Source: an uncultured Clostridia bacterium
GTDB taxonomy: Bacteria; Bacillota; Clostridia; Christensenellales; UBA1242
Direction of reading: 5' to 3'
Assembly: GCA_944332395.1 (NCBI GenBank)
Contig: CALVJV010000023.1
Coordinates: 1 to 41,932, forward strand
DNA length: 41,932 nucleotides
Position numbers and translations under genes: made by a program. The stretch's first letter is position 1. Each line of letters starts with the position of its first letter. Below are positions 1 to 41,932 of this stretch, piece by piece. The notes under the pieces were generated by a model, which saw only the letters and a program-made list of their open reading frames with translations, was not told the DNA's origin and ran no database searches.

Positions 1-48
1 TGTCTGCAACCGCCTTATGACACAGTTTATTGTGAGGGCACCGTTTAA
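1..48 (+). CDS. C-terminal tail of an unidentified gene (partial)
   Basis: An open frame enters from the left edge and ends at TAA after 15 codons (CLQPPYDTVYCEGTV). The stop lies inside the left arm of a strong intrinsic terminator, as expected for a gene end. The codons used (CTG, CCG, GGC, ACC) are GC-richer than those of the chromosomal genes to the right, which fits a cargo gene of the mobile element that also carries the recombinase. The family cannot be named from 15 residues, and an untranslated frame is possible. Confidence 0.35.
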   Translation, partial: CLQPPYDTVYCEGTV

Positions 49-82
49 ACTGACAAAAATCAGTTTTGCGGTGTCCTTTTTT
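36..82 (+). terminator. Intrinsic terminator upstream of the recombinase unit
   Basis: GGGCACCG (36-43) pairs with CGGTGTCC (69-76), and AAACTGA (47-53) pairs with TCAGTTT (60-66), around a CAAAAA loop. A run of six T follows. It closes whatever gene enters from the left and insulates the recombinase transcript. Confidence 0.8.
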
Positions 83-114
83 GTTTCTCCGCAAAACATT
101 AAAAGGAGGTAAAA

Positions 115-255
115 ATGAGTAAATGTAATCTTGAAATTATTCCAGTAATTATTGAGAACCAACAAAAGAACATTGAAATCGGTAGAGTTTTTTACCGCTT
201 TCTACAAGAAGAATTGAAAAGATTAAAAGGAGAAATGAAAAATGAAAACAAATAA
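115..255 (+). CDS. Small hypothetical protein, 46 aa, overlapping the recombinase start
   Basis: ATG at 115 follows a near-perfect ribosome site (AAAGGAGG, 5-nt spacing) just after the upstream terminator. The product begins MSKCNLEIIPVIIENQQKN and ends with a Lys/Glu-rich helix. The stop overlaps the recombinase start by 14 nt in another frame, so the two are probably translationally coupled. I recognise no family. Its position matches the short accessory ORFs often found just before large serine recombinases. It could also act only as a leader that times recombinase translation. Confidence 0.55.
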   Translation: MSKCNLEIIPVIIENQQKNIEIGRVFYRFLQEELKRLKGEMKNENK

Positions 256-2083
256 AAACAAAATTGAACGCAATCCAAATTATGCGGTTGCATACACCAG
301 ATTTAGCAGTGATAGACAAAGAGAAGAAAGTATTGACGCACAAGAACGAGCAATTAAGTTTTATGCAGACCAAAATGAAATAACAATACTTGAATTCTAC
401 GAAGATAAGGCACAAAGTGCAAAAGATGACAACCGAGCAGAATTTCAAAGAATGATACGAGAATTAAAAGAGAGCAATGTTGGGAAAGTCTTAGTTCATA
501 AAATGGATAGATTTTCTAGAAACATTTTGCAGTTCTTACAATACGAAAAAGATTTTACATCTATGGGTGTAGAAATCGTATATGTTGCACAACCCGAAAT
601 GAATAATAAATTTGTCAAGATGATTTATGCGGCGATGGCAGAACAATTCCTTGACAATTTATCTTTCGAAGCAACAAAAGGAATGATTGTCAATGCAGAA
701 AAAGGCAAACGAAATGGTGGTATGGCACCTTATGGCTATTACCTAAAAGAAGAAAAAGACGAATCAGGAAACATACTGCATACAAAAAACGGGCACAAAG
801 TGCATACTGTTGAAATACAACCAGAGCAAGCGGAAGCCGTCAAAATGATGTATCAAATGACTATTGACGGACACACACGAGCAGAGATTATTGAAGAACT
901 AACAAAGAAAGGTTTTAGGAAAGTTACCAAAAAGAGCCTAGGGAAACAATTTACTGGCACTGCAATTGACAACATTTTAAGAAACGAACGATACACTGGT
1001 GAATATGATTTCCATTATAACAAAGGCACACGAGATAAACCAGTCTATGACACAATAAGGGTAAAAAACGAATTTCCTGCTATTATCTCAAAGGAAATAT
1101 TTCAAAAAGTTCAAAAACTTTTAGAAAGTAGGAAACATCGTCAACCTTGCAATAGTGAAGAAGAATATTTGCTCACAGGCAAGATAAAGTGTGGAGAATG
1201 TGGAGCACAATATAACGGTATGCGCTGTAAAAGACACGGAAAGATGTATACCTATTACAAGTGCGTAAATCAAAGCAGTTATAAGAATGGACAAACTCAA
1301 AAAGAATATTGCCATAATAATTCAGTTCAAAAAGAACCTTTGGAAAGAGCAGTAATAGAAAAACTTAAAAAAGTTGTATTTAATGAAAAATTTATACCAC
1401 AAGTTTTTAATGAATACAACAACTATGTAAAATCTCAATCACTCGATAATGCAATGATTGATGTTTTACAATCAAAACTTAAACAAATTGATGAGAATAT
1501 TTCAAACTTACTTGATGTTATTGGCTGTGGCAATTCTTCCGATTCAATGCTTGAAAGATTGAAAAAACTTGAAAACGAAAAAGAAACAATAAAGCATAGA
1601 CTACAAGAGGAAATGAAAGGAAATAACTATATACCTGCCACGATAAGTGAAGTTGAAAAGGTATATAGAAAAGCACGAGAAACTTTGGATGGAAATGATT
1701 TTTTCGCCAAGAGAAGACTTATCAATAACTTTGTAAATCAAATTTTAATTTACAAAGATAAAGCGGAAATATATATCAATCTTATTCCAACCATTTGCTG
1801 TGCCACTCTTGACCTTGACATACTAAAAACTCATTTGTTTAGTGGAGAATTAACTTTTGGAGATTGGGAACTTGAAACAACAGAGTCAGCAACTAATCTA
1901 TATGAGTATAGAAAACTTTGTCAAAAGCCAAATGCCAAATTCAGAGCAAATATTGAAATAAATGTTATGGGAAAACAGCCTAATTTAGATTGCGGTAGTA
2001 TTTTTACTACCGACAATCAAATAGGGCAACCAAAGCACCTCATAAGAGGTGTTTTTTTAGTCTTTAAAAAGTTTTACCCATAA
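242..2083 (+). CDS. Large serine recombinase (site-specific integrase), 613 aa
   Basis: The N-terminal resolvase domain (about residues 14-165) has the Y-x-R-x-S signature YTRFSSDRQ, with Ser22 as the likely nucleophile, and the KMDRFSRN segment near residue 90. A recombinase domain follows (about 190-300), then a zinc ribbon with two Cys pairs (CGECG near 320, later C and YC) and a coiled coil near 400-460. Length and order are those of phage and ICE large serine recombinases, which cut attP and attB and rejoin them after subunit rotation. CGA is a frequent arginine codon here, whereas neighbouring chromosomal genes prefer AGA or CGT, a sign of transfer. The last codons read through a terminator hairpin and overlap the convergent ATPase gene by 27 nt, so the C-terminus may have been altered when the element inserted. 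Confidence 0.93.
   Translation: MKTNKNKIERNPNYAVAYTRFSSDRQREESIDAQERAIKFYADQNEITILEFYEDKAQSAKDDNRAEFQRMIRELKESNVGKVLVHKMDRFSRNILQFLQYEKDFTSMGVEIVYVAQPEMNNKFVKMIYAAMAEQFLDNLSFEATKGMIVNAEKGKRNGGMAPYGYYLKEEKDESGNILHTKNGHKVHTVEIQPEQAEAVKMMYQMTIDGHTRAEIIEELTKKGFRKVTKKSLGKQFTGTAIDNILRNERYTGEYDFHYNKGTRDKPVYDTIRVKNEFPAIISKEIFQKVQKLLESRKHRQPCNSEEEYLLTGKIKCGECGAQYNGMRCKRHGKMYTYYKCVNQSSYKNGQTQKEYCHNNSVQKEPLERAVIEKLKKVVFNEKFIPQVFNEYNNYVKSQSLDNAMIDVLQSKLKQIDENISNLLDVIGCGNSSDSMLERLKKLENEKETIKHRLQEEMKGNNYIPATISEVEKVYRKARETLDGNDFFAKRRLINNFVNQILIYKDKAEIYINLIPTICCATLDLDILKTHLFSGELTFGDWELETTESATNLYEYRKLCQKPNAKFRANIEINVMGKQPNLDCGSIFTTDNQIGQPKHLIRGVFLVFKKFYP
1993..2012 (+). repeat. Perfect 8-bp inverted repeat inside the recombinase 3' end
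   Basis: CGGTAGTA (1993-2000) and TACTACCG (2005-2012) flank a TTTT loop. It lies 20 nt before the terminator hairpin, within the recombinase reading frame. It could be an RNA hairpin, part of an attachment site or a protein-binding site. Confidence 0.6.
2032..2058 (+). terminator. Intrinsic terminator of the recombinase transcript, inside its ORF
   Basis: CACCTC (2036-2041) pairs with GAGGTG (2046-2051) around an ATAA loop. AAAG before and TTTT after extend the stem, and seven T follow. It is a strong plus-strand terminator but lies before the recombinase stop codon at 2081-2083, so full-length recombinase needs read-through. Confidence 0.8.
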
Positions 2084-4681
2084 TGGTTTTAATAGTTCAA
2101 TAATTAAAAATCCTATTATATTAATTGCAAGTACTGAAATGAACTGCAATATGGTTATTTTTGCCAGTCCAAAAATTGAACCAATAGGCGTAAAGAAAAC
2201 TAGAACTTGAATTAAAAATATTGCTAAAATACTAAAATTTAATACATTATTTTTGAACAGACCTTTTTTAAATACCGAACTTTTTAATTCTTTGCAATTA
2301 TAAGCAAAAGTCAATTCTGTAAAGACTACTGACAACAAGGCCAATGATTGGGCTATTTGAAGGCCATATAAACTTTTTGCGACAAAAAATACGGAGATAG
2401 AAATAGCCGCTTCAATTAGAGCGGAGCCAATGATACCTGCGTTCATAAAAGGAGTAAAAATAGATTTGTTTAGCCCATAGGGTTTTTGTCTCATGGCGTC
2501 TTTTGTGTTTTTTTCAAAGGCTAGAGCAATTGATGGAATAGTATCAGCGACGATGTCAATGTAAAGGATATGAATGGCGGTAATTAGATCTATTCCATAA
2601 ATCATTCCGGCCAATATTAAAAAAATTTCTGCAAAATTGCTTGATAAATTATATAAAATAGTTTTTAGAACATTGCTGTATATTCTTCGGCCTTCTTCTA
2701 CTGCGGTAACAATTGTGGAAAAACTATCGTCCATTAATATTATATCTGCAACATTTTTAGTTACATCGGTTCCGGCTTTTCCCATTCCAATTCCAACATG
2801 TGCCAATTTTATTGCTGGTGCGTCATTAACGCCATCTCCTGTCATTGCAACTACCTTGTTGTCTTGTTGAAATGCCCTAACTATTCGTACTTTATGATTG
2901 GGGTTTACACGAGCAAAAACAGTATACTTTTTCACAAGATTTTTTAACTCATCATCTGATAAATTCTCTATATATTGTCCTTCAATGCCTTGACTGTCTT
3001 TTTTTGCTATACCTATCTCTTTAGCAATAGCCATGGCGGTTGTTAAACTATCTCCAGTTATCATAATGGGTTTAATTTTTGAACTCAGGCATTTTGCCAC
3101 CGCATTTTTTACTCCATCTTTTGGCGGATCTATCATTCCCGCAATGCCTACTAAGATTAGGTTGGATTCATCGTCGGAAGAATAGGTGATTTTTTCTTCA
3201 ATTTCTTTGTATGCGAAAGCTAAAACTTTGTATGATCTTTTACTCATATTTTTTTCTTTTTGTAAAAACTTTTGTTTTGTGAAACTATTTAGATTATAGA
3301 TTTTGCCATTTTTTATGTATTTGGAACATTTAGATAAAATTTGCTCTAAACTTCCTTTGCAGTTAATTATAGTGTTTTTATCGTCTTTATTTATTGTGCT
3401 CATCATTTTTCGATTTGAATCGAAAGCGATTTCTCCAATGCGTTTAAACTTATTTCTTATCTCATCAATGTTTATATTTAGATTTAATAGATATTTGCTT
3501 AAAGCAATTTCGACAGGATCCCCAATAAATGGTATATCTTTGTCGACTGTTCGTTCACTATCGTTACATAGAGCTAAAATATTATTTAGTGTTGAAAGAT
3601 TAGGATTCTGGGTCTTTATATTTTTGTATGTTTTATCGTTACAAAAGATTTCTACGAGGGTCATTTCGTTGGTTGTTATTGTTCCTGTTTTGTCGCTACA
3701 TATTATCTGTGTTGCACCTAGTGTTTCAATAGCAGAAAGTTGTTTTACAATTGTGCGTTTTTTTGACATTTGTTTTACGCCAATGGTTAATGTTGCAGTT
3801 ATCGAAACTGGTAGAACCTCTGGGACAGAGGCTAAAACCATAGAAATACATAACATGATAATGGAAATAACATCCATTTTTTTTATAAGTCCATAACAAA
3901 GAGCTGCAGCAATTAGTATAGATGATAGAATAGTGATAAAAGCGCTTACTTTTTTAACTTTAATTTGCAAAGGAGTTAATTTGTCTTGCTTTTTCGTTAT
4001 GGTATTTGCTATTGCACCTATTTCGGTGTCCATACCTGTTGAAACTACAATCGCTTCAACTCGGCCTTTTACTATAATTGTGCCAGAAAAAAGCATGTTT
4101 TTTCTGTCTTGCAATAATGCATCTCCAGAAATTGTCAAGGTATTTTTTTCCACTGCGAGACTTTCGCCAGTCAAGATTGATTCATCAACCTGAACTCCAT
4201 AATTATTAATAATTCTAGCATCGGCGGGAACCTTGTCTCCAGATTCTAGCAAAATTATATCTCCAACAACTAATTGAGATGCGTCTAATTCTGTCCATGC
4301 ATTATCACGTTTTGTTTGTACCTTAGATATAGTCAAGGTTCTTAACGAATCAATTGCATTTTCGCTTTTTAGTTCTTGGAAAAAACCCATAAGTATATTT
4401 ATTGCAACGCAACCGAATATCACTATTGATTCAATAAAACTCTGGTTGGAAGTAATTGCATACACCAATGAGACAGCACCAGCAAGAATTAATAAAACAA
4501 TCATTAAGTTGTTTAATTGAGATAGAAAGATCTTAATAGCAGATCTTTTTGCGTTTTCTTTTAATGTGTTATAACCATTTTTTTCTAATCTATTTGAAGC
4601 TTCTACTGAGCTTAATCCATTTATTGATGATTCAGTAGTTGTGTATATGTCTTTTATTTTTCCTTGGTAGGGTTTTAACAT
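2057..4681 (-). CDS. P2-type cation-transporting ATPase (Ca2+-ATPase-like), 874 aa
   Basis: A membrane pump that uses ATP to move a cation, most likely Ca2+. Motifs in order: N-terminal cation-ATPase domain (about 10-80), TGES (171-174) in the actuator domain, PEVLP (287-291) in M4, the phosphorylated DKTGT (330-334), TGD and TGDGVNDAP in the phosphorylation domain, and a C-terminal block of about six membrane helices. The M4 and M5 glutamates that bind Ca2+ in SERCA are present (PEVLP, NFAEI). M6 reads IDIVADTIP where SERCA has VNLVTDGLP, so an Asn ligand is replaced by Asp and a Thr by Ala. Ion choice is therefore uncertain (Ca2+, Mn2+ or another cation). The ATG is preceded by a weak GGATAG site. 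The gene is intact despite the mobile element at its 3' end. Confidence 0.92.
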   Translation of the reverse strand: MLKPYQGKIKDIYTTTESSINGLSSVEASNRLEKNGYNTLKENAKRSAIKIFLSQLNNLMIVLLILAGAVSLVYAITSNQSFIESIVIFGCVAINILMGFFQELKSENAIDSLRTLTISKVQTKRDNAWTELDASQLVVGDIILLESGDKVPADARIINNYGVQVDESILTGESLAVEKNTLTISGDALLQDRKNMLFSGTIIVKGRVEAIVVSTGMDTEIGAIANTITKKQDKLTPLQIKVKKVSAFITILSSILIAAALCYGLIKKMDVISIIMLCISMVLASVPEVLPVSITATLTIGVKQMSKKRTIVKQLSAIETLGATQIICSDKTGTITTNEMTLVEIFCNDKTYKNIKTQNPNLSTLNNILALCNDSERTVDKDIPFIGDPVEIALSKYLLNLNINIDEIRNKFKRIGEIAFDSNRKMMSTINKDDKNTIINCKGSLEQILSKCSKYIKNGKIYNLNSFTKQKFLQKEKNMSKRSYKVLAFAYKEIEEKITYSSDDESNLILVGIAGMIDPPKDGVKNAVAKCLSSKIKPIMITGDSLTTAMAIAKEIGIAKKDSQGIEGQYIENLSDDELKNLVKKYTVFARVNPNHKVRIVRAFQQDNKVVAMTGDGVNDAPAIKLAHVGIGMGKAGTDVTKNVADIILMDDSFSTIVTAVEEGRRIYSNVLKTILYNLSSNFAEIFLILAGMIYGIDLITAIHILYIDIVADTIPSIALAFEKNTKDAMRQKPYGLNKSIFTPFMNAGIIGSALIEAAISISVFFVAKSLYGLQIAQSLALLSVVFTELTFAYNCKELKSSVFKKGLFKNNVLNFSILAIFLIQVLVFFTPIGSIFGLAKITILQFISVLAINIIGFLIIELLKPLWVKLFKD

Positions 4682-4745
4682 TCTTTTCTATCCAGTTTGC
4701 GTTCTGTTAATATTGTAATAAAAATTTATTATTTTGTAAAAAAAA

Positions 4746-4770
4746 TAGTAATATATTGTCTATATTACTA
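4746..4770. repeat. Perfect 10-bp inverted repeat upstream of the P-type ATPase
   Basis: TAGTAATATA (4746-4755) and TATATTACTA (4761-4770) are separated by TTGTC. Read on the minus strand the hairpin is followed at once by eight T. It could be an operator for the ATPase gene, an attenuator in its leader, or a terminator for antisense transcription from the tRNA side. The AT-rich stem makes it a weak terminator. Confidence 0.6.
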
Positions 4771-4820
4771 AAGTTGGCTATTAAACTAAGATTAAATTTA
4801 AAATAAATTGCAAAAAAATG

Positions 4821-4849
4821 TTGCAAAAGCCTTTGTGTTGTGCTATTAT
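4821..4849 (+). promoter_or_regulatory. Promoter of the tRNA cluster
   Basis: TTGCAA (4821-4826), a 17-nt spacer and TATTAT (4844-4849) place the transcription start near 4856, just before the first tRNA. Confidence 0.7.
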
Positions 4850-4859
4850 ACAAAAGCAT

Positions 4860-4934
4860 TCCCCGATAGCTCAGCGGTAGAGCACTCGACTGTTAATCGA
4901 TAGGTCGTAGGTTCAAATCCTACTCGGGGAGCCA
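4860..4934 (+). tRNA. tRNA-Asn (GTT)
   Basis: The acceptor arms TCCCCGA (4860-4866) and TCGGGGA (4924-4930) pair fully, followed by a G discriminator and an encoded CCA. The anticodon loop CTGTTAA carries GTT. The T arm (GTAGG, TTCAAAT, CCTAC) is standard. It is first of three tandem tRNAs. Confidence 0.95.
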
Positions 4935-4939
4935 AATCC

Positions 4940-5016
4940 GGCGGCATAGCTCAGCTGGCTAGAGCGCCCGGTTCATACCCGGTAGGTCGATGGTTCAAAT
5001 CCATTTGCCGCTACCA
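4940..5016 (+). tRNA. tRNA-Met (CAT), elongator type
   Basis: A cloverleaf with acceptor GGCGGCA/TGCCGCT, anticodon loop TTCATAC and encoded CCA. The first pair is G-T, not the C-A mismatch of initiator tRNA, and the anticodon stem lacks three consecutive G-C pairs next to the loop. It closely resembles Bacillus elongator tRNA-Met. A lysidine-modified tRNA-Ile2 is the less likely alternative. Confidence 0.9.
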
Positions 5017-5031
5017 CCGATATCCATTTTG

Positions 5032-5106
5032 GGCCCCATGGTCAATCGGTTAAGACATCGCCCTTTCACGGCGGAGTGAGGAGTTCGACTCTCCTTGGGG
5101 TCACCA
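5032..5106 (+). tRNA. tRNA-Glu (TTC)
   Basis: Acceptor arms GGCCCCA and TGGGGTC pair with one G-T wobble, the anticodon loop is CTTTCAC (TTC), the T loop is TTCGACT and CCA is encoded. It is last of the cluster and a terminator follows. Confidence 0.95.
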
Positions 5107-5111
5107 AAGCG

Positions 5112-5136
5112 CCAACTATTTAGTTGGTCTTTTTTA
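5112..5136 (+). terminator. Terminator of the tRNA cluster
   Basis: CCAACTA (5112-5118) pairs with TAGTTGG (5121-5127), then TCTTTTTT. It overlaps the final codons of the convergent ferritin-like gene. Confidence 0.8.
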
Positions 5137-6375
5137 TTTTCTTGCAAGGTCTATATTGTCTTTTTGTCGGTTTTGAAGTTCCTTTATTGGATTTTGTTTT
5201 TCTTGGTATCTATAGTCCTCTCCATGAGAGTTGATATATTGTTGAATAATAAGATGACTCGAAACATTTTTTTCGTCTTTATTAACAATTTTTTGGTATT
5301 TAAAAAAATCGGCTGACTTATCTAGCTTTGATACATCTTGATAATGCTCTTTATCGGAAGTTAATTTTACTGTTTTTTGGAGAACTTTTCGGACATAATC
5401 TTTATTTTCTTTTAGGGCAATTGGTTGTGGAAAATCTGCGCTAAAAGTAAATATATCTTCCCAAGATCTTTTTTCATATTTTTGAAGTAATTCTTTTGCA
5501 GAATGCAAATGCGCTATTTCTTGTTCAAAGCAATCTTCCCAGATTTTCTTTATTTCATCATTCTTTTCGTCATTTATTAAAGACCAGTAAAGATAACATT
5601 CGACATACTCATGAATCAAATTGCATTCAAGCATTGATGTATTTGGATTAAGGAAACTTCCATAATGTGTAACATGTTGTTCTTCAATCATTCCAATTTC
5701 GGAAAAGAGTTTTCTTCCAGATTCATTAAAATAAAAGGAGCCCAAATTCATATAAAAGTTCATGGTTTGTTGTTCTGCTGCGGTTATAATGTGTGAATGC
5801 AAAAGAGTGTTAATATCTAGTTTGTTTTCTGAGACTGAGAATTTAATATTATCAAAAGGATGTCTGTGATGCGCTATTGTTGGCCGTGCAGGCATAATTT
5901 CTGTATATTTTCCAACCAATGTTTCTGCCTTTATCCCAAGATCGTGATCTAAAAGATTGGCGTAACGATATAAATGGTCAAAATCTTCTAACAATGCAAA
6001 ATCTAGCCCATCTTTAAAACTCTTGCATGTAGCATTTTGAGCCATGAATGCAGTTAAGTCCACTGCTAGTTGTTCGTAAGATATGGTTGTTTCAAGTAGG
6101 TTTTCGTCTATTGGTTTTAAGGCCGATATTCGCTTTTGTTGTTGTTGTTCTATTTGCCTATTGAGAGCAATTGATCGACGAATATCATTGTTATTGCAAT
6201 GACGAGAAAAGTTATGTCCAAACCATACAGATTCAAATTCTGATCCGTTTGCAAGTATAATTCTTGTTTTTGTGTAAGGATCAATGTTGTTCTTTTTGTA
6301 AGGGACTGGCTTCAGTTGTTTCCAGTCTAAAATGCAATTAAATATTTTTTTTGGTGTTTCATTGAATGGATTCAT
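5134..6375 (-). CDS. Ferritin-like di-iron protein of unknown family, 413 aa
   Basis: The middle of the protein carries the ligand pattern of a four-helix ferritin-like bundle: Glu201 (AAEQQ), Glu231-x-x-His234 (EEQHVTHYG), Glu256/Glu259 (HEYVECY) and Glu286-x-x-His289 (EQEIAHLHS), spaced about 25-30 residues apart. This predicts a carboxylate-bridged di-iron or di-manganese site. About 190 residues precede the bundle, including a helix with Glu130/His134 and a His-rich stretch (TIAHHRHPF, 166-174). About 110 charged residues follow. There is no signal peptide or membrane segment, so it is cytosolic. ATG follows AGGAG. It stands alone between the tRNA cluster and a divergent alkyltransferase gene. 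Roles in peroxide or oxygen defence or metal storage are guesses, and I do not recognise the family. Confidence 0.75.
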   Translation of the reverse strand: MNPFNETPKKIFNCILDWKQLKPVPYKKNNIDPYTKTRIILANGSEFESVWFGHNFSRHCNNNDIRRSIALNRQIEQQQQKRISALKPIDENLLETTISYEQLAVDLTAFMAQNATCKSFKDGLDFALLEDFDHLYRYANLLDHDLGIKAETLVGKYTEIMPARPTIAHHRHPFDNIKFSVSENKLDINTLLHSHIITAAEQQTMNFYMNLGSFYFNESGRKLFSEIGMIEEQHVTHYGSFLNPNTSMLECNLIHEYVECYLYWSLINDEKNDEIKKIWEDCFEQEIAHLHSAKELLQKYEKRSWEDIFTFSADFPQPIALKENKDYVRKVLQKTVKLTSDKEHYQDVSKLDKSADFFKYQKIVNKDEKNVSSHLIIQQYINSHGEDYRYQEKQNPIKELQNRQKDNIDLARK

Positions 6376-6449
6376 TTTTATTAACTCCTAATATTTAAAT
6401 TATTTTCAAAAATAAAAAAAATAAACCAACAAAATTTTTTTAGTTTATT

Positions 6450-6476
6450 TTGATAGATAAATGTGTATGATATAAT
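6450..6476 (+). promoter_or_regulatory. Promoter for the alkyltransferase gene, leaderless arrangement
   Basis: TATAAT (6471-6476) lies 5 nt before the ATG at 6482, with TTGATA (6450-6455, 15-nt spacer) or TTTTGA (6448-6453, 17-nt spacer) upstream. Transcription should start at or next to the start codon, and no ribosome site is present. Confidence 0.6.
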
Positions 6477-6481
6477 GGTGT

Positions 6482-6790
6482 ATGAGCTTTTATCAAAAAG
6501 TGTATGATTTTGTAAAAACAATCCCCCCTGGTAAAGTTTGTAGTTATGGTATAGTTGCTTTACATTGTGGGAGCCCTAGGGCTTCAAGGTCAGTGGGAGC
6601 AGCTTTGCATAGAAATCCAAATCCAGGAATTATTCCATGTCATAGAGTGGTTTTTTCTAGTGGAGAGCTGGCAAAAAATTTTGCTTTTGGCGGAAAATTA
6701 GCGCAAAAGGAGTTGTTGGAGAAAGAGGGGATAAAATTTTTGGAAGACGGCAGGGTTGATATGAAAAAGTGTTTATGGATTCCATTTTAG
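6482..6790 (+). CDS. O6-alkylguanine-DNA alkyltransferase, DNA-binding/active-site domain only, 102 aa
   Basis: Corresponds to the C-terminal domain of Ogt/MGMT. IPPGKVCSYG (residues 15-24) starts the helix-turn-helix, SPRASRSVGAALHRNP carries the DNA-binding and Arg-finger region, and IPCHRVV (about 51-57) holds the alkyl-acceptor Cys. The N-terminal RNaseH-like domain of full Ogt is absent. Short alkyltransferase-like (ATL) proteins usually have Trp in place of this Cys, so this short form may still repair alkylguanine. Its 3' end overlaps convergent comFC by 4 nt. No Shine-Dalgarno is seen. Confidence 0.88.
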   Translation: MSFYQKVYDFVKTIPPGKVCSYGIVALHCGSPRASRSVGAALHRNPNPGIIPCHRVVFSSGELAKNFAFGGKLAQKELLEKEGIKFLEDGRVDMKKCLWIPF

Positions 6791-7500
6791 TTGATTGTTT
6801 TTAATATAGTTGCAACATAAACGGATTTTGCTCCATTTTCTTTTAAAATTTTTGCGCATTCATTTACTGTTGCGCCAGTAGTAAAAACATCGTCAATAAG
6901 CAAGATAGTCTTGTTGTTGAGCTTTTCTTTTGTGCTAAAGGCTCCAAGAACATTTTCTTTTCGTGCGGATTTTGATTTTCCTGTTTGGCTTTTAGTGTTT
7001 TTTGTCCTTACCAACAAGTCATTGATAATAGGTACATTCAAACATTCGCTCAAATAATTGGCAATAAGTTCGCACTGATTATAACCGCGTAGTTTTATTT
7101 TATCCTGATGCAAAGGAACTGGTATTATACAATCAAAGTATGGTAAATTTGTAATGGGCGCTACTAGAAGGCGGGCAAGATATTTGGCCGAGTATTTTTT
7201 TGAGGAGTATTTTAAACCATATACAAGATTTGCCGATTTTTTATCAAATAGATAGGCATAAACAGCTTTTTCAAAATATAATTTTTGAGATTTGCAGTCA
7301 TCGCATATGGTGTTGTTTTCGTGAATTGGCATACCGCAAATTTTGCATACTGGGCCTTGTGGTTTTATTAACAAAGATTTGCAATTTTCGCAAATAAGAA
7401 AGGTTTTGTCGCAGACTTCTCTGCCGCATATTATGCATGAATACTCTGGAAATAAAGCTTTTTCAAATGCTTCAATTAAATTAAAAATTTTATTTCTCAT
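6787..7500 (-). CDS. comFC: ComF family phosphoribosyltransferase-like competence protein, 237 aa
   Basis: Two Cys clusters at the N-terminus (CIICG...CENC and CKICG...CDDC) form the zinc-binding part. The C-terminal half is a type I phosphoribosyltransferase fold with the PRPP motif ILLIDDVFTTGAT. ComFC acts in DNA uptake during transformation; relatives in non-competent bacteria may have other roles. I chose the ATG at 7500 over an in-frame TTG at 7506. No ribosome site precedes it, and a TAATAT box lies 6 nt upstream. It is divergent from xth. Confidence 0.9.
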   Translation of the reverse strand: MRNKIFNLIEAFEKALFPEYSCIICGREVCDKTFLICENCKSLLIKPQGPVCKICGMPIHENNTICDDCKSQKLYFEKAVYAYLFDKKSANLVYGLKYSSKKYSAKYLARLLVAPITNLPYFDCIIPVPLHQDKIKLRGYNQCELIANYLSECLNVPIINDLLVRTKNTKSQTGKSKSARKENVLGAFSTKEKLNNKTILLIDDVFTTGATVNECAKILKENGAKSVYVATILKTIN

Positions 7501-7549
7501 ATACAAATATTAACATGTAAATAAAAATAATAAAAAGAAAATTTAGCAT

Positions 7550-7577
7550 TTGCTTTTTTTATTTTACCAAATATGAT
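7550..7577 (+). promoter_or_regulatory. Promoter of the xth operon, near-leaderless
   Basis: TTGCTT (7550-7555), 16-nt spacer, TATGAT (7572-7577). The expected start is about 5 nt before the ATG at 7589. No ribosome site is visible. Confidence 0.5.
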
Positions 7578-7588
7578 AATATTGGTTT

Positions 7589-8350
7589 ATGAAAATTATT
7601 ACATACAACTTAAATGGTATACGTGCGGCTGTAAAAAATGGTCTTATAGATTTTATTTCATTAACAAACGCTGATATATATTGTTTTCAGGAGACTAGAG
7701 CTACATGTGATCAAGTTTTGGAGAGTTTATATAAACTTAAAGAATTAGGTTATAAAATTTATTGCAAAGAAAGCATTCGCAAAGGCTACAGTGGAATTGC
7801 TATAATTACAAAATTGCCGGTAAAAAATGAAATTAAATTAATCGAAGAAGATGAAGAAGCGAGATTTTTAGGACTTAATTTTGGTGATTTTTCTGTATAT
7901 ACGTTGTATGTGCCAAATGGAGATTCTGGAAATTCAAGATTGGAATATAAATTTAAATTTTTGGATTGGGCAACAAAATTTTTTAAAAAAAATATAGACA
8001 ATGGTGAAAATTTTATAATAGGCACAGATTTTAATATATCGTATGCGCCTATTGATGTTTCAAATGTTTTTAGTTGTAGCAAAAGCTCGGGTTATCTACC
8101 CGAGGAAAGAGAACTGTTTTCCAGATTTTTGGAGGTCGGGATAGCGGACTCTTATAGAGTGATATATCCGCATAATCAGCGTTATACTTGGAGTAGTTAT
8201 AGGTCTAAAAGATTTGAAAATCAATTAGGATTGCGTTATACTTTTGATTATATTTTTATTAACAATGAAATGAGGAACAGGGTAAAAGATGCGGGTGTTT
8301 TATTGGAGGCAAAGTGTAGTGATCATTATCCAGTTTATCTCATAATTTAA
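7589..8350 (+). CDS. xth: Exodeoxyribonuclease III (AP endonuclease family), 253 aa
   Basis: An endonuclease/exonuclease/phosphatase-fold enzyme that cuts DNA at abasic sites and trims 3' ends in base-excision repair. Motifs: NLNGIRAA at the N-terminus, FQETRA (metal-binding Glu), the LYVPNGD loop, IIGTDFN (catalytic Asp/Asn), FDYIF and the terminal SDHYPV His. Full length for ExoIII. First gene of a plus-strand run leading into the hydrogenase gene 22 nt downstream. Confidence 0.93.
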   Translation: MKIITYNLNGIRAAVKNGLIDFISLTNADIYCFQETRATCDQVLESLYKLKELGYKIYCKESIRKGYSGIAIITKLPVKNEIKLIEEDEEARFLGLNFGDFSVYTLYVPNGDSGNSRLEYKFKFLDWATKFFKKNIDNGENFIIGTDFNISYAPIDVSNVFSCSKSSGYLPEERELFSRFLEVGIADSYRVIYPHNQRYTWSSYRSKRFENQLGLRYTFDYIFINNEMRNRVKDAGVLLEAKCSDHYPVYLII

Positions 8351-8372
8351 CATATTGGAAGAGAGCATAAAA

Positions 8373-9680
8373 ATGAAAGAAAAACAAAATAGAGTAATAA
8401 TAAGTTCAAAAAACCAGGCAATATGTAGAATAGAGGAAAATTGTCGTAATTGTGGAATGTGTAAGTTGGTGTGTAATTCAAAAATGGGCATAGAAGGCTA
8501 TTATGATCTAGAAAAAGAAGATGATAACCCAATTTGCATAAATTGTGGTCAATGTGTTCAAAGTTGTTCATTTAATGCAATTATTCCCAAAAGTGAAATC
8601 CCAATTGTTGAAAAGAATTTACTTGATAGAGAAAAAATTGTTGTTTTTAGTATTGCTCCAGCAGTAAGGGTGGCTTTGGGCGAATTGTTTGGGTTGCAAG
8701 CGGGTGTAAATGTTGAGAAAAAAATAGTAACAGCCCTTAAACTTTTAGGTGCAAAGTATGTTTTTGATATAACCTTTGGTGCTGATTTAACTATTATGGA
8801 AGAGGCAAGTGAGTTTGTGGAGAGGCTAAAAGAAAATTGTAAATTGCCTCAATTTACAAGCTGTTGTCCATCGTGGGTTCAATATTTAGAGACTTTTATG
8901 CCAGAGCTTAAAAACAATCTATCTACAACTAAAAGTCCGGTTGAAATGCAAGGTGCTGTAATAAAAACATATTTTTCAAATGTAAAGGGAATAGACAAAA
9001 ACAAGATTTTTTCAGTTGCGATAGTGCCATGTACAGCAAAAAAGGTAGAAACAAAGGCCGGTTTTATTAATGGTGAAAATTGCTTTGGAGTAGATGCAGT
9101 GTTGACGACAACAGAGTTAGGACAGTTGTTTATTAATAGAGGAATTGATTTAAGGAAAATAAAAAATAGCGAATTTGATAAAATATTAGGGCGTGGATCT
9201 GGTGCTGGAATTATATTTGGGCATTCTGGTGGGGTGATGGAAGCGACATTAAGAACTGTTTTTTATTTATTAAACAAAATAAATCCACCAAAATCTTTTT
9301 TTAATTTGAAAAATGTTGAGAAATCTGGAGCAATAAAAGAGGGAAAAATCGATCTAATTGTTAAGAAAATAGATGTTGCTGTGATTTATGGAACGGCAAA
9401 AGCTAGAGAATATATAATTGCCAATAGAGATAATCTTCCACAATTTATTGAGGTAATGGCGTGCCCATGTGGATGTGTTGGTGGTGGCGGGCAGCTTAAG
9501 TATGTGGCTGGTGAGTTAGAAAATATTATAAATAAGAGAATAAAGGGCTTGAAAGGAATTGATAATAGTAGTATTATTAGAGTAAGTTATAAAAATCCAG
9601 AAATAATAAATATATACAACAACTTTTTGGGTTTTCCATTATCTTCTATTGCAAAAAAAATTTTGCATAAAAAAGATTAA
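8373..9680 (+). CDS. [FeFe] hydrogenase, monomeric type with two 4Fe-4S clusters, 435 aa
   Basis: Catalyses reversible proton reduction to H2, disposing of fermentation electrons. Two ferredoxin clusters sit at the N-terminus (Cys 24, 27, 30, 34 and 55, 58, 61, 65). H-cluster motifs follow: L1 TSCCPSW (161-168), L2 VPCTAKKVE (from 218) and L3 ACPCGCVGGGGQ. All four H-cluster cysteines and the proton-relay Cys before the L1 ligand are present, so it should be active. L3 has a Cys where ACPGGC is usual. No extra ferredoxin or NuoG-type domains are seen. ATG at 8373 was chosen over TTG at 8355 because GGAAGAGAG precedes it. A sigma factor gene follows after 27 nt. Confidence 0.92.
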   Translation: MKEKQNRVIISSKNQAICRIEENCRNCGMCKLVCNSKMGIEGYYDLEKEDDNPICINCGQCVQSCSFNAIIPKSEIPIVEKNLLDREKIVVFSIAPAVRVALGELFGLQAGVNVEKKIVTALKLLGAKYVFDITFGADLTIMEEASEFVERLKENCKLPQFTSCCPSWVQYLETFMPELKNNLSTTKSPVEMQGAVIKTYFSNVKGIDKNKIFSVAIVPCTAKKVETKAGFINGENCFGVDAVLTTTELGQLFINRGIDLRKIKNSEFDKILGRGSGAGIIFGHSGGVMEATLRTVFYLLNKINPPKSFFNLKNVEKSGAIKEGKIDLIVKKIDVAVIYGTAKAREYIIANRDNLPQFIEVMACPCGCVGGGGQLKYVAGELENIINKRIKGLKGIDNSSIIRVSYKNPEIINIYNNFLGFPLSSIAKKILHKKD

Positions 9681-9707
9681 AGAACTATTTATATGAGGAA
9701 ATAAAAA

Positions 9708-10475
9708 GTGGAAAAAAACAAGGAAGTAGAAACAAAAACATATGAGTTGCTGAAAATTTTAAGCAATACGACAAGCGTTGAAGATCGGAAGAAAATAGTT
9801 GAACTAATTTTTAATTTAAATTATTCTTTCGCCGTTATGGTTGCCAATCTTAATAGTATAGATGGATCAGTATTATTAGATAAAGACGATTTTGTGCAGG
9901 AAGCAAGTTTGGCGTTAGTAAAAGCTATAAATACTTATAAATTAGATAGTGGGGCATCTTTTAAAACTTATGCTATTAGAGTTATCAGAAATGAAATTTA
10001 TTCCAAATATAAGAAGAGTAAACCTAATTTATTGTATAAAAAGCATACTGCTATTAAAAAACTTGCTGCAGATGGGGTAGAAAGTCCAACACCAGAACAA
10101 ATTGTGGAAGCAATGAAGATTAATCCATACTTATATAATACGACACTCTATAGTTTGTCATTAGATTCTCCTATTGAAATAAAAGGCAATGAACAGCCAA
10201 TTAGTATTATAGATATAATTGATTCGGGGGTTGATGTTATCCAAAATTTAATAATAAAAGAAGAACAAGAAGTTATTCAAAAATGGCTGGGCTCCTTGTC
10301 GGAGATGGAACAGATGCTTTTAAAGAAATATTATTGGGAAAATTACACCATAAAAAGAATAGCGGAAGAGAGTGGATTATCATATATAAAGGTGAGCAAC
10401 ACCATTATGAATGCATTGAAAAAATTTAGAAAAGATAAATTATATAATTGTGATGATAGCAATAGAGATAAATAA
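9708..10475 (+). CDS. Sigma-70 family RNA polymerase sigma factor, 255 aa
   Basis: Region 2 (about residues 55-105) includes DFVQEASLALVKAINTY and SFKTYAIRVIRNEI, matching core-binding and -10 recognition helices. A region 3-like part follows (115-190). Region 4 (about 200-248) has an HTH, IKRIAEESGLSYIKVSNTI. The size suggests a group 3 alternative sigma (SigF/SigB/FliA-like), but the sequence is too diverged to name, and no anti-sigma gene is adjacent. GTG start with GAGGAAA ribosome site. Co-transcribed with the hydrogenase upstream and serS 15 nt downstream. Confidence 0.85.
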   Translation: MEKNKEVETKTYELLKILSNTTSVEDRKKIVELIFNLNYSFAVMVANLNSIDGSVLLDKDDFVQEASLALVKAINTYKLDSGASFKTYAIRVIRNEIYSKYKKSKPNLLYKKHTAIKKLAADGVESPTPEQIVEAMKINPYLYNTTLYSLSLDSPIEIKGNEQPISIIDIIDSGVDVIQNLIIKEEQEVIQKWLGSLSEMEQMLLKKYYWENYTIKRIAEESGLSYIKVSNTIMNALKKFRKDKLYNCDDSNRDK

Positions 10476-10490
10476 ACCAGGAGTAGAAAT

Positions 10491-11783
10491 ATGATAGATA
10501 TAAATTTAATTAGAACGGATTCAAATAGAGTAAAAGAAAATATAAGAAAGAAGTTTCAACATGAGAAGCTTGGTTGCGTGGATAAAGTTTTGGAACTGGA
10601 TAAAAGGCAAAGAGAATTAAAAATTGAAGCAGATAATTTGCGTGCAAGTAGAAACAAGGTTTCTTCTCAGATAGGGCTATTAATGAAACAGAAAAAACTA
10701 GAAGATGTTGAGAAACTGAAATTAGAAATGAAGAAAAACAACGAGAGAATTTTAGAAATAGACAAAGAACTCGAGCCCTTGGCTGATGAAATTAGAAATT
10801 TAATGATGACGATCCCTAATATAATAGATGATGATGTGCCTATTGGAAAAGATGATTCAGAAAATGTTCAAAGATTAAAGGTGGGCCGGGCGGAAGTGCC
10901 ACAATTTGAAATACCGCATCATGCTGATATTATGGAATCGTTTGCCGGCCTTGATTTGGATAGTGCAAGAAGATGTAGTGGTAATGCTTTTTACTATTTA
11001 GTGGGGGATATTGCTTTATTACATTCTGCAATTTTAACATATGCTCGTAATTTTATGGTAGAAAAAGGATTTACATACTGTATTCCTCCGTTTATGATTA
11101 GAAAGGAGGTTGTTGATGGTGTAATGAGTTTTTCGGAAATGGAAAATATGATGTATAAAATTGAAAACGAAAATCTGTACTTAATTGGAACAAGCGAGCA
11201 TTCAATGATTGGAAGATTTAAAGATACTATAGTAAAGGAAGATTCATTACCTATTTTGTTGACAAGTTATTCACCTTGCTTTAGAAAAGAAGTGGGCGCA
11301 CATGGATTGGAAGAGCGAGGCATTTATAGAGTGCATCAATTTGAAAAACAAGAAATGATTGTTATTTGCAAACCCGAGGATTCTCATGATTGGTATAATA
11401 AAATGTGGCAAATATCATCGGAATTCTTTAAAACATTAGATATCCCACATGAAATAATGGAGTGCTGCAGTGGTGACTTGGCTGATTTAAAAGTAAAATC
11501 ATGTGATATTAATGCTTGGAGTCCAAGGCAAAAAAAATATTTTGGAGAACTTGGTTCTTGCTCCAATTTATCTGATGCACAAGCTAGGCGTTTGGCTATT
11601 AGATATAAAACTAATAATGGGACCAAATTTGTTCATACTTTAAACAATACAGTAGTAGCTCCACCAAGAATGTTGATTGCCTTCTTAGAAAATAATTTAC
11701 AAAAAGATGGTTCTGTATTGATACCAAAAGCTTTGCAACCATACATGAATGGAAGAACTAAAATTTTCCCTAAAGTTAAGTAG
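10491..11783 (+). CDS. serS: Serine--tRNA ligase, 430 aa
   Basis: Charges tRNA-Ser. The N-terminal coiled-coil arm (about 30-100) precedes a class II core with motif 2 (SPCFRKEVGAHGLEERGIYR, then HQFEKQEM) and motif 3 (APPRMLIAFLENN). Full length. Motif 2 has KEVGAHGLEERG where most bacterial enzymes have SEAGSAGRDTRG, and motif 3 has NNTVVAPPR in place of the common NGSGLAVGR, so it belongs to a less common SerRS subtype. Good AGGAG ribosome site. Confidence 0.95.
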   Translation: MIDINLIRTDSNRVKENIRKKFQHEKLGCVDKVLELDKRQRELKIEADNLRASRNKVSSQIGLLMKQKKLEDVEKLKLEMKKNNERILEIDKELEPLADEIRNLMMTIPNIIDDDVPIGKDDSENVQRLKVGRAEVPQFEIPHHADIMESFAGLDLDSARRCSGNAFYYLVGDIALLHSAILTYARNFMVEKGFTYCIPPFMIRKEVVDGVMSFSEMENMMYKIENENLYLIGTSEHSMIGRFKDTIVKEDSLPILLTSYSPCFRKEVGAHGLEERGIYRVHQFEKQEMIVICKPEDSHDWYNKMWQISSEFFKTLDIPHEIMECCSGDLADLKVKSCDINAWSPRQKKYFGELGSCSNLSDAQARRLAIRYKTNNGTKFVHTLNNTVVAPPRMLIAFLENNLQKDGSVLIPKALQPYMNGRTKIFPKVK

Positions 11784-11794
11784 TTTGATATAAT

Positions 11795-12502
11795 ATGAAG
11801 AATAAAACAAAATTGTTGATAAAAATAGTAAAAAAGGCTTCAAAACTAGCACAATCAGATTTTTTTGTCAAAGATAAAGACAATGGAGGGGATTTGGTTA
11901 CTAGTGTAGATTTTGCAGTTGAAGATTTTTTGATAAAAAAGTTGAAATTGTTGTATCCTGGTTATGAAATTATTAGTGAAGAATCAAATCCAGATCAAAA
12001 AATCAGAAAAAATTGTTTTGTTATTGATCCAATAGATGGAACAATTAATTTTGCAAATGGTTTGCCTTTTTGGAGCATTCAATGTGCTTCTATAAAAAAT
12101 TGGGAAATAGATTCTGCAGTTATTTTTATGCCACAGCTTAATAGGTTATATTACGCTGATGAAACAGGAGCTTATTTAAATGGTAAAAAAATAAATGTAA
12201 AAATTGTGCCAATTAAAAATTGTTTATTTGATATGAAAATAGATGAGAATAATTTGATATCACGAATAAAATATAAGAATAATCTAAGAAAATTTGGTGC
12301 GGCAAGTATACGGCAAGCTTTTTTAGCAAGCGGAGAAATTCATGGAGTTGTTCAATATAAAGATTTGAATTTGTGGGACTTCCTTCCTGGGAAATATATA
12401 TTAGAAAAAGCCGGTGCCCAATTTTATGAAATTGATAAATACGATGTAATATCAGCATCTAATGAGTTTTTAGAGGAGTTAAAAACGATAATAAAAAAAT
12501 AA
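11795..12502 (+). CDS. Inositol-monophosphatase family protein (SuhB-like), 235 aa
   Basis: Lithium-sensitive phosphatase fold with its metal-binding motifs: SEES near residue 64 (Glu ligands), IDPIDGTINF (about 74-83) and LWDFLPG (near 192) followed by KAGA. Likely dephosphorylates a sugar, inositol or nucleotide phosphate; the substrate cannot be told. The frame starts 11 nt after serS. A TATAAT (11789-11794) abuts the ATG, so that box alone could not give an mRNA containing this start; expression is more likely by read-through from serS. No ribosome site is evident. Confidence 0.88.
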   Translation: MKNKTKLLIKIVKKASKLAQSDFFVKDKDNGGDLVTSVDFAVEDFLIKKLKLLYPGYEIISEESNPDQKIRKNCFVIDPIDGTINFANGLPFWSIQCASIKNWEIDSAVIFMPQLNRLYYADETGAYLNGKKINVKIVPIKNCLFDMKIDENNLISRIKYKNNLRKFGAASIRQAFLASGEIHGVVQYKDLNLWDFLPGKYILEKAGAQFYEIDKYDVISASNEFLEELKTIIKK

Positions 12503-12534
12503 AAAGCCATTTATTTGTAGATAAATGGCTTTTT
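12501..12534. terminator. Bidirectional terminator between the xth-serS run and greA
   Basis: A perfect 14-bp stem (AAAAAGCCATTTAT and ATAAATGGCTTTTT) with loop TTGTAG and A/T tracts on both sides serves both convergent transcripts. Confidence 0.9.
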
Positions 12535-12546
12535 ATTAGGTAAACT

Positions 12547-13014
12547 CTATTTTATATCTAATATTTTTAGCGAAATTTGACCGCCCGGAGTTGTGGCAAC
12601 CACATTATCGCCAACTTTTCTTCCCATAAGAACTGAGCCAATAGGAGATTGATTGCTTATTATGTTTTTTGTTGCGTCGCTTTCAAGAGAGCCTACAATT
12701 GTGTATTCAATTTCTTCTTGAAATTCATTATCAAAAACTTTGACTTTACTACCAATGTCAACAACGCCTAATTTTCGTTTGCTTGGATCTACGATTTTAG
12801 CAATTCTTAAAGTTTCTTCAAGCATAGAGATTTCTTTTTCTAGCATAGCTTGTTCTGCTCTGGCTGCATCATATTCGGCATTTTCTGACAAATCTCCATA
12901 TTCTCTTGCTGCTTTAATTTGGGCAGCAACCTCGTTACGTCTAACAGATTTTAAGTATTCAAGATGTTTTAATTTTTCTTCACGACCTTCTTTTGTTAAA
13001 AAAACTTCATCCAT
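12547..13014 (-). CDS. greA: Transcription elongation factor GreA, 155 aa
   Basis: Rescues backtracked RNA polymerase by stimulating transcript cleavage. The N-terminal coiled coil has the conserved REYGDLSENAEYDAA tip with its two acidic residues (about 37-51). The C-terminal FKBP-like domain ends with SPIGSVLMGRKVGDNV. Typical length and a GGGAGG ribosome site. It is downstream of, but not tightly linked to, the Rho-like gene. Confidence 0.97.
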   Translation of the reverse strand: MDEVFLTKEGREEKLKHLEYLKSVRRNEVAAQIKAAREYGDLSENAEYDAARAEQAMLEKEISMLEETLRIAKIVDPSKRKLGVVDIGSKVKVFDNEFQEEIEYTIVGSLESDATKNIISNQSPIGSVLMGRKVGDNVVATTPGGQISLKILDIK

Positions 13015-13137
13015 GCGAAATCCTCCCTAAATAATATTGCCAAATCTAATGCGGCAATGTCAAATTATAATTTGAACTAAAAATTATGTCAAGTTATTTT
13101 ATTTTTTTTATTAATTTTATTATAATTATTGTTGGGA

Positions 13138-13407
13138 ATGTTGGATATGATATCAATTTGGTTTAAGATATATAAAAATCACAAAATAATTAATCAAAAA
13201 ACATTAAAAATAATAGAGCCTTATTCACAAAGTCTCTTGGCTTCAATGATTGAAAAAGTTGTTTTTCAGTTAAGCTTGCCTATGCCAGTCCTTTTATCGA
13301 GTCATTTTTTAAATTATGAAATGTTTAATAGTATGAAATTATATGCACGAGACTTTATTGAAAAAGTAAATTTCGATTTTATTGAAATAGTGAATATTGG
13401 TCATTAG
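13138..13407 (+). CDS. Small conserved-looking protein, about 89 aa, function unknown
   Basis: The product has an N-terminal ISIWFKIYKNHK stretch and a C-terminal FIEKVNFDFIEIVNI. The layout resembles a small hypothetical protein I recall from other Firmicutes (a short WFK.../KDHR start and a FDYLEI-type end), though I cannot name it. The start is uncertain: ATG 13138 or 13147, with TTG further upstream. TATAAT (13121-13126) lies 11 nt before 13138. The 3' end overlaps the convergent Rho-like gene by 29 nt. Confidence 0.5.
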   Translation: MLDMISIWFKIYKNHKIINQKTLKIIEPYSQSLLASMIEKVVFQLSLPMPVLLSSHFLNYEMFNSMKLYARDFIEKVNFDFIEIVNIGH

Positions 13408-14665
13408 ACATGTTTATGGCATCTTTTTTTGTTATTTTATTTTGAATTAGCAATTTTCTTAAATTTTGGGCATTTTGGTAAAATTCTTCAGTTTGGAAAG
13501 TTTCTTGACGTTTGGTAAAAGAAAATTGTGGATCAATAGGTAACTTTATATTGTCTAAGTATAATTCTTCAGAAAGAATGATAACCGTATCAAATATGCT
13601 TTTTAAAGATTCAATAACTATGTTGTCATATTCGGAGTTGTTCTCTGCGAATGCAATTAACGATAAAGACGCGCCATCTGGCTTTGCCCCTGCGGACAAA
13701 AACAATTTTTTAATTTCGCTTATATTTGCCTTTTGTGTGGTAACTAACTCTTGTACAGCATTTTCACAATAAGATTTGATTAACTGGTTCAAAGAATCTA
13801 CTATAATAACCGAATTTTTATTTGCGATACATTTTGCATAGTCAAAAGCTAAATGTGTCAGAGTTGGACAATTTTTGTCGTCCATATCTATAAAAAAACG
13901 CGTATATTGTTTATTTTCATTAATAAAATTTTCAGTTTCTAATAAAATTGTGGTTGGTGCATTAAGAGCGCTTATAACTATATCCTTCGCTGAAGAAAGA
14001 ATTCTTGAATTGCCAATAATAATGGTTTTTCCACCTTTTGCCATAGGGGCAAATACATTTATTGCCGAAAGGTCTTTTCCTTTTAAAATCAATTGCTCTT
14101 TTAGAATTGAAGATTTTTGGCTGTCATATTTATATGAAGGTTGTTCGGTAGGAACGACTTCGGTTAAAACATAAAATCCATTTTGGTTTAAACTTGCTTT
14201 ACCCAATATGCGTGTTCCAGAAATTATTTTATGCCTTTTTATAATCTCATCAGGGACAAAGCATATATTACTCCAGACGCCATTATCTTCGCCAATTATA
14301 GAATTTGAATTGCTATAAAAAAATCCTTCAACATTTATTGTTTGAGTTCTTCCTGAATCATAATAAGAAGATGAAGAGGCAACTAAATATTGAGGTTGGA
14401 AAGAAAAAGAATCGTTTTTTTGAAGTTTGCTTAGTATGTCAATAAAAACCTCTTTTCGGCTTTTTGTAATTGATGTTGGCCGGCCTTTTGTTGACTCTGT
14501 TTTTGGTGGTTCCTTGCCATAAATAACGGCTTTTATATGTTCGATTAATTTGGATTTGTTATACTTTGTATAACCATACACACCAATCGAAAAAGCCAAT
14601 TTTCGAAGATCTCTAATTCCTAAAATATTTAAGTTTGCTTCTTTAAGATTGTTGTATTGAGTCAT
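13379..14665 (-). CDS. Rho-like protein lacking the Walker A ATPase motif, 428 aa
   Basis: The order is that of transcription terminator Rho. A Rho N-terminal helical domain (LNILGIRDLRKLAFSIGV, about 12-29, and KSKLIEHIKA) is followed by a cold-shock-like RNA-binding part (about 105-170, VEGFF...SNICFVPDEIIKRHKI) and the RecA-like core from about 195. In the core, NVFAPMAKGG aligns with Rho's DLFAPIGKGQ, but the expected P-loop (PPKAGKT) reads GNSRILSSA (218-226), without GKT. The Walker B Asp remains (VIIVDS, 286-291) and an Arg is kept near the arginine-finger site (TKRQE). The reading frame is intact and the ribosome site (AAGGA) good, so it is a maintained but probably ATP-hydrolysis-deficient paralogue. 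Its RNA-binding parts could still compete with, modulate or join a canonical Rho encoded elsewhere. Confidence 0.8.
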   Translation of the reverse strand: MTQYNNLKEANLNILGIRDLRKLAFSIGVYGYTKYNKSKLIEHIKAVIYGKEPPKTESTKGRPTSITKSRKEVFIDILSKLQKNDSFSFQPQYLVASSSSYYDSGRTQTINVEGFFYSNSNSIIGEDNGVWSNICFVPDEIIKRHKIISGTRILGKASLNQNGFYVLTEVVPTEQPSYKYDSQKSSILKEQLILKGKDLSAINVFAPMAKGGKTIIIGNSRILSSAKDIVISALNAPTTILLETENFINENKQYTRFFIDMDDKNCPTLTHLAFDYAKCIANKNSVIIVDSLNQLIKSYCENAVQELVTTQKANISEIKKLFLSAGAKPDGASLSLIAFAENNSEYDNIVIESLKSIFDTVIILSEELYLDNIKLPIDPQFSFTKRQETFQTEEFYQNAQNLRKLLIQNKITKKDAINMSNDQYSLFQ

Positions 14666-14768
14666 AATATTCCTTTGTTAAAATTGTTGCTTTTTGTAGA
14701 GTTTTGTCAATTTCTGTTAATTAATAATACATTATTGATTTGGTTTTTGCAAGAATTTTTATTTGTTT

Positions 14769-15321
14769 TTATTTTTTGTCAAAGAAATTATTGATCAACT
14801 CATATAACTTAGATTTATATTTTATTGTTTGAGAATTGGTATTTGATGCATCAACAAAACATAAAGGTGGAAACATTACACACCACCAATTATCTCCAGA
14901 TCCAGAACCCAAATCAATAATTAGGGCCTCGTATGTGCCGGCTTCTAAGGTTATTCCGGCATATGTTCTAGCTGGAAATAGTTCAGTTTTTATCTTGGCA
15001 TTTGCGGTGTAAAAGAAATTATTCTTTTTTAGTGTTGAATTGGCAATTTCAGTAATGTCATCTAAATGCTCGATGATTGTGGCTTTTGCAGTATTTTGAT
15101 TTTGGCTTGATGCAATTATAGGAGTTAAATATTCAACAATTTTTTCTTTCACTTTATATTTTACGGCTTGATCTGTTTGGGAATTGCTGTTTGCACGGAT
15201 ATGAATACGCAAATAATCGTTGTTTTGTTCGTATTTTACTTTATCTTTATTTAATATTATAACAGCGGTCAAAGAAATTACAGCGACCGAAAGAAAAATA
15301 AAGAAAATTGATTTTTTCATT
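14769..15321 (-). CDS. spoIIR: Stage II sporulation protein R, 183 aa
   Basis: SpoIIR is made in the forespore and exported to trigger SpoIIGA processing of pro-sigma-E in the mother cell. An N-terminal signal/anchor helix (about 4-22) is followed by the family motifs LRIHIRANSNSQTDQ, ELFPARTYAGITL, AGTYEALIIDLGSGSG and DNWWCVMFPPLCF. Full length. The ATG at 15321 with GAGGTGA upstream was preferred to a longer frame starting upstream. Strong marker of endospore formation. Confidence 0.95.
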
Positions 15322-15339
15322 GTTTTCACCTCATCATAA

Positions 15340-15369
15340 AGTATTGGCAAAAAAATCAATAAAAAACAA
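15340..15369 (-). promoter_or_regulatory. Possible sigma-F promoter of spoIIR
   Basis: On the minus strand GCCAATACTT (15349-15340) matches the sigma-F -10 pattern GGnnAnAnTw at all but one defined base, and a GTTTT lies about 15 nt further upstream (pattern GywTA). spoIIR is sigma-F dependent in Bacillus subtilis. The AT-rich setting makes a chance match possible. Confidence 0.35.
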
Positions 15370-15397
15370 AAAAGAACAGCAGGACCTGTTCTTTTTT
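15368..15397 (-). terminator. Terminator after the SPOCS/LysM gene
   Basis: A perfect 12-bp stem (AAAAAAGAACAG and CTGTTCTTTTTT) with a 6-nt loop and T tract on the minus strand separates the SPOCS gene from spoIIR. Confidence 0.85.
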
Positions 15398-15406
15398 GTC
15401 GAAATA

Positions 15407-16849
15407 TTAGAATTGAGCTAAAGCTCTTTTATATAAAACAATTTTTCTGTCTTGAGGCATTATATCTTCTAAATTGGAATTTTGTTCTTTTAGAATTTGT
15501 GGATTGACTTTTAAGTCTTTTGCTATTGAAAATATTGTTTGTCCTGATACTGCTTGATATACAATTACAGACTTATTGTCTTGTTCTAATTCTGGGCCAA
15601 CCTCTATTGAACTGGTGTATAATTCATAACATTCTGTGATTTGAATATTTGAGCAAATAACTGCGAGTTCAACATCTACTTCTTTGGCTTTCTTTTTAGA
15701 AAAAGATTTTATAATTATATTAGAAATAATGTCTGGGTTGATTTGATTAATAGGACTAGATAGAATTACAGATTCTAAATTATCCGTTTCGGCATGTTTA
15801 TAAATAATTGTGCACTCAACAACGGCACCTTTTTCATTTTTGGTGACAAATGGTGATGTTACTGCCAATATAGAGCCAAGGTTTACCGTTTTTTCTTTGG
15901 TCGTTAAAGTTATTGTTAATTCATTTTCAACACTTTGTTTTGCAACAAACTTTTCATTTAAAAATCCCGTTGATGAAATTATAAGTTCATTCTTATCTGA
16001 ATATGCGTCTTCAAGCAAATCAATAGATTTATTAGCAAAGACTAAAGCTTCTACTTTTAAGGTTGCATTTATGTTTAGTATTCCACTTGTTCCTGATTGA
16101 GAAATTGAAGCAACGCATGAATCTATTTTTAAATTTGCATCTACTAAGTTTTCGGGGCGAGCTCCCATTGCGGATATTTCGCTTGAAAATTCAATTCTTT
16201 TAAAAGTGTTTTTTATATTTCCTTCTAGTTCGGAACATAGCCAAACCAAAAGTTCACCATCAACGATAATGACATCATCAACTACGTTGGTTTTTGTTAG
16301 ATTGCAGGCACTTTCGCATTTTAATATGCGATCTGCAGATAGATCTGATTCATCAACAATTAAAATCTTATCATCTGCCACGGCAGAAAGTGTTTGTACT
16401 TCTATATTTTTTACTTTTTCAAAAATTTCTGAACTTCCGGGTTTAACGCCTACAATTTCATTACAAACAAGCGTATTAATTTTAAATTCAAACGTAGAAT
16501 TAATTATGATTTCGGTTTCTGATAGGATTTGTGCGTTGGTTTCTTTTTCTTCGCAAACAATAAAAAATTGCGAGCCCTGAATGTTCTCAAATGTTGTAGA
16601 GTACTCTATAGTTTTTATAATAGATTTTAGTTTGTTTTCGTTGTCGAGATATAATATTTGTAGATTTGCGTTTCCAATAACAGAAAGATTGTTTGCTATC
16701 AATTCATTGTTTTTTGTCGTAGGTTTGCAACTGATAGCAATAATTTTATTTGGATTTTCTGCTTCGACTTTTGTTTGAAAATTATAATATTCATTTGAAA
16801 GATTTATCTTGTGGTAGGTTTTTGTGTTGGGTGTTTGTTCGAATGTCAT
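15407..16849 (-). CDS. SPOCS (DUF3794) domain protein with C-terminal LysM, 480 aa
   Basis: Most of the protein is beta-rich repeats of SPOCS type; the segments around residues 30-130, 165-280 and 300-410 show the alternating hydrophobic pattern and EVD-like cores. A LysM peptidoglycan-binding domain closes it (about 430-478: YQAVSGQTIFSIAKDLKVNPQ). SPOCS-LysM proteins of Clostridia are linked to the spore coat or cortex. No signal peptide is seen, as expected for a coat protein made in the mother-cell cytoplasm. GGAGG ribosome site. It lies 58 nt downstream of veg and 85 nt upstream of spoIIR, forming a small sporulation cluster. Confidence 0.88.
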   Translation of the reverse strand: MTFEQTPNTKTYHKINLSNEYYNFQTKVEAENPNKIIAISCKPTTKNNELIANNLSVIGNANLQILYLDNENKLKSIIKTIEYSTTFENIQGSQFFIVCEEKETNAQILSETEIIINSTFEFKINTLVCNEIVGVKPGSSEIFEKVKNIEVQTLSAVADDKILIVDESDLSADRILKCESACNLTKTNVVDDVIIVDGELLVWLCSELEGNIKNTFKRIEFSSEISAMGARPENLVDANLKIDSCVASISQSGTSGILNINATLKVEALVFANKSIDLLEDAYSDKNELIISSTGFLNEKFVAKQSVENELTITLTTKEKTVNLGSILAVTSPFVTKNEKGAVVECTIIYKHAETDNLESVILSSPINQINPDIISNIIIKSFSKKKAKEVDVELAVICSNIQITECYELYTSSIEVGPELEQDNKSVIVYQAVSGQTIFSIAKDLKVNPQILKEQNSNLEDIMPQDRKIVLYKRALAQF

Positions 16850-16907
16850 ATTTTGCCTCCATAAACAATTTATATTGAATTTTATGGTGCAAAAATCAAA
16901 ATTATGA

Positions 16908-17159
16908 CTAATTTTTATTTTCTATTTTTTTTATCTTAACATTTCCGCATAAAACATCTGAATAAGAACAGGAAATTTTATTTGGAATATGAGTTTCGCC
17001 CACATTCACAACGAATACACTTGGATACATGTTTTCTATTGTTCCCACTAATTTTTCTATTTTTTTTCTACCATGACTAACTTGGACTTTAATAGGGTGT
17101 CCTTTTAAGGCTTCAATAGAACTAATTATATCTTTTATTGTCTGATTTACTTTTCTCAT
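16908..17159 (-). CDS. veg: Veg family protein (DUF1021), 83 aa
   Basis: A small SH3-like barrel protein, recognisable by IKDIISSIEALKGHPIKVQ, the SHGRKK segment and GTIENMYPSVFVV. Veg is abundant in vegetative Bacillus and has been linked to biofilm gene control and to spore outgrowth. Good GGAG site. First gene of the veg-SPOCS-spoIIR run. Confidence 0.95.
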   Translation of the reverse strand: MRKVNQTIKDIISSIEALKGHPIKVQVSHGRKKIEKLVGTIENMYPSVFVVNVGETHIPNKISCSYSDVLCGNVKIKKIENKN

Positions 17160-17215
17160 TTTTACTCCGTAGTTTTATTATTGACTAATAAATATAAAAT
17201 AAACCTAAAAAGATT

Positions 17216-17246
17216 TTGAAAGTATTTCTAGTCATGATATTATAAT
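17216..17246 (+). promoter_or_regulatory. Promoter of the 17251 gene, leaderless arrangement
   Basis: TTGAAA (17216-17221) with TATTAT (17238-17243, 16-nt spacer) or TATAAT (17241-17246, 19-nt spacer). The start should fall at or near the ATG at 17251, with no ribosome site. Confidence 0.6.
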
Positions 17247-17250
17247 AAAT

Positions 17251-17571
17251 ATGAAATGTGTTTTATTGGCATCTATAACTCAAACCTTTAAAGAAGATCC
17301 GCTTCTTTGGTTGTGGTTGTTTTTAGGTGTCGTTGGTCTTGTCCTATTAGGTATTTGTATATCATGGTTTTGGGGGAAACCAGTAGTTATTTTTTATATT
17401 GACAAAGAAGTAAAGTCTATAATTCCATTTTCGCGGGGAGAAAAGTTTGTCATTCCCATTGAGCTTACAGAGTATAAGTGGTTTTTAGATAAAGATTGTA
17501 AAATCCCTTTGCCGCCCGATGTCGTAGTAAAAAAACGAGTTAATAGATTTTATACTAAATCAAAGATATAA
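17251..17571 (+). CDS. Single-pass membrane protein, 106 aa, unknown
   Basis: One clear membrane helix (about 19-41, LWLWLFLGVVGLVLLGICISWF) is followed by a beta-type domain. The segment YKWFLDKDCKIPLPPDVVVKK followed by RFYTK has the W-[FY]-x-D-x-x-C-x-x-P...V...FY spacing of listerial InlB-like B-repeats (Flg_new), though a single degenerate copy. Which side of the membrane this part lies on is not clear. Eleven nt separate it from the O-antigen-ligase-like gene, so they are probably one operon. Function unknown. Confidence 0.65.
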   Translation: MKCVLLASITQTFKEDPLLWLWLFLGVVGLVLLGICISWFWGKPVVIFYIDKEVKSIIPFSRGEKFVIPIELTEYKWFLDKDCKIPLPPDVVVKKRVNRFYTKSKI

Positions 17572-17582
17572 GAGCATTACTT

Positions 17583-18926
17583 ATGTTGAAAAGGCATTTG
17601 AATAAATTCATGAACAATATTTGTCCTCCGTGTCCCAATGATGTGTGGCTGTATTTTTCATGTTTAATAGCTCTTATTCCTGTTTTTTATTCTATTTTTG
17701 ACGGCATGATAAGTTATATGACATTGAATTTTCTTTTTGGGTTAGCCATTTTTGTTTATTTAGTGTGGCGGCTTATAACAAAACTAATTCAAAAGGAAAA
17801 AATAGAATTCACGCGGAATCCACTGGTGTATTTTTTTGCTCTTTTCATTTTTTTGATATTTTTAGGTGCGTTTTTTAGCATTGACATTAAGGCGTCATGG
17901 TTTGGTATGACAAACGAAGGCCATACTCGTGAAAGTGTTTGGCAATTTATATTCTATTTTCTTTTTGGTGTGGTGGCTTATAATTTAAATTCAAATAACA
18001 AAAAATGGATATTATCATTAATTGTTTTGTTGTCATGTTTCTATGTTATATTGGGATTCTGTGATCCTTATGGAAAGGTAATTGCTGGGTTTTCAAGTAA
18101 TTCCTATAAATATTCGCTTATGTTTTTTAATCCAAATCACTCGGCTTATTTAATTTGTGCTACGGCAATGCTTGCTGGAGTCAAGATGGTTTATGCCAAC
18201 AAGCTATCACAAAAAATTCTCTGGGGAGCTTGTTATTTTATTCAATCTGTATTTTTAATCATGAATTCGTCGACCGGCCCCATTTTGGCATTGATAATTA
18301 GTTTGGTTGGATTTGTAATATATATATTTATTTATGATAGTAGAAAAATTAACACTACGGGCATTCTTGTGTTTTTATTTGTTGTATCGTGGCTTTTAAT
18401 AGATTTTACTCCCAAAATTGCTGTCCAGAAAAGGGAGCCTTATTATTTACATGAACAAATTATACAACCATTTTTTGCGATTTTTGGCAGGGAAATGGTT
18501 TTCACAAAAATAGATGGCAAGGGAATTTCCGTTGTATTGCAGAATGAAAATATTGTAGAAAGGTTAGAAATGTGGAAAAAATGTTTTGTCAATATGATAG
18601 ACCGTCCATTACTAGGCACTGGGGTTGGAACATTTAAAACTGCAAATCCAGAATTTGGTCTTACAAACCCGCATAATGAAATTTTACAATATGGCGCAAC
18701 TTTTGGTATTCCTGCAATGATAAGCTATTTAGCTGGAATTTTAGGTGTTTTTTTGTTTATAACTAAAAATAAAAAAAATAAAAATGAATGGGCTATAATT
18801 TCGGGATTTTCTGTTTTTTGCTATTTTATAAGCTCTTTATTTGGAGCCACAATACCAGGGGTTTTAGCTGTCTTTTCGTTAATTTTAGGCATTTCGGTTA
18901 AGGGGGCTACAGGAACAAAGAATTAA
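17583..18926 (+). CDS. O-antigen ligase / polymerase-like membrane protein, 447 aa
   Basis: A polytopic protein with about 10-12 membrane helices. A large loop (about 275-360) carries the Wzy_C hallmarks: ERLEMWKKCFVNMIDRPLLG, GTGVGTFK and NPHNEILQYGATFGIPAM. Such proteins move or polymerise lipid-linked glycans on the outer membrane leaflet; in Gram-positives the product may be a cell-wall or capsular polymer. No glycosyltransferases are adjacent, so the substrate is open. The ribosome site is weak. Confidence 0.85.
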   Translation: MLKRHLNKFMNNICPPCPNDVWLYFSCLIALIPVFYSIFDGMISYMTLNFLFGLAIFVYLVWRLITKLIQKEKIEFTRNPLVYFFALFIFLIFLGAFFSIDIKASWFGMTNEGHTRESVWQFIFYFLFGVVAYNLNSNNKKWILSLIVLLSCFYVILGFCDPYGKVIAGFSSNSYKYSLMFFNPNHSAYLICATAMLAGVKMVYANKLSQKILWGACYFIQSVFLIMNSSTGPILALIISLVGFVIYIFIYDSRKINTTGILVFLFVVSWLLIDFTPKIAVQKREPYYLHEQIIQPFFAIFGREMVFTKIDGKGISVVLQNENIVERLEMWKKCFVNMIDRPLLGTGVGTFKTANPEFGLTNPHNEILQYGATFGIPAMISYLAGILGVFLFITKNKKNKNEWAIISGFSVFCYFISSLFGATIPGVLAVFSLILGISVKGATGTKN

Positions 18927-18995
18927 TAATATAAATAAACAGGAAACATAAATAATTTTACGAATTTATTTTAAATGGATTTTACTAAACCCATA

Positions 18996-19038
18996 AAATA
19001 AAAGAAAAGAATGAGCCATACATTCTTTTCTTTTATTT
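18996..19038. terminator. Long perfect hairpin, probable bidirectional terminator
   Basis: An 18-bp perfect stem (18996-19013 with 19021-19038, built from AAAAGAAAAGAATG and its complement) around AGCCATA lies between the convergent O-antigen-ligase-like gene and the 93-aa membrane gene. The purine/pyrimidine split of the arms is striking. The T tracts are inside the stem, not after it. Confidence 0.65.
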
Positions 19039-19065
19039 AAAGTCATTTTTTAATTATAATAAAAA

Positions 19066-19347
19066 TTAAGCGACTAATGGAACTATTATTCCTACGATTA
19101 CAAGCATTAAACACAAAATATAAAACACTTTCCAAATTGTTTGTCTATTTCTTACATAACGCCATGCTAAAATAGCTACAACTATTATCATACATGCAGC
19201 AGCCACGCCTTGTAATGCAGATACAATTATTAAACTTACATTAACTAAAGCTAGAATCATGCTGACAACATATAAAATTGCGACTATAGCAATCATGTAG
19301 AAACTAAATTTATTAAGTCCTAATTTATTGTTATTGTTGTCTGCCAT
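19066..19347 (-). CDS. Small integral membrane protein, 93 aa, unknown
   Basis: About three membrane helices (FYMIAIVAILYVVSMILALV; LIIVSALQGVAAACMIIVVAIL; VFYILCLMLVIVGIIVPLV), with a polar N-terminus rich in Asn (MADNNNNKLG). ATG follows AAAGGAGATATTTT, a good site. No catalytic motif. It lies 66 nt downstream of the nucleoside hydrolase gene and could share its transcript. Confidence 0.7.
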   Translation of the reverse strand: MADNNNNKLGLNKFSFYMIAIVAILYVVSMILALVNVSLIIVSALQGVAAACMIIVVAILAWRYVRNRQTIWKVFYILCLMLVIVGIIVPLVA

Positions 19348-19413
19348 AAAATATCTCCTTTCTTTTTTTGGTTAAATTATAATACTAATATATTGGTTTG
19401 TAAAACAAAAATG

Positions 19414-20322
19414 TTATATTTTTAAATAAGACAAGCTTTTTATTCTTGAGTACATAAATTTTATAAAAGCAGTTCTATTTAAATCTGTGACTAAAAACAA
19501 GTTGCTTTTTTTATTGGGTATTGCGGTTAACTTCCCAATGTTTGATTTGTAATCAACATGTATGTCAACGGGTTCTATTTTAAAGTATTGAGGTTCGACA
19601 AGATACATATATGTGCAAACGTCATTGTTGGAAACAAATTGTTCTGTAAATCCTGGTTCCCAATAGGTAGAAAATGTTTTTGCCAAAAAGCTGCCAAAAT
19701 TATTCATCTTTTCAATGTGATCTACTTGGCTTTTTGTAAAGCGAGCCTTTGTTCTGCCAATTGACGAAGGAATCATAATTGTTTTTATTTTTGATTTTAC
19801 TACGCAATCAAAAGATTTTGCATCTGCTCTCGAGTTGTACGAAACATGGTTGGGATTGTTTGGCAATCCTAATGAACCACCCATAAAAATTATCTGTTTT
19901 ATTAATTTTTTTGAACTTGGGTATTTTTTTAAGAGTTTTGCAACATTTGTGTGTGGTCCACACATAAGAATTGTGATTTGATTTGGATAACGTTTTATTA
20001 TTTCAAACATTGCATCGGCAACGTCAATTGTTTTTAACTTATGATTTGTTTTTGATGGAATTTGATATCCACCTATAGCATTATTCCCATGCATAAACAT
20101 GGCATTTTCCATTTCAGTTTGATCGCCCTTAACCACGTCTTTGTCTATGTCTAACAAATCCAAAATATGCAATATAGACCTGGAACTTTGTTCAACGGGT
20201 ACATTCCCCGAAACGGAGGTTAATAATTTTATATCCAATCTTGGGTCAGTTAATGCAAGAAATAAACAAGTCGCGTCATCTACTCCAGGATCTGAGTCAA
20301 TGATTACTAATTCTTCATTCAT
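19414..20322 (-). CDS. Inosine/uridine-preferring nucleoside hydrolase family, 302 aa
   Basis: Hydrolyses the N-glycosidic bond of ribonucleosides for salvage. The N-terminal IIDSDPGVDDA (about 7-17) is the Ca2+-binding DxDxxxDD motif. MHGNNAIGGY and ILMCGPHTNVAKL follow, then IIFMGG, and VDIHVDY near residue 270 is the region of the C-terminal Asp/His ligands. Typical length. No ribosome site; TATACT lies 6 nt before the ATG. Confidence 0.9.
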   Translation of the reverse strand: MNEELVIIDSDPGVDDATCLFLALTDPRLDIKLLTSVSGNVPVEQSSRSILHILDLLDIDKDVVKGDQTEMENAMFMHGNNAIGGYQIPSKTNHKLKTIDVADAMFEIIKRYPNQITILMCGPHTNVAKLLKKYPSSKKLIKQIIFMGGSLGLPNNPNHVSYNSRADAKSFDCVVKSKIKTIMIPSSIGRTKARFTKSQVDHIEKMNNFGSFLAKTFSTYWEPGFTEQFVSNNDVCTYMYLVEPQYFKIEPVDIHVDYKSNIGKLTAIPNKKSNLFLVTDLNRTAFIKFMYSRIKSLSYLKI

Positions 20323-20328
20323 GGGGTT

Positions 20329-20357
20329 AGTATAGCAAATTTGTAATTTAAAAGCAA
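20329..20357 (-). promoter_or_regulatory. Promoter of the nucleoside hydrolase gene, leaderless arrangement
   Basis: Minus strand: TTGCTT (20357-20352), 17-nt spacer, TGC-TATACT (20334-20329, extended -10). It is 6 nt from the ATG at 20322, so transcription should begin at about the start codon. Confidence 0.6.
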
Positions 20358-20371
20358 ATGAAAAGAAATGT

Positions 20372-20821
20372 TTATTTATGATATGGTAAATTATTAATTA
20401 TAGTATAGGCACGATATAACTGCTCGAGTGCGACGACCCTAAAAAGCTGATGCGGAAATGTTATTGATCCGAAGCTGATTTTTTTGTTTATATGTTTTTT
20501 TACTCGATCGTCGATGCCGTTTGATCCGCCTATAATAAAAGTTAATTGCGCTCCATTTGAATTTTTTATCATCTGCGCAAAATCATTGCTTGTTAATGAT
20601 TCTCCTTTGATGTCAAACAAGATAGAGTCTCCCTTTAAGTAATTCATAATTTGGGCTGATTCTTTTTCTATTTTTATATTCGTAGGTAAAAATGAATATT
20701 CAGTTAATTCTATTATTTCTAAAGAGCAAAACTTGGAAAGTCGCTTTTTGTATTCCAAAATTGCTTCTTTTAAATATTGTTCTTTTATGGTTCCAATAAC
20801 TATAAGTTTAATTTTTTGCAT
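20372..20821 (-). CDS. rlmH: 23S rRNA (pseudouridine1915-N3)-methyltransferase RlmH, 149 aa
   Basis: SPOUT-fold methyltransferase acting on pseudouridine 1915 of 23S rRNA. Motifs: KLIVIGTIKEQYLKEAI, IKIEKESAQI, SILFDIKGESLTSNDFA, the SAM-knot FIIGGSNGID and the C-terminal ITFPHQLFRVVALEQLYRAY. Typical length; ends in YHK. TATAAT on the minus strand (20832-20827) ends 5 nt before the ATG with no ribosome site. Divergent from yabP. Confidence 0.96.
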   Translation of the reverse strand: MQKIKLIVIGTIKEQYLKEAILEYKKRLSKFCSLEIIELTEYSFLPTNIKIEKESAQIMNYLKGDSILFDIKGESLTSNDFAQMIKNSNGAQLTFIIGGSNGIDDRVKKHINKKISFGSITFPHQLFRVVALEQLYRAYTIINNLPYHK

Positions 20822-20917
20822 ACTTAATTATAATAAAAAATTTTACATTATAAAATAAATAATTATCATTTTTTTTAAATTTAATACATATTTTAGTGAA
20901 AAGGAGGGCAGCGCAAA

Positions 20918-21172
20918 ATGTCAGATGCACTACATTGTATAGAATTAAAAGACGCAAAGGATTTAAGTATAACGGGGGTTGAATTTGTTCAAAGTGCAAC
21001 GCCTACATCGATAGTAATAAATACGATTTGTGGCGGGCTTGTTGTAAAAGGAAAACAATTACATGTCGAAAAGGTTGATTTAGAATTAAAGGAATTTTTA
21101 GCAAGCGGTAAAATTGAGGAAATAAAGTATGTTCCTGCAAAAAAATCTTTTTTAAAAAGGTTGTTAAAATAA
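20918..21172 (+). CDS. yabP: Spore cortex/sporulation protein YabP, 84 aa
   Basis: YabP-like pattern: LSITGVEFVQSATPTSIVINT, GGLVVKGKQLHVEKVDLE and a final Gly-Lys-Ile-x-x-x-x-Tyr. In Bacillus, yabP is a sigma-E gene in a yabP-yabQ-divIC order, and that order is reproduced here. AAGGAGGG ribosome site. The upstream region contains TACATATTTT, loosely like a sigma-E -10, without a convincing -35. Confidence 0.9.
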   Translation: MSDALHCIELKDAKDLSITGVEFVQSATPTSIVINTICGGLVVKGKQLHVEKVDLELKEFLASGKIEEIKYVPAKKSFLKRLLK

Positions 21173-21523
21173 GTGGAGATCGGTGAATTTTTTGCTTTTG
21201 CTATAGCCGGAATAATAGGTGGATTGTTTTTTGATGCCGGTAAAATTGTTCGAATTATATTTTTAAATAAACTTATTGTTACCGCTATAATTGATTTTAT
21301 TTGTATTGTACTTATAAGCTTTGTGATGTTTTTTGTTCATTATAAATACTTAAACTTTCAAGTAGGAATAGTTTCGAGTGGCATTTTTTTATTGTTTTTT
21401 GGAATAGAACGAATTTCGTTAGGATTTTTGCTTGCCAAATTTTCGTCTAGATTATATAATTGTGGGGTAAAACTGAGTTTAAAATTAAAATCAACGCAAC
21501 TAGGCAAAAGAATTTTTAGGTAG
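21173..21523 (+). CDS. yabQ: Spore cortex biosynthesis protein YabQ, about 116 aa
   Basis: Membrane protein with about four helices (FFAFAIAGIIGGLFFDAG, IIDFICIVLISFVMFF and others) and a basic C-terminal tail. In Bacillus, YabQ is needed for cortex formation. It begins directly at the yabP stop; GTG 21173 or the GTG at 21182 (after GGAG) may be used. Identity rests on topology and the yabP-yabQ-divIC order. Confidence 0.82.
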   Translation: MEIGEFFAFAIAGIIGGLFFDAGKIVRIIFLNKLIVTAIIDFICIVLISFVMFFVHYKYLNFQVGIVSSGIFLLFFGIERISLGFLLAKFSSRLYNCGVKLSLKLKSTQLGKRIFR

Positions 21524-21533
21524 AGGGAAGCTG

Positions 21534-21815
21534 ATGAAAGAGAAAAAATTTAAAATGTTTGTAACTTTATCTACGGTTGTTATGGCATTTACCATGTTTG
21601 CACTATTAATAGTTTCAATTACTCAATTTATTAGAATATCAAAACTTACAAACAAGAAAGAAACAATGCAGATTCAACTAAATTATTTGGAACAAACAGA
21701 AACAGCCATTCGTAATTCAATATCTGATTATAAGAAAGTGGACTTTGTGGAAGATTATGCTAGAGAATGGTTAGGCTTTATAAAAGACGGCGATGTGATT
21801 TATGAGTTTGAATAA
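21534..21815 (+). CDS. divIC: Septum formation initiator DivIC/FtsB family, 93 aa
   Basis: Short cytoplasmic N-terminus, one membrane helix (about 9-30), then an external coiled coil (ISKLTNKKETMQIQLNYLEQTE) and the family end motif VEDYAREWLGFIKDGDVIYEF. A divisome bitopic protein that pairs with FtsL. GAGGG ribosome site. Follows yabQ after 10 nt. Confidence 0.9.
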   Translation: MKEKKFKMFVTLSTVVMAFTMFALLIVSITQFIRISKLTNKKETMQIQLNYLEQTETAIRNSISDYKKVDFVEDYAREWLGFIKDGDVIYEFE

Positions 21816-21817
21816 AT

Positions 21818-21848
21818 AAAAAAGCACTGTAATAAACAGTACTTTTTT
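21818..21848. terminator. Bidirectional terminator between divIC and the P-type ATPase
   Basis: AAAAAAGCACTGT and ACAGTACTTTTTT pair with a single C-A mismatch around AATAA. Confidence 0.8.
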
Positions 21849-21852
21849 ATTT

Positions 21853-24600
21853 CTATTGAATTTTCATCCATTCCATAGTTTTTGAGAAGGCGGCAATTAA
21901 ATATGGTGCAAGGATTGTTAATATAATTAGGAATAAAACATTTTCCAAACCAATGGCAACAATGCCAAATGACGAACCTGCAAAAATTATTGTAAAGAAA
22001 CAAACTGCAAACATGGTAAAAAACATAGTGCCGGTTATGCCATTAAAGGGTCTACATAATTTAAGCAATTGAGCAAGCCCTGTCATCGTTAATATAATAG
22101 TGGCCATAGAACTTACAATATCAGTATTATCAAGATTTCCTTGTGTAAAATATACGAAGGCATAAACTGCACAAACATTGATAATTAAAGCTAGACCTCC
22201 AGGTAGGGCATTTTTTATTAAGTTGTAAATAAATTTACCATTAATGCGTTCGCTGTTTGGTTTCAGGGCCAAAAAGAATGAAGGAATGCCTATTACAAAG
22301 TATTCTAATAATATTAATTGGAAAGGACCAAATGGATATGTTTGCTGCGTTGCGAGAATAAAAATAGAGAATATAATTGAAAAAATTGTTTTCATAAAAA
22401 ATAATGCAGAAGCGCGTTGGACGTTGTTGATGACTCGACGCCCCTCAAATACCGTTTGTGGCATTGAGGAAAAATTAGAATCTAAAAGAACCATGTGTGA
22501 AACGCTTCTAACAGCTTCGCTACCAGAGGCCATTGCAATAGAACAATCAGCTTCTTTTAGGGCTAAAATATCGTTGACTCCATCACCAGTCATGGCAACT
22601 GTACAGCCAGAGCTCTTTAATGCTTTAACTAGAATTGCTTTTTGTTCTGGGGTAACGCGACCAAAAACTGTGTATTTCGTTGCCGCATTAATTACCTGTT
22701 TTTCGTTCATTCCTTCAAGGTTCACGAAAGCTTCTGTGTGTTCCACGCCAACTCTTTTCGCTATCTCAGCAACTGTTAGTGGATTATCTCCAGAAATAAT
22801 TTTTACTGCAACGCCGTTGTCTTTAAACCATTTTATCGTTTTTTCTGCGTCATCTCTGATTCTATCTTCGAGTACTAAAATGGCGACGATATCTCTGCCT
22901 GTTGGCAGCTTTCCGTTGTTTATTGTGCCTTCACTTTTTGCCAAGACTAAAACTCTATAACCATCTTTGGCATATTGCTCAATCATGTTTGCAATTTTTT
23001 TATCAATTTCTTTTGACAAAACGAATTCCGGTGCTCCAAGAATGTATGTGCCTTGATTTTCGAAAGATACTGCAGATAGCTTCCTTGCAGATGAAAATGG
23101 TAATGTTTCAATCGGTTTAAGATCTTTGTTAAAACCAAAGTAATTTATCAATGCTTGGCTAGTTTGATTGTTGTCGGAAAGGGAAGAAAGGAATGATCCC
23201 ATTATTCTTTTTAATGTAAAGCCTGAGTCGTTTTTAATTTCCAAAGAATTGTAAACTTTCATGGTTCCATCTGTAATTGTTCCTGTTTTGTCCAAGCATA
23301 ATACATTCACCCTGGCAAGCATTTCAACACAATAGAGGTCTTGAACAAGAGCTTTTTGTCTAGCGAGTCGAATCACTGAAACGGTTAAGGCTACGGAGCT
23401 TAATAGGTACATGCCGGCTGGAATCATGCCTATTAAGGATCCTGCTGTGCCACGGACGGTTTCTACTATGTCTTTTCCCGATCTGAAATAATTATTTACA
23501 TACATTGAGATTCCAAGAGGAATTATTATGAAACCAATAACTCTTATTATGTTTTTTAATGAACCCATTAATTCGGATTTTGGTCTTTTATATTTTTTTG
23601 CTTTATCAGCGAGTTGCTCAATGTAACTTGCTTTTCCAACTTTTGTAACTCGCACATAACCGGTTCCAGAAACAACGAAACTGCCAGATAACAGTGTGTC
23701 TCCAATTTTCTTTTTGATTGGAAGCGATTCTCCGGTTAATAGAGATTCATTTACTTCTATATTTCCATCAAGGAGTATGCAATCGGCTACAATTTGCTTT
23801 CCGACAGATAAAAAAACTATATCATCTATAACGACTTCATTTGTTGAAATTTGTTCTTTTACAGAGTTTCGAACAACTACTACAGTTGGAGCTGTTAACA
23901 ATGATAATTTTTCAATGGAACGCTTTGCTCTTATTTCCTGCAAAATACCAATTGCTGTATTTGCAACTATAATAAGCATAAATAAAAGGTCTTTGTAGGA
24001 ACCAACAATTGCTAAAGATAATGCAATTGCAAAGCATAATATGTTAAAAAATGTGACTATATTTTCAAAAAATATAGAGCGATAAGTTTTTACATTAGTG
24101 TTTTCTATTGCGTTAGTTTGGCCTTTTTCTATTCTTTCTTGAACTTGTTCAGTTGTTAACCCTATTTTGTAATCAGTTTTGACCCTTCTAACCCGAGTTT
24201 TAATTTGTGGTTCTGTTTTCTTTGTTTTTAGTTTAATTGAAGGGAAAAAACTAAAAGTTTTTTTGTGATCCAAATCTTTATTTTTTGAATCTGCTTTTAT
24301 TTTAGTTTTGTTATTTTCTCTTTTTAAATTGTTTTTTTTGCTTGTATCAGCATTTTTAGATTCAAGATTGGTGGAACTTGATTTAACGTCTTTATTTACT
24401 TCGTTATTTTTTGTCAAAGATGTAATGGGCTTTGAAGACATGGTTTTTTGATTGCTTGTGCTTTTATTATCGGTCTTTTTAATAGATTTATTTTCGGGTG
24501 TGCTTGAATTTGTCTTTTGATCTAAAGACATTTTTTCAAGGGGAGTCAATTTTGCTTGTTCAAGTTTTGTTGAGAAAATTTTGCTTTTCTTATTATCCAC
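21853..24600 (-). CDS. P-type cation ATPase, CtpE-like, with long N-terminal tail, 915 aa
   Basis: P-type ATPase core from about residue 145, with TGES in the actuator domain, MIPAGMYLLSSVALTV in M4, LCLDKTGTITDG at the phosphorylation site, ISGD, and MTGDGVNDILAL. The PAG in M4 and the missing APA after TGDGVND match the mycobacterial CtpE group, reported as a calcium uptake pump. Unusual is the first 140 residues: a disordered tail rich in Lys, Asn, Ser and Thr (many KK, NK and SS pairs). Starts with GTG after AAAGGA. Monocistronic, convergent with divIC, divergent from rpsF. Confidence 0.9.
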   Translation of the reverse strand: MDNKKSKIFSTKLEQAKLTPLEKMSLDQKTNSSTPENKSIKKTDNKSTSNQKTMSSKPITSLTKNNEVNKDVKSSSTNLESKNADTSKKNNLKRENNKTKIKADSKNKDLDHKKTFSFFPSIKLKTKKTEPQIKTRVRRVKTDYKIGLTTEQVQERIEKGQTNAIENTNVKTYRSIFFENIVTFFNILCFAIALSLAIVGSYKDLLFMLIIVANTAIGILQEIRAKRSIEKLSLLTAPTVVVVRNSVKEQISTNEVVIDDIVFLSVGKQIVADCILLDGNIEVNESLLTGESLPIKKKIGDTLLSGSFVVSGTGYVRVTKVGKASYIEQLADKAKKYKRPKSELMGSLKNIIRVIGFIIIPLGISMYVNNYFRSGKDIVETVRGTAGSLIGMIPAGMYLLSSVALTVSVIRLARQKALVQDLYCVEMLARVNVLCLDKTGTITDGTMKVYNSLEIKNDSGFTLKRIMGSFLSSLSDNNQTSQALINYFGFNKDLKPIETLPFSSARKLSAVSFENQGTYILGAPEFVLSKEIDKKIANMIEQYAKDGYRVLVLAKSEGTINNGKLPTGRDIVAILVLEDRIRDDAEKTIKWFKDNGVAVKIISGDNPLTVAEIAKRVGVEHTEAFVNLEGMNEKQVINAATKYTVFGRVTPEQKAILVKALKSSGCTVAMTGDGVNDILALKEADCSIAMASGSEAVRSVSHMVLLDSNFSSMPQTVFEGRRVINNVQRASALFFMKTIFSIIFSIFILATQQTYPFGPFQLILLEYFVIGIPSFFLALKPNSERINGKFIYNLIKNALPGGLALIINVCAVYAFVYFTQGNLDNTDIVSSMATIILTMTGLAQLLKLCRPFNGITGTMFFTMFAVCFFTIIFAGSSFGIVAIGLENVLFLIILTILAPYLIAAFSKTMEWMKIQ

Positions 24601-24748
24601 AACGTTTTCCTTTATTTAAAATTAATTCTTTCTTAATATTAGTAATATATAATATAATATTGAAAAATGTCAATAAAAAATATAAGTTTTAAATTAATTT
24701 TACAAAATACTTGCAAAATATTGATGTAGATGTTAAAATTCAAATACG

Positions 24749-24794
24749 TTCCTTGCTTTGGCAAAAGACCAAAGCCGAATAGTCCATAAGGAGG
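24749..24794 (+). promoter_or_regulatory. Probable S6:S18-binding leader of rpsF
   Basis: GCTTTGG (24755-24761) and CCAAAGC (24769-24775) form a perfect hairpin, with a CCG at 24775-24777 beginning at the last stem base. TTCCTT (24749-24754) can pair with AAGGAG (24788-24793), which is the rpsF ribosome site. A hairpin with CCG is the hallmark of the known S6:S18 autoregulatory motif, so this leader may let the S6:S18 complex block rpsF translation. Confidence 0.6.
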
Positions 24795-24801
24795 TAAAAA
24801 A

Positions 24802-25083
24802 ATGAAAACGTACGAGCTTTTATTTGCTTTAGACGGAGCACTTTCTGAAGAAGCTAGAGATGCAACCATTGAAAAAATAAAATCAATGATTGAGAAAGAA
24901 AAAGGCAAAATTCAGACAGTGGACAAATGGGGTATGAAAAAATTTGCCTATCCTGTTAAGTATAAAACGGAAGGATTTTACTGCCTAATGACGTTTGAAG
25001 CAGAAGTTGGTGTCCCAAAAGTATTAGACGGGTTGCTAAATATTACTGATGAAGTTGTTCGTCATATGATAGTCCAAAAATAA
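24802..25083 (+). CDS. rpsF: Ribosomal protein bS6, 93 aa
   Basis: Central small-subunit platform protein. Starts MKTYELLFAL and contains KWGMKKFAYPVKYKTEGFY, the classic bS6 core. Strong AAGGAGG site. Order rpsF-ssb-rpsR is the standard bacterial one. Confidence 0.98.
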   Translation: MKTYELLFALDGALSEEARDATIEKIKSMIEKEKGKIQTVDKWGMKKFAYPVKYKTEGFYCLMTFEAEVGVPKVLDGLLNITDEVVRHMIVQK

Positions 25084-25102
25084 TTGAAATATGAGGTGAA
25101 AA

Positions 25103-25519
25103 ATGAACAAAGTTATTGTTGTTGGTAACTTAACTAGAGATCCAGAATTGATAACTACGAATAGCGGAGTTTCAATGTGTAGGTTTACCATTGCAGTACA
25201 AAGAAGGTATGCCGGTGCCGACGGAAATAGAGAAACAGATTTTATTCCAGTAGTGGTTTGGCGTGCTCAGGCAGATAATTGCTATAAATATTTAAAGAAA
25301 GGAAGTAAAGCTGGTGTTGTGGGCTCAATGCAAACCAGAAATTACGAAACAACTGATGGGCAAAAAAGGTATGTTACTGAGGTTGTTGCCGAAGAAGTTG
25401 AATTTATTAGCACAAAAGGTTCTGAAGAAGGTCGGGAAGCTTCTTCGAGTGAGGAGTCTGGAAAGAAAAATGTCGTTGACGAATTTGAGCCAATAGATGA
25501 TGATGACCTTCCATTTTAA
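25103..25519 (+). CDS. ssb: Single-stranded DNA-binding protein, 138 aa
   Basis: OB-fold domain (about 1-108) with [24 protein letters not shown] and [14 protein letters not shown]. An acidic disordered linker leads to the partner-binding tip DDDLPF. Located between rpsF and rpsR with gaps of about 19 and 11 nt. Confidence 0.98.
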
Positions 25520-25530
25520 AGGAGATATAT

Positions 25531-25803
25531 ATGAGTAAAAATGTAAAAAAACAAAATGTTATATATGATGACAAAACGCCTAAAAAGCGTCGTCCTGTTA
25601 ACAAAAAAGTTTGCTTATTCTGTGCAGACAAAGTAGAGACAATAGACTATAAGGATGTTGCGAGATTAAAAAGATTTATGACAGAAAAAGGAAAAATCAT
25701 TCCAAGACGTGCTAGTGGTGTTTGTGCAAAGCATCAAAGGGAGTTGACAAATGCAATTAAAAGGGCGCGAGTAATGGCTTTGTTGCCTTATAAAAATGAT
25801 TAA
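25531..25803 (+). CDS. rpsR: Ribosomal protein bS18, 90 aa, cysteine-containing form
   Basis: Core [18 protein letters not shown] and [23 protein letters not shown] are diagnostic. CLFC (N-terminal) and CAKH keep the potential zinc site of the C+ form. AAGGAG ribosome site; last gene of its operon. Confidence 0.98.
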
Positions 25804-25805
25804 CA

Positions 25806-25836
25806 AAAAAACACTTCTTTCAAAGAAGTGTTTTTT
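25806..25836. terminator. Terminator after rpsR
   Basis: A 12-bp stem (AAAAAACACTTC and GAAGTGTTTTTT) with T run. Its A and T tracts allow action on both strands. Confidence 0.9.
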
Positions 25837-25910
25837 ATTTTAATTCCGTAATATATCCAATTATTTTGTTGTTATTCTTGAACTTGGTTTTTTATCTTAA
25901 AAACTAGAAA

Positions 25911-26831
25911 CTAATTTTTAAAAAGTTTTTTGTTTTTTATTATCTCTTGAACTATTTCATTGATTAAGAATATATCGTTATAAATAGGCTCCAGAAATTC
26001 AAAAGTCAAATCGTCTAGGTCTGTTGGTAAATTAAAAAGTTCTTTATTAAGATATAAAAAAAGATATTCGTCTCTGAAACTTAATCCAATTTTGCATTTT
26101 GCTTTTTTTGCCAAATTAATCAAATGTTGCATCATTGGCAGAGTTAATATTAACCTACCTTCAATTTGATCGTTCGTTTCAACGTGAAACAAGGTGTTAA
26201 ATTCATTTGATTCGGTCTGTAATGATTGCAGGAGGCTCTTTTTGCAAGAATTTATGTCAAGAATGCATTTGAATTGCTTTTTAAATTTTATTGCACAAAA
26301 AACACCGTCAAATATTTTATCAACATTGATTTTGCCTTGTTTGTCTTTGGTGATTTTTTCTACTATTAAATCAGAACCAGAAAGGAAGACAGAGCCATCT
26401 CTGTTTTTTATTTCAAGGACAAATAGATCTTCTCCGGAATAATTAGTGTATTTTTGATTTGTAAATCTACTTTTATCAAAAAGCGTTCTTGAGACAAATC
26501 CTTGTTCTAGGTAAAAAGAATCTTCCCCCCAAATATATTTTAGAATCTCGCCGATGTTTTTTCTTTTAAATTTTTTTACAAAACGATCCTTGCGAGCCAA
26601 GATTGGAAGGGCGCAAAAAGCGAACCAAGCAAATAAGCCAATTAATATAAAAAGGGGAATACTTTCGTTATTTGGGTCTAAAAAAAAGCTCAATCCAACG
26701 CATGCGCCAACAACTAAAATTGTTGAAAAAACGAACCAAAAGATTGAGAATGTTTTTACATTTTTATATTTTTTTTTTGCAACAAAAAAACTATTTTCAA
26801 ACTTTGCTTTAAATTCTTCTTTAGATATCAT
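25911..26831 (-). CDS. DUF3137-like membrane protein, 306 aa
   Basis: Two membrane helices near the N-terminus (about 28-50 and 60-76), then a cytosolic domain with EDLFVLEIKNRDGSVFLSG and LFHVETNDQIEGRLILTLPMMQHLINLAKK, typical of DUF3137. This family is often next to lemA, as here (divergent, 117 nt apart). The function is unknown; linkage suggests work together with LemA. GAGGAAG ribosome site. Confidence 0.75.
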   Translation of the reverse strand: MISKEEFKAKFENSFFVAKKKYKNVKTFSIFWFVFSTILVVGACVGLSFFLDPNNESIPLFILIGLFAWFAFCALPILARKDRFVKKFKRKNIGEILKYIWGEDSFYLEQGFVSRTLFDKSRFTNQKYTNYSGEDLFVLEIKNRDGSVFLSGSDLIVEKITKDKQGKINVDKIFDGVFCAIKFKKQFKCILDINSCKKSLLQSLQTESNEFNTLFHVETNDQIEGRLILTLPMMQHLINLAKKAKCKIGLSFRDEYLFLYLNKELFNLPTDLDDLTFEFLEPIYNDIFLINEIVQEIIKNKKLFKN

Positions 26832-26948
26832 TATGCTTCCTCAATCAAAAACATAATAAACAATAAAACAAATTTTGTCAAATAAATATTGTTTTAAAAT
26901 GTTGCATGATAAGAGATAACTTTGATATAATAACCTAGAGGAAAGTGT

Positions 26949-27527
26949 ATGAGTGTTATAGCTATAGTAATAATTTCTGTAATTGCATTTATCTTGTTTG
27001 TTTCTTTTGTCTGCACCTTTAACTCATTAATAAAAGCAAAAAACAAAGTAAAAGAATCTTTTTCAAGCATTGATGTTCATTTAAAATTGAGATATGATCT
27101 AATACCCAATTTGGTTAATGTTGTTAAGGGCTACACTAAGCACGAAGAGTCAATTATGAGTCAAGTAGCGGATTTAAGAAAAAAGGCAGTAGAAGCAGAA
27201 ACTCAAAAGCAAAAAATTAAAATTGCAAACGAATCTGGTGCTATTATAAAAAGATTATTTGCAACGTCAGAGGCATATCCTGAACTAAAAAGCAATAAAT
27301 TGTTTAAAAGGCTGTCAAGAGAACTCGTTGAAATTGAAGATAAAATTTCTGCGGCAAGAAGATTTTATAATAGTGAGATTAACAGATACAACAATTTGGT
27401 CATGCAATTTCCAACAAATATAATTGCAAAGATTTTTGGATTTAAAAAGTTGGAGAGTTTTGAGATTGAGAGAATAGAAAAAACAGATATTTTAGTAGGG
27501 GGGCGGTTTGATAGTGATAATAGTTAA
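26949..27527 (+). CDS. lemA: LemA family protein, 192 aa
   Basis: N-terminal membrane helix (about 3-25), then the LemA helical repeat: VKESFSSIDVHLKLRYDLIPNLVNVVKGYTKHE, ISAARRFYNSEINRYNNLV and FPTNIIAKIFGF. The molecular function is unresolved in the family. Preceded by TATAAT (26926-26931) and GAGGAAAG. Overlaps the next gene by about 14-20 nt. Confidence 0.94.
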   Translation: MSVIAIVIISVIAFILFVSFVCTFNSLIKAKNKVKESFSSIDVHLKLRYDLIPNLVNVVKGYTKHEESIMSQVADLRKKAVEAETQKQKIKIANESGAIIKRLFATSEAYPELKSNKLFKRLSRELVEIEDKISAARRFYNSEINRYNNLVMQFPTNIIAKIFGFKKLESFEIERIEKTDILVGGRFDSDNS

Positions 27528-27936
27528 TTGGGTGTTATTGGGCATTTTTGCTTTAACGTTTATTGCATCTATTGTGTTTACAATTTTTAATTTTTATAAA
27601 AAGAGCAAAAAACCTGTTTTGAGTGAAACTGAAAAGGTAAATGATTTGATTAGAAATAAGCAAAACAAGAATGGCAAAGAACAAAATGATGAGGCCCTTG
27701 TTGAAATTGAAAAAAATCAGGATATTGAACTTGAAATAAATAAAACTTATAAAGTTGGAGAAAATGAAGCGATCGCCGCAGGAAAATATACTTTGTTAAT
27801 TGTCGGTTCTGGAAAAGAAAAATTTAACATAAAAATAGACAAATTTGTAAAAGAGCATAGGCATGGAGATGTGGTAGTGTTAGAAGATGGGGAAGAGATA
27901 ACTTCAATTACGCAACCGATAATTTTAAGAGGCTGA
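27514..27936 (+). CDS. Membrane-anchored protein downstream of lemA, about 140 aa, unknown
   Basis: One N-terminal membrane helix, a charged linker rich in Lys, Asn and Glu (about 30-70), then a small beta domain (LEINKTYKVGENEAIAAGKYTL ending EEITSITQPIILRG). The TVGxxIxxGxYT-like spacing resembles repeats in secreted Firmicute proteins in which a domain states that it is at least a given value; I cannot name it. GTG 27514 or TTG 27508 may start it, after a G-rich site. The overlap with lemA indicates co-translation and a shared task. Confidence 0.7.
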   Translation: MIIVNWVLLGIFALTFIASIVFTIFNFYKKSKKPVLSETEKVNDLIRNKQNKNGKEQNDEALVEIEKNQDIELEINKTYKVGENEAIAAGKYTLLIVGSGKEKFNIKIDKFVKEHRHGDVVVLEDGEEITSITQPIILRG

Positions 27937-27975
27937 TATTTGACTAAATTAGTTGATATAATCTTATAAAAAAAG

Positions 27976-28005
27976 TTGACAAGATATTGTTGCGTGTGTT
28001 ATATT
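27976..28005 (+). promoter_or_regulatory. Promoter of the str operon (rpsL-rpsG-fusA)
   Basis: A perfect TTGACA (27976-27981) with TTATAT (27999-28004, 17-nt spacer) or TATATT one base later. The start falls near 28010. Confidence 0.7.
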
Positions 28006-28009
28006 ATTC

Positions 28010-28119
28010 AAGCGTGGTGTGCCCACGCTTTGAATTTTGTTATAATTTTTTAAAATGGTGTGAAATTAAAACAATTAAGACGAAATCAAAGAATTTCCTC
28101 TTGGGGCAGAGAGAAATTC
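28010..28119 (+). promoter_or_regulatory. Structured 5' leader of rpsL with two hairpins
   Basis: Hairpin 1: AAGCGTGG (28010-28017) with CCACGCTT (28023-28030), at the very 5' end of the predicted transcript. Hairpin 2: GAATTTC-CTCT (28091-28101) with AGAG-A-GAAATTC (28108-28119) around TGGGGC, with one bulged A. The leader is about 135 nt. Such leaders of ribosomal operons often bind an encoded protein (S7 or S12 here), but no known motif was recognised. Confidence 0.6.
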
Positions 28120-28144
28120 AACAACTACTTAAGGAGGTAAAAAA

Positions 28145-29034
<890 letters not shown>

Positions 29035-29053
29035 TCATAGGGATTGGAGTTAT

Positions 29054-31132
29054 ATGGGAAGAGATAAGAGTTTAGAATTAACTAGAAATATTGGTATAAT
29101 GGCACATATTGATGCCGGAAAAACAACGACTACTGAGCGTATACTTTATTATACAGGTAAAAGTCATAAAATTGGAGAAGTCCACGATGGTCAAGCGACA
29201 ATGGACTGGATGGCTCAGGAGCAAGAAAGAGGTATCACAATAACTTCTGCTGCGACGACAGTAAATTGGAAGAATCATAAGATAAACATTATTGATACCC
29301 CAGGCCACGTTGATTTTACTATTGAGGTTGAAAGGTCTTTAAAGGTTCTTGATGGCGCTGTTGAATTATTTACAGCTCGAGAGGGTGTTCAGTCTCAATC
29401 GAGAACTGTGTGGAACCAAGCAAATAAATATCATGTTCCAAGAATTGCATTTGTGAATAAAATGGATAGAGATGGTGCAGATTTTTTTAAAGTAGTCAGA
29501 ACGATGAATGAAGAATTAAATGCACATGCTGTTCCTATTCAGATTCCAATTGGAAAGGAAGATGATTTCAAAGGAATTATTGATCTAGTTGAAATGAGGG
29601 CTGTTGTTTACAAGGACGCTGAAGGAAAAATTCAAGAAGAAACCGAAATTCCAGGTGAATTATTTGCGGAAGCAAAAAAGCATAGAGACTACTTAATTGA
29701 AGCGATAGCCGAGACTAGTGACGAGCTAATGGAAAAGTTCTTTGATGGAGTCGAATTTACTGAAAAAGAAATCAAAGAAGGGATTAGAAAAGCTACTTTA
29801 GCTTTGCAAATGACTCCAGTTTGTTGTGGATCAAGTTTAAAAAACAAGGGTGTTCAAAAATTGATTGACGCAATAATTGATTATCTTCCAAGTCCGTTAG
29901 ATATTCCTCCAGTAAAAGGAGTGACTGAAGATGGAAAACCAGCAGAGAGAAAAACAAGCGACGAAGAACCATTTGCTGGTTTGGCTTTTAAGATTGCAAC
30001 AGATCAGTATGGCCGATTGACATTCTTTAGAATTTATAGTGGAAAACTAACTACGGGATCTTATGTTTATAATTCCACAAAAGGTAAAAAGGAAAGAATT
30101 GGGCGTTTGGTAAGAATGCATTCAAATTCAAGAATTGAAGAGCAAGAAGCATATGCTGGAGATATTATAGCCATAGTCGGTTTGAAAGATACAACAACGG
30201 GAGATACTCTTTGCGACGAGAAACATCCGATAATTTTGGAGAGAATGGAATTTCCAGACCCAGTTATACAGGTTGCGGTAGAACCAAAATCAAAAGCTGA
30301 CCAAGAAAAAATGACAGCAGCCTTATCAAAACTTGCAGAGGAAGATCCGTCTTTTAAGAGGTGGACTGATGAAGAAACTGGACAAACAATTATTGCTGGT
30401 GTAGGTGAATTGCATCTTGATATTATTGTTGATAGAATGAAACGAGAATATAAAGTTGAATGCAATGTGGGTGCTCCACAGGTTGCATATAGGGAAGCAA
30501 TAAAGAAGCCAGCATTAAATGTGGAAGGAAAATATATTAAACAATCTGGTGGTAAGGGTCAATATGGACATTGTGTTATCAATATTGAGCCGTTAGAAGC
30601 AGGTGCTGGATATGAATTTGTTGATAAAATAGTCGGTGGTGTTATTCCAAAAGAGTATATACCGGCAATTGACAAGGGAATTCAAGAGGCTGCAAAAACA
30701 GGAATTTTAGCAGGATATCCTTGCGTTGACTTTAGAGTAACACTTGTAGATGGATCCTATCATGATGTTGATTCGTCCGAATTGGCGTTTAAAATAGCTG
30801 GATCAATGGCTTTTAAAGAAGCGTTCAGACGTGCAAATCCAATCATATTGGAGCCAATTATGAAATTAGAAGTTGAGGTTCCAGAGCAATTTTTGGGTGA
30901 TGTTATGGGTGATGTTTCAAGGAGAAGGGGTTCTGTTTTGGGTACGAACGCAATTGGAAAAACTCAAGTTATTGATGCTGAAGTCCCATTGTCCGAGATG
31001 TTTGGATATGTTACTGACTTAAGAAGCAATACACAAGGTTTAGGACAATATCAAATGTCTTTTTCTCATTACTCAGAAGTTCCCAAAAATGTGTCTGAAA
31101 CAATAATAGGACAAAGAGCTAAAAAAGATTAA
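29054..31132 (+). CDS. fusA: Elongation factor G, 692 aa
   Basis: GTPase driving translocation. G1 [16 protein letters not shown]2 [10 protein letters not shown]3 DTPGHVDF, G4 NKMDRDGAD, then domains II-V ([19 protein letters not shown] in domain IV). ATG at 29054 after TTGGAG; the open frame reaches back to 28958 but the family start is [20 protein letters not shown]. Confidence 0.98.
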
Positions 31133-31211
31133 AAAATTACATTAAAACATTTGTCAAAATAGTTTAAATGTGATAAAAATATAAAGAATAAAAAGTATAA
31201 GGAGATTTGAA

Positions 31212-32414
31212 ATGGCAAAAGCAAAATATGAAGCCAAAAAACCACATGTTAACGTTGGAACAATTGGACACGTTGACCATGGTAAGACAACTCTAACCGC
31301 TGCAATGACTATGGTTGCTGGTGTAAAAGGTCTTGCACAACAGGTTAGATATGATCAAATAGATAATGCACCAGAAGAAAAGGCTCGTGGTATAACAATT
31401 AATACTGCGCATGTTGAATATGAAACAGCAAAAAGACACTATGCACACGTTGACTGTCCTGGGCATGCTGACTATGTTAAAAACATGATAACAGGTGCTG
31501 CTCAAATGGATGGCGCGATTTTGGTTGTTGCTGCATCTGATGGACCAATGCCACAAACAAGAGAACACATTCTACTTGCTCGTCAGGTTGGCGTTCCAAA
31601 AATCCTAGTATTTATGAACAAATGTGATCAAGTTGACGATCCAGAGTTGTTGGATTTAGTCGAAATGGAAATTAGAGAATTGTTAACTCAATACGATTTC
31701 CCTGGTGATGACACCCCAATTATTCGTGGATCAGCATTGAAGGCTCTTGAAGCTGCACAAGCTGGAAAAACTGATGATCCAGCATTTGGACCAATAAATG
31801 AGTTGTTTGATGCCTTAGATAGTTATATTCCAGAACCAAAGAGAGATGTTGATAAACCATTCTTAATGCCTATTGAAGACGTTTTCACAATTACTGGACG
31901 TGGAACTGTTGCTACAGGACGTGTAGAACGTGGTGTGTTAAAAATGTCTGATACAGTTGAAATCGTTGGTATTCGTCCAACAAAGTCTACTGTTGTTACA
32001 GGTATTGAAATGTTTAGAAAATTGCTCGATGAAGCAGTTCCAGGTTATAATATTGGAGTTCTTCTACGTGGTATTCAAAGAACTGAAATTGAACGTGGAC
32101 AAGTTTTGTGTAAACCAGGCTCAATACATCCACATACTGATTTCACAGCCGAAGTATATGTATTGACAAAAGAAGAAGGCGGAAGACATACTCCATTCTT
32201 TAATAATTACAGACCACAATTCTACTTTAGAACAACTGACGTTACTGGAACAATTGAGCTTGAACCAGGTGTAGAAATGGTTATGCCAGGCGATAATGTT
32301 AGAATGACCGTGAAATTGATTACACCGATTGCCGTTGAAGAGGGATTGCGTTTTGCTATCCGTGAAGGCGGAAGAACTGTTGGTTCTGGTGTTGTTTCAA
32401 AAATTATCAAATAA
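31212..32414 (+). CDS. tuf: Elongation factor Tu, 400 aa
   Basis: Delivers aminoacyl-tRNA to the ribosome. G1 [11 protein letters not shown]3 [13 protein letters not shown]4 NKCD, G5 GSALKAL, with domains II and III complete. AAGGAG site and a 79-nt gap after fusA. This gap holds TTGTCA with AT-rich sequence downstream, a possible extra promoter. Confidence 0.98.
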
Positions 32415-32430
32415 TGATTGATTAGGTAAA

Positions 32431-32460
32431 AAAAAAGAGTTCTAAAATGAACTCTTTTTT
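32431..32460. terminator. Terminator after tuf
   Basis: AAAAAAGAGTTC and GAACTCTTTTTT form a perfect 12-bp stem around TAAAAT, able to stop both tuf and the convergent gene. Confidence 0.9.
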
Positions 32461-32478
32461 TTGTTATAATTTTAATCG

Positions 32479-33159
32479 TTATTTTTCAGTCCCACAATTA
32501 GCGCAAATTCTTTCGTAATATTTTAAAGCGCTGTATACGGCAGAAATAAATTTTTGTGAATCTAGCGTTTCTCCAGCTTGTAAAAAAGCTTCATAATAAT
32601 TTCTATATAAAACTTCAAGTGCACCTTTAATAACTTCTTGCCAAGCAATTTCATCTTTATCGTATATGTCACTTTCGTATGGACGATTTTGAATCATTAA
32701 TCCTGTAGCAAAATAATATGAATTATCTTTTTGTGATATCATATCAATTTGAATGTTATCCTTTGCTAGGAGTTGTCTTAAGCGTTCAGTAATTTCATCT
32801 TTGCTTCCATACATATGTTTTCTTTTTTTATCCGTGTATTCTTGAATACTTGGATAAATGCACAAATCGGCGGTTTTATTTTTGTTATTAAAAACCTTTT
32901 CAAATGGTCTATTTATTAATGTTTGATAAGATAAAACATTTGAATTTAAGTTGTATTTGCCTGAATATGCTTCAGCTATCGAATCATCAATATAACGTGC
33001 TAATAAATATAAATCAAACAAAGGAATTGTATTGTTTGTGTTTTTATATTTATTAGGGTCATAAGCAAAATTTTGTTCTCCAATATCTCCCTCAACAGGT
33101 TTTCCTAGCAACAATGCGCCAAGAGCAACTAAATTTAAGCTGGGTTCTAATGTTTTCAT
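32479..33159 (-). CDS. Hypothetical cytosolic protein, 226 aa
   Basis: I do not recognise it. It has no signal peptide or membrane helix. It is rich in Tyr, Asn and Lys with mostly helical character. A central stretch reads TADLCIYPSIQEYTDKKRKHMYG, a C-terminal helix has EVIKGALEVLYRNYYEAFLQAG, and a final CANCG gives a two-Cys motif like half a zinc site. GGAGG ribosome site shows it is translated. Monocistronic or first of a unit with no partner. Confidence 0.65.
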   Translation of the reverse strand: MKTLEPSLNLVALGALLLGKPVEGDIGEQNFAYDPNKYKNTNNTIPLFDLYLLARYIDDSIAEAYSGKYNLNSNVLSYQTLINRPFEKVFNNKNKTADLCIYPSIQEYTDKKRKHMYGSKDEITERLRQLLAKDNIQIDMISQKDNSYYFATGLMIQNRPYESDIYDKDEIAWQEVIKGALEVLYRNYYEAFLQAGETLDSQKFISAVYSALKYYERICANCGTEK

Positions 33160-33247
33160 GTAAAAGCCTCCATAAACAACTTTATTTTATCACATAAATA
33201 TAGAAAATTCAATAGTAATAATAAATTTTGTAATTAGAATTTTATTG

Positions 33248-34108
33248 TTAATAAATAAAATCATAAGTAATGTTTGCTTCGCATTTAACTAGTACGCCAA
33301 AGATGTAAATACTGTATTTTTCGTTAATATAAACATTTTGAAGATCAAAGTTTTCATTTAGAGTAAAGTCAAATTGAATATAAGAAAAAATTGGATAATT
33401 GTTAAGCTGGCTCATTTTTTTTAATTGAGTAGCGTAATTAGCGACCGATGTACGTGTATCCAAAAGCAAAGAATAATGGTATAGTTTTTCTCCATTTTCA
33501 TAGCTCACAGTGGGCAAGTCATTTCTAATTGCTGTTTTGCTAGATATTGTGTAAGTAAAAAAATTACTTGGATGAAGGCCCCATTCATTTATATATTCAT
33601 CAACAGAAATATTTTCTGGTATATCCCAATCTGCACTTCCATCACTATAGGATTTTCCATAATAAAAATCAATCCGTGCAGTTAGTAAATCATAATCATA
33701 GCGTAATCCAACTTGATATTTGCTAATAACCTTGTTATATGCAACTATGCTTGTGTGTATTTGATTATCTATTTTTTCTGCATTTCCCCATAATTTCATT
33801 GAGCCAAGTTTTCCGAGCCCAGTGTCCATTATTCCATTGCCAATAATTTTATAATAGTCTTTAGTGTTTAGTATATGCGTGGCAATTATGAATGCATCTG
33901 AAGCAGATCGAAGATCGGGGGTTTCGTTTTCGTTAAAATCAATATCTAAAATTGATTCGGTATATGCTTCTACATCAAAATTATAGTTTGGCTTCTTTTG
34001 GATTTTAAATGCAATAAAATTTCCAGAAAAAAAACCAATAGTTCCGCCAAGAACTATTATTAACAAAGTAGTTACACTATATTTTAAAATTTTTTTGAAT
34101 CGCATCAT
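33248..34108 (-). CDS. Hypothetical membrane-anchored protein, 286 aa
   Basis: Family not recognised. A single N-terminal membrane helix (about 8-33, YSVTTLLIIVLGGTIGFFSG) is followed by about 250 mostly beta-strand residues, probably outside the cell. Repeated aromatic strands such as YDLLTARIDFYYGKSYSDG and YFNEN-like turns suggest a lipocalin- or cystatin-like fold, but this is only an impression. No lipobox. A TATAAT abuts the first ATG and a consensus-like TTGACA lies about 50-70 nt upstream. It is between a hypothetical and sbcC, all on the minus strand. Confidence 0.65.
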   Translation of the reverse strand: MMRFKKILKYSVTTLLIIVLGGTIGFFSGNFIAFKIQKKPNYNFDVEAYTESILDIDFNENETPDLRSASDAFIIATHILNTKDYYKIIGNGIMDTGLGKLGSMKLWGNAEKIDNQIHTSIVAYNKVISKYQVGLRYDYDLLTARIDFYYGKSYSDGSADWDIPENISVDEYINEWGLHPSNFFTYTISSKTAIRNDLPTVSYENGEKLYHYSLLLDTRTSVANYATQLKKMSQLNNYPIFSYIQFDFTLNENFDLQNVYINEKYSIYIFGVLVKCEANITYDFIY

Positions 34109-34188
34109 ATTATAATATGCAAGATGTCCTTTATAATCGACTAATTAGAATAAGTATAACATAATAATTTGTCAAATACAACATTAAA

Positions 34189-37100
34189 TTATATATCTTG
34201 ACGAAGAATTATAGTATTATCTTGTTTGATTTTGGGATCTTTGGAAGGAACGATAATTAATTTTGTTTTTATATCATTAACTATTTCTTCCATATGAGTT
34301 ATAAATCCAATATTAATACCCATATCTTTTAATTTGTTTAAGGCAAATACTATGGATTCTCTTAATTCATTATCAAGTGTGCCAAACCCTTCATCTAAAA
34401 AGAAGAAATTGAAATGTTTATTAGACATTCGGGGAATGCTTTCGGCAATTGACAAAGAAAGGGCTAGACTAATAATAAATGTTTCGCCACCTGATAATGT
34501 AGATATTGAGCGAATATTGCCATTATCAAAACTATCAATTATCCAAAAATCCTTGTTTTTGTAAAATAAAGAATATCTCCCATTATATAATGATACTAAT
34601 TTAAATGATGTAATTTGACATATTTCTTGTAACAATTCTTCGGCAACAAAAGCTAGAAGTTCTTTTCCGTGAATTAGAGATGATATTTCACAAACTAAAT
34701 CTAATTCTTTTTGAGCCTTGTCAAGGCTTGCCATTAGTTCTTTTTGTTTTAATTTTTGTTCTTTTTTATATATGAGATTTTGTTGAAGTTTGCCAATGTC
34801 AATTTGATTGTTTTCTATAATAATTTTGAGATTTTCGATTTGAGAACTTAAGTCTTCTTTTAATTTATATTCTGTGATTTCTGGAATTTCATTTAACGAA
34901 TCTTGAATATATTGCATCTCTTTTTGCATGTCATTATAATTTTTTTCAAATTCCAAAAAGTTTGAGTTTAATTTTGAAATTAAAATTTCAGGATCATTTG
35001 TTTGACACAATTTGATTATTGGTTCAAGATTTTTCTTTAATTCTAATATATCAAAATTAATATTTTCATAATCTATTTTCTTTTGTTCGATAGTTGTGTT
35101 GATTTTTATGGTTTTTTGTTTGATTTCGTCTAATTTTTTTGTAATATTTGTTTTTTCTTTAATTATGTTTTCTTTAAAAGATTTTATGTTTTTTATTTTA
35201 TCATCTAAAGATTCATTGGAACTTAAAAACTTCATTTTTTCTTTTTCTAAAAGAGAAATTCTGCTCTTTATTTCAATAAGTTGATTATTAATTTCAATTT
35301 TGTCTTCTTCATAAAATTTTATTTTTGTTTCAAATTCAGTAATTTCTTGGTTGAGTAATAATTGATTATTTTGTATTTCAGAAGTTTTTATATCTATGTT
35401 GTTTAATTGTTCTTGCAGAGTGTCTAATGATTTAGACAATGAGTCTATGTTTTGAGAAGTAATTGATAAATGTTCAAGTTGTGCTTCGGCTAAAATGTTT
35501 TGTATTTTGCTTATATAATTTTTTATAACATCCGCCATTTCAGAATAGCAAATTCTAAAAGCGCCATCATTTTGATTTAAAAGTGTTAATTGATTATTCT
35601 GTTTTTCCAGACTTTCAATTTTAAATTGAATTTTTTCAAAATTCATATTTTCTTTTTCAATTAAATTCTTTTTGTCTAAAAAACATACAAAGGCATCTTC
35701 TGTTAGATCTACAAATTTAATTAGTGTTTTATTGGTTTCGGATTTAAAATAATTTATAATATCTAAAATTAATTTTCTTTGTTCGCTAATAGACTCTAAT
35801 ATTTGTTCTGATTTAGCCAGATCGGTTTGATTTTTGGCCTTTTCAATATAGGAATTTTCAATGTTTTTTTCAATCAATGACAAAGAATGATCTAAATTTG
35901 TTAAATCATGGGAGCTGTTTTTAAACAGTCTGGTTATAGTATTTCCGCAAATTGGACATGGTTGACCAATTGTTGACTCGTCGGAAACTAATTGTTCTGC
36001 ATTGTTCAAAATATAGTTATTTTTTTCTTGGTTTATTTTTTTGTATTCTTCTTTTAATGTATAGATATTATCGTTTATGTAGTTGGTTTTTGTATTAAAG
36101 CCTATTATATCAGATTTTATTTTAACTTCATTTTGTTTAAGTTTTTCAAGTTCTGTTTCAAATGTGTTTATTCTTTCATATAAAATATCAAGATTTTTGT
36201 GTTCTATATTAAATTCTAGAACCTGTTTTTTTGTCTTGTCAACAATTAATTTAAAACTTTCAAGATCGCCAAAATTACGAATTAGCATTTTAAGTTTGTT
36301 TTCGTTTTTTCTTATAATTTTGTTTCTTAAGTTTATATTCTCAAATTTCTCATTCGAAAGATTTAATAAAGATTCATAATGACTTTGTAGCTTTTTTAAA
36401 ACTAAATTATATGTAGATAATTTAGTTAAATTTTCTAAAGCATTTTTTTGCTTGTTAATAGCAAGGATTTCTTCATTTATTTTTGTTTTTTGTTCTTTTA
36501 GGTTGTTCAACTCATTTGTTGTATTTGTTAAAAGAGTAATATTTTTTTTAATAGCAGCTTTTGCTTCATTTATTTGTGTTAATCGATTGTTTATTTTTAT
36601 ATTAAAATTTGATTCTTGTTTTTTTAATTCAGAAAATTGAGCAAATCGACCTTTGAATTCTTGTAATTCCAATAACACAGCGTCAGAATTGTTGATTGTC
36701 ATTTCTTTTTTTATAATGTCTTGTTCAATCTTACTATTTAATGAAAATTCTTTATCTAGTTTGGCTTTTTGATTGTTTAATTCACTTAAATCTAAATTTA
36801 ATTTTTTTGCTTGTTGGTTTAGATCATAAAGCTTTGTTATTTCTGTTTTATTATTAAAAATTAATTTGTAAGCTTCATATTCATCTTTTTGTTTCTCATA
36901 ATATAAACATTTATCTTTTAAATTAGCTAATTTTATTTTTAAATTTTCTCTTTTTTTAATGTTTTCAAGAGCTTTTTTTGTGTTGTTTTCTTCAACAATT
37001 AAACTTTCTAAAGTTTCTCTGTCTTTTTTTATTAATATTGTTTTGTTGTCTAGTTCTTCTTTTAATTTTAATAATTGATTATCAAGGTCTTCTCCCAATT

Positions 37101-37689
37101 CTGTTAGTGATAAATTGATTTGTTGGGTTTTCTGTTTTAATAAAAGTTTTTTTTCGTTAACTTTTTGTATCAAACTATCTCCAAATTGATTTAATCCAAA
37201 AAGATTTCCAACAAGGTTTATTCTTTCTGCAGGTTTTGCTTTTAAAAAAGCGGCAAATTCTCCTTGGGGGAGGGCTATACATTTTGAGAAATCGTCCATA
37301 GAAAGACCGGTAATTTTTTTAATTGCATCATTTACAGCAAATGTTCCTTCGGCTATTATTTTTTCTTTGCAGATTAAAGTTGCAGAACTCTCAACTATAC
37401 CATTTTTTTTCATATTATAAATTCTTTTAATGGTATATAATTCATCTGCTATAAATGAAAATTCAACAAGACAAGTCTTGGAATTTATATTAATAAAATC
37501 GCTTTTGTTTCGACTTCTTTGTGTTTGTCCAAAAAGTGCAAGTGTAATAGCGTCTAAAATTGTGCTTTTTCCACTGCCGGTTGGACCCAATATAGCAAAT
37601 ATTCCATTTGATGTTAGTTTTTCAAAATCAATTTCTTGTTTTGTTGAAAAACAATTTAATCCGCTAAATGATAAAAATTTAGGATTCAT
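34189..37689 (-). CDS. sbcC: Nuclease SbcCD subunit C (SMC-like ATPase), 1166 aa
   Basis: ATPase partner of SbcD that processes hairpins and blocked double-strand ends. Walker A GPTGSGKST (35-43), Q-loop region ALPQGEFAAFLKA, two long coiled coils (about 180-560 and 610-1000), the zinc hook CPICG near residue 578 at the midpoint, ABC signature LSGGETF near 1070 and Walker B FFFLDEGFGTLD. Starts 11 nt inside sbcD, so translation is coupled. GGAGG site. Confidence 0.96.
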   Translation of the reverse strand: MNPKFLSFSGLNCFSTKQEIDFEKLTSNGIFAILGPTGSGKSTILDAITLALFGQTQRSRNKSDFININSKTCLVEFSFIADELYTIKRIYNMKKNGIVESSATLICKEKIIAEGTFAVNDAIKKITGLSMDDFSKCIALPQGEFAAFLKAKPAERINLVGNLFGLNQFGDSLIQKVNEKKLLLKQKTQQINLSLTELGEDLDNQLLKLKEELDNKTILIKKDRETLESLIVEENNTKKALENIKKRENLKIKLANLKDKCLYYEKQKDEYEAYKLIFNNKTEITKLYDLNQQAKKLNLDLSELNNQKAKLDKEFSLNSKIEQDIIKKEMTINNSDAVLLELQEFKGRFAQFSELKKQESNFNIKINNRLTQINEAKAAIKKNITLLTNTTNELNNLKEQKTKINEEILAINKQKNALENLTKLSTYNLVLKKLQSHYESLLNLSNEKFENINLRNKIIRKNENKLKMLIRNFGDLESFKLIVDKTKKQVLEFNIEHKNLDILYERINTFETELEKLKQNEVKIKSDIIGFNTKTNYINDNIYTLKEEYKKINQEKNNYILNNAEQLVSDESTIGQPCPICGNTITRLFKNSSHDLTNLDHSLSLIEKNIENSYIEKAKNQTDLAKSEQILESISEQRKLILDIINYFKSETNKTLIKFVDLTEDAFVCFLDKKNLIEKENMNFEKIQFKIESLEKQNNQLTLLNQNDGAFRICYSEMADVIKNYISKIQNILAEAQLEHLSITSQNIDSLSKSLDTLQEQLNNIDIKTSEIQNNQLLLNQEITEFETKIKFYEEDKIEINNQLIEIKSRISLLEKEKMKFLSSNESLDDKIKNIKSFKENIIKEKTNITKKLDEIKQKTIKINTTIEQKKIDYENINFDILELKKNLEPIIKLCQTNDPEILISKLNSNFLEFEKNYNDMQKEMQYIQDSLNEIPEITEYKLKEDLSSQIENLKIIIENNQIDIGKLQQNLIYKKEQKLKQKELMASLDKAQKELDLVCEISSLIHGKELLAFVAEELLQEICQITSFKLVSLYNGRYSLFYKNKDFWIIDSFDNGNIRSISTLSGGETFIISLALSLSIAESIPRMSNKHFNFFFLDEGFGTLDNELRESIVFALNKLKDMGINIGFITHMEEIVNDIKTKLIIVPSKDPKIKQDNTIILRQDI

Positions 37690-38869
37690 TACTTTCCTCC
37701 ACCAAATTTAAAAAGGTTTCTAATAAGGCTTTTGTTGGTTCATTATTGGTTTTTGCCTTATAAAATTCGATAAAAATTTCTCTGGTATTAAGATCTTTAA
37801 TTTTGCGTGTTTTTAAATTTAAAGTTTGTGTCGATTCTAAAATTATATTTAAAACATTTGGGTAGTTTTGCTTTATTTGAGTAATTATGCTATTTTTTAT
37901 GTTTTCAGTGTTTTTGATTTTTAAATATATCAAAGTGTTTTTTGGAATTTTTTCAAGCTGGTCAAAAATTTGATTTTCATTGCAACAAACTTCTTTTAAA
38001 TCCCAAGGAGCTTTAAGCGGCAACGCCTTACAAGTATTGGTTGTCGAATTCCATATTATTACATTGGGTTGAGAATCATAAATTCTTAATTTGATTATTG
38101 ATCCAGCATAGAATATTTTTGAGTTTGAGTATTTGATTTGTTGCGTTGAATGTAGATGGCCAAGTGCAACATAATTACAATCTTTAAAAATAGTTGGGCT
38201 TACAGCCATAGCATCTCCAAGTTTTACCATGCGTTTTGTTGTTTTATTATTCTCTGAGGTTAGTTCGTGAGCTCCGACTAAGTATAGATGAGTTAAAAAC
38301 ATAGATGGAATATTTGGTTCAAATTGTTTTCTTATTTCGTCAAGTATAACTTCAATATTGTGTTGATAATTGTTTTTTTCAAAATTAAGATTGTTAATAT
38401 TAGAAGAGAACAATCTACTTTCACTAGGATAGGGCAATAATCCAACATTTAAATACTCATTTTCTTTTTTAAGTTTAACATATCCTATGCCGGTTTTTAC
38501 GATATTAATATTTCCAACAACTGGATATTGGGGTAAAGGTGAAAGATCGCTAACAATTACAATGTTGTGTTTTTTTGCAAGAGATAGGCAGGCGGCAAGC
38601 CGTTTTGGGTCATCATGGTTTCCAGCAACAACCAAAACTGCACGATTATTATTTATTGTTAATTTTTCTAGAAAATCGTAAAATAAATCTTCGGCTTCAG
38701 CTGATGGTGTTGATGTATGAAAAATGTCACCAGCTATTGCAACAACATCTATACTTTCTTTGTCGCAAATTTCACAAATTTCTAACAAAGTCTGTCGTTG
38801 TTCTTCTAGTCTTAAAACTGATTCACTTTTTGCACCTAAATGCAAATCGCCCGTGTGTAATACTTTCAT
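37679..38869 (-). CDS. sbcD: Nuclease SbcCD subunit D (Mre11-like), 396 aa
   Basis: Mn2+-dependent nuclease. Phosphoesterase motifs: GDLHLG (about 7-12), GDIFH (48-52), GNHDD (82-86), LTHLYLVGAH and GHLHS. C-terminal capping domain to about 390. AGAGGT site. First gene of the sbcDC operon, divergent from the dnaD-like gene. Confidence 0.96.
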   Translation of the reverse strand: MKVLHTGDLHLGAKSESVLRLEEQRQTLLEICEICDKESIDVVAIAGDIFHTSTPSAEAEDLFYDFLEKLTINNNRAVLVVAGNHDDPKRLAACLSLAKKHNIVIVSDLSPLPQYPVVGNINIVKTGIGYVKLKKENEYLNVGLLPYPSESRLFSSNINNLNFEKNNYQHNIEVILDEIRKQFEPNIPSMFLTHLYLVGAHELTSENNKTTKRMVKLGDAMAVSPTIFKDCNYVALGHLHSTQQIKYSNSKIFYAGSIIKLRIYDSQPNVIIWNSTTNTCKALPLKAPWDLKEVCCNENQIFDQLEKIPKNTLIYLKIKNTENIKNSIITQIKQNYPNVLNIILESTQTLNLKTRKIKDLNTREIFIEFYKAKTNNEPTKALLETFLNLVEESNES

Positions 38870-38879
38870 TTTTACCTCT

Positions 38880-38899
38880 ATTTAACAAAAATGTTAAAT
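38880..38899. promoter_or_regulatory. Perfect inverted repeat in the sbcD/dnaD-like divergent region
   Basis: ATTTAACA (38880-38887) and TGTTAAAT (38892-38899) are separated by AAAA. It sits 11 nt before the sbcD ATG and next to the -35 of the divergent promoter, a position fit for a shared operator. It does not match the Firmicute LexA box (GAAC-N4-GTTC). Confidence 0.5.
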
Positions 38900-38903
38900 C
38901 AAG

Positions 38904-38932
38904 TTGAAATTTATTAATTATAATGGTATTAT
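38904..38932 (+). promoter_or_regulatory. Promoter of the dnaD-like operon
   Basis: TTGAAA (38904-38909), 17-nt spacer, TATTAT (38927-38932). It leads to a leader of about 34 nt with AAAGGAG before TTG 38973. Confidence 0.6.
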
Positions 38933-38972
38933 ACATCTAATAGATAAAAATGTAAAACAAAAGGAGAAGACC

Positions 38973-40409
38973 TTGGGACTTTGTAAGTTTTCTGGATTAT
39001 ATGGACAAACAATGCCAATAGTGATTGATAGTCAATTTATAACAGAATTTTTGCCTTACGCTGATGCCGATGCCATTAAAGTTTATTTTTTTGGGCTAAA
39101 TTTATGTTTTTCTAAAGATGAACAAAATAATAACATTGATTACATGGCAAACGCGCTTTCCATGTCAGAAGAAAGAATAATAAGTGGGTTTGAACATTGG
39201 CATAATCTTGGATTGATCCAGGTTATTGCAAAAGATCCTTTAGAAATAAGATATTTGCCAGTAGACTCTGGTTCTGGAAGATTAAAAAAATACAAAACAG
39301 ATAAATATCATGATTTTAATGTTATGTTACAATCAATTATCAGCGGGAGAGAAATACTTCCGAATGAATTTAATGAATATTATTATTTCATTGAAAGCAG
39401 TCATATTGAACCCGAAGCTTTTTTATCAATTGTAAAATATTGTACAATGTTAAAAAGCGATAAAGTTAGATATCCATATATACTTGCAGTGGCCAAAAGT
39501 TTTGTTCAAGATGGATTATTAACACAGCAAACAATTGAGGAAAAACTAATTGAACTTGAGCAAAGCGCTAGTGACTTAAAAGCCGTTTTGCGAGCTTTGG
39601 GCATAAAGCGAGATGGTGATCCAGAAGAAAGAAGAATGTATGTAAAATGGACAAAAGCTTTGGGTTTTTCGCAATCAGTTATACTTTATGTTGCAAGACA
39701 GTTAAAAGGTCAAAGCATATATAAATTAGACGAGTCTTTGATGAAATATTATCAGAATAAGTTATTCTCCATTTCAGAAATTGAAAACTATTCAGAAACC
39801 CAAGAAAAAATGTTTCTTTTAGCAAAAGATATTACTCGTTCTATTGGTGTGTTCTATCAGAATTTGGACAAAGTTATTGAAACATATGTGGCAGATTGGT
39901 TGCAAAAAGGTTATGAAAGAGATACTTTGGTATTGATTGCCGATTATTGTTTCAAAAAAAGCATACGAACACTAGAGGGAATGAATTCAATTATTCAAAA
40001 ATTCTATAAATTAGGCTTAATAACTATTGAAGCGATTGAGCAGTATACAAGTGGATTAGCAAGTGTGGACAACAAAATAAGCAGTGTATTGGAAAAAGTT
40101 GGACTAATTAGGAATGTAAATAGTTGGGATAGGGATTTCTATAGAACATGGACTTTTTCATGGAATATTCCCGAATCCATAATCATGCTTGTGGCGGAAA
40201 AATCAAAGGGAAAAGAACAACCGCTTGCATATATGAATAAAATCTTATCAAATTTACATAGCAAAGGCATAAACGATGAAAAGGAAGTCGAAAAATATTT
40301 AGAAAAAGAAATTAATTCAAAGGCTGGTTCCGAAAACATGATGAAGCGCATATATTCAGAAAAAGATTTGTCTGCATTATTCGATAATTTAGATGATATA
40401 GAGGTTTAA
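38973..40409 (+). CDS. DnaD/DnaB-type replication initiation protein, 478 aa
   Basis: Firmicute helicase-loading co-factor. An N-terminal winged-helix-like region (about 15-90, with MANALSMSEERIISGFEHWHNLGLIQV) is followed by two DnaD/DnaB2 C-terminal-type helical repeats: KWTKALGFSQSVILYVARQLKG (about 225-270) and RTWTFSWNIPESIIMLVAEKSKG (about 390-430). Two such repeats make it more like B. subtilis DnaB than DnaD. TTG 38973 is chosen because AAAGGAG lies just upstream and MGLCKFSG resembles a normal start. The loader ATPase gene follows 1 nt after the stop. Confidence 0.88.
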   Translation: MGLCKFSGLYGQTMPIVIDSQFITEFLPYADADAIKVYFFGLNLCFSKDEQNNNIDYMANALSMSEERIISGFEHWHNLGLIQVIAKDPLEIRYLPVDSGSGRLKKYKTDKYHDFNVMLQSIISGREILPNEFNEYYYFIESSHIEPEAFLSIVKYCTMLKSDKVRYPYILAVAKSFVQDGLLTQQTIEEKLIELEQSASDLKAVLRALGIKRDGDPEERRMYVKWTKALGFSQSVILYVARQLKGQSIYKLDESLMKYYQNKLFSISEIENYSETQEKMFLLAKDITRSIGVFYQNLDKVIETYVADWLQKGYERDTLVLIADYCFKKSIRTLEGMNSIIQKFYKLGLITIEAIEQYTSGLASVDNKISSVLEKVGLIRNVNSWDRDFYRTWTFSWNIPESIIMLVAEKSKGKEQPLAYMNKILSNLHSKGINDEKEVEKYLEKEINSKAGSENMMKRIYSEKDLSALFDNLDDIEV

Positions 40410-40410
40410 T

Positions 40411-41349
40411 ATGACAAGGGCAGAGATTGAATCGCAAGTATGGCAAGCAATAAGAGAAAGAAGAACATATGCAGCTGAAAGAGCAAGAGCAAACTATATG
40501 TTTGCAAAACAAAATGTTCAATTTTTGGAATTGGAAAAAAAAATTAGAAGCATTGAACTAGAAATTGCGAAAGCGAATTATAGTGAAAAATCTGTATTAG
40601 AAAAAGAAAAGGAAAAGCTCGAGCAGGCAAAAGTGAAAATTTTAAAAAGCATGGGCCTAAAAGCGGAAGATTTAAAACCAATTCCATATTGTTCGGAGTG
40701 TGGAGATACTGGATTAAATAATGGCAAATATTGTAAATGTTTTAAGACTCTTTTATTGTCCAAATTGATAGAAAATAGTGGCATTAATATTAAAGAGCTA
40801 GTTGATTTTAGTCAGTTTGATGAAAAAATAGGTACAACATCGGAACAAATAGAACAATTGAAAAACTATAAAAAATTCTTGATAGAGCTCTCAAAAAAAT
40901 TTCCAAATCAAAAATACAAATGTTTTACAATATGTGGAAAAACCGGCACCGGAAAAACATTTGGATCAAAATGCTTAATAAAAGAAGTTATAAAAAAACA
41001 AGAATCTGCTTTGTTTGTTTCGTCATATGAGATGTCTAGTTTATTTTTAAAATATCATACCGCATTTATACAGGACAAAAATGAAATAATAGACACTTTG
41101 TTGGAACCCGAACTATTGGTAATAGATGATCTTGGGGCAGAGCCGATTTTTAAAAATGTTACAAAAGAATATTTATATGTTGTGATAACAGAGCGAATTT
41201 TAAGCGGGAAAACAACATTTATAACGACAAACTTATCTCTTACAAATTTGATTGATAGATATGGAGAGAGAATTTTTTCAAGGTTGACAGACAAAAAACT
41301 GGCTCAAATAATTGAATTAAAGGGTGAGGATTTAAGACATATAAAATAA
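40411..41349 (+). CDS. dnaI: DnaI/DnaC-type helicase loader ATPase, 312 aa
   Basis: AAA+ loader of the replicative helicase. An N-terminal coiled coil (about 30-85) leads to a zinc site CSECGDTGLNNGKYCKC (about 96-112), Walker A GKTGTGKTF (about 176-184), Walker B ELLVIDDLGAE (about 231-241), sensor 1 FITTNLS and the arginine-finger region RIFSRL. The zinc site before the ATPase is a DnaI feature. GAGGT site inside the end of the upstream gene; translationally coupled. Confidence 0.88.
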   Translation: MTRAEIESQVWQAIRERRTYAAERARANYMFAKQNVQFLELEKKIRSIELEIAKANYSEKSVLEKEKEKLEQAKVKILKSMGLKAEDLKPIPYCSECGDTGLNNGKYCKCFKTLLLSKLIENSGINIKELVDFSQFDEKIGTTSEQIEQLKNYKKFLIELSKKFPNQKYKCFTICGKTGTGKTFGSKCLIKEVIKKQESALFVSSYEMSSLFLKYHTAFIQDKNEIIDTLLEPELLVIDDLGAEPIFKNVTKEYLYVVITERILSGKTTFITTNLSLTNLIDRYGERIFSRLTDKKLAQIIELKGEDLRHIK

Positions 41350-41678
41350 CATAAAATGATTGACATTAAAGTAATGTAAAATATATAATTGACTAAAGTC
41401 TGTTGGCAATAGAGAAGGATTTTTTAATGCGAAGTTTTAAGTGCTAGGCAAAGATTTAAAGAGAAAAGCCAGAATAAGATAATTGATTTAAGGAGAATTG
41501 TAATGCACGATAATTTGATATAATAAAAAAATTAATAAGCTAAAATTTCAAAATCTACAAATAAATTACAAAAACATCTATCAAAAATAGTAGCTTATGT
41601 AGTTGTGGTATGCATTAGATTGAAAAAATATTTATTTTTAGTTCCGAAAAAATGCTCTAAATTAATAATTGAATATAT
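41350..41678. other. Geneless stretch with an orphan promoter
   Basis: No frame of gene length is credible. It contains a strong promoter (see 41360-41389), a 7-codon ATG frame after AAGGAG (MHDNLI, near 41502) and a pair of inverted arms (ATAAGCTA near 41536, TAGCTTAT near 41591) that could form a long-range stem. No known RNA family (tmRNA, 6S, SRP RNA, RNase P) is recognisable. It may encode a small RNA or be a decayed gene. Confidence 0.4.
41360..41389 (+). promoter_or_regulatory. Consensus sigma-A promoter with no gene behind it
   Basis: Perfect TTGACA (41360-41365), 18-nt spacer, perfect TATAAT (41384-41389). Transcription would start near 41396 and reach tRNA-Thr or an unknown end. 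The tRNA is 280 nt away, far for a tRNA promoter. Confidence 0.65.
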
Positions 41679-41754
41679 GCTGATGTAGCACAGTCGGTAG
41701 TGCACCGCCTTGGTAAGGCGGAGGTCACGGGTTCGAGTCCCGTCATCAGCTCCA
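41679..41754 (+). tRNA. tRNA-Thr (GGT)
   Basis: Acceptor GCTGATG/CATCAGC, D stem GCAC/GTGC, anticodon stem CCGCC/GGCGG with loop TTGGTAA (GGT), T stem ACGGG/CCCGT with TTCGAGT, discriminator T and encoded CCA. All stems are fully paired. Confidence 0.97.
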
Positions 41755-41843
41755 CAAATAAAATCACTAAAAGCCTTATAAATAAAGGGATTAAGCAATT
41801 TTTTAATTTTTAAAAACATTTATTAATTTTCCTAATAAAACAC

Positions 41844-41878
41844 ATTTGCTGTCAAATTTATCAATATTTGCTGTCAAA
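41844..41878 (+). repeat. Two 13-bp direct repeats, period 22
   Basis: ATTTGCTGTCAAA occurs at 41844-41856 and 41866-41878. The two-helical-turn spacing puts both copies on one face of the DNA, as for dimeric or cooperative protein binding. They are 90-124 nt after tRNA-Thr and just before a minus-strand terminator. Confidence 0.7.
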
Positions 41879-41887
41879 AATTTTTCG

Positions 41888-41928
41888 AAAAAAATAGACC
41901 GATAGTCAAAATTTCAACTATCGGTCTA
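41888..41928 (-). terminator. Minus-strand intrinsic terminator at the right edge
   Basis: A perfect 12-bp stem (TAGACCGATAGT, 41895-41906, with ACTATCGGTCTA, 41917-41928) and a 10-nt loop. Read on the minus strand it is followed by seven T. It must end a gene lying to the right of the window. Confidence 0.9.
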
Positions 41929-41932
41929 AATC

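Follow-up and report, generated by a model that had tools for sequence, protein, structure and literature searches.

A motor-dead descendant of Rho as the single Rho of a family of Clostridia

The 41,932-nucleotide stretch of DNA analysed here (the window) carries on its minus strand, at 13379..14665, a gene that we identify with high confidence as the single rho of its lineage, without a second copy, its motor dead and the gene itself under selection. The best explanation, which we regard as probable, is that its product descends from Rho and has been maintained as a nucleic-acid-binding protein that works independently of ATP.

The gene reads as an uninterrupted frame of 428 amino acids from an ATG start, the span including the stop codon, while the opposite (plus) strand over the same positions contains many stops and no open frame. 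The sequence AAAGGA, resembling a ribosome-binding (SD-like) site, lies 5 bases ahead of the ATG (14671..14676, minus strand), in agreement with an earlier note on this DNA that had described an intact frame with a good ribosome site. That note had also placed the gene between greA and spoIIR, and Pfam supports both neighbours: greA is downstream (12547..13014; GreA_GreB) and spoIIR upstream (14769..15359; Spore_II_R), followed further upstream by a SipL/SPOCS-domain spore protein (15407..16849; SipL) and veg (16908..17159; VEG), all on the minus strand. Elsewhere in the window, the plus strand encodes a short [FeFe]-hydrogenase-like protein (8355–9680; Fe_hyd_lg_C and Fe_hyd_SSU), with a small sigma-70-like gene just downstream, and an O-antigen-ligase-type membrane protein (17583–18926; Wzy_C match).

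The 428-residue protein is homologous to Rho, because profile, PDB sequence and model-structure matches all lead there. It matched NCBIfam PRK09376 over residues 10–418 (E 1.2e-10), and its PDB sequence match was Thermotoga maritima Rho (E 2e-7). The top structural matches of its AlphaFold model, built on a shallow alignment of 15 rows and of moderate quality (pLDDT 68, pTM 0.63), were solved Rho structures, with a Foldseek E of 7e-19 to 3l0o and a highest VIA-align score, to Mycobacterium tuberculosis Rho, of Z 29.5 on the DALI scale (rmsd 3.2 over 320 residues). Profile, model and structure searches agree on the domain order and overall fold of Rho, as the earlier note had read them, but the likeness that it saw in the RNA-binding half holds at the level of fold only: the alignment shows the GYGFLR RNA site to be lost, residues of the GFGF type are not found in the OB region, and Pfam Rho_RNA_bind gave no match in the window protein. 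By model and column frequencies, the OB-fold region spans residues ~109–171 (14153..14341, minus strand) and does not retain the primary RNA-binding residues.

Within its family the window protein is among the more divergent members, with a long tree branch. Its putative Rho_N domain, an SAP-like helix-extension-helix at residues 12–45 (14531..14632, minus strand), scored below the Pfam cut-off (PF07498; E 0.0045, 17.4 bits against 24.9), its GRP-type basic motif, located through family column frequencies, reads GRPTS where relatives have GRPPK (residues 61–65; 14471..14485, minus strand), and its TIGR00767 score of ~28–29 bits did not reach the cut-off of 509.

The ATPase core of the protein has been taken apart. 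In the model, a RecA-type strand (213–218) is joined directly to a helix (220–233) with no loop between them (13967..14029, minus strand), so that, as modelled, the P-loop is physically missing, beyond mere mutation. No Walker A motif (GxxxxGK[ST]) is present; GNSRILSSA (residues 218–226; 13988–14014, minus strand) stands in place of the GKT-type P-loop, just as had been noticed from the letters. A Walker-B-like aspartate, Asp290 in VDSLN (13796..13798, minus strand), has been kept, again as described. An arginine does lie next to the finger position, but the position itself is lysine: canonical STRREE aligns with FTKRQE (TKRQE, residues 384–388; 13502..13516, minus strand). Neither the catalytic Glu nor the arginine finger was found.

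Asp290, a GGKT string at residues 211–214 and the three members of one genus that retain a P-loop might nevertheless suggest that the protein is still an ATPase, its nucleotide site being merely unusual. We rejected GGKT as an alternative P-loop since it sits at the start of the strand, ahead of the strand end, and the single-chain model, a Rho fold, has no loop between strand and helix. Even the members with a P-loop have another residue in place of the catalytic Glu, and we consider continued ATPase activity very improbable.

The same dismantling extends across the family. A true GxxxxGK[ST] loop was present in 3 of 145 distinct complete family proteins, all from genus g2; regular-expression matches to GK[ST] in the window protein, L227, L235 and L243 are not P-loops and were excluded from this count. 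The catalytic Glu column is retained in ~3% of family proteins, the arginine-finger-region columns are missing in ~80%, and the C-terminus is truncated in most members. Column frequencies further indicate that the OB primary RNA-binding residues and the RNA-gripping loops of the ring have for the most part disappeared; RNA binding in the classical Rho manner can therefore not be taken for granted. Because the P-loop keepers already lack the catalytic Glu (canonical IDERPEE reads LDKRPED), hydrolysis was probably lost before the P-loop. Judged from the aligned sequences, P-loop, catalytic Glu, RNA-translocating loops and arginine finger are gone in nearly all members of the family.

No second or canonical Rho was found in the window genome by profile searches, nor did any of 197 genomes (~1 Mb each) from its family of gut-type Clostridia contain a protein above the TIGR00767 cut-off, the best reaching 191 bits against 509. 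The search itself works, since 144 of 248 genomes of the order and 97 of 118 genomes of the class pass the same cut-off. A family-derived profile recovered a degenerate Rho ORF in 183 of the 197 family genomes; it was present in all 42 genera and in 127 of 132 high-quality genomes. Named public relatives include Clostridia and Christensenellaceae metagenome-assembled genomes and Candidatus Onthoplasma (Christensenellales in NCBI), and it is from these that the analysis inferred the order for the window. One scan of viral contigs for a phage origin returned no relatives.

The gene is therefore not the Rho paralogue that the earlier note had supposed, for neither its own genome nor any of the 197 holds a canonical Rho. 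That note had further suggested an anti-Rho or Rho-modulating protein; a dead-motor Rho fold could in principle poison Rho hexamers, but since no Rho target was found in the genome or in the 197 family genomes, this idea is contradicted and we hold it to be extremely improbable. Orthology with canonical rho is supported instead by the single copy and by gene position: sleB-ypeB lie three genes upstream of the canonical rho of genome G039, and the order sleB-ypeB-degenerate rho recurs in many family genera. The shared position concerns the canonical rho of G039 only.

We then have to ask whether the gene is simply decaying. Rapid sequence drift and shortened C-termini are compatible with a pseudogene in progress, as is the complete absence of Rho from genomes G046 and G235 (family f13) and from other families of the class. 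Against this, the top ORFs in the regions retrieved from sampled genera were intact at about 330–440 amino acids. Although dS was saturated in many pairs, P-loop-less gene pairs with dS below 1 gave dN/dS of 0.055–0.11, with the C-terminal (RecA) half similarly constrained. For canonical Rho within the order the ratios were 0.07 and 0.16, plus one noisy pair at 0.37. On ratios of ~0.05–0.11, the degenerate Rho is kept by purifying selection and a pseudogene is excluded; decay is contradicted and, in our judgement, highly improbable. The earlier note's argument for selection on the full-length frame is thereby borne out. So is its proposal of a non-ATPase function: loss of Walker A in an intact frame under selection leads to a maintained function of that kind, which is well supported by the sequences compared.

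Motor loss has also occurred elsewhere in the order, with degenerate Rho in at least five other families (f4, f15, f29, f30 and f32). A tree of Rho proteins, in which branches are long and the exact placement of the window protein is unsure, required the P-loop state to change five times or more and separated f4 and f15 well from the window family, f1; on this tree, degeneration in f4 and f15 was clearly independent of that in f1. One family row of the tree, L141, carried a wrong label (degenerate), with no effect on the count of P-loops. As the P-loop keepers of f1 are nested within genus g2, several losses must have happened within f1 alone if the P-loop was never regained. In family f4, the P-loop is lost in genus g38 (L072, L073 and L076), and the proteins of g105 and g128 (L068–L070) are partly degenerate; the degenerate f4 proteins retain a long N-terminal insertion. 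Families f29, f30 and f32 have degenerate single-copy Rho proteins that are very divergent (L251–L254, L256–L260, L262 and L263). The loop of L251 still reads GTRQSGKQ.

Genus g49 of family f15 includes canonical Rho in genomes G048 and G426, four relatives that are degenerate with a P-loop, and G334, in which the loop is lost. Set side by side, L079 (from G334), L071, L074, L077 and L078 versus L066 and L067 form a series of stepwise motor loss within one genus. The nearly complete genomes G046 and G235 yielded neither Rho nor a degenerate remnant, an instance of complete loss. Among 15 genomes of the class outside the order that lack canonical Rho, the family profile, checked against two genomes with canonical Rho that served as positive controls, gave at most weak matches to the ATPase part with a P-loop, which are probably F-type ATPase. 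As far as these profiles reach, Rho elsewhere in the class is either canonical or gone.

Where conservation sits in the protein suggests what it may do. Averaged over the canonical Rho proteins of the order, conservation was 0.49 in Rho_N, 0.62 in OB and 0.86 in RecA; in the family it was 0.48, 0.30 and 0.28, respectively, the comparison being between 18 canonical and 145 family proteins that differ in depth. In these alignments, conservation is inverted, the Rho_N and GRPxK N-terminus being kept as in canonical Rho while OB and RecA have drifted. Most of the best-conserved columns are N-terminal (R19, G26, P30, T31 and the GRP-K motif, in the numbering of L006 or L020), with a GRP motif in 134 of 145 family proteins (G 98%, R 96% and P 92% by column) and a median N-terminal net charge of +5. 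Among 33 family members searched at E≤1, Pfam Rho_N was matched in 32, Rho_RNA_bind in 25 (weakly) and ATP-synt_ab in 14.

With conservation so concentrated in the N-terminus (Rho_N and GRP-K), nucleic-acid binding there is the simplest reading. The Rho_N module, together with the basic GRPxK motif, would bind either AT-rich DNA or RNA as it emerges, while the still Rho-folded body of OB and RecA may provide the framework on which the protein self-assembles or touches RNA polymerase. Intrinsic terminators would then produce the transcript ends, leaving the protein to modulate transcription or RNA passively.

Two narrower versions of such a role deserve weighing. The protein might be a DNA-binding, nucleoid-type protein, its SAP-like Rho_N and AT-hook-like GRP motif on AT-rich DNA and the remainder an oligomerization body. 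The Rho_N/GRP region is indeed the best conserved, a few members have weak SAP-family matches (Fan1_SAP, SAP_new25 and Ish1) and the genome is AT-rich (27–33% GC in the window). However, ordinary Rho of the order has the same N-terminus and need not bind DNA there, and AT_hook was not among the 25 Pfam families listed for family members; we regard this version as a possible but doubtful one. Alternatively, a passive Rho might bind RNA polymerase and transcripts and cause allosteric termination or pausing without translocation, consistent with the kept Rho fold of the model and with purifying selection that extends to the RecA half. Support might also be drawn from the debate over motor-uncoupled Rho action in M. 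tuberculosis (PMC4499133), yet the same paper reports ATP-dependent motor activity for M. tuberculosis Rho, and the primary RNA-binding residues and RNA-gripping loops are mostly lost in the family, making a passive Rho unlikely.

The earlier note had also raised transcription control around sporulation. The sporulation neighbourhood is real: the order veg-SPOCS-spoIIR-sleB-ypeB-degenerate rho is found in many family genera, and another clade has spmA-spmB-mazE-mazF-degenerate rho (L101–L109; mazEF-type toxin–antitoxin pair), the names of neighbours in relatives other than veg, SPOCS and spoIIR coming from reading the sequences and not from a family search. In several genera (L100, L113, L115 and L139), ORFs of >2,000 amino acids adjoin the degenerate rho. 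In Bacillus subtilis, a rho-null mutant is viable, Rho loss raises sporulation and Rho overproduction lowers it (PMC5540618), from which it follows that loss of the motor is tolerable and the sporulation idea worth testing, but no more.

A regulator tied to sporulation, kept for its place in the spoIIR/sleB/ypeB or spmAB cluster, would accord with the recurrent gene order and with the B. subtilis effect of Rho level. On the other side, the gap from the degenerate rho to the upstream gene is mostly 50–240 bases, neighbours vary between genera, the gene in other genera adjoins a giant ORF or mazEF, and the canonical rho of G039 is similarly placed. Because of these gaps and changing neighbours, a role in sporulation is only a possibility, and retention on account of the cluster seems distinctly unlikely.

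Returning to the nucleic-acid-binding reading, we favour by a little the broader view that in f1, as well as by parallel change in several related families, a hexameric ATP-driven terminator became a selected, motor-free nucleic-acid-binding protein, through a second, motor-independent function of Rho that outlived termination. Discussions of Rho generally treat it as a motor. A motor-less clade under strong selection, together with its intermediates (one genus of f1 and g49 of f15), amounts to a natural separation-of-function experiment; it suggests that Rho can have a useful job needing no motor, points to a Rho_N module with a function of its own, and opens the way to tests of a Rho role that needs no motor. 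A further implication is that these genome-reduced Clostridia bearing spore genes live without Rho-driven termination. No description of an ATPase-dead Rho family was found in the literature searched, which was limited to non-subscription journals.

The system closest to the family is Rho itself (TIGR00767; PF07498/PF07497/ATP-synt_ab), which it resembles in domain order, fold (Z up to 29.5), Rho_N, single copy and, in a relative, gene position. Unlike Rho, nearly all members of the family lack the P-loop and the catalytic Glu, the arginine finger and the translocation loops are lost, as are most RNA-site residues, the C-terminus is shorter in most members, and the window protein scores far under the TIGR00767 cut-off. 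NCBIfam NF041509 (‘Rho, short form’; paralog_Rho2) matched the window protein weakly (20 bits, cut-off 628) and is named as a paralogue, whereas here we found a sole Rho-derived protein. M. tuberculosis Rho is likewise divergent; its NTPase activity is reported to be low (PMC8828861), and its N-terminal region suffices for RNA binding (PMC4167861), but it remains an NTP-driven motor (PMC4499133). SAP and AT-hook-like modules share with the best-conserved part of the family protein a helix-extension-helix and a basic GRP motif, but in this family the module is attached to a Rho body, and its binding to nucleic acid is predicted.
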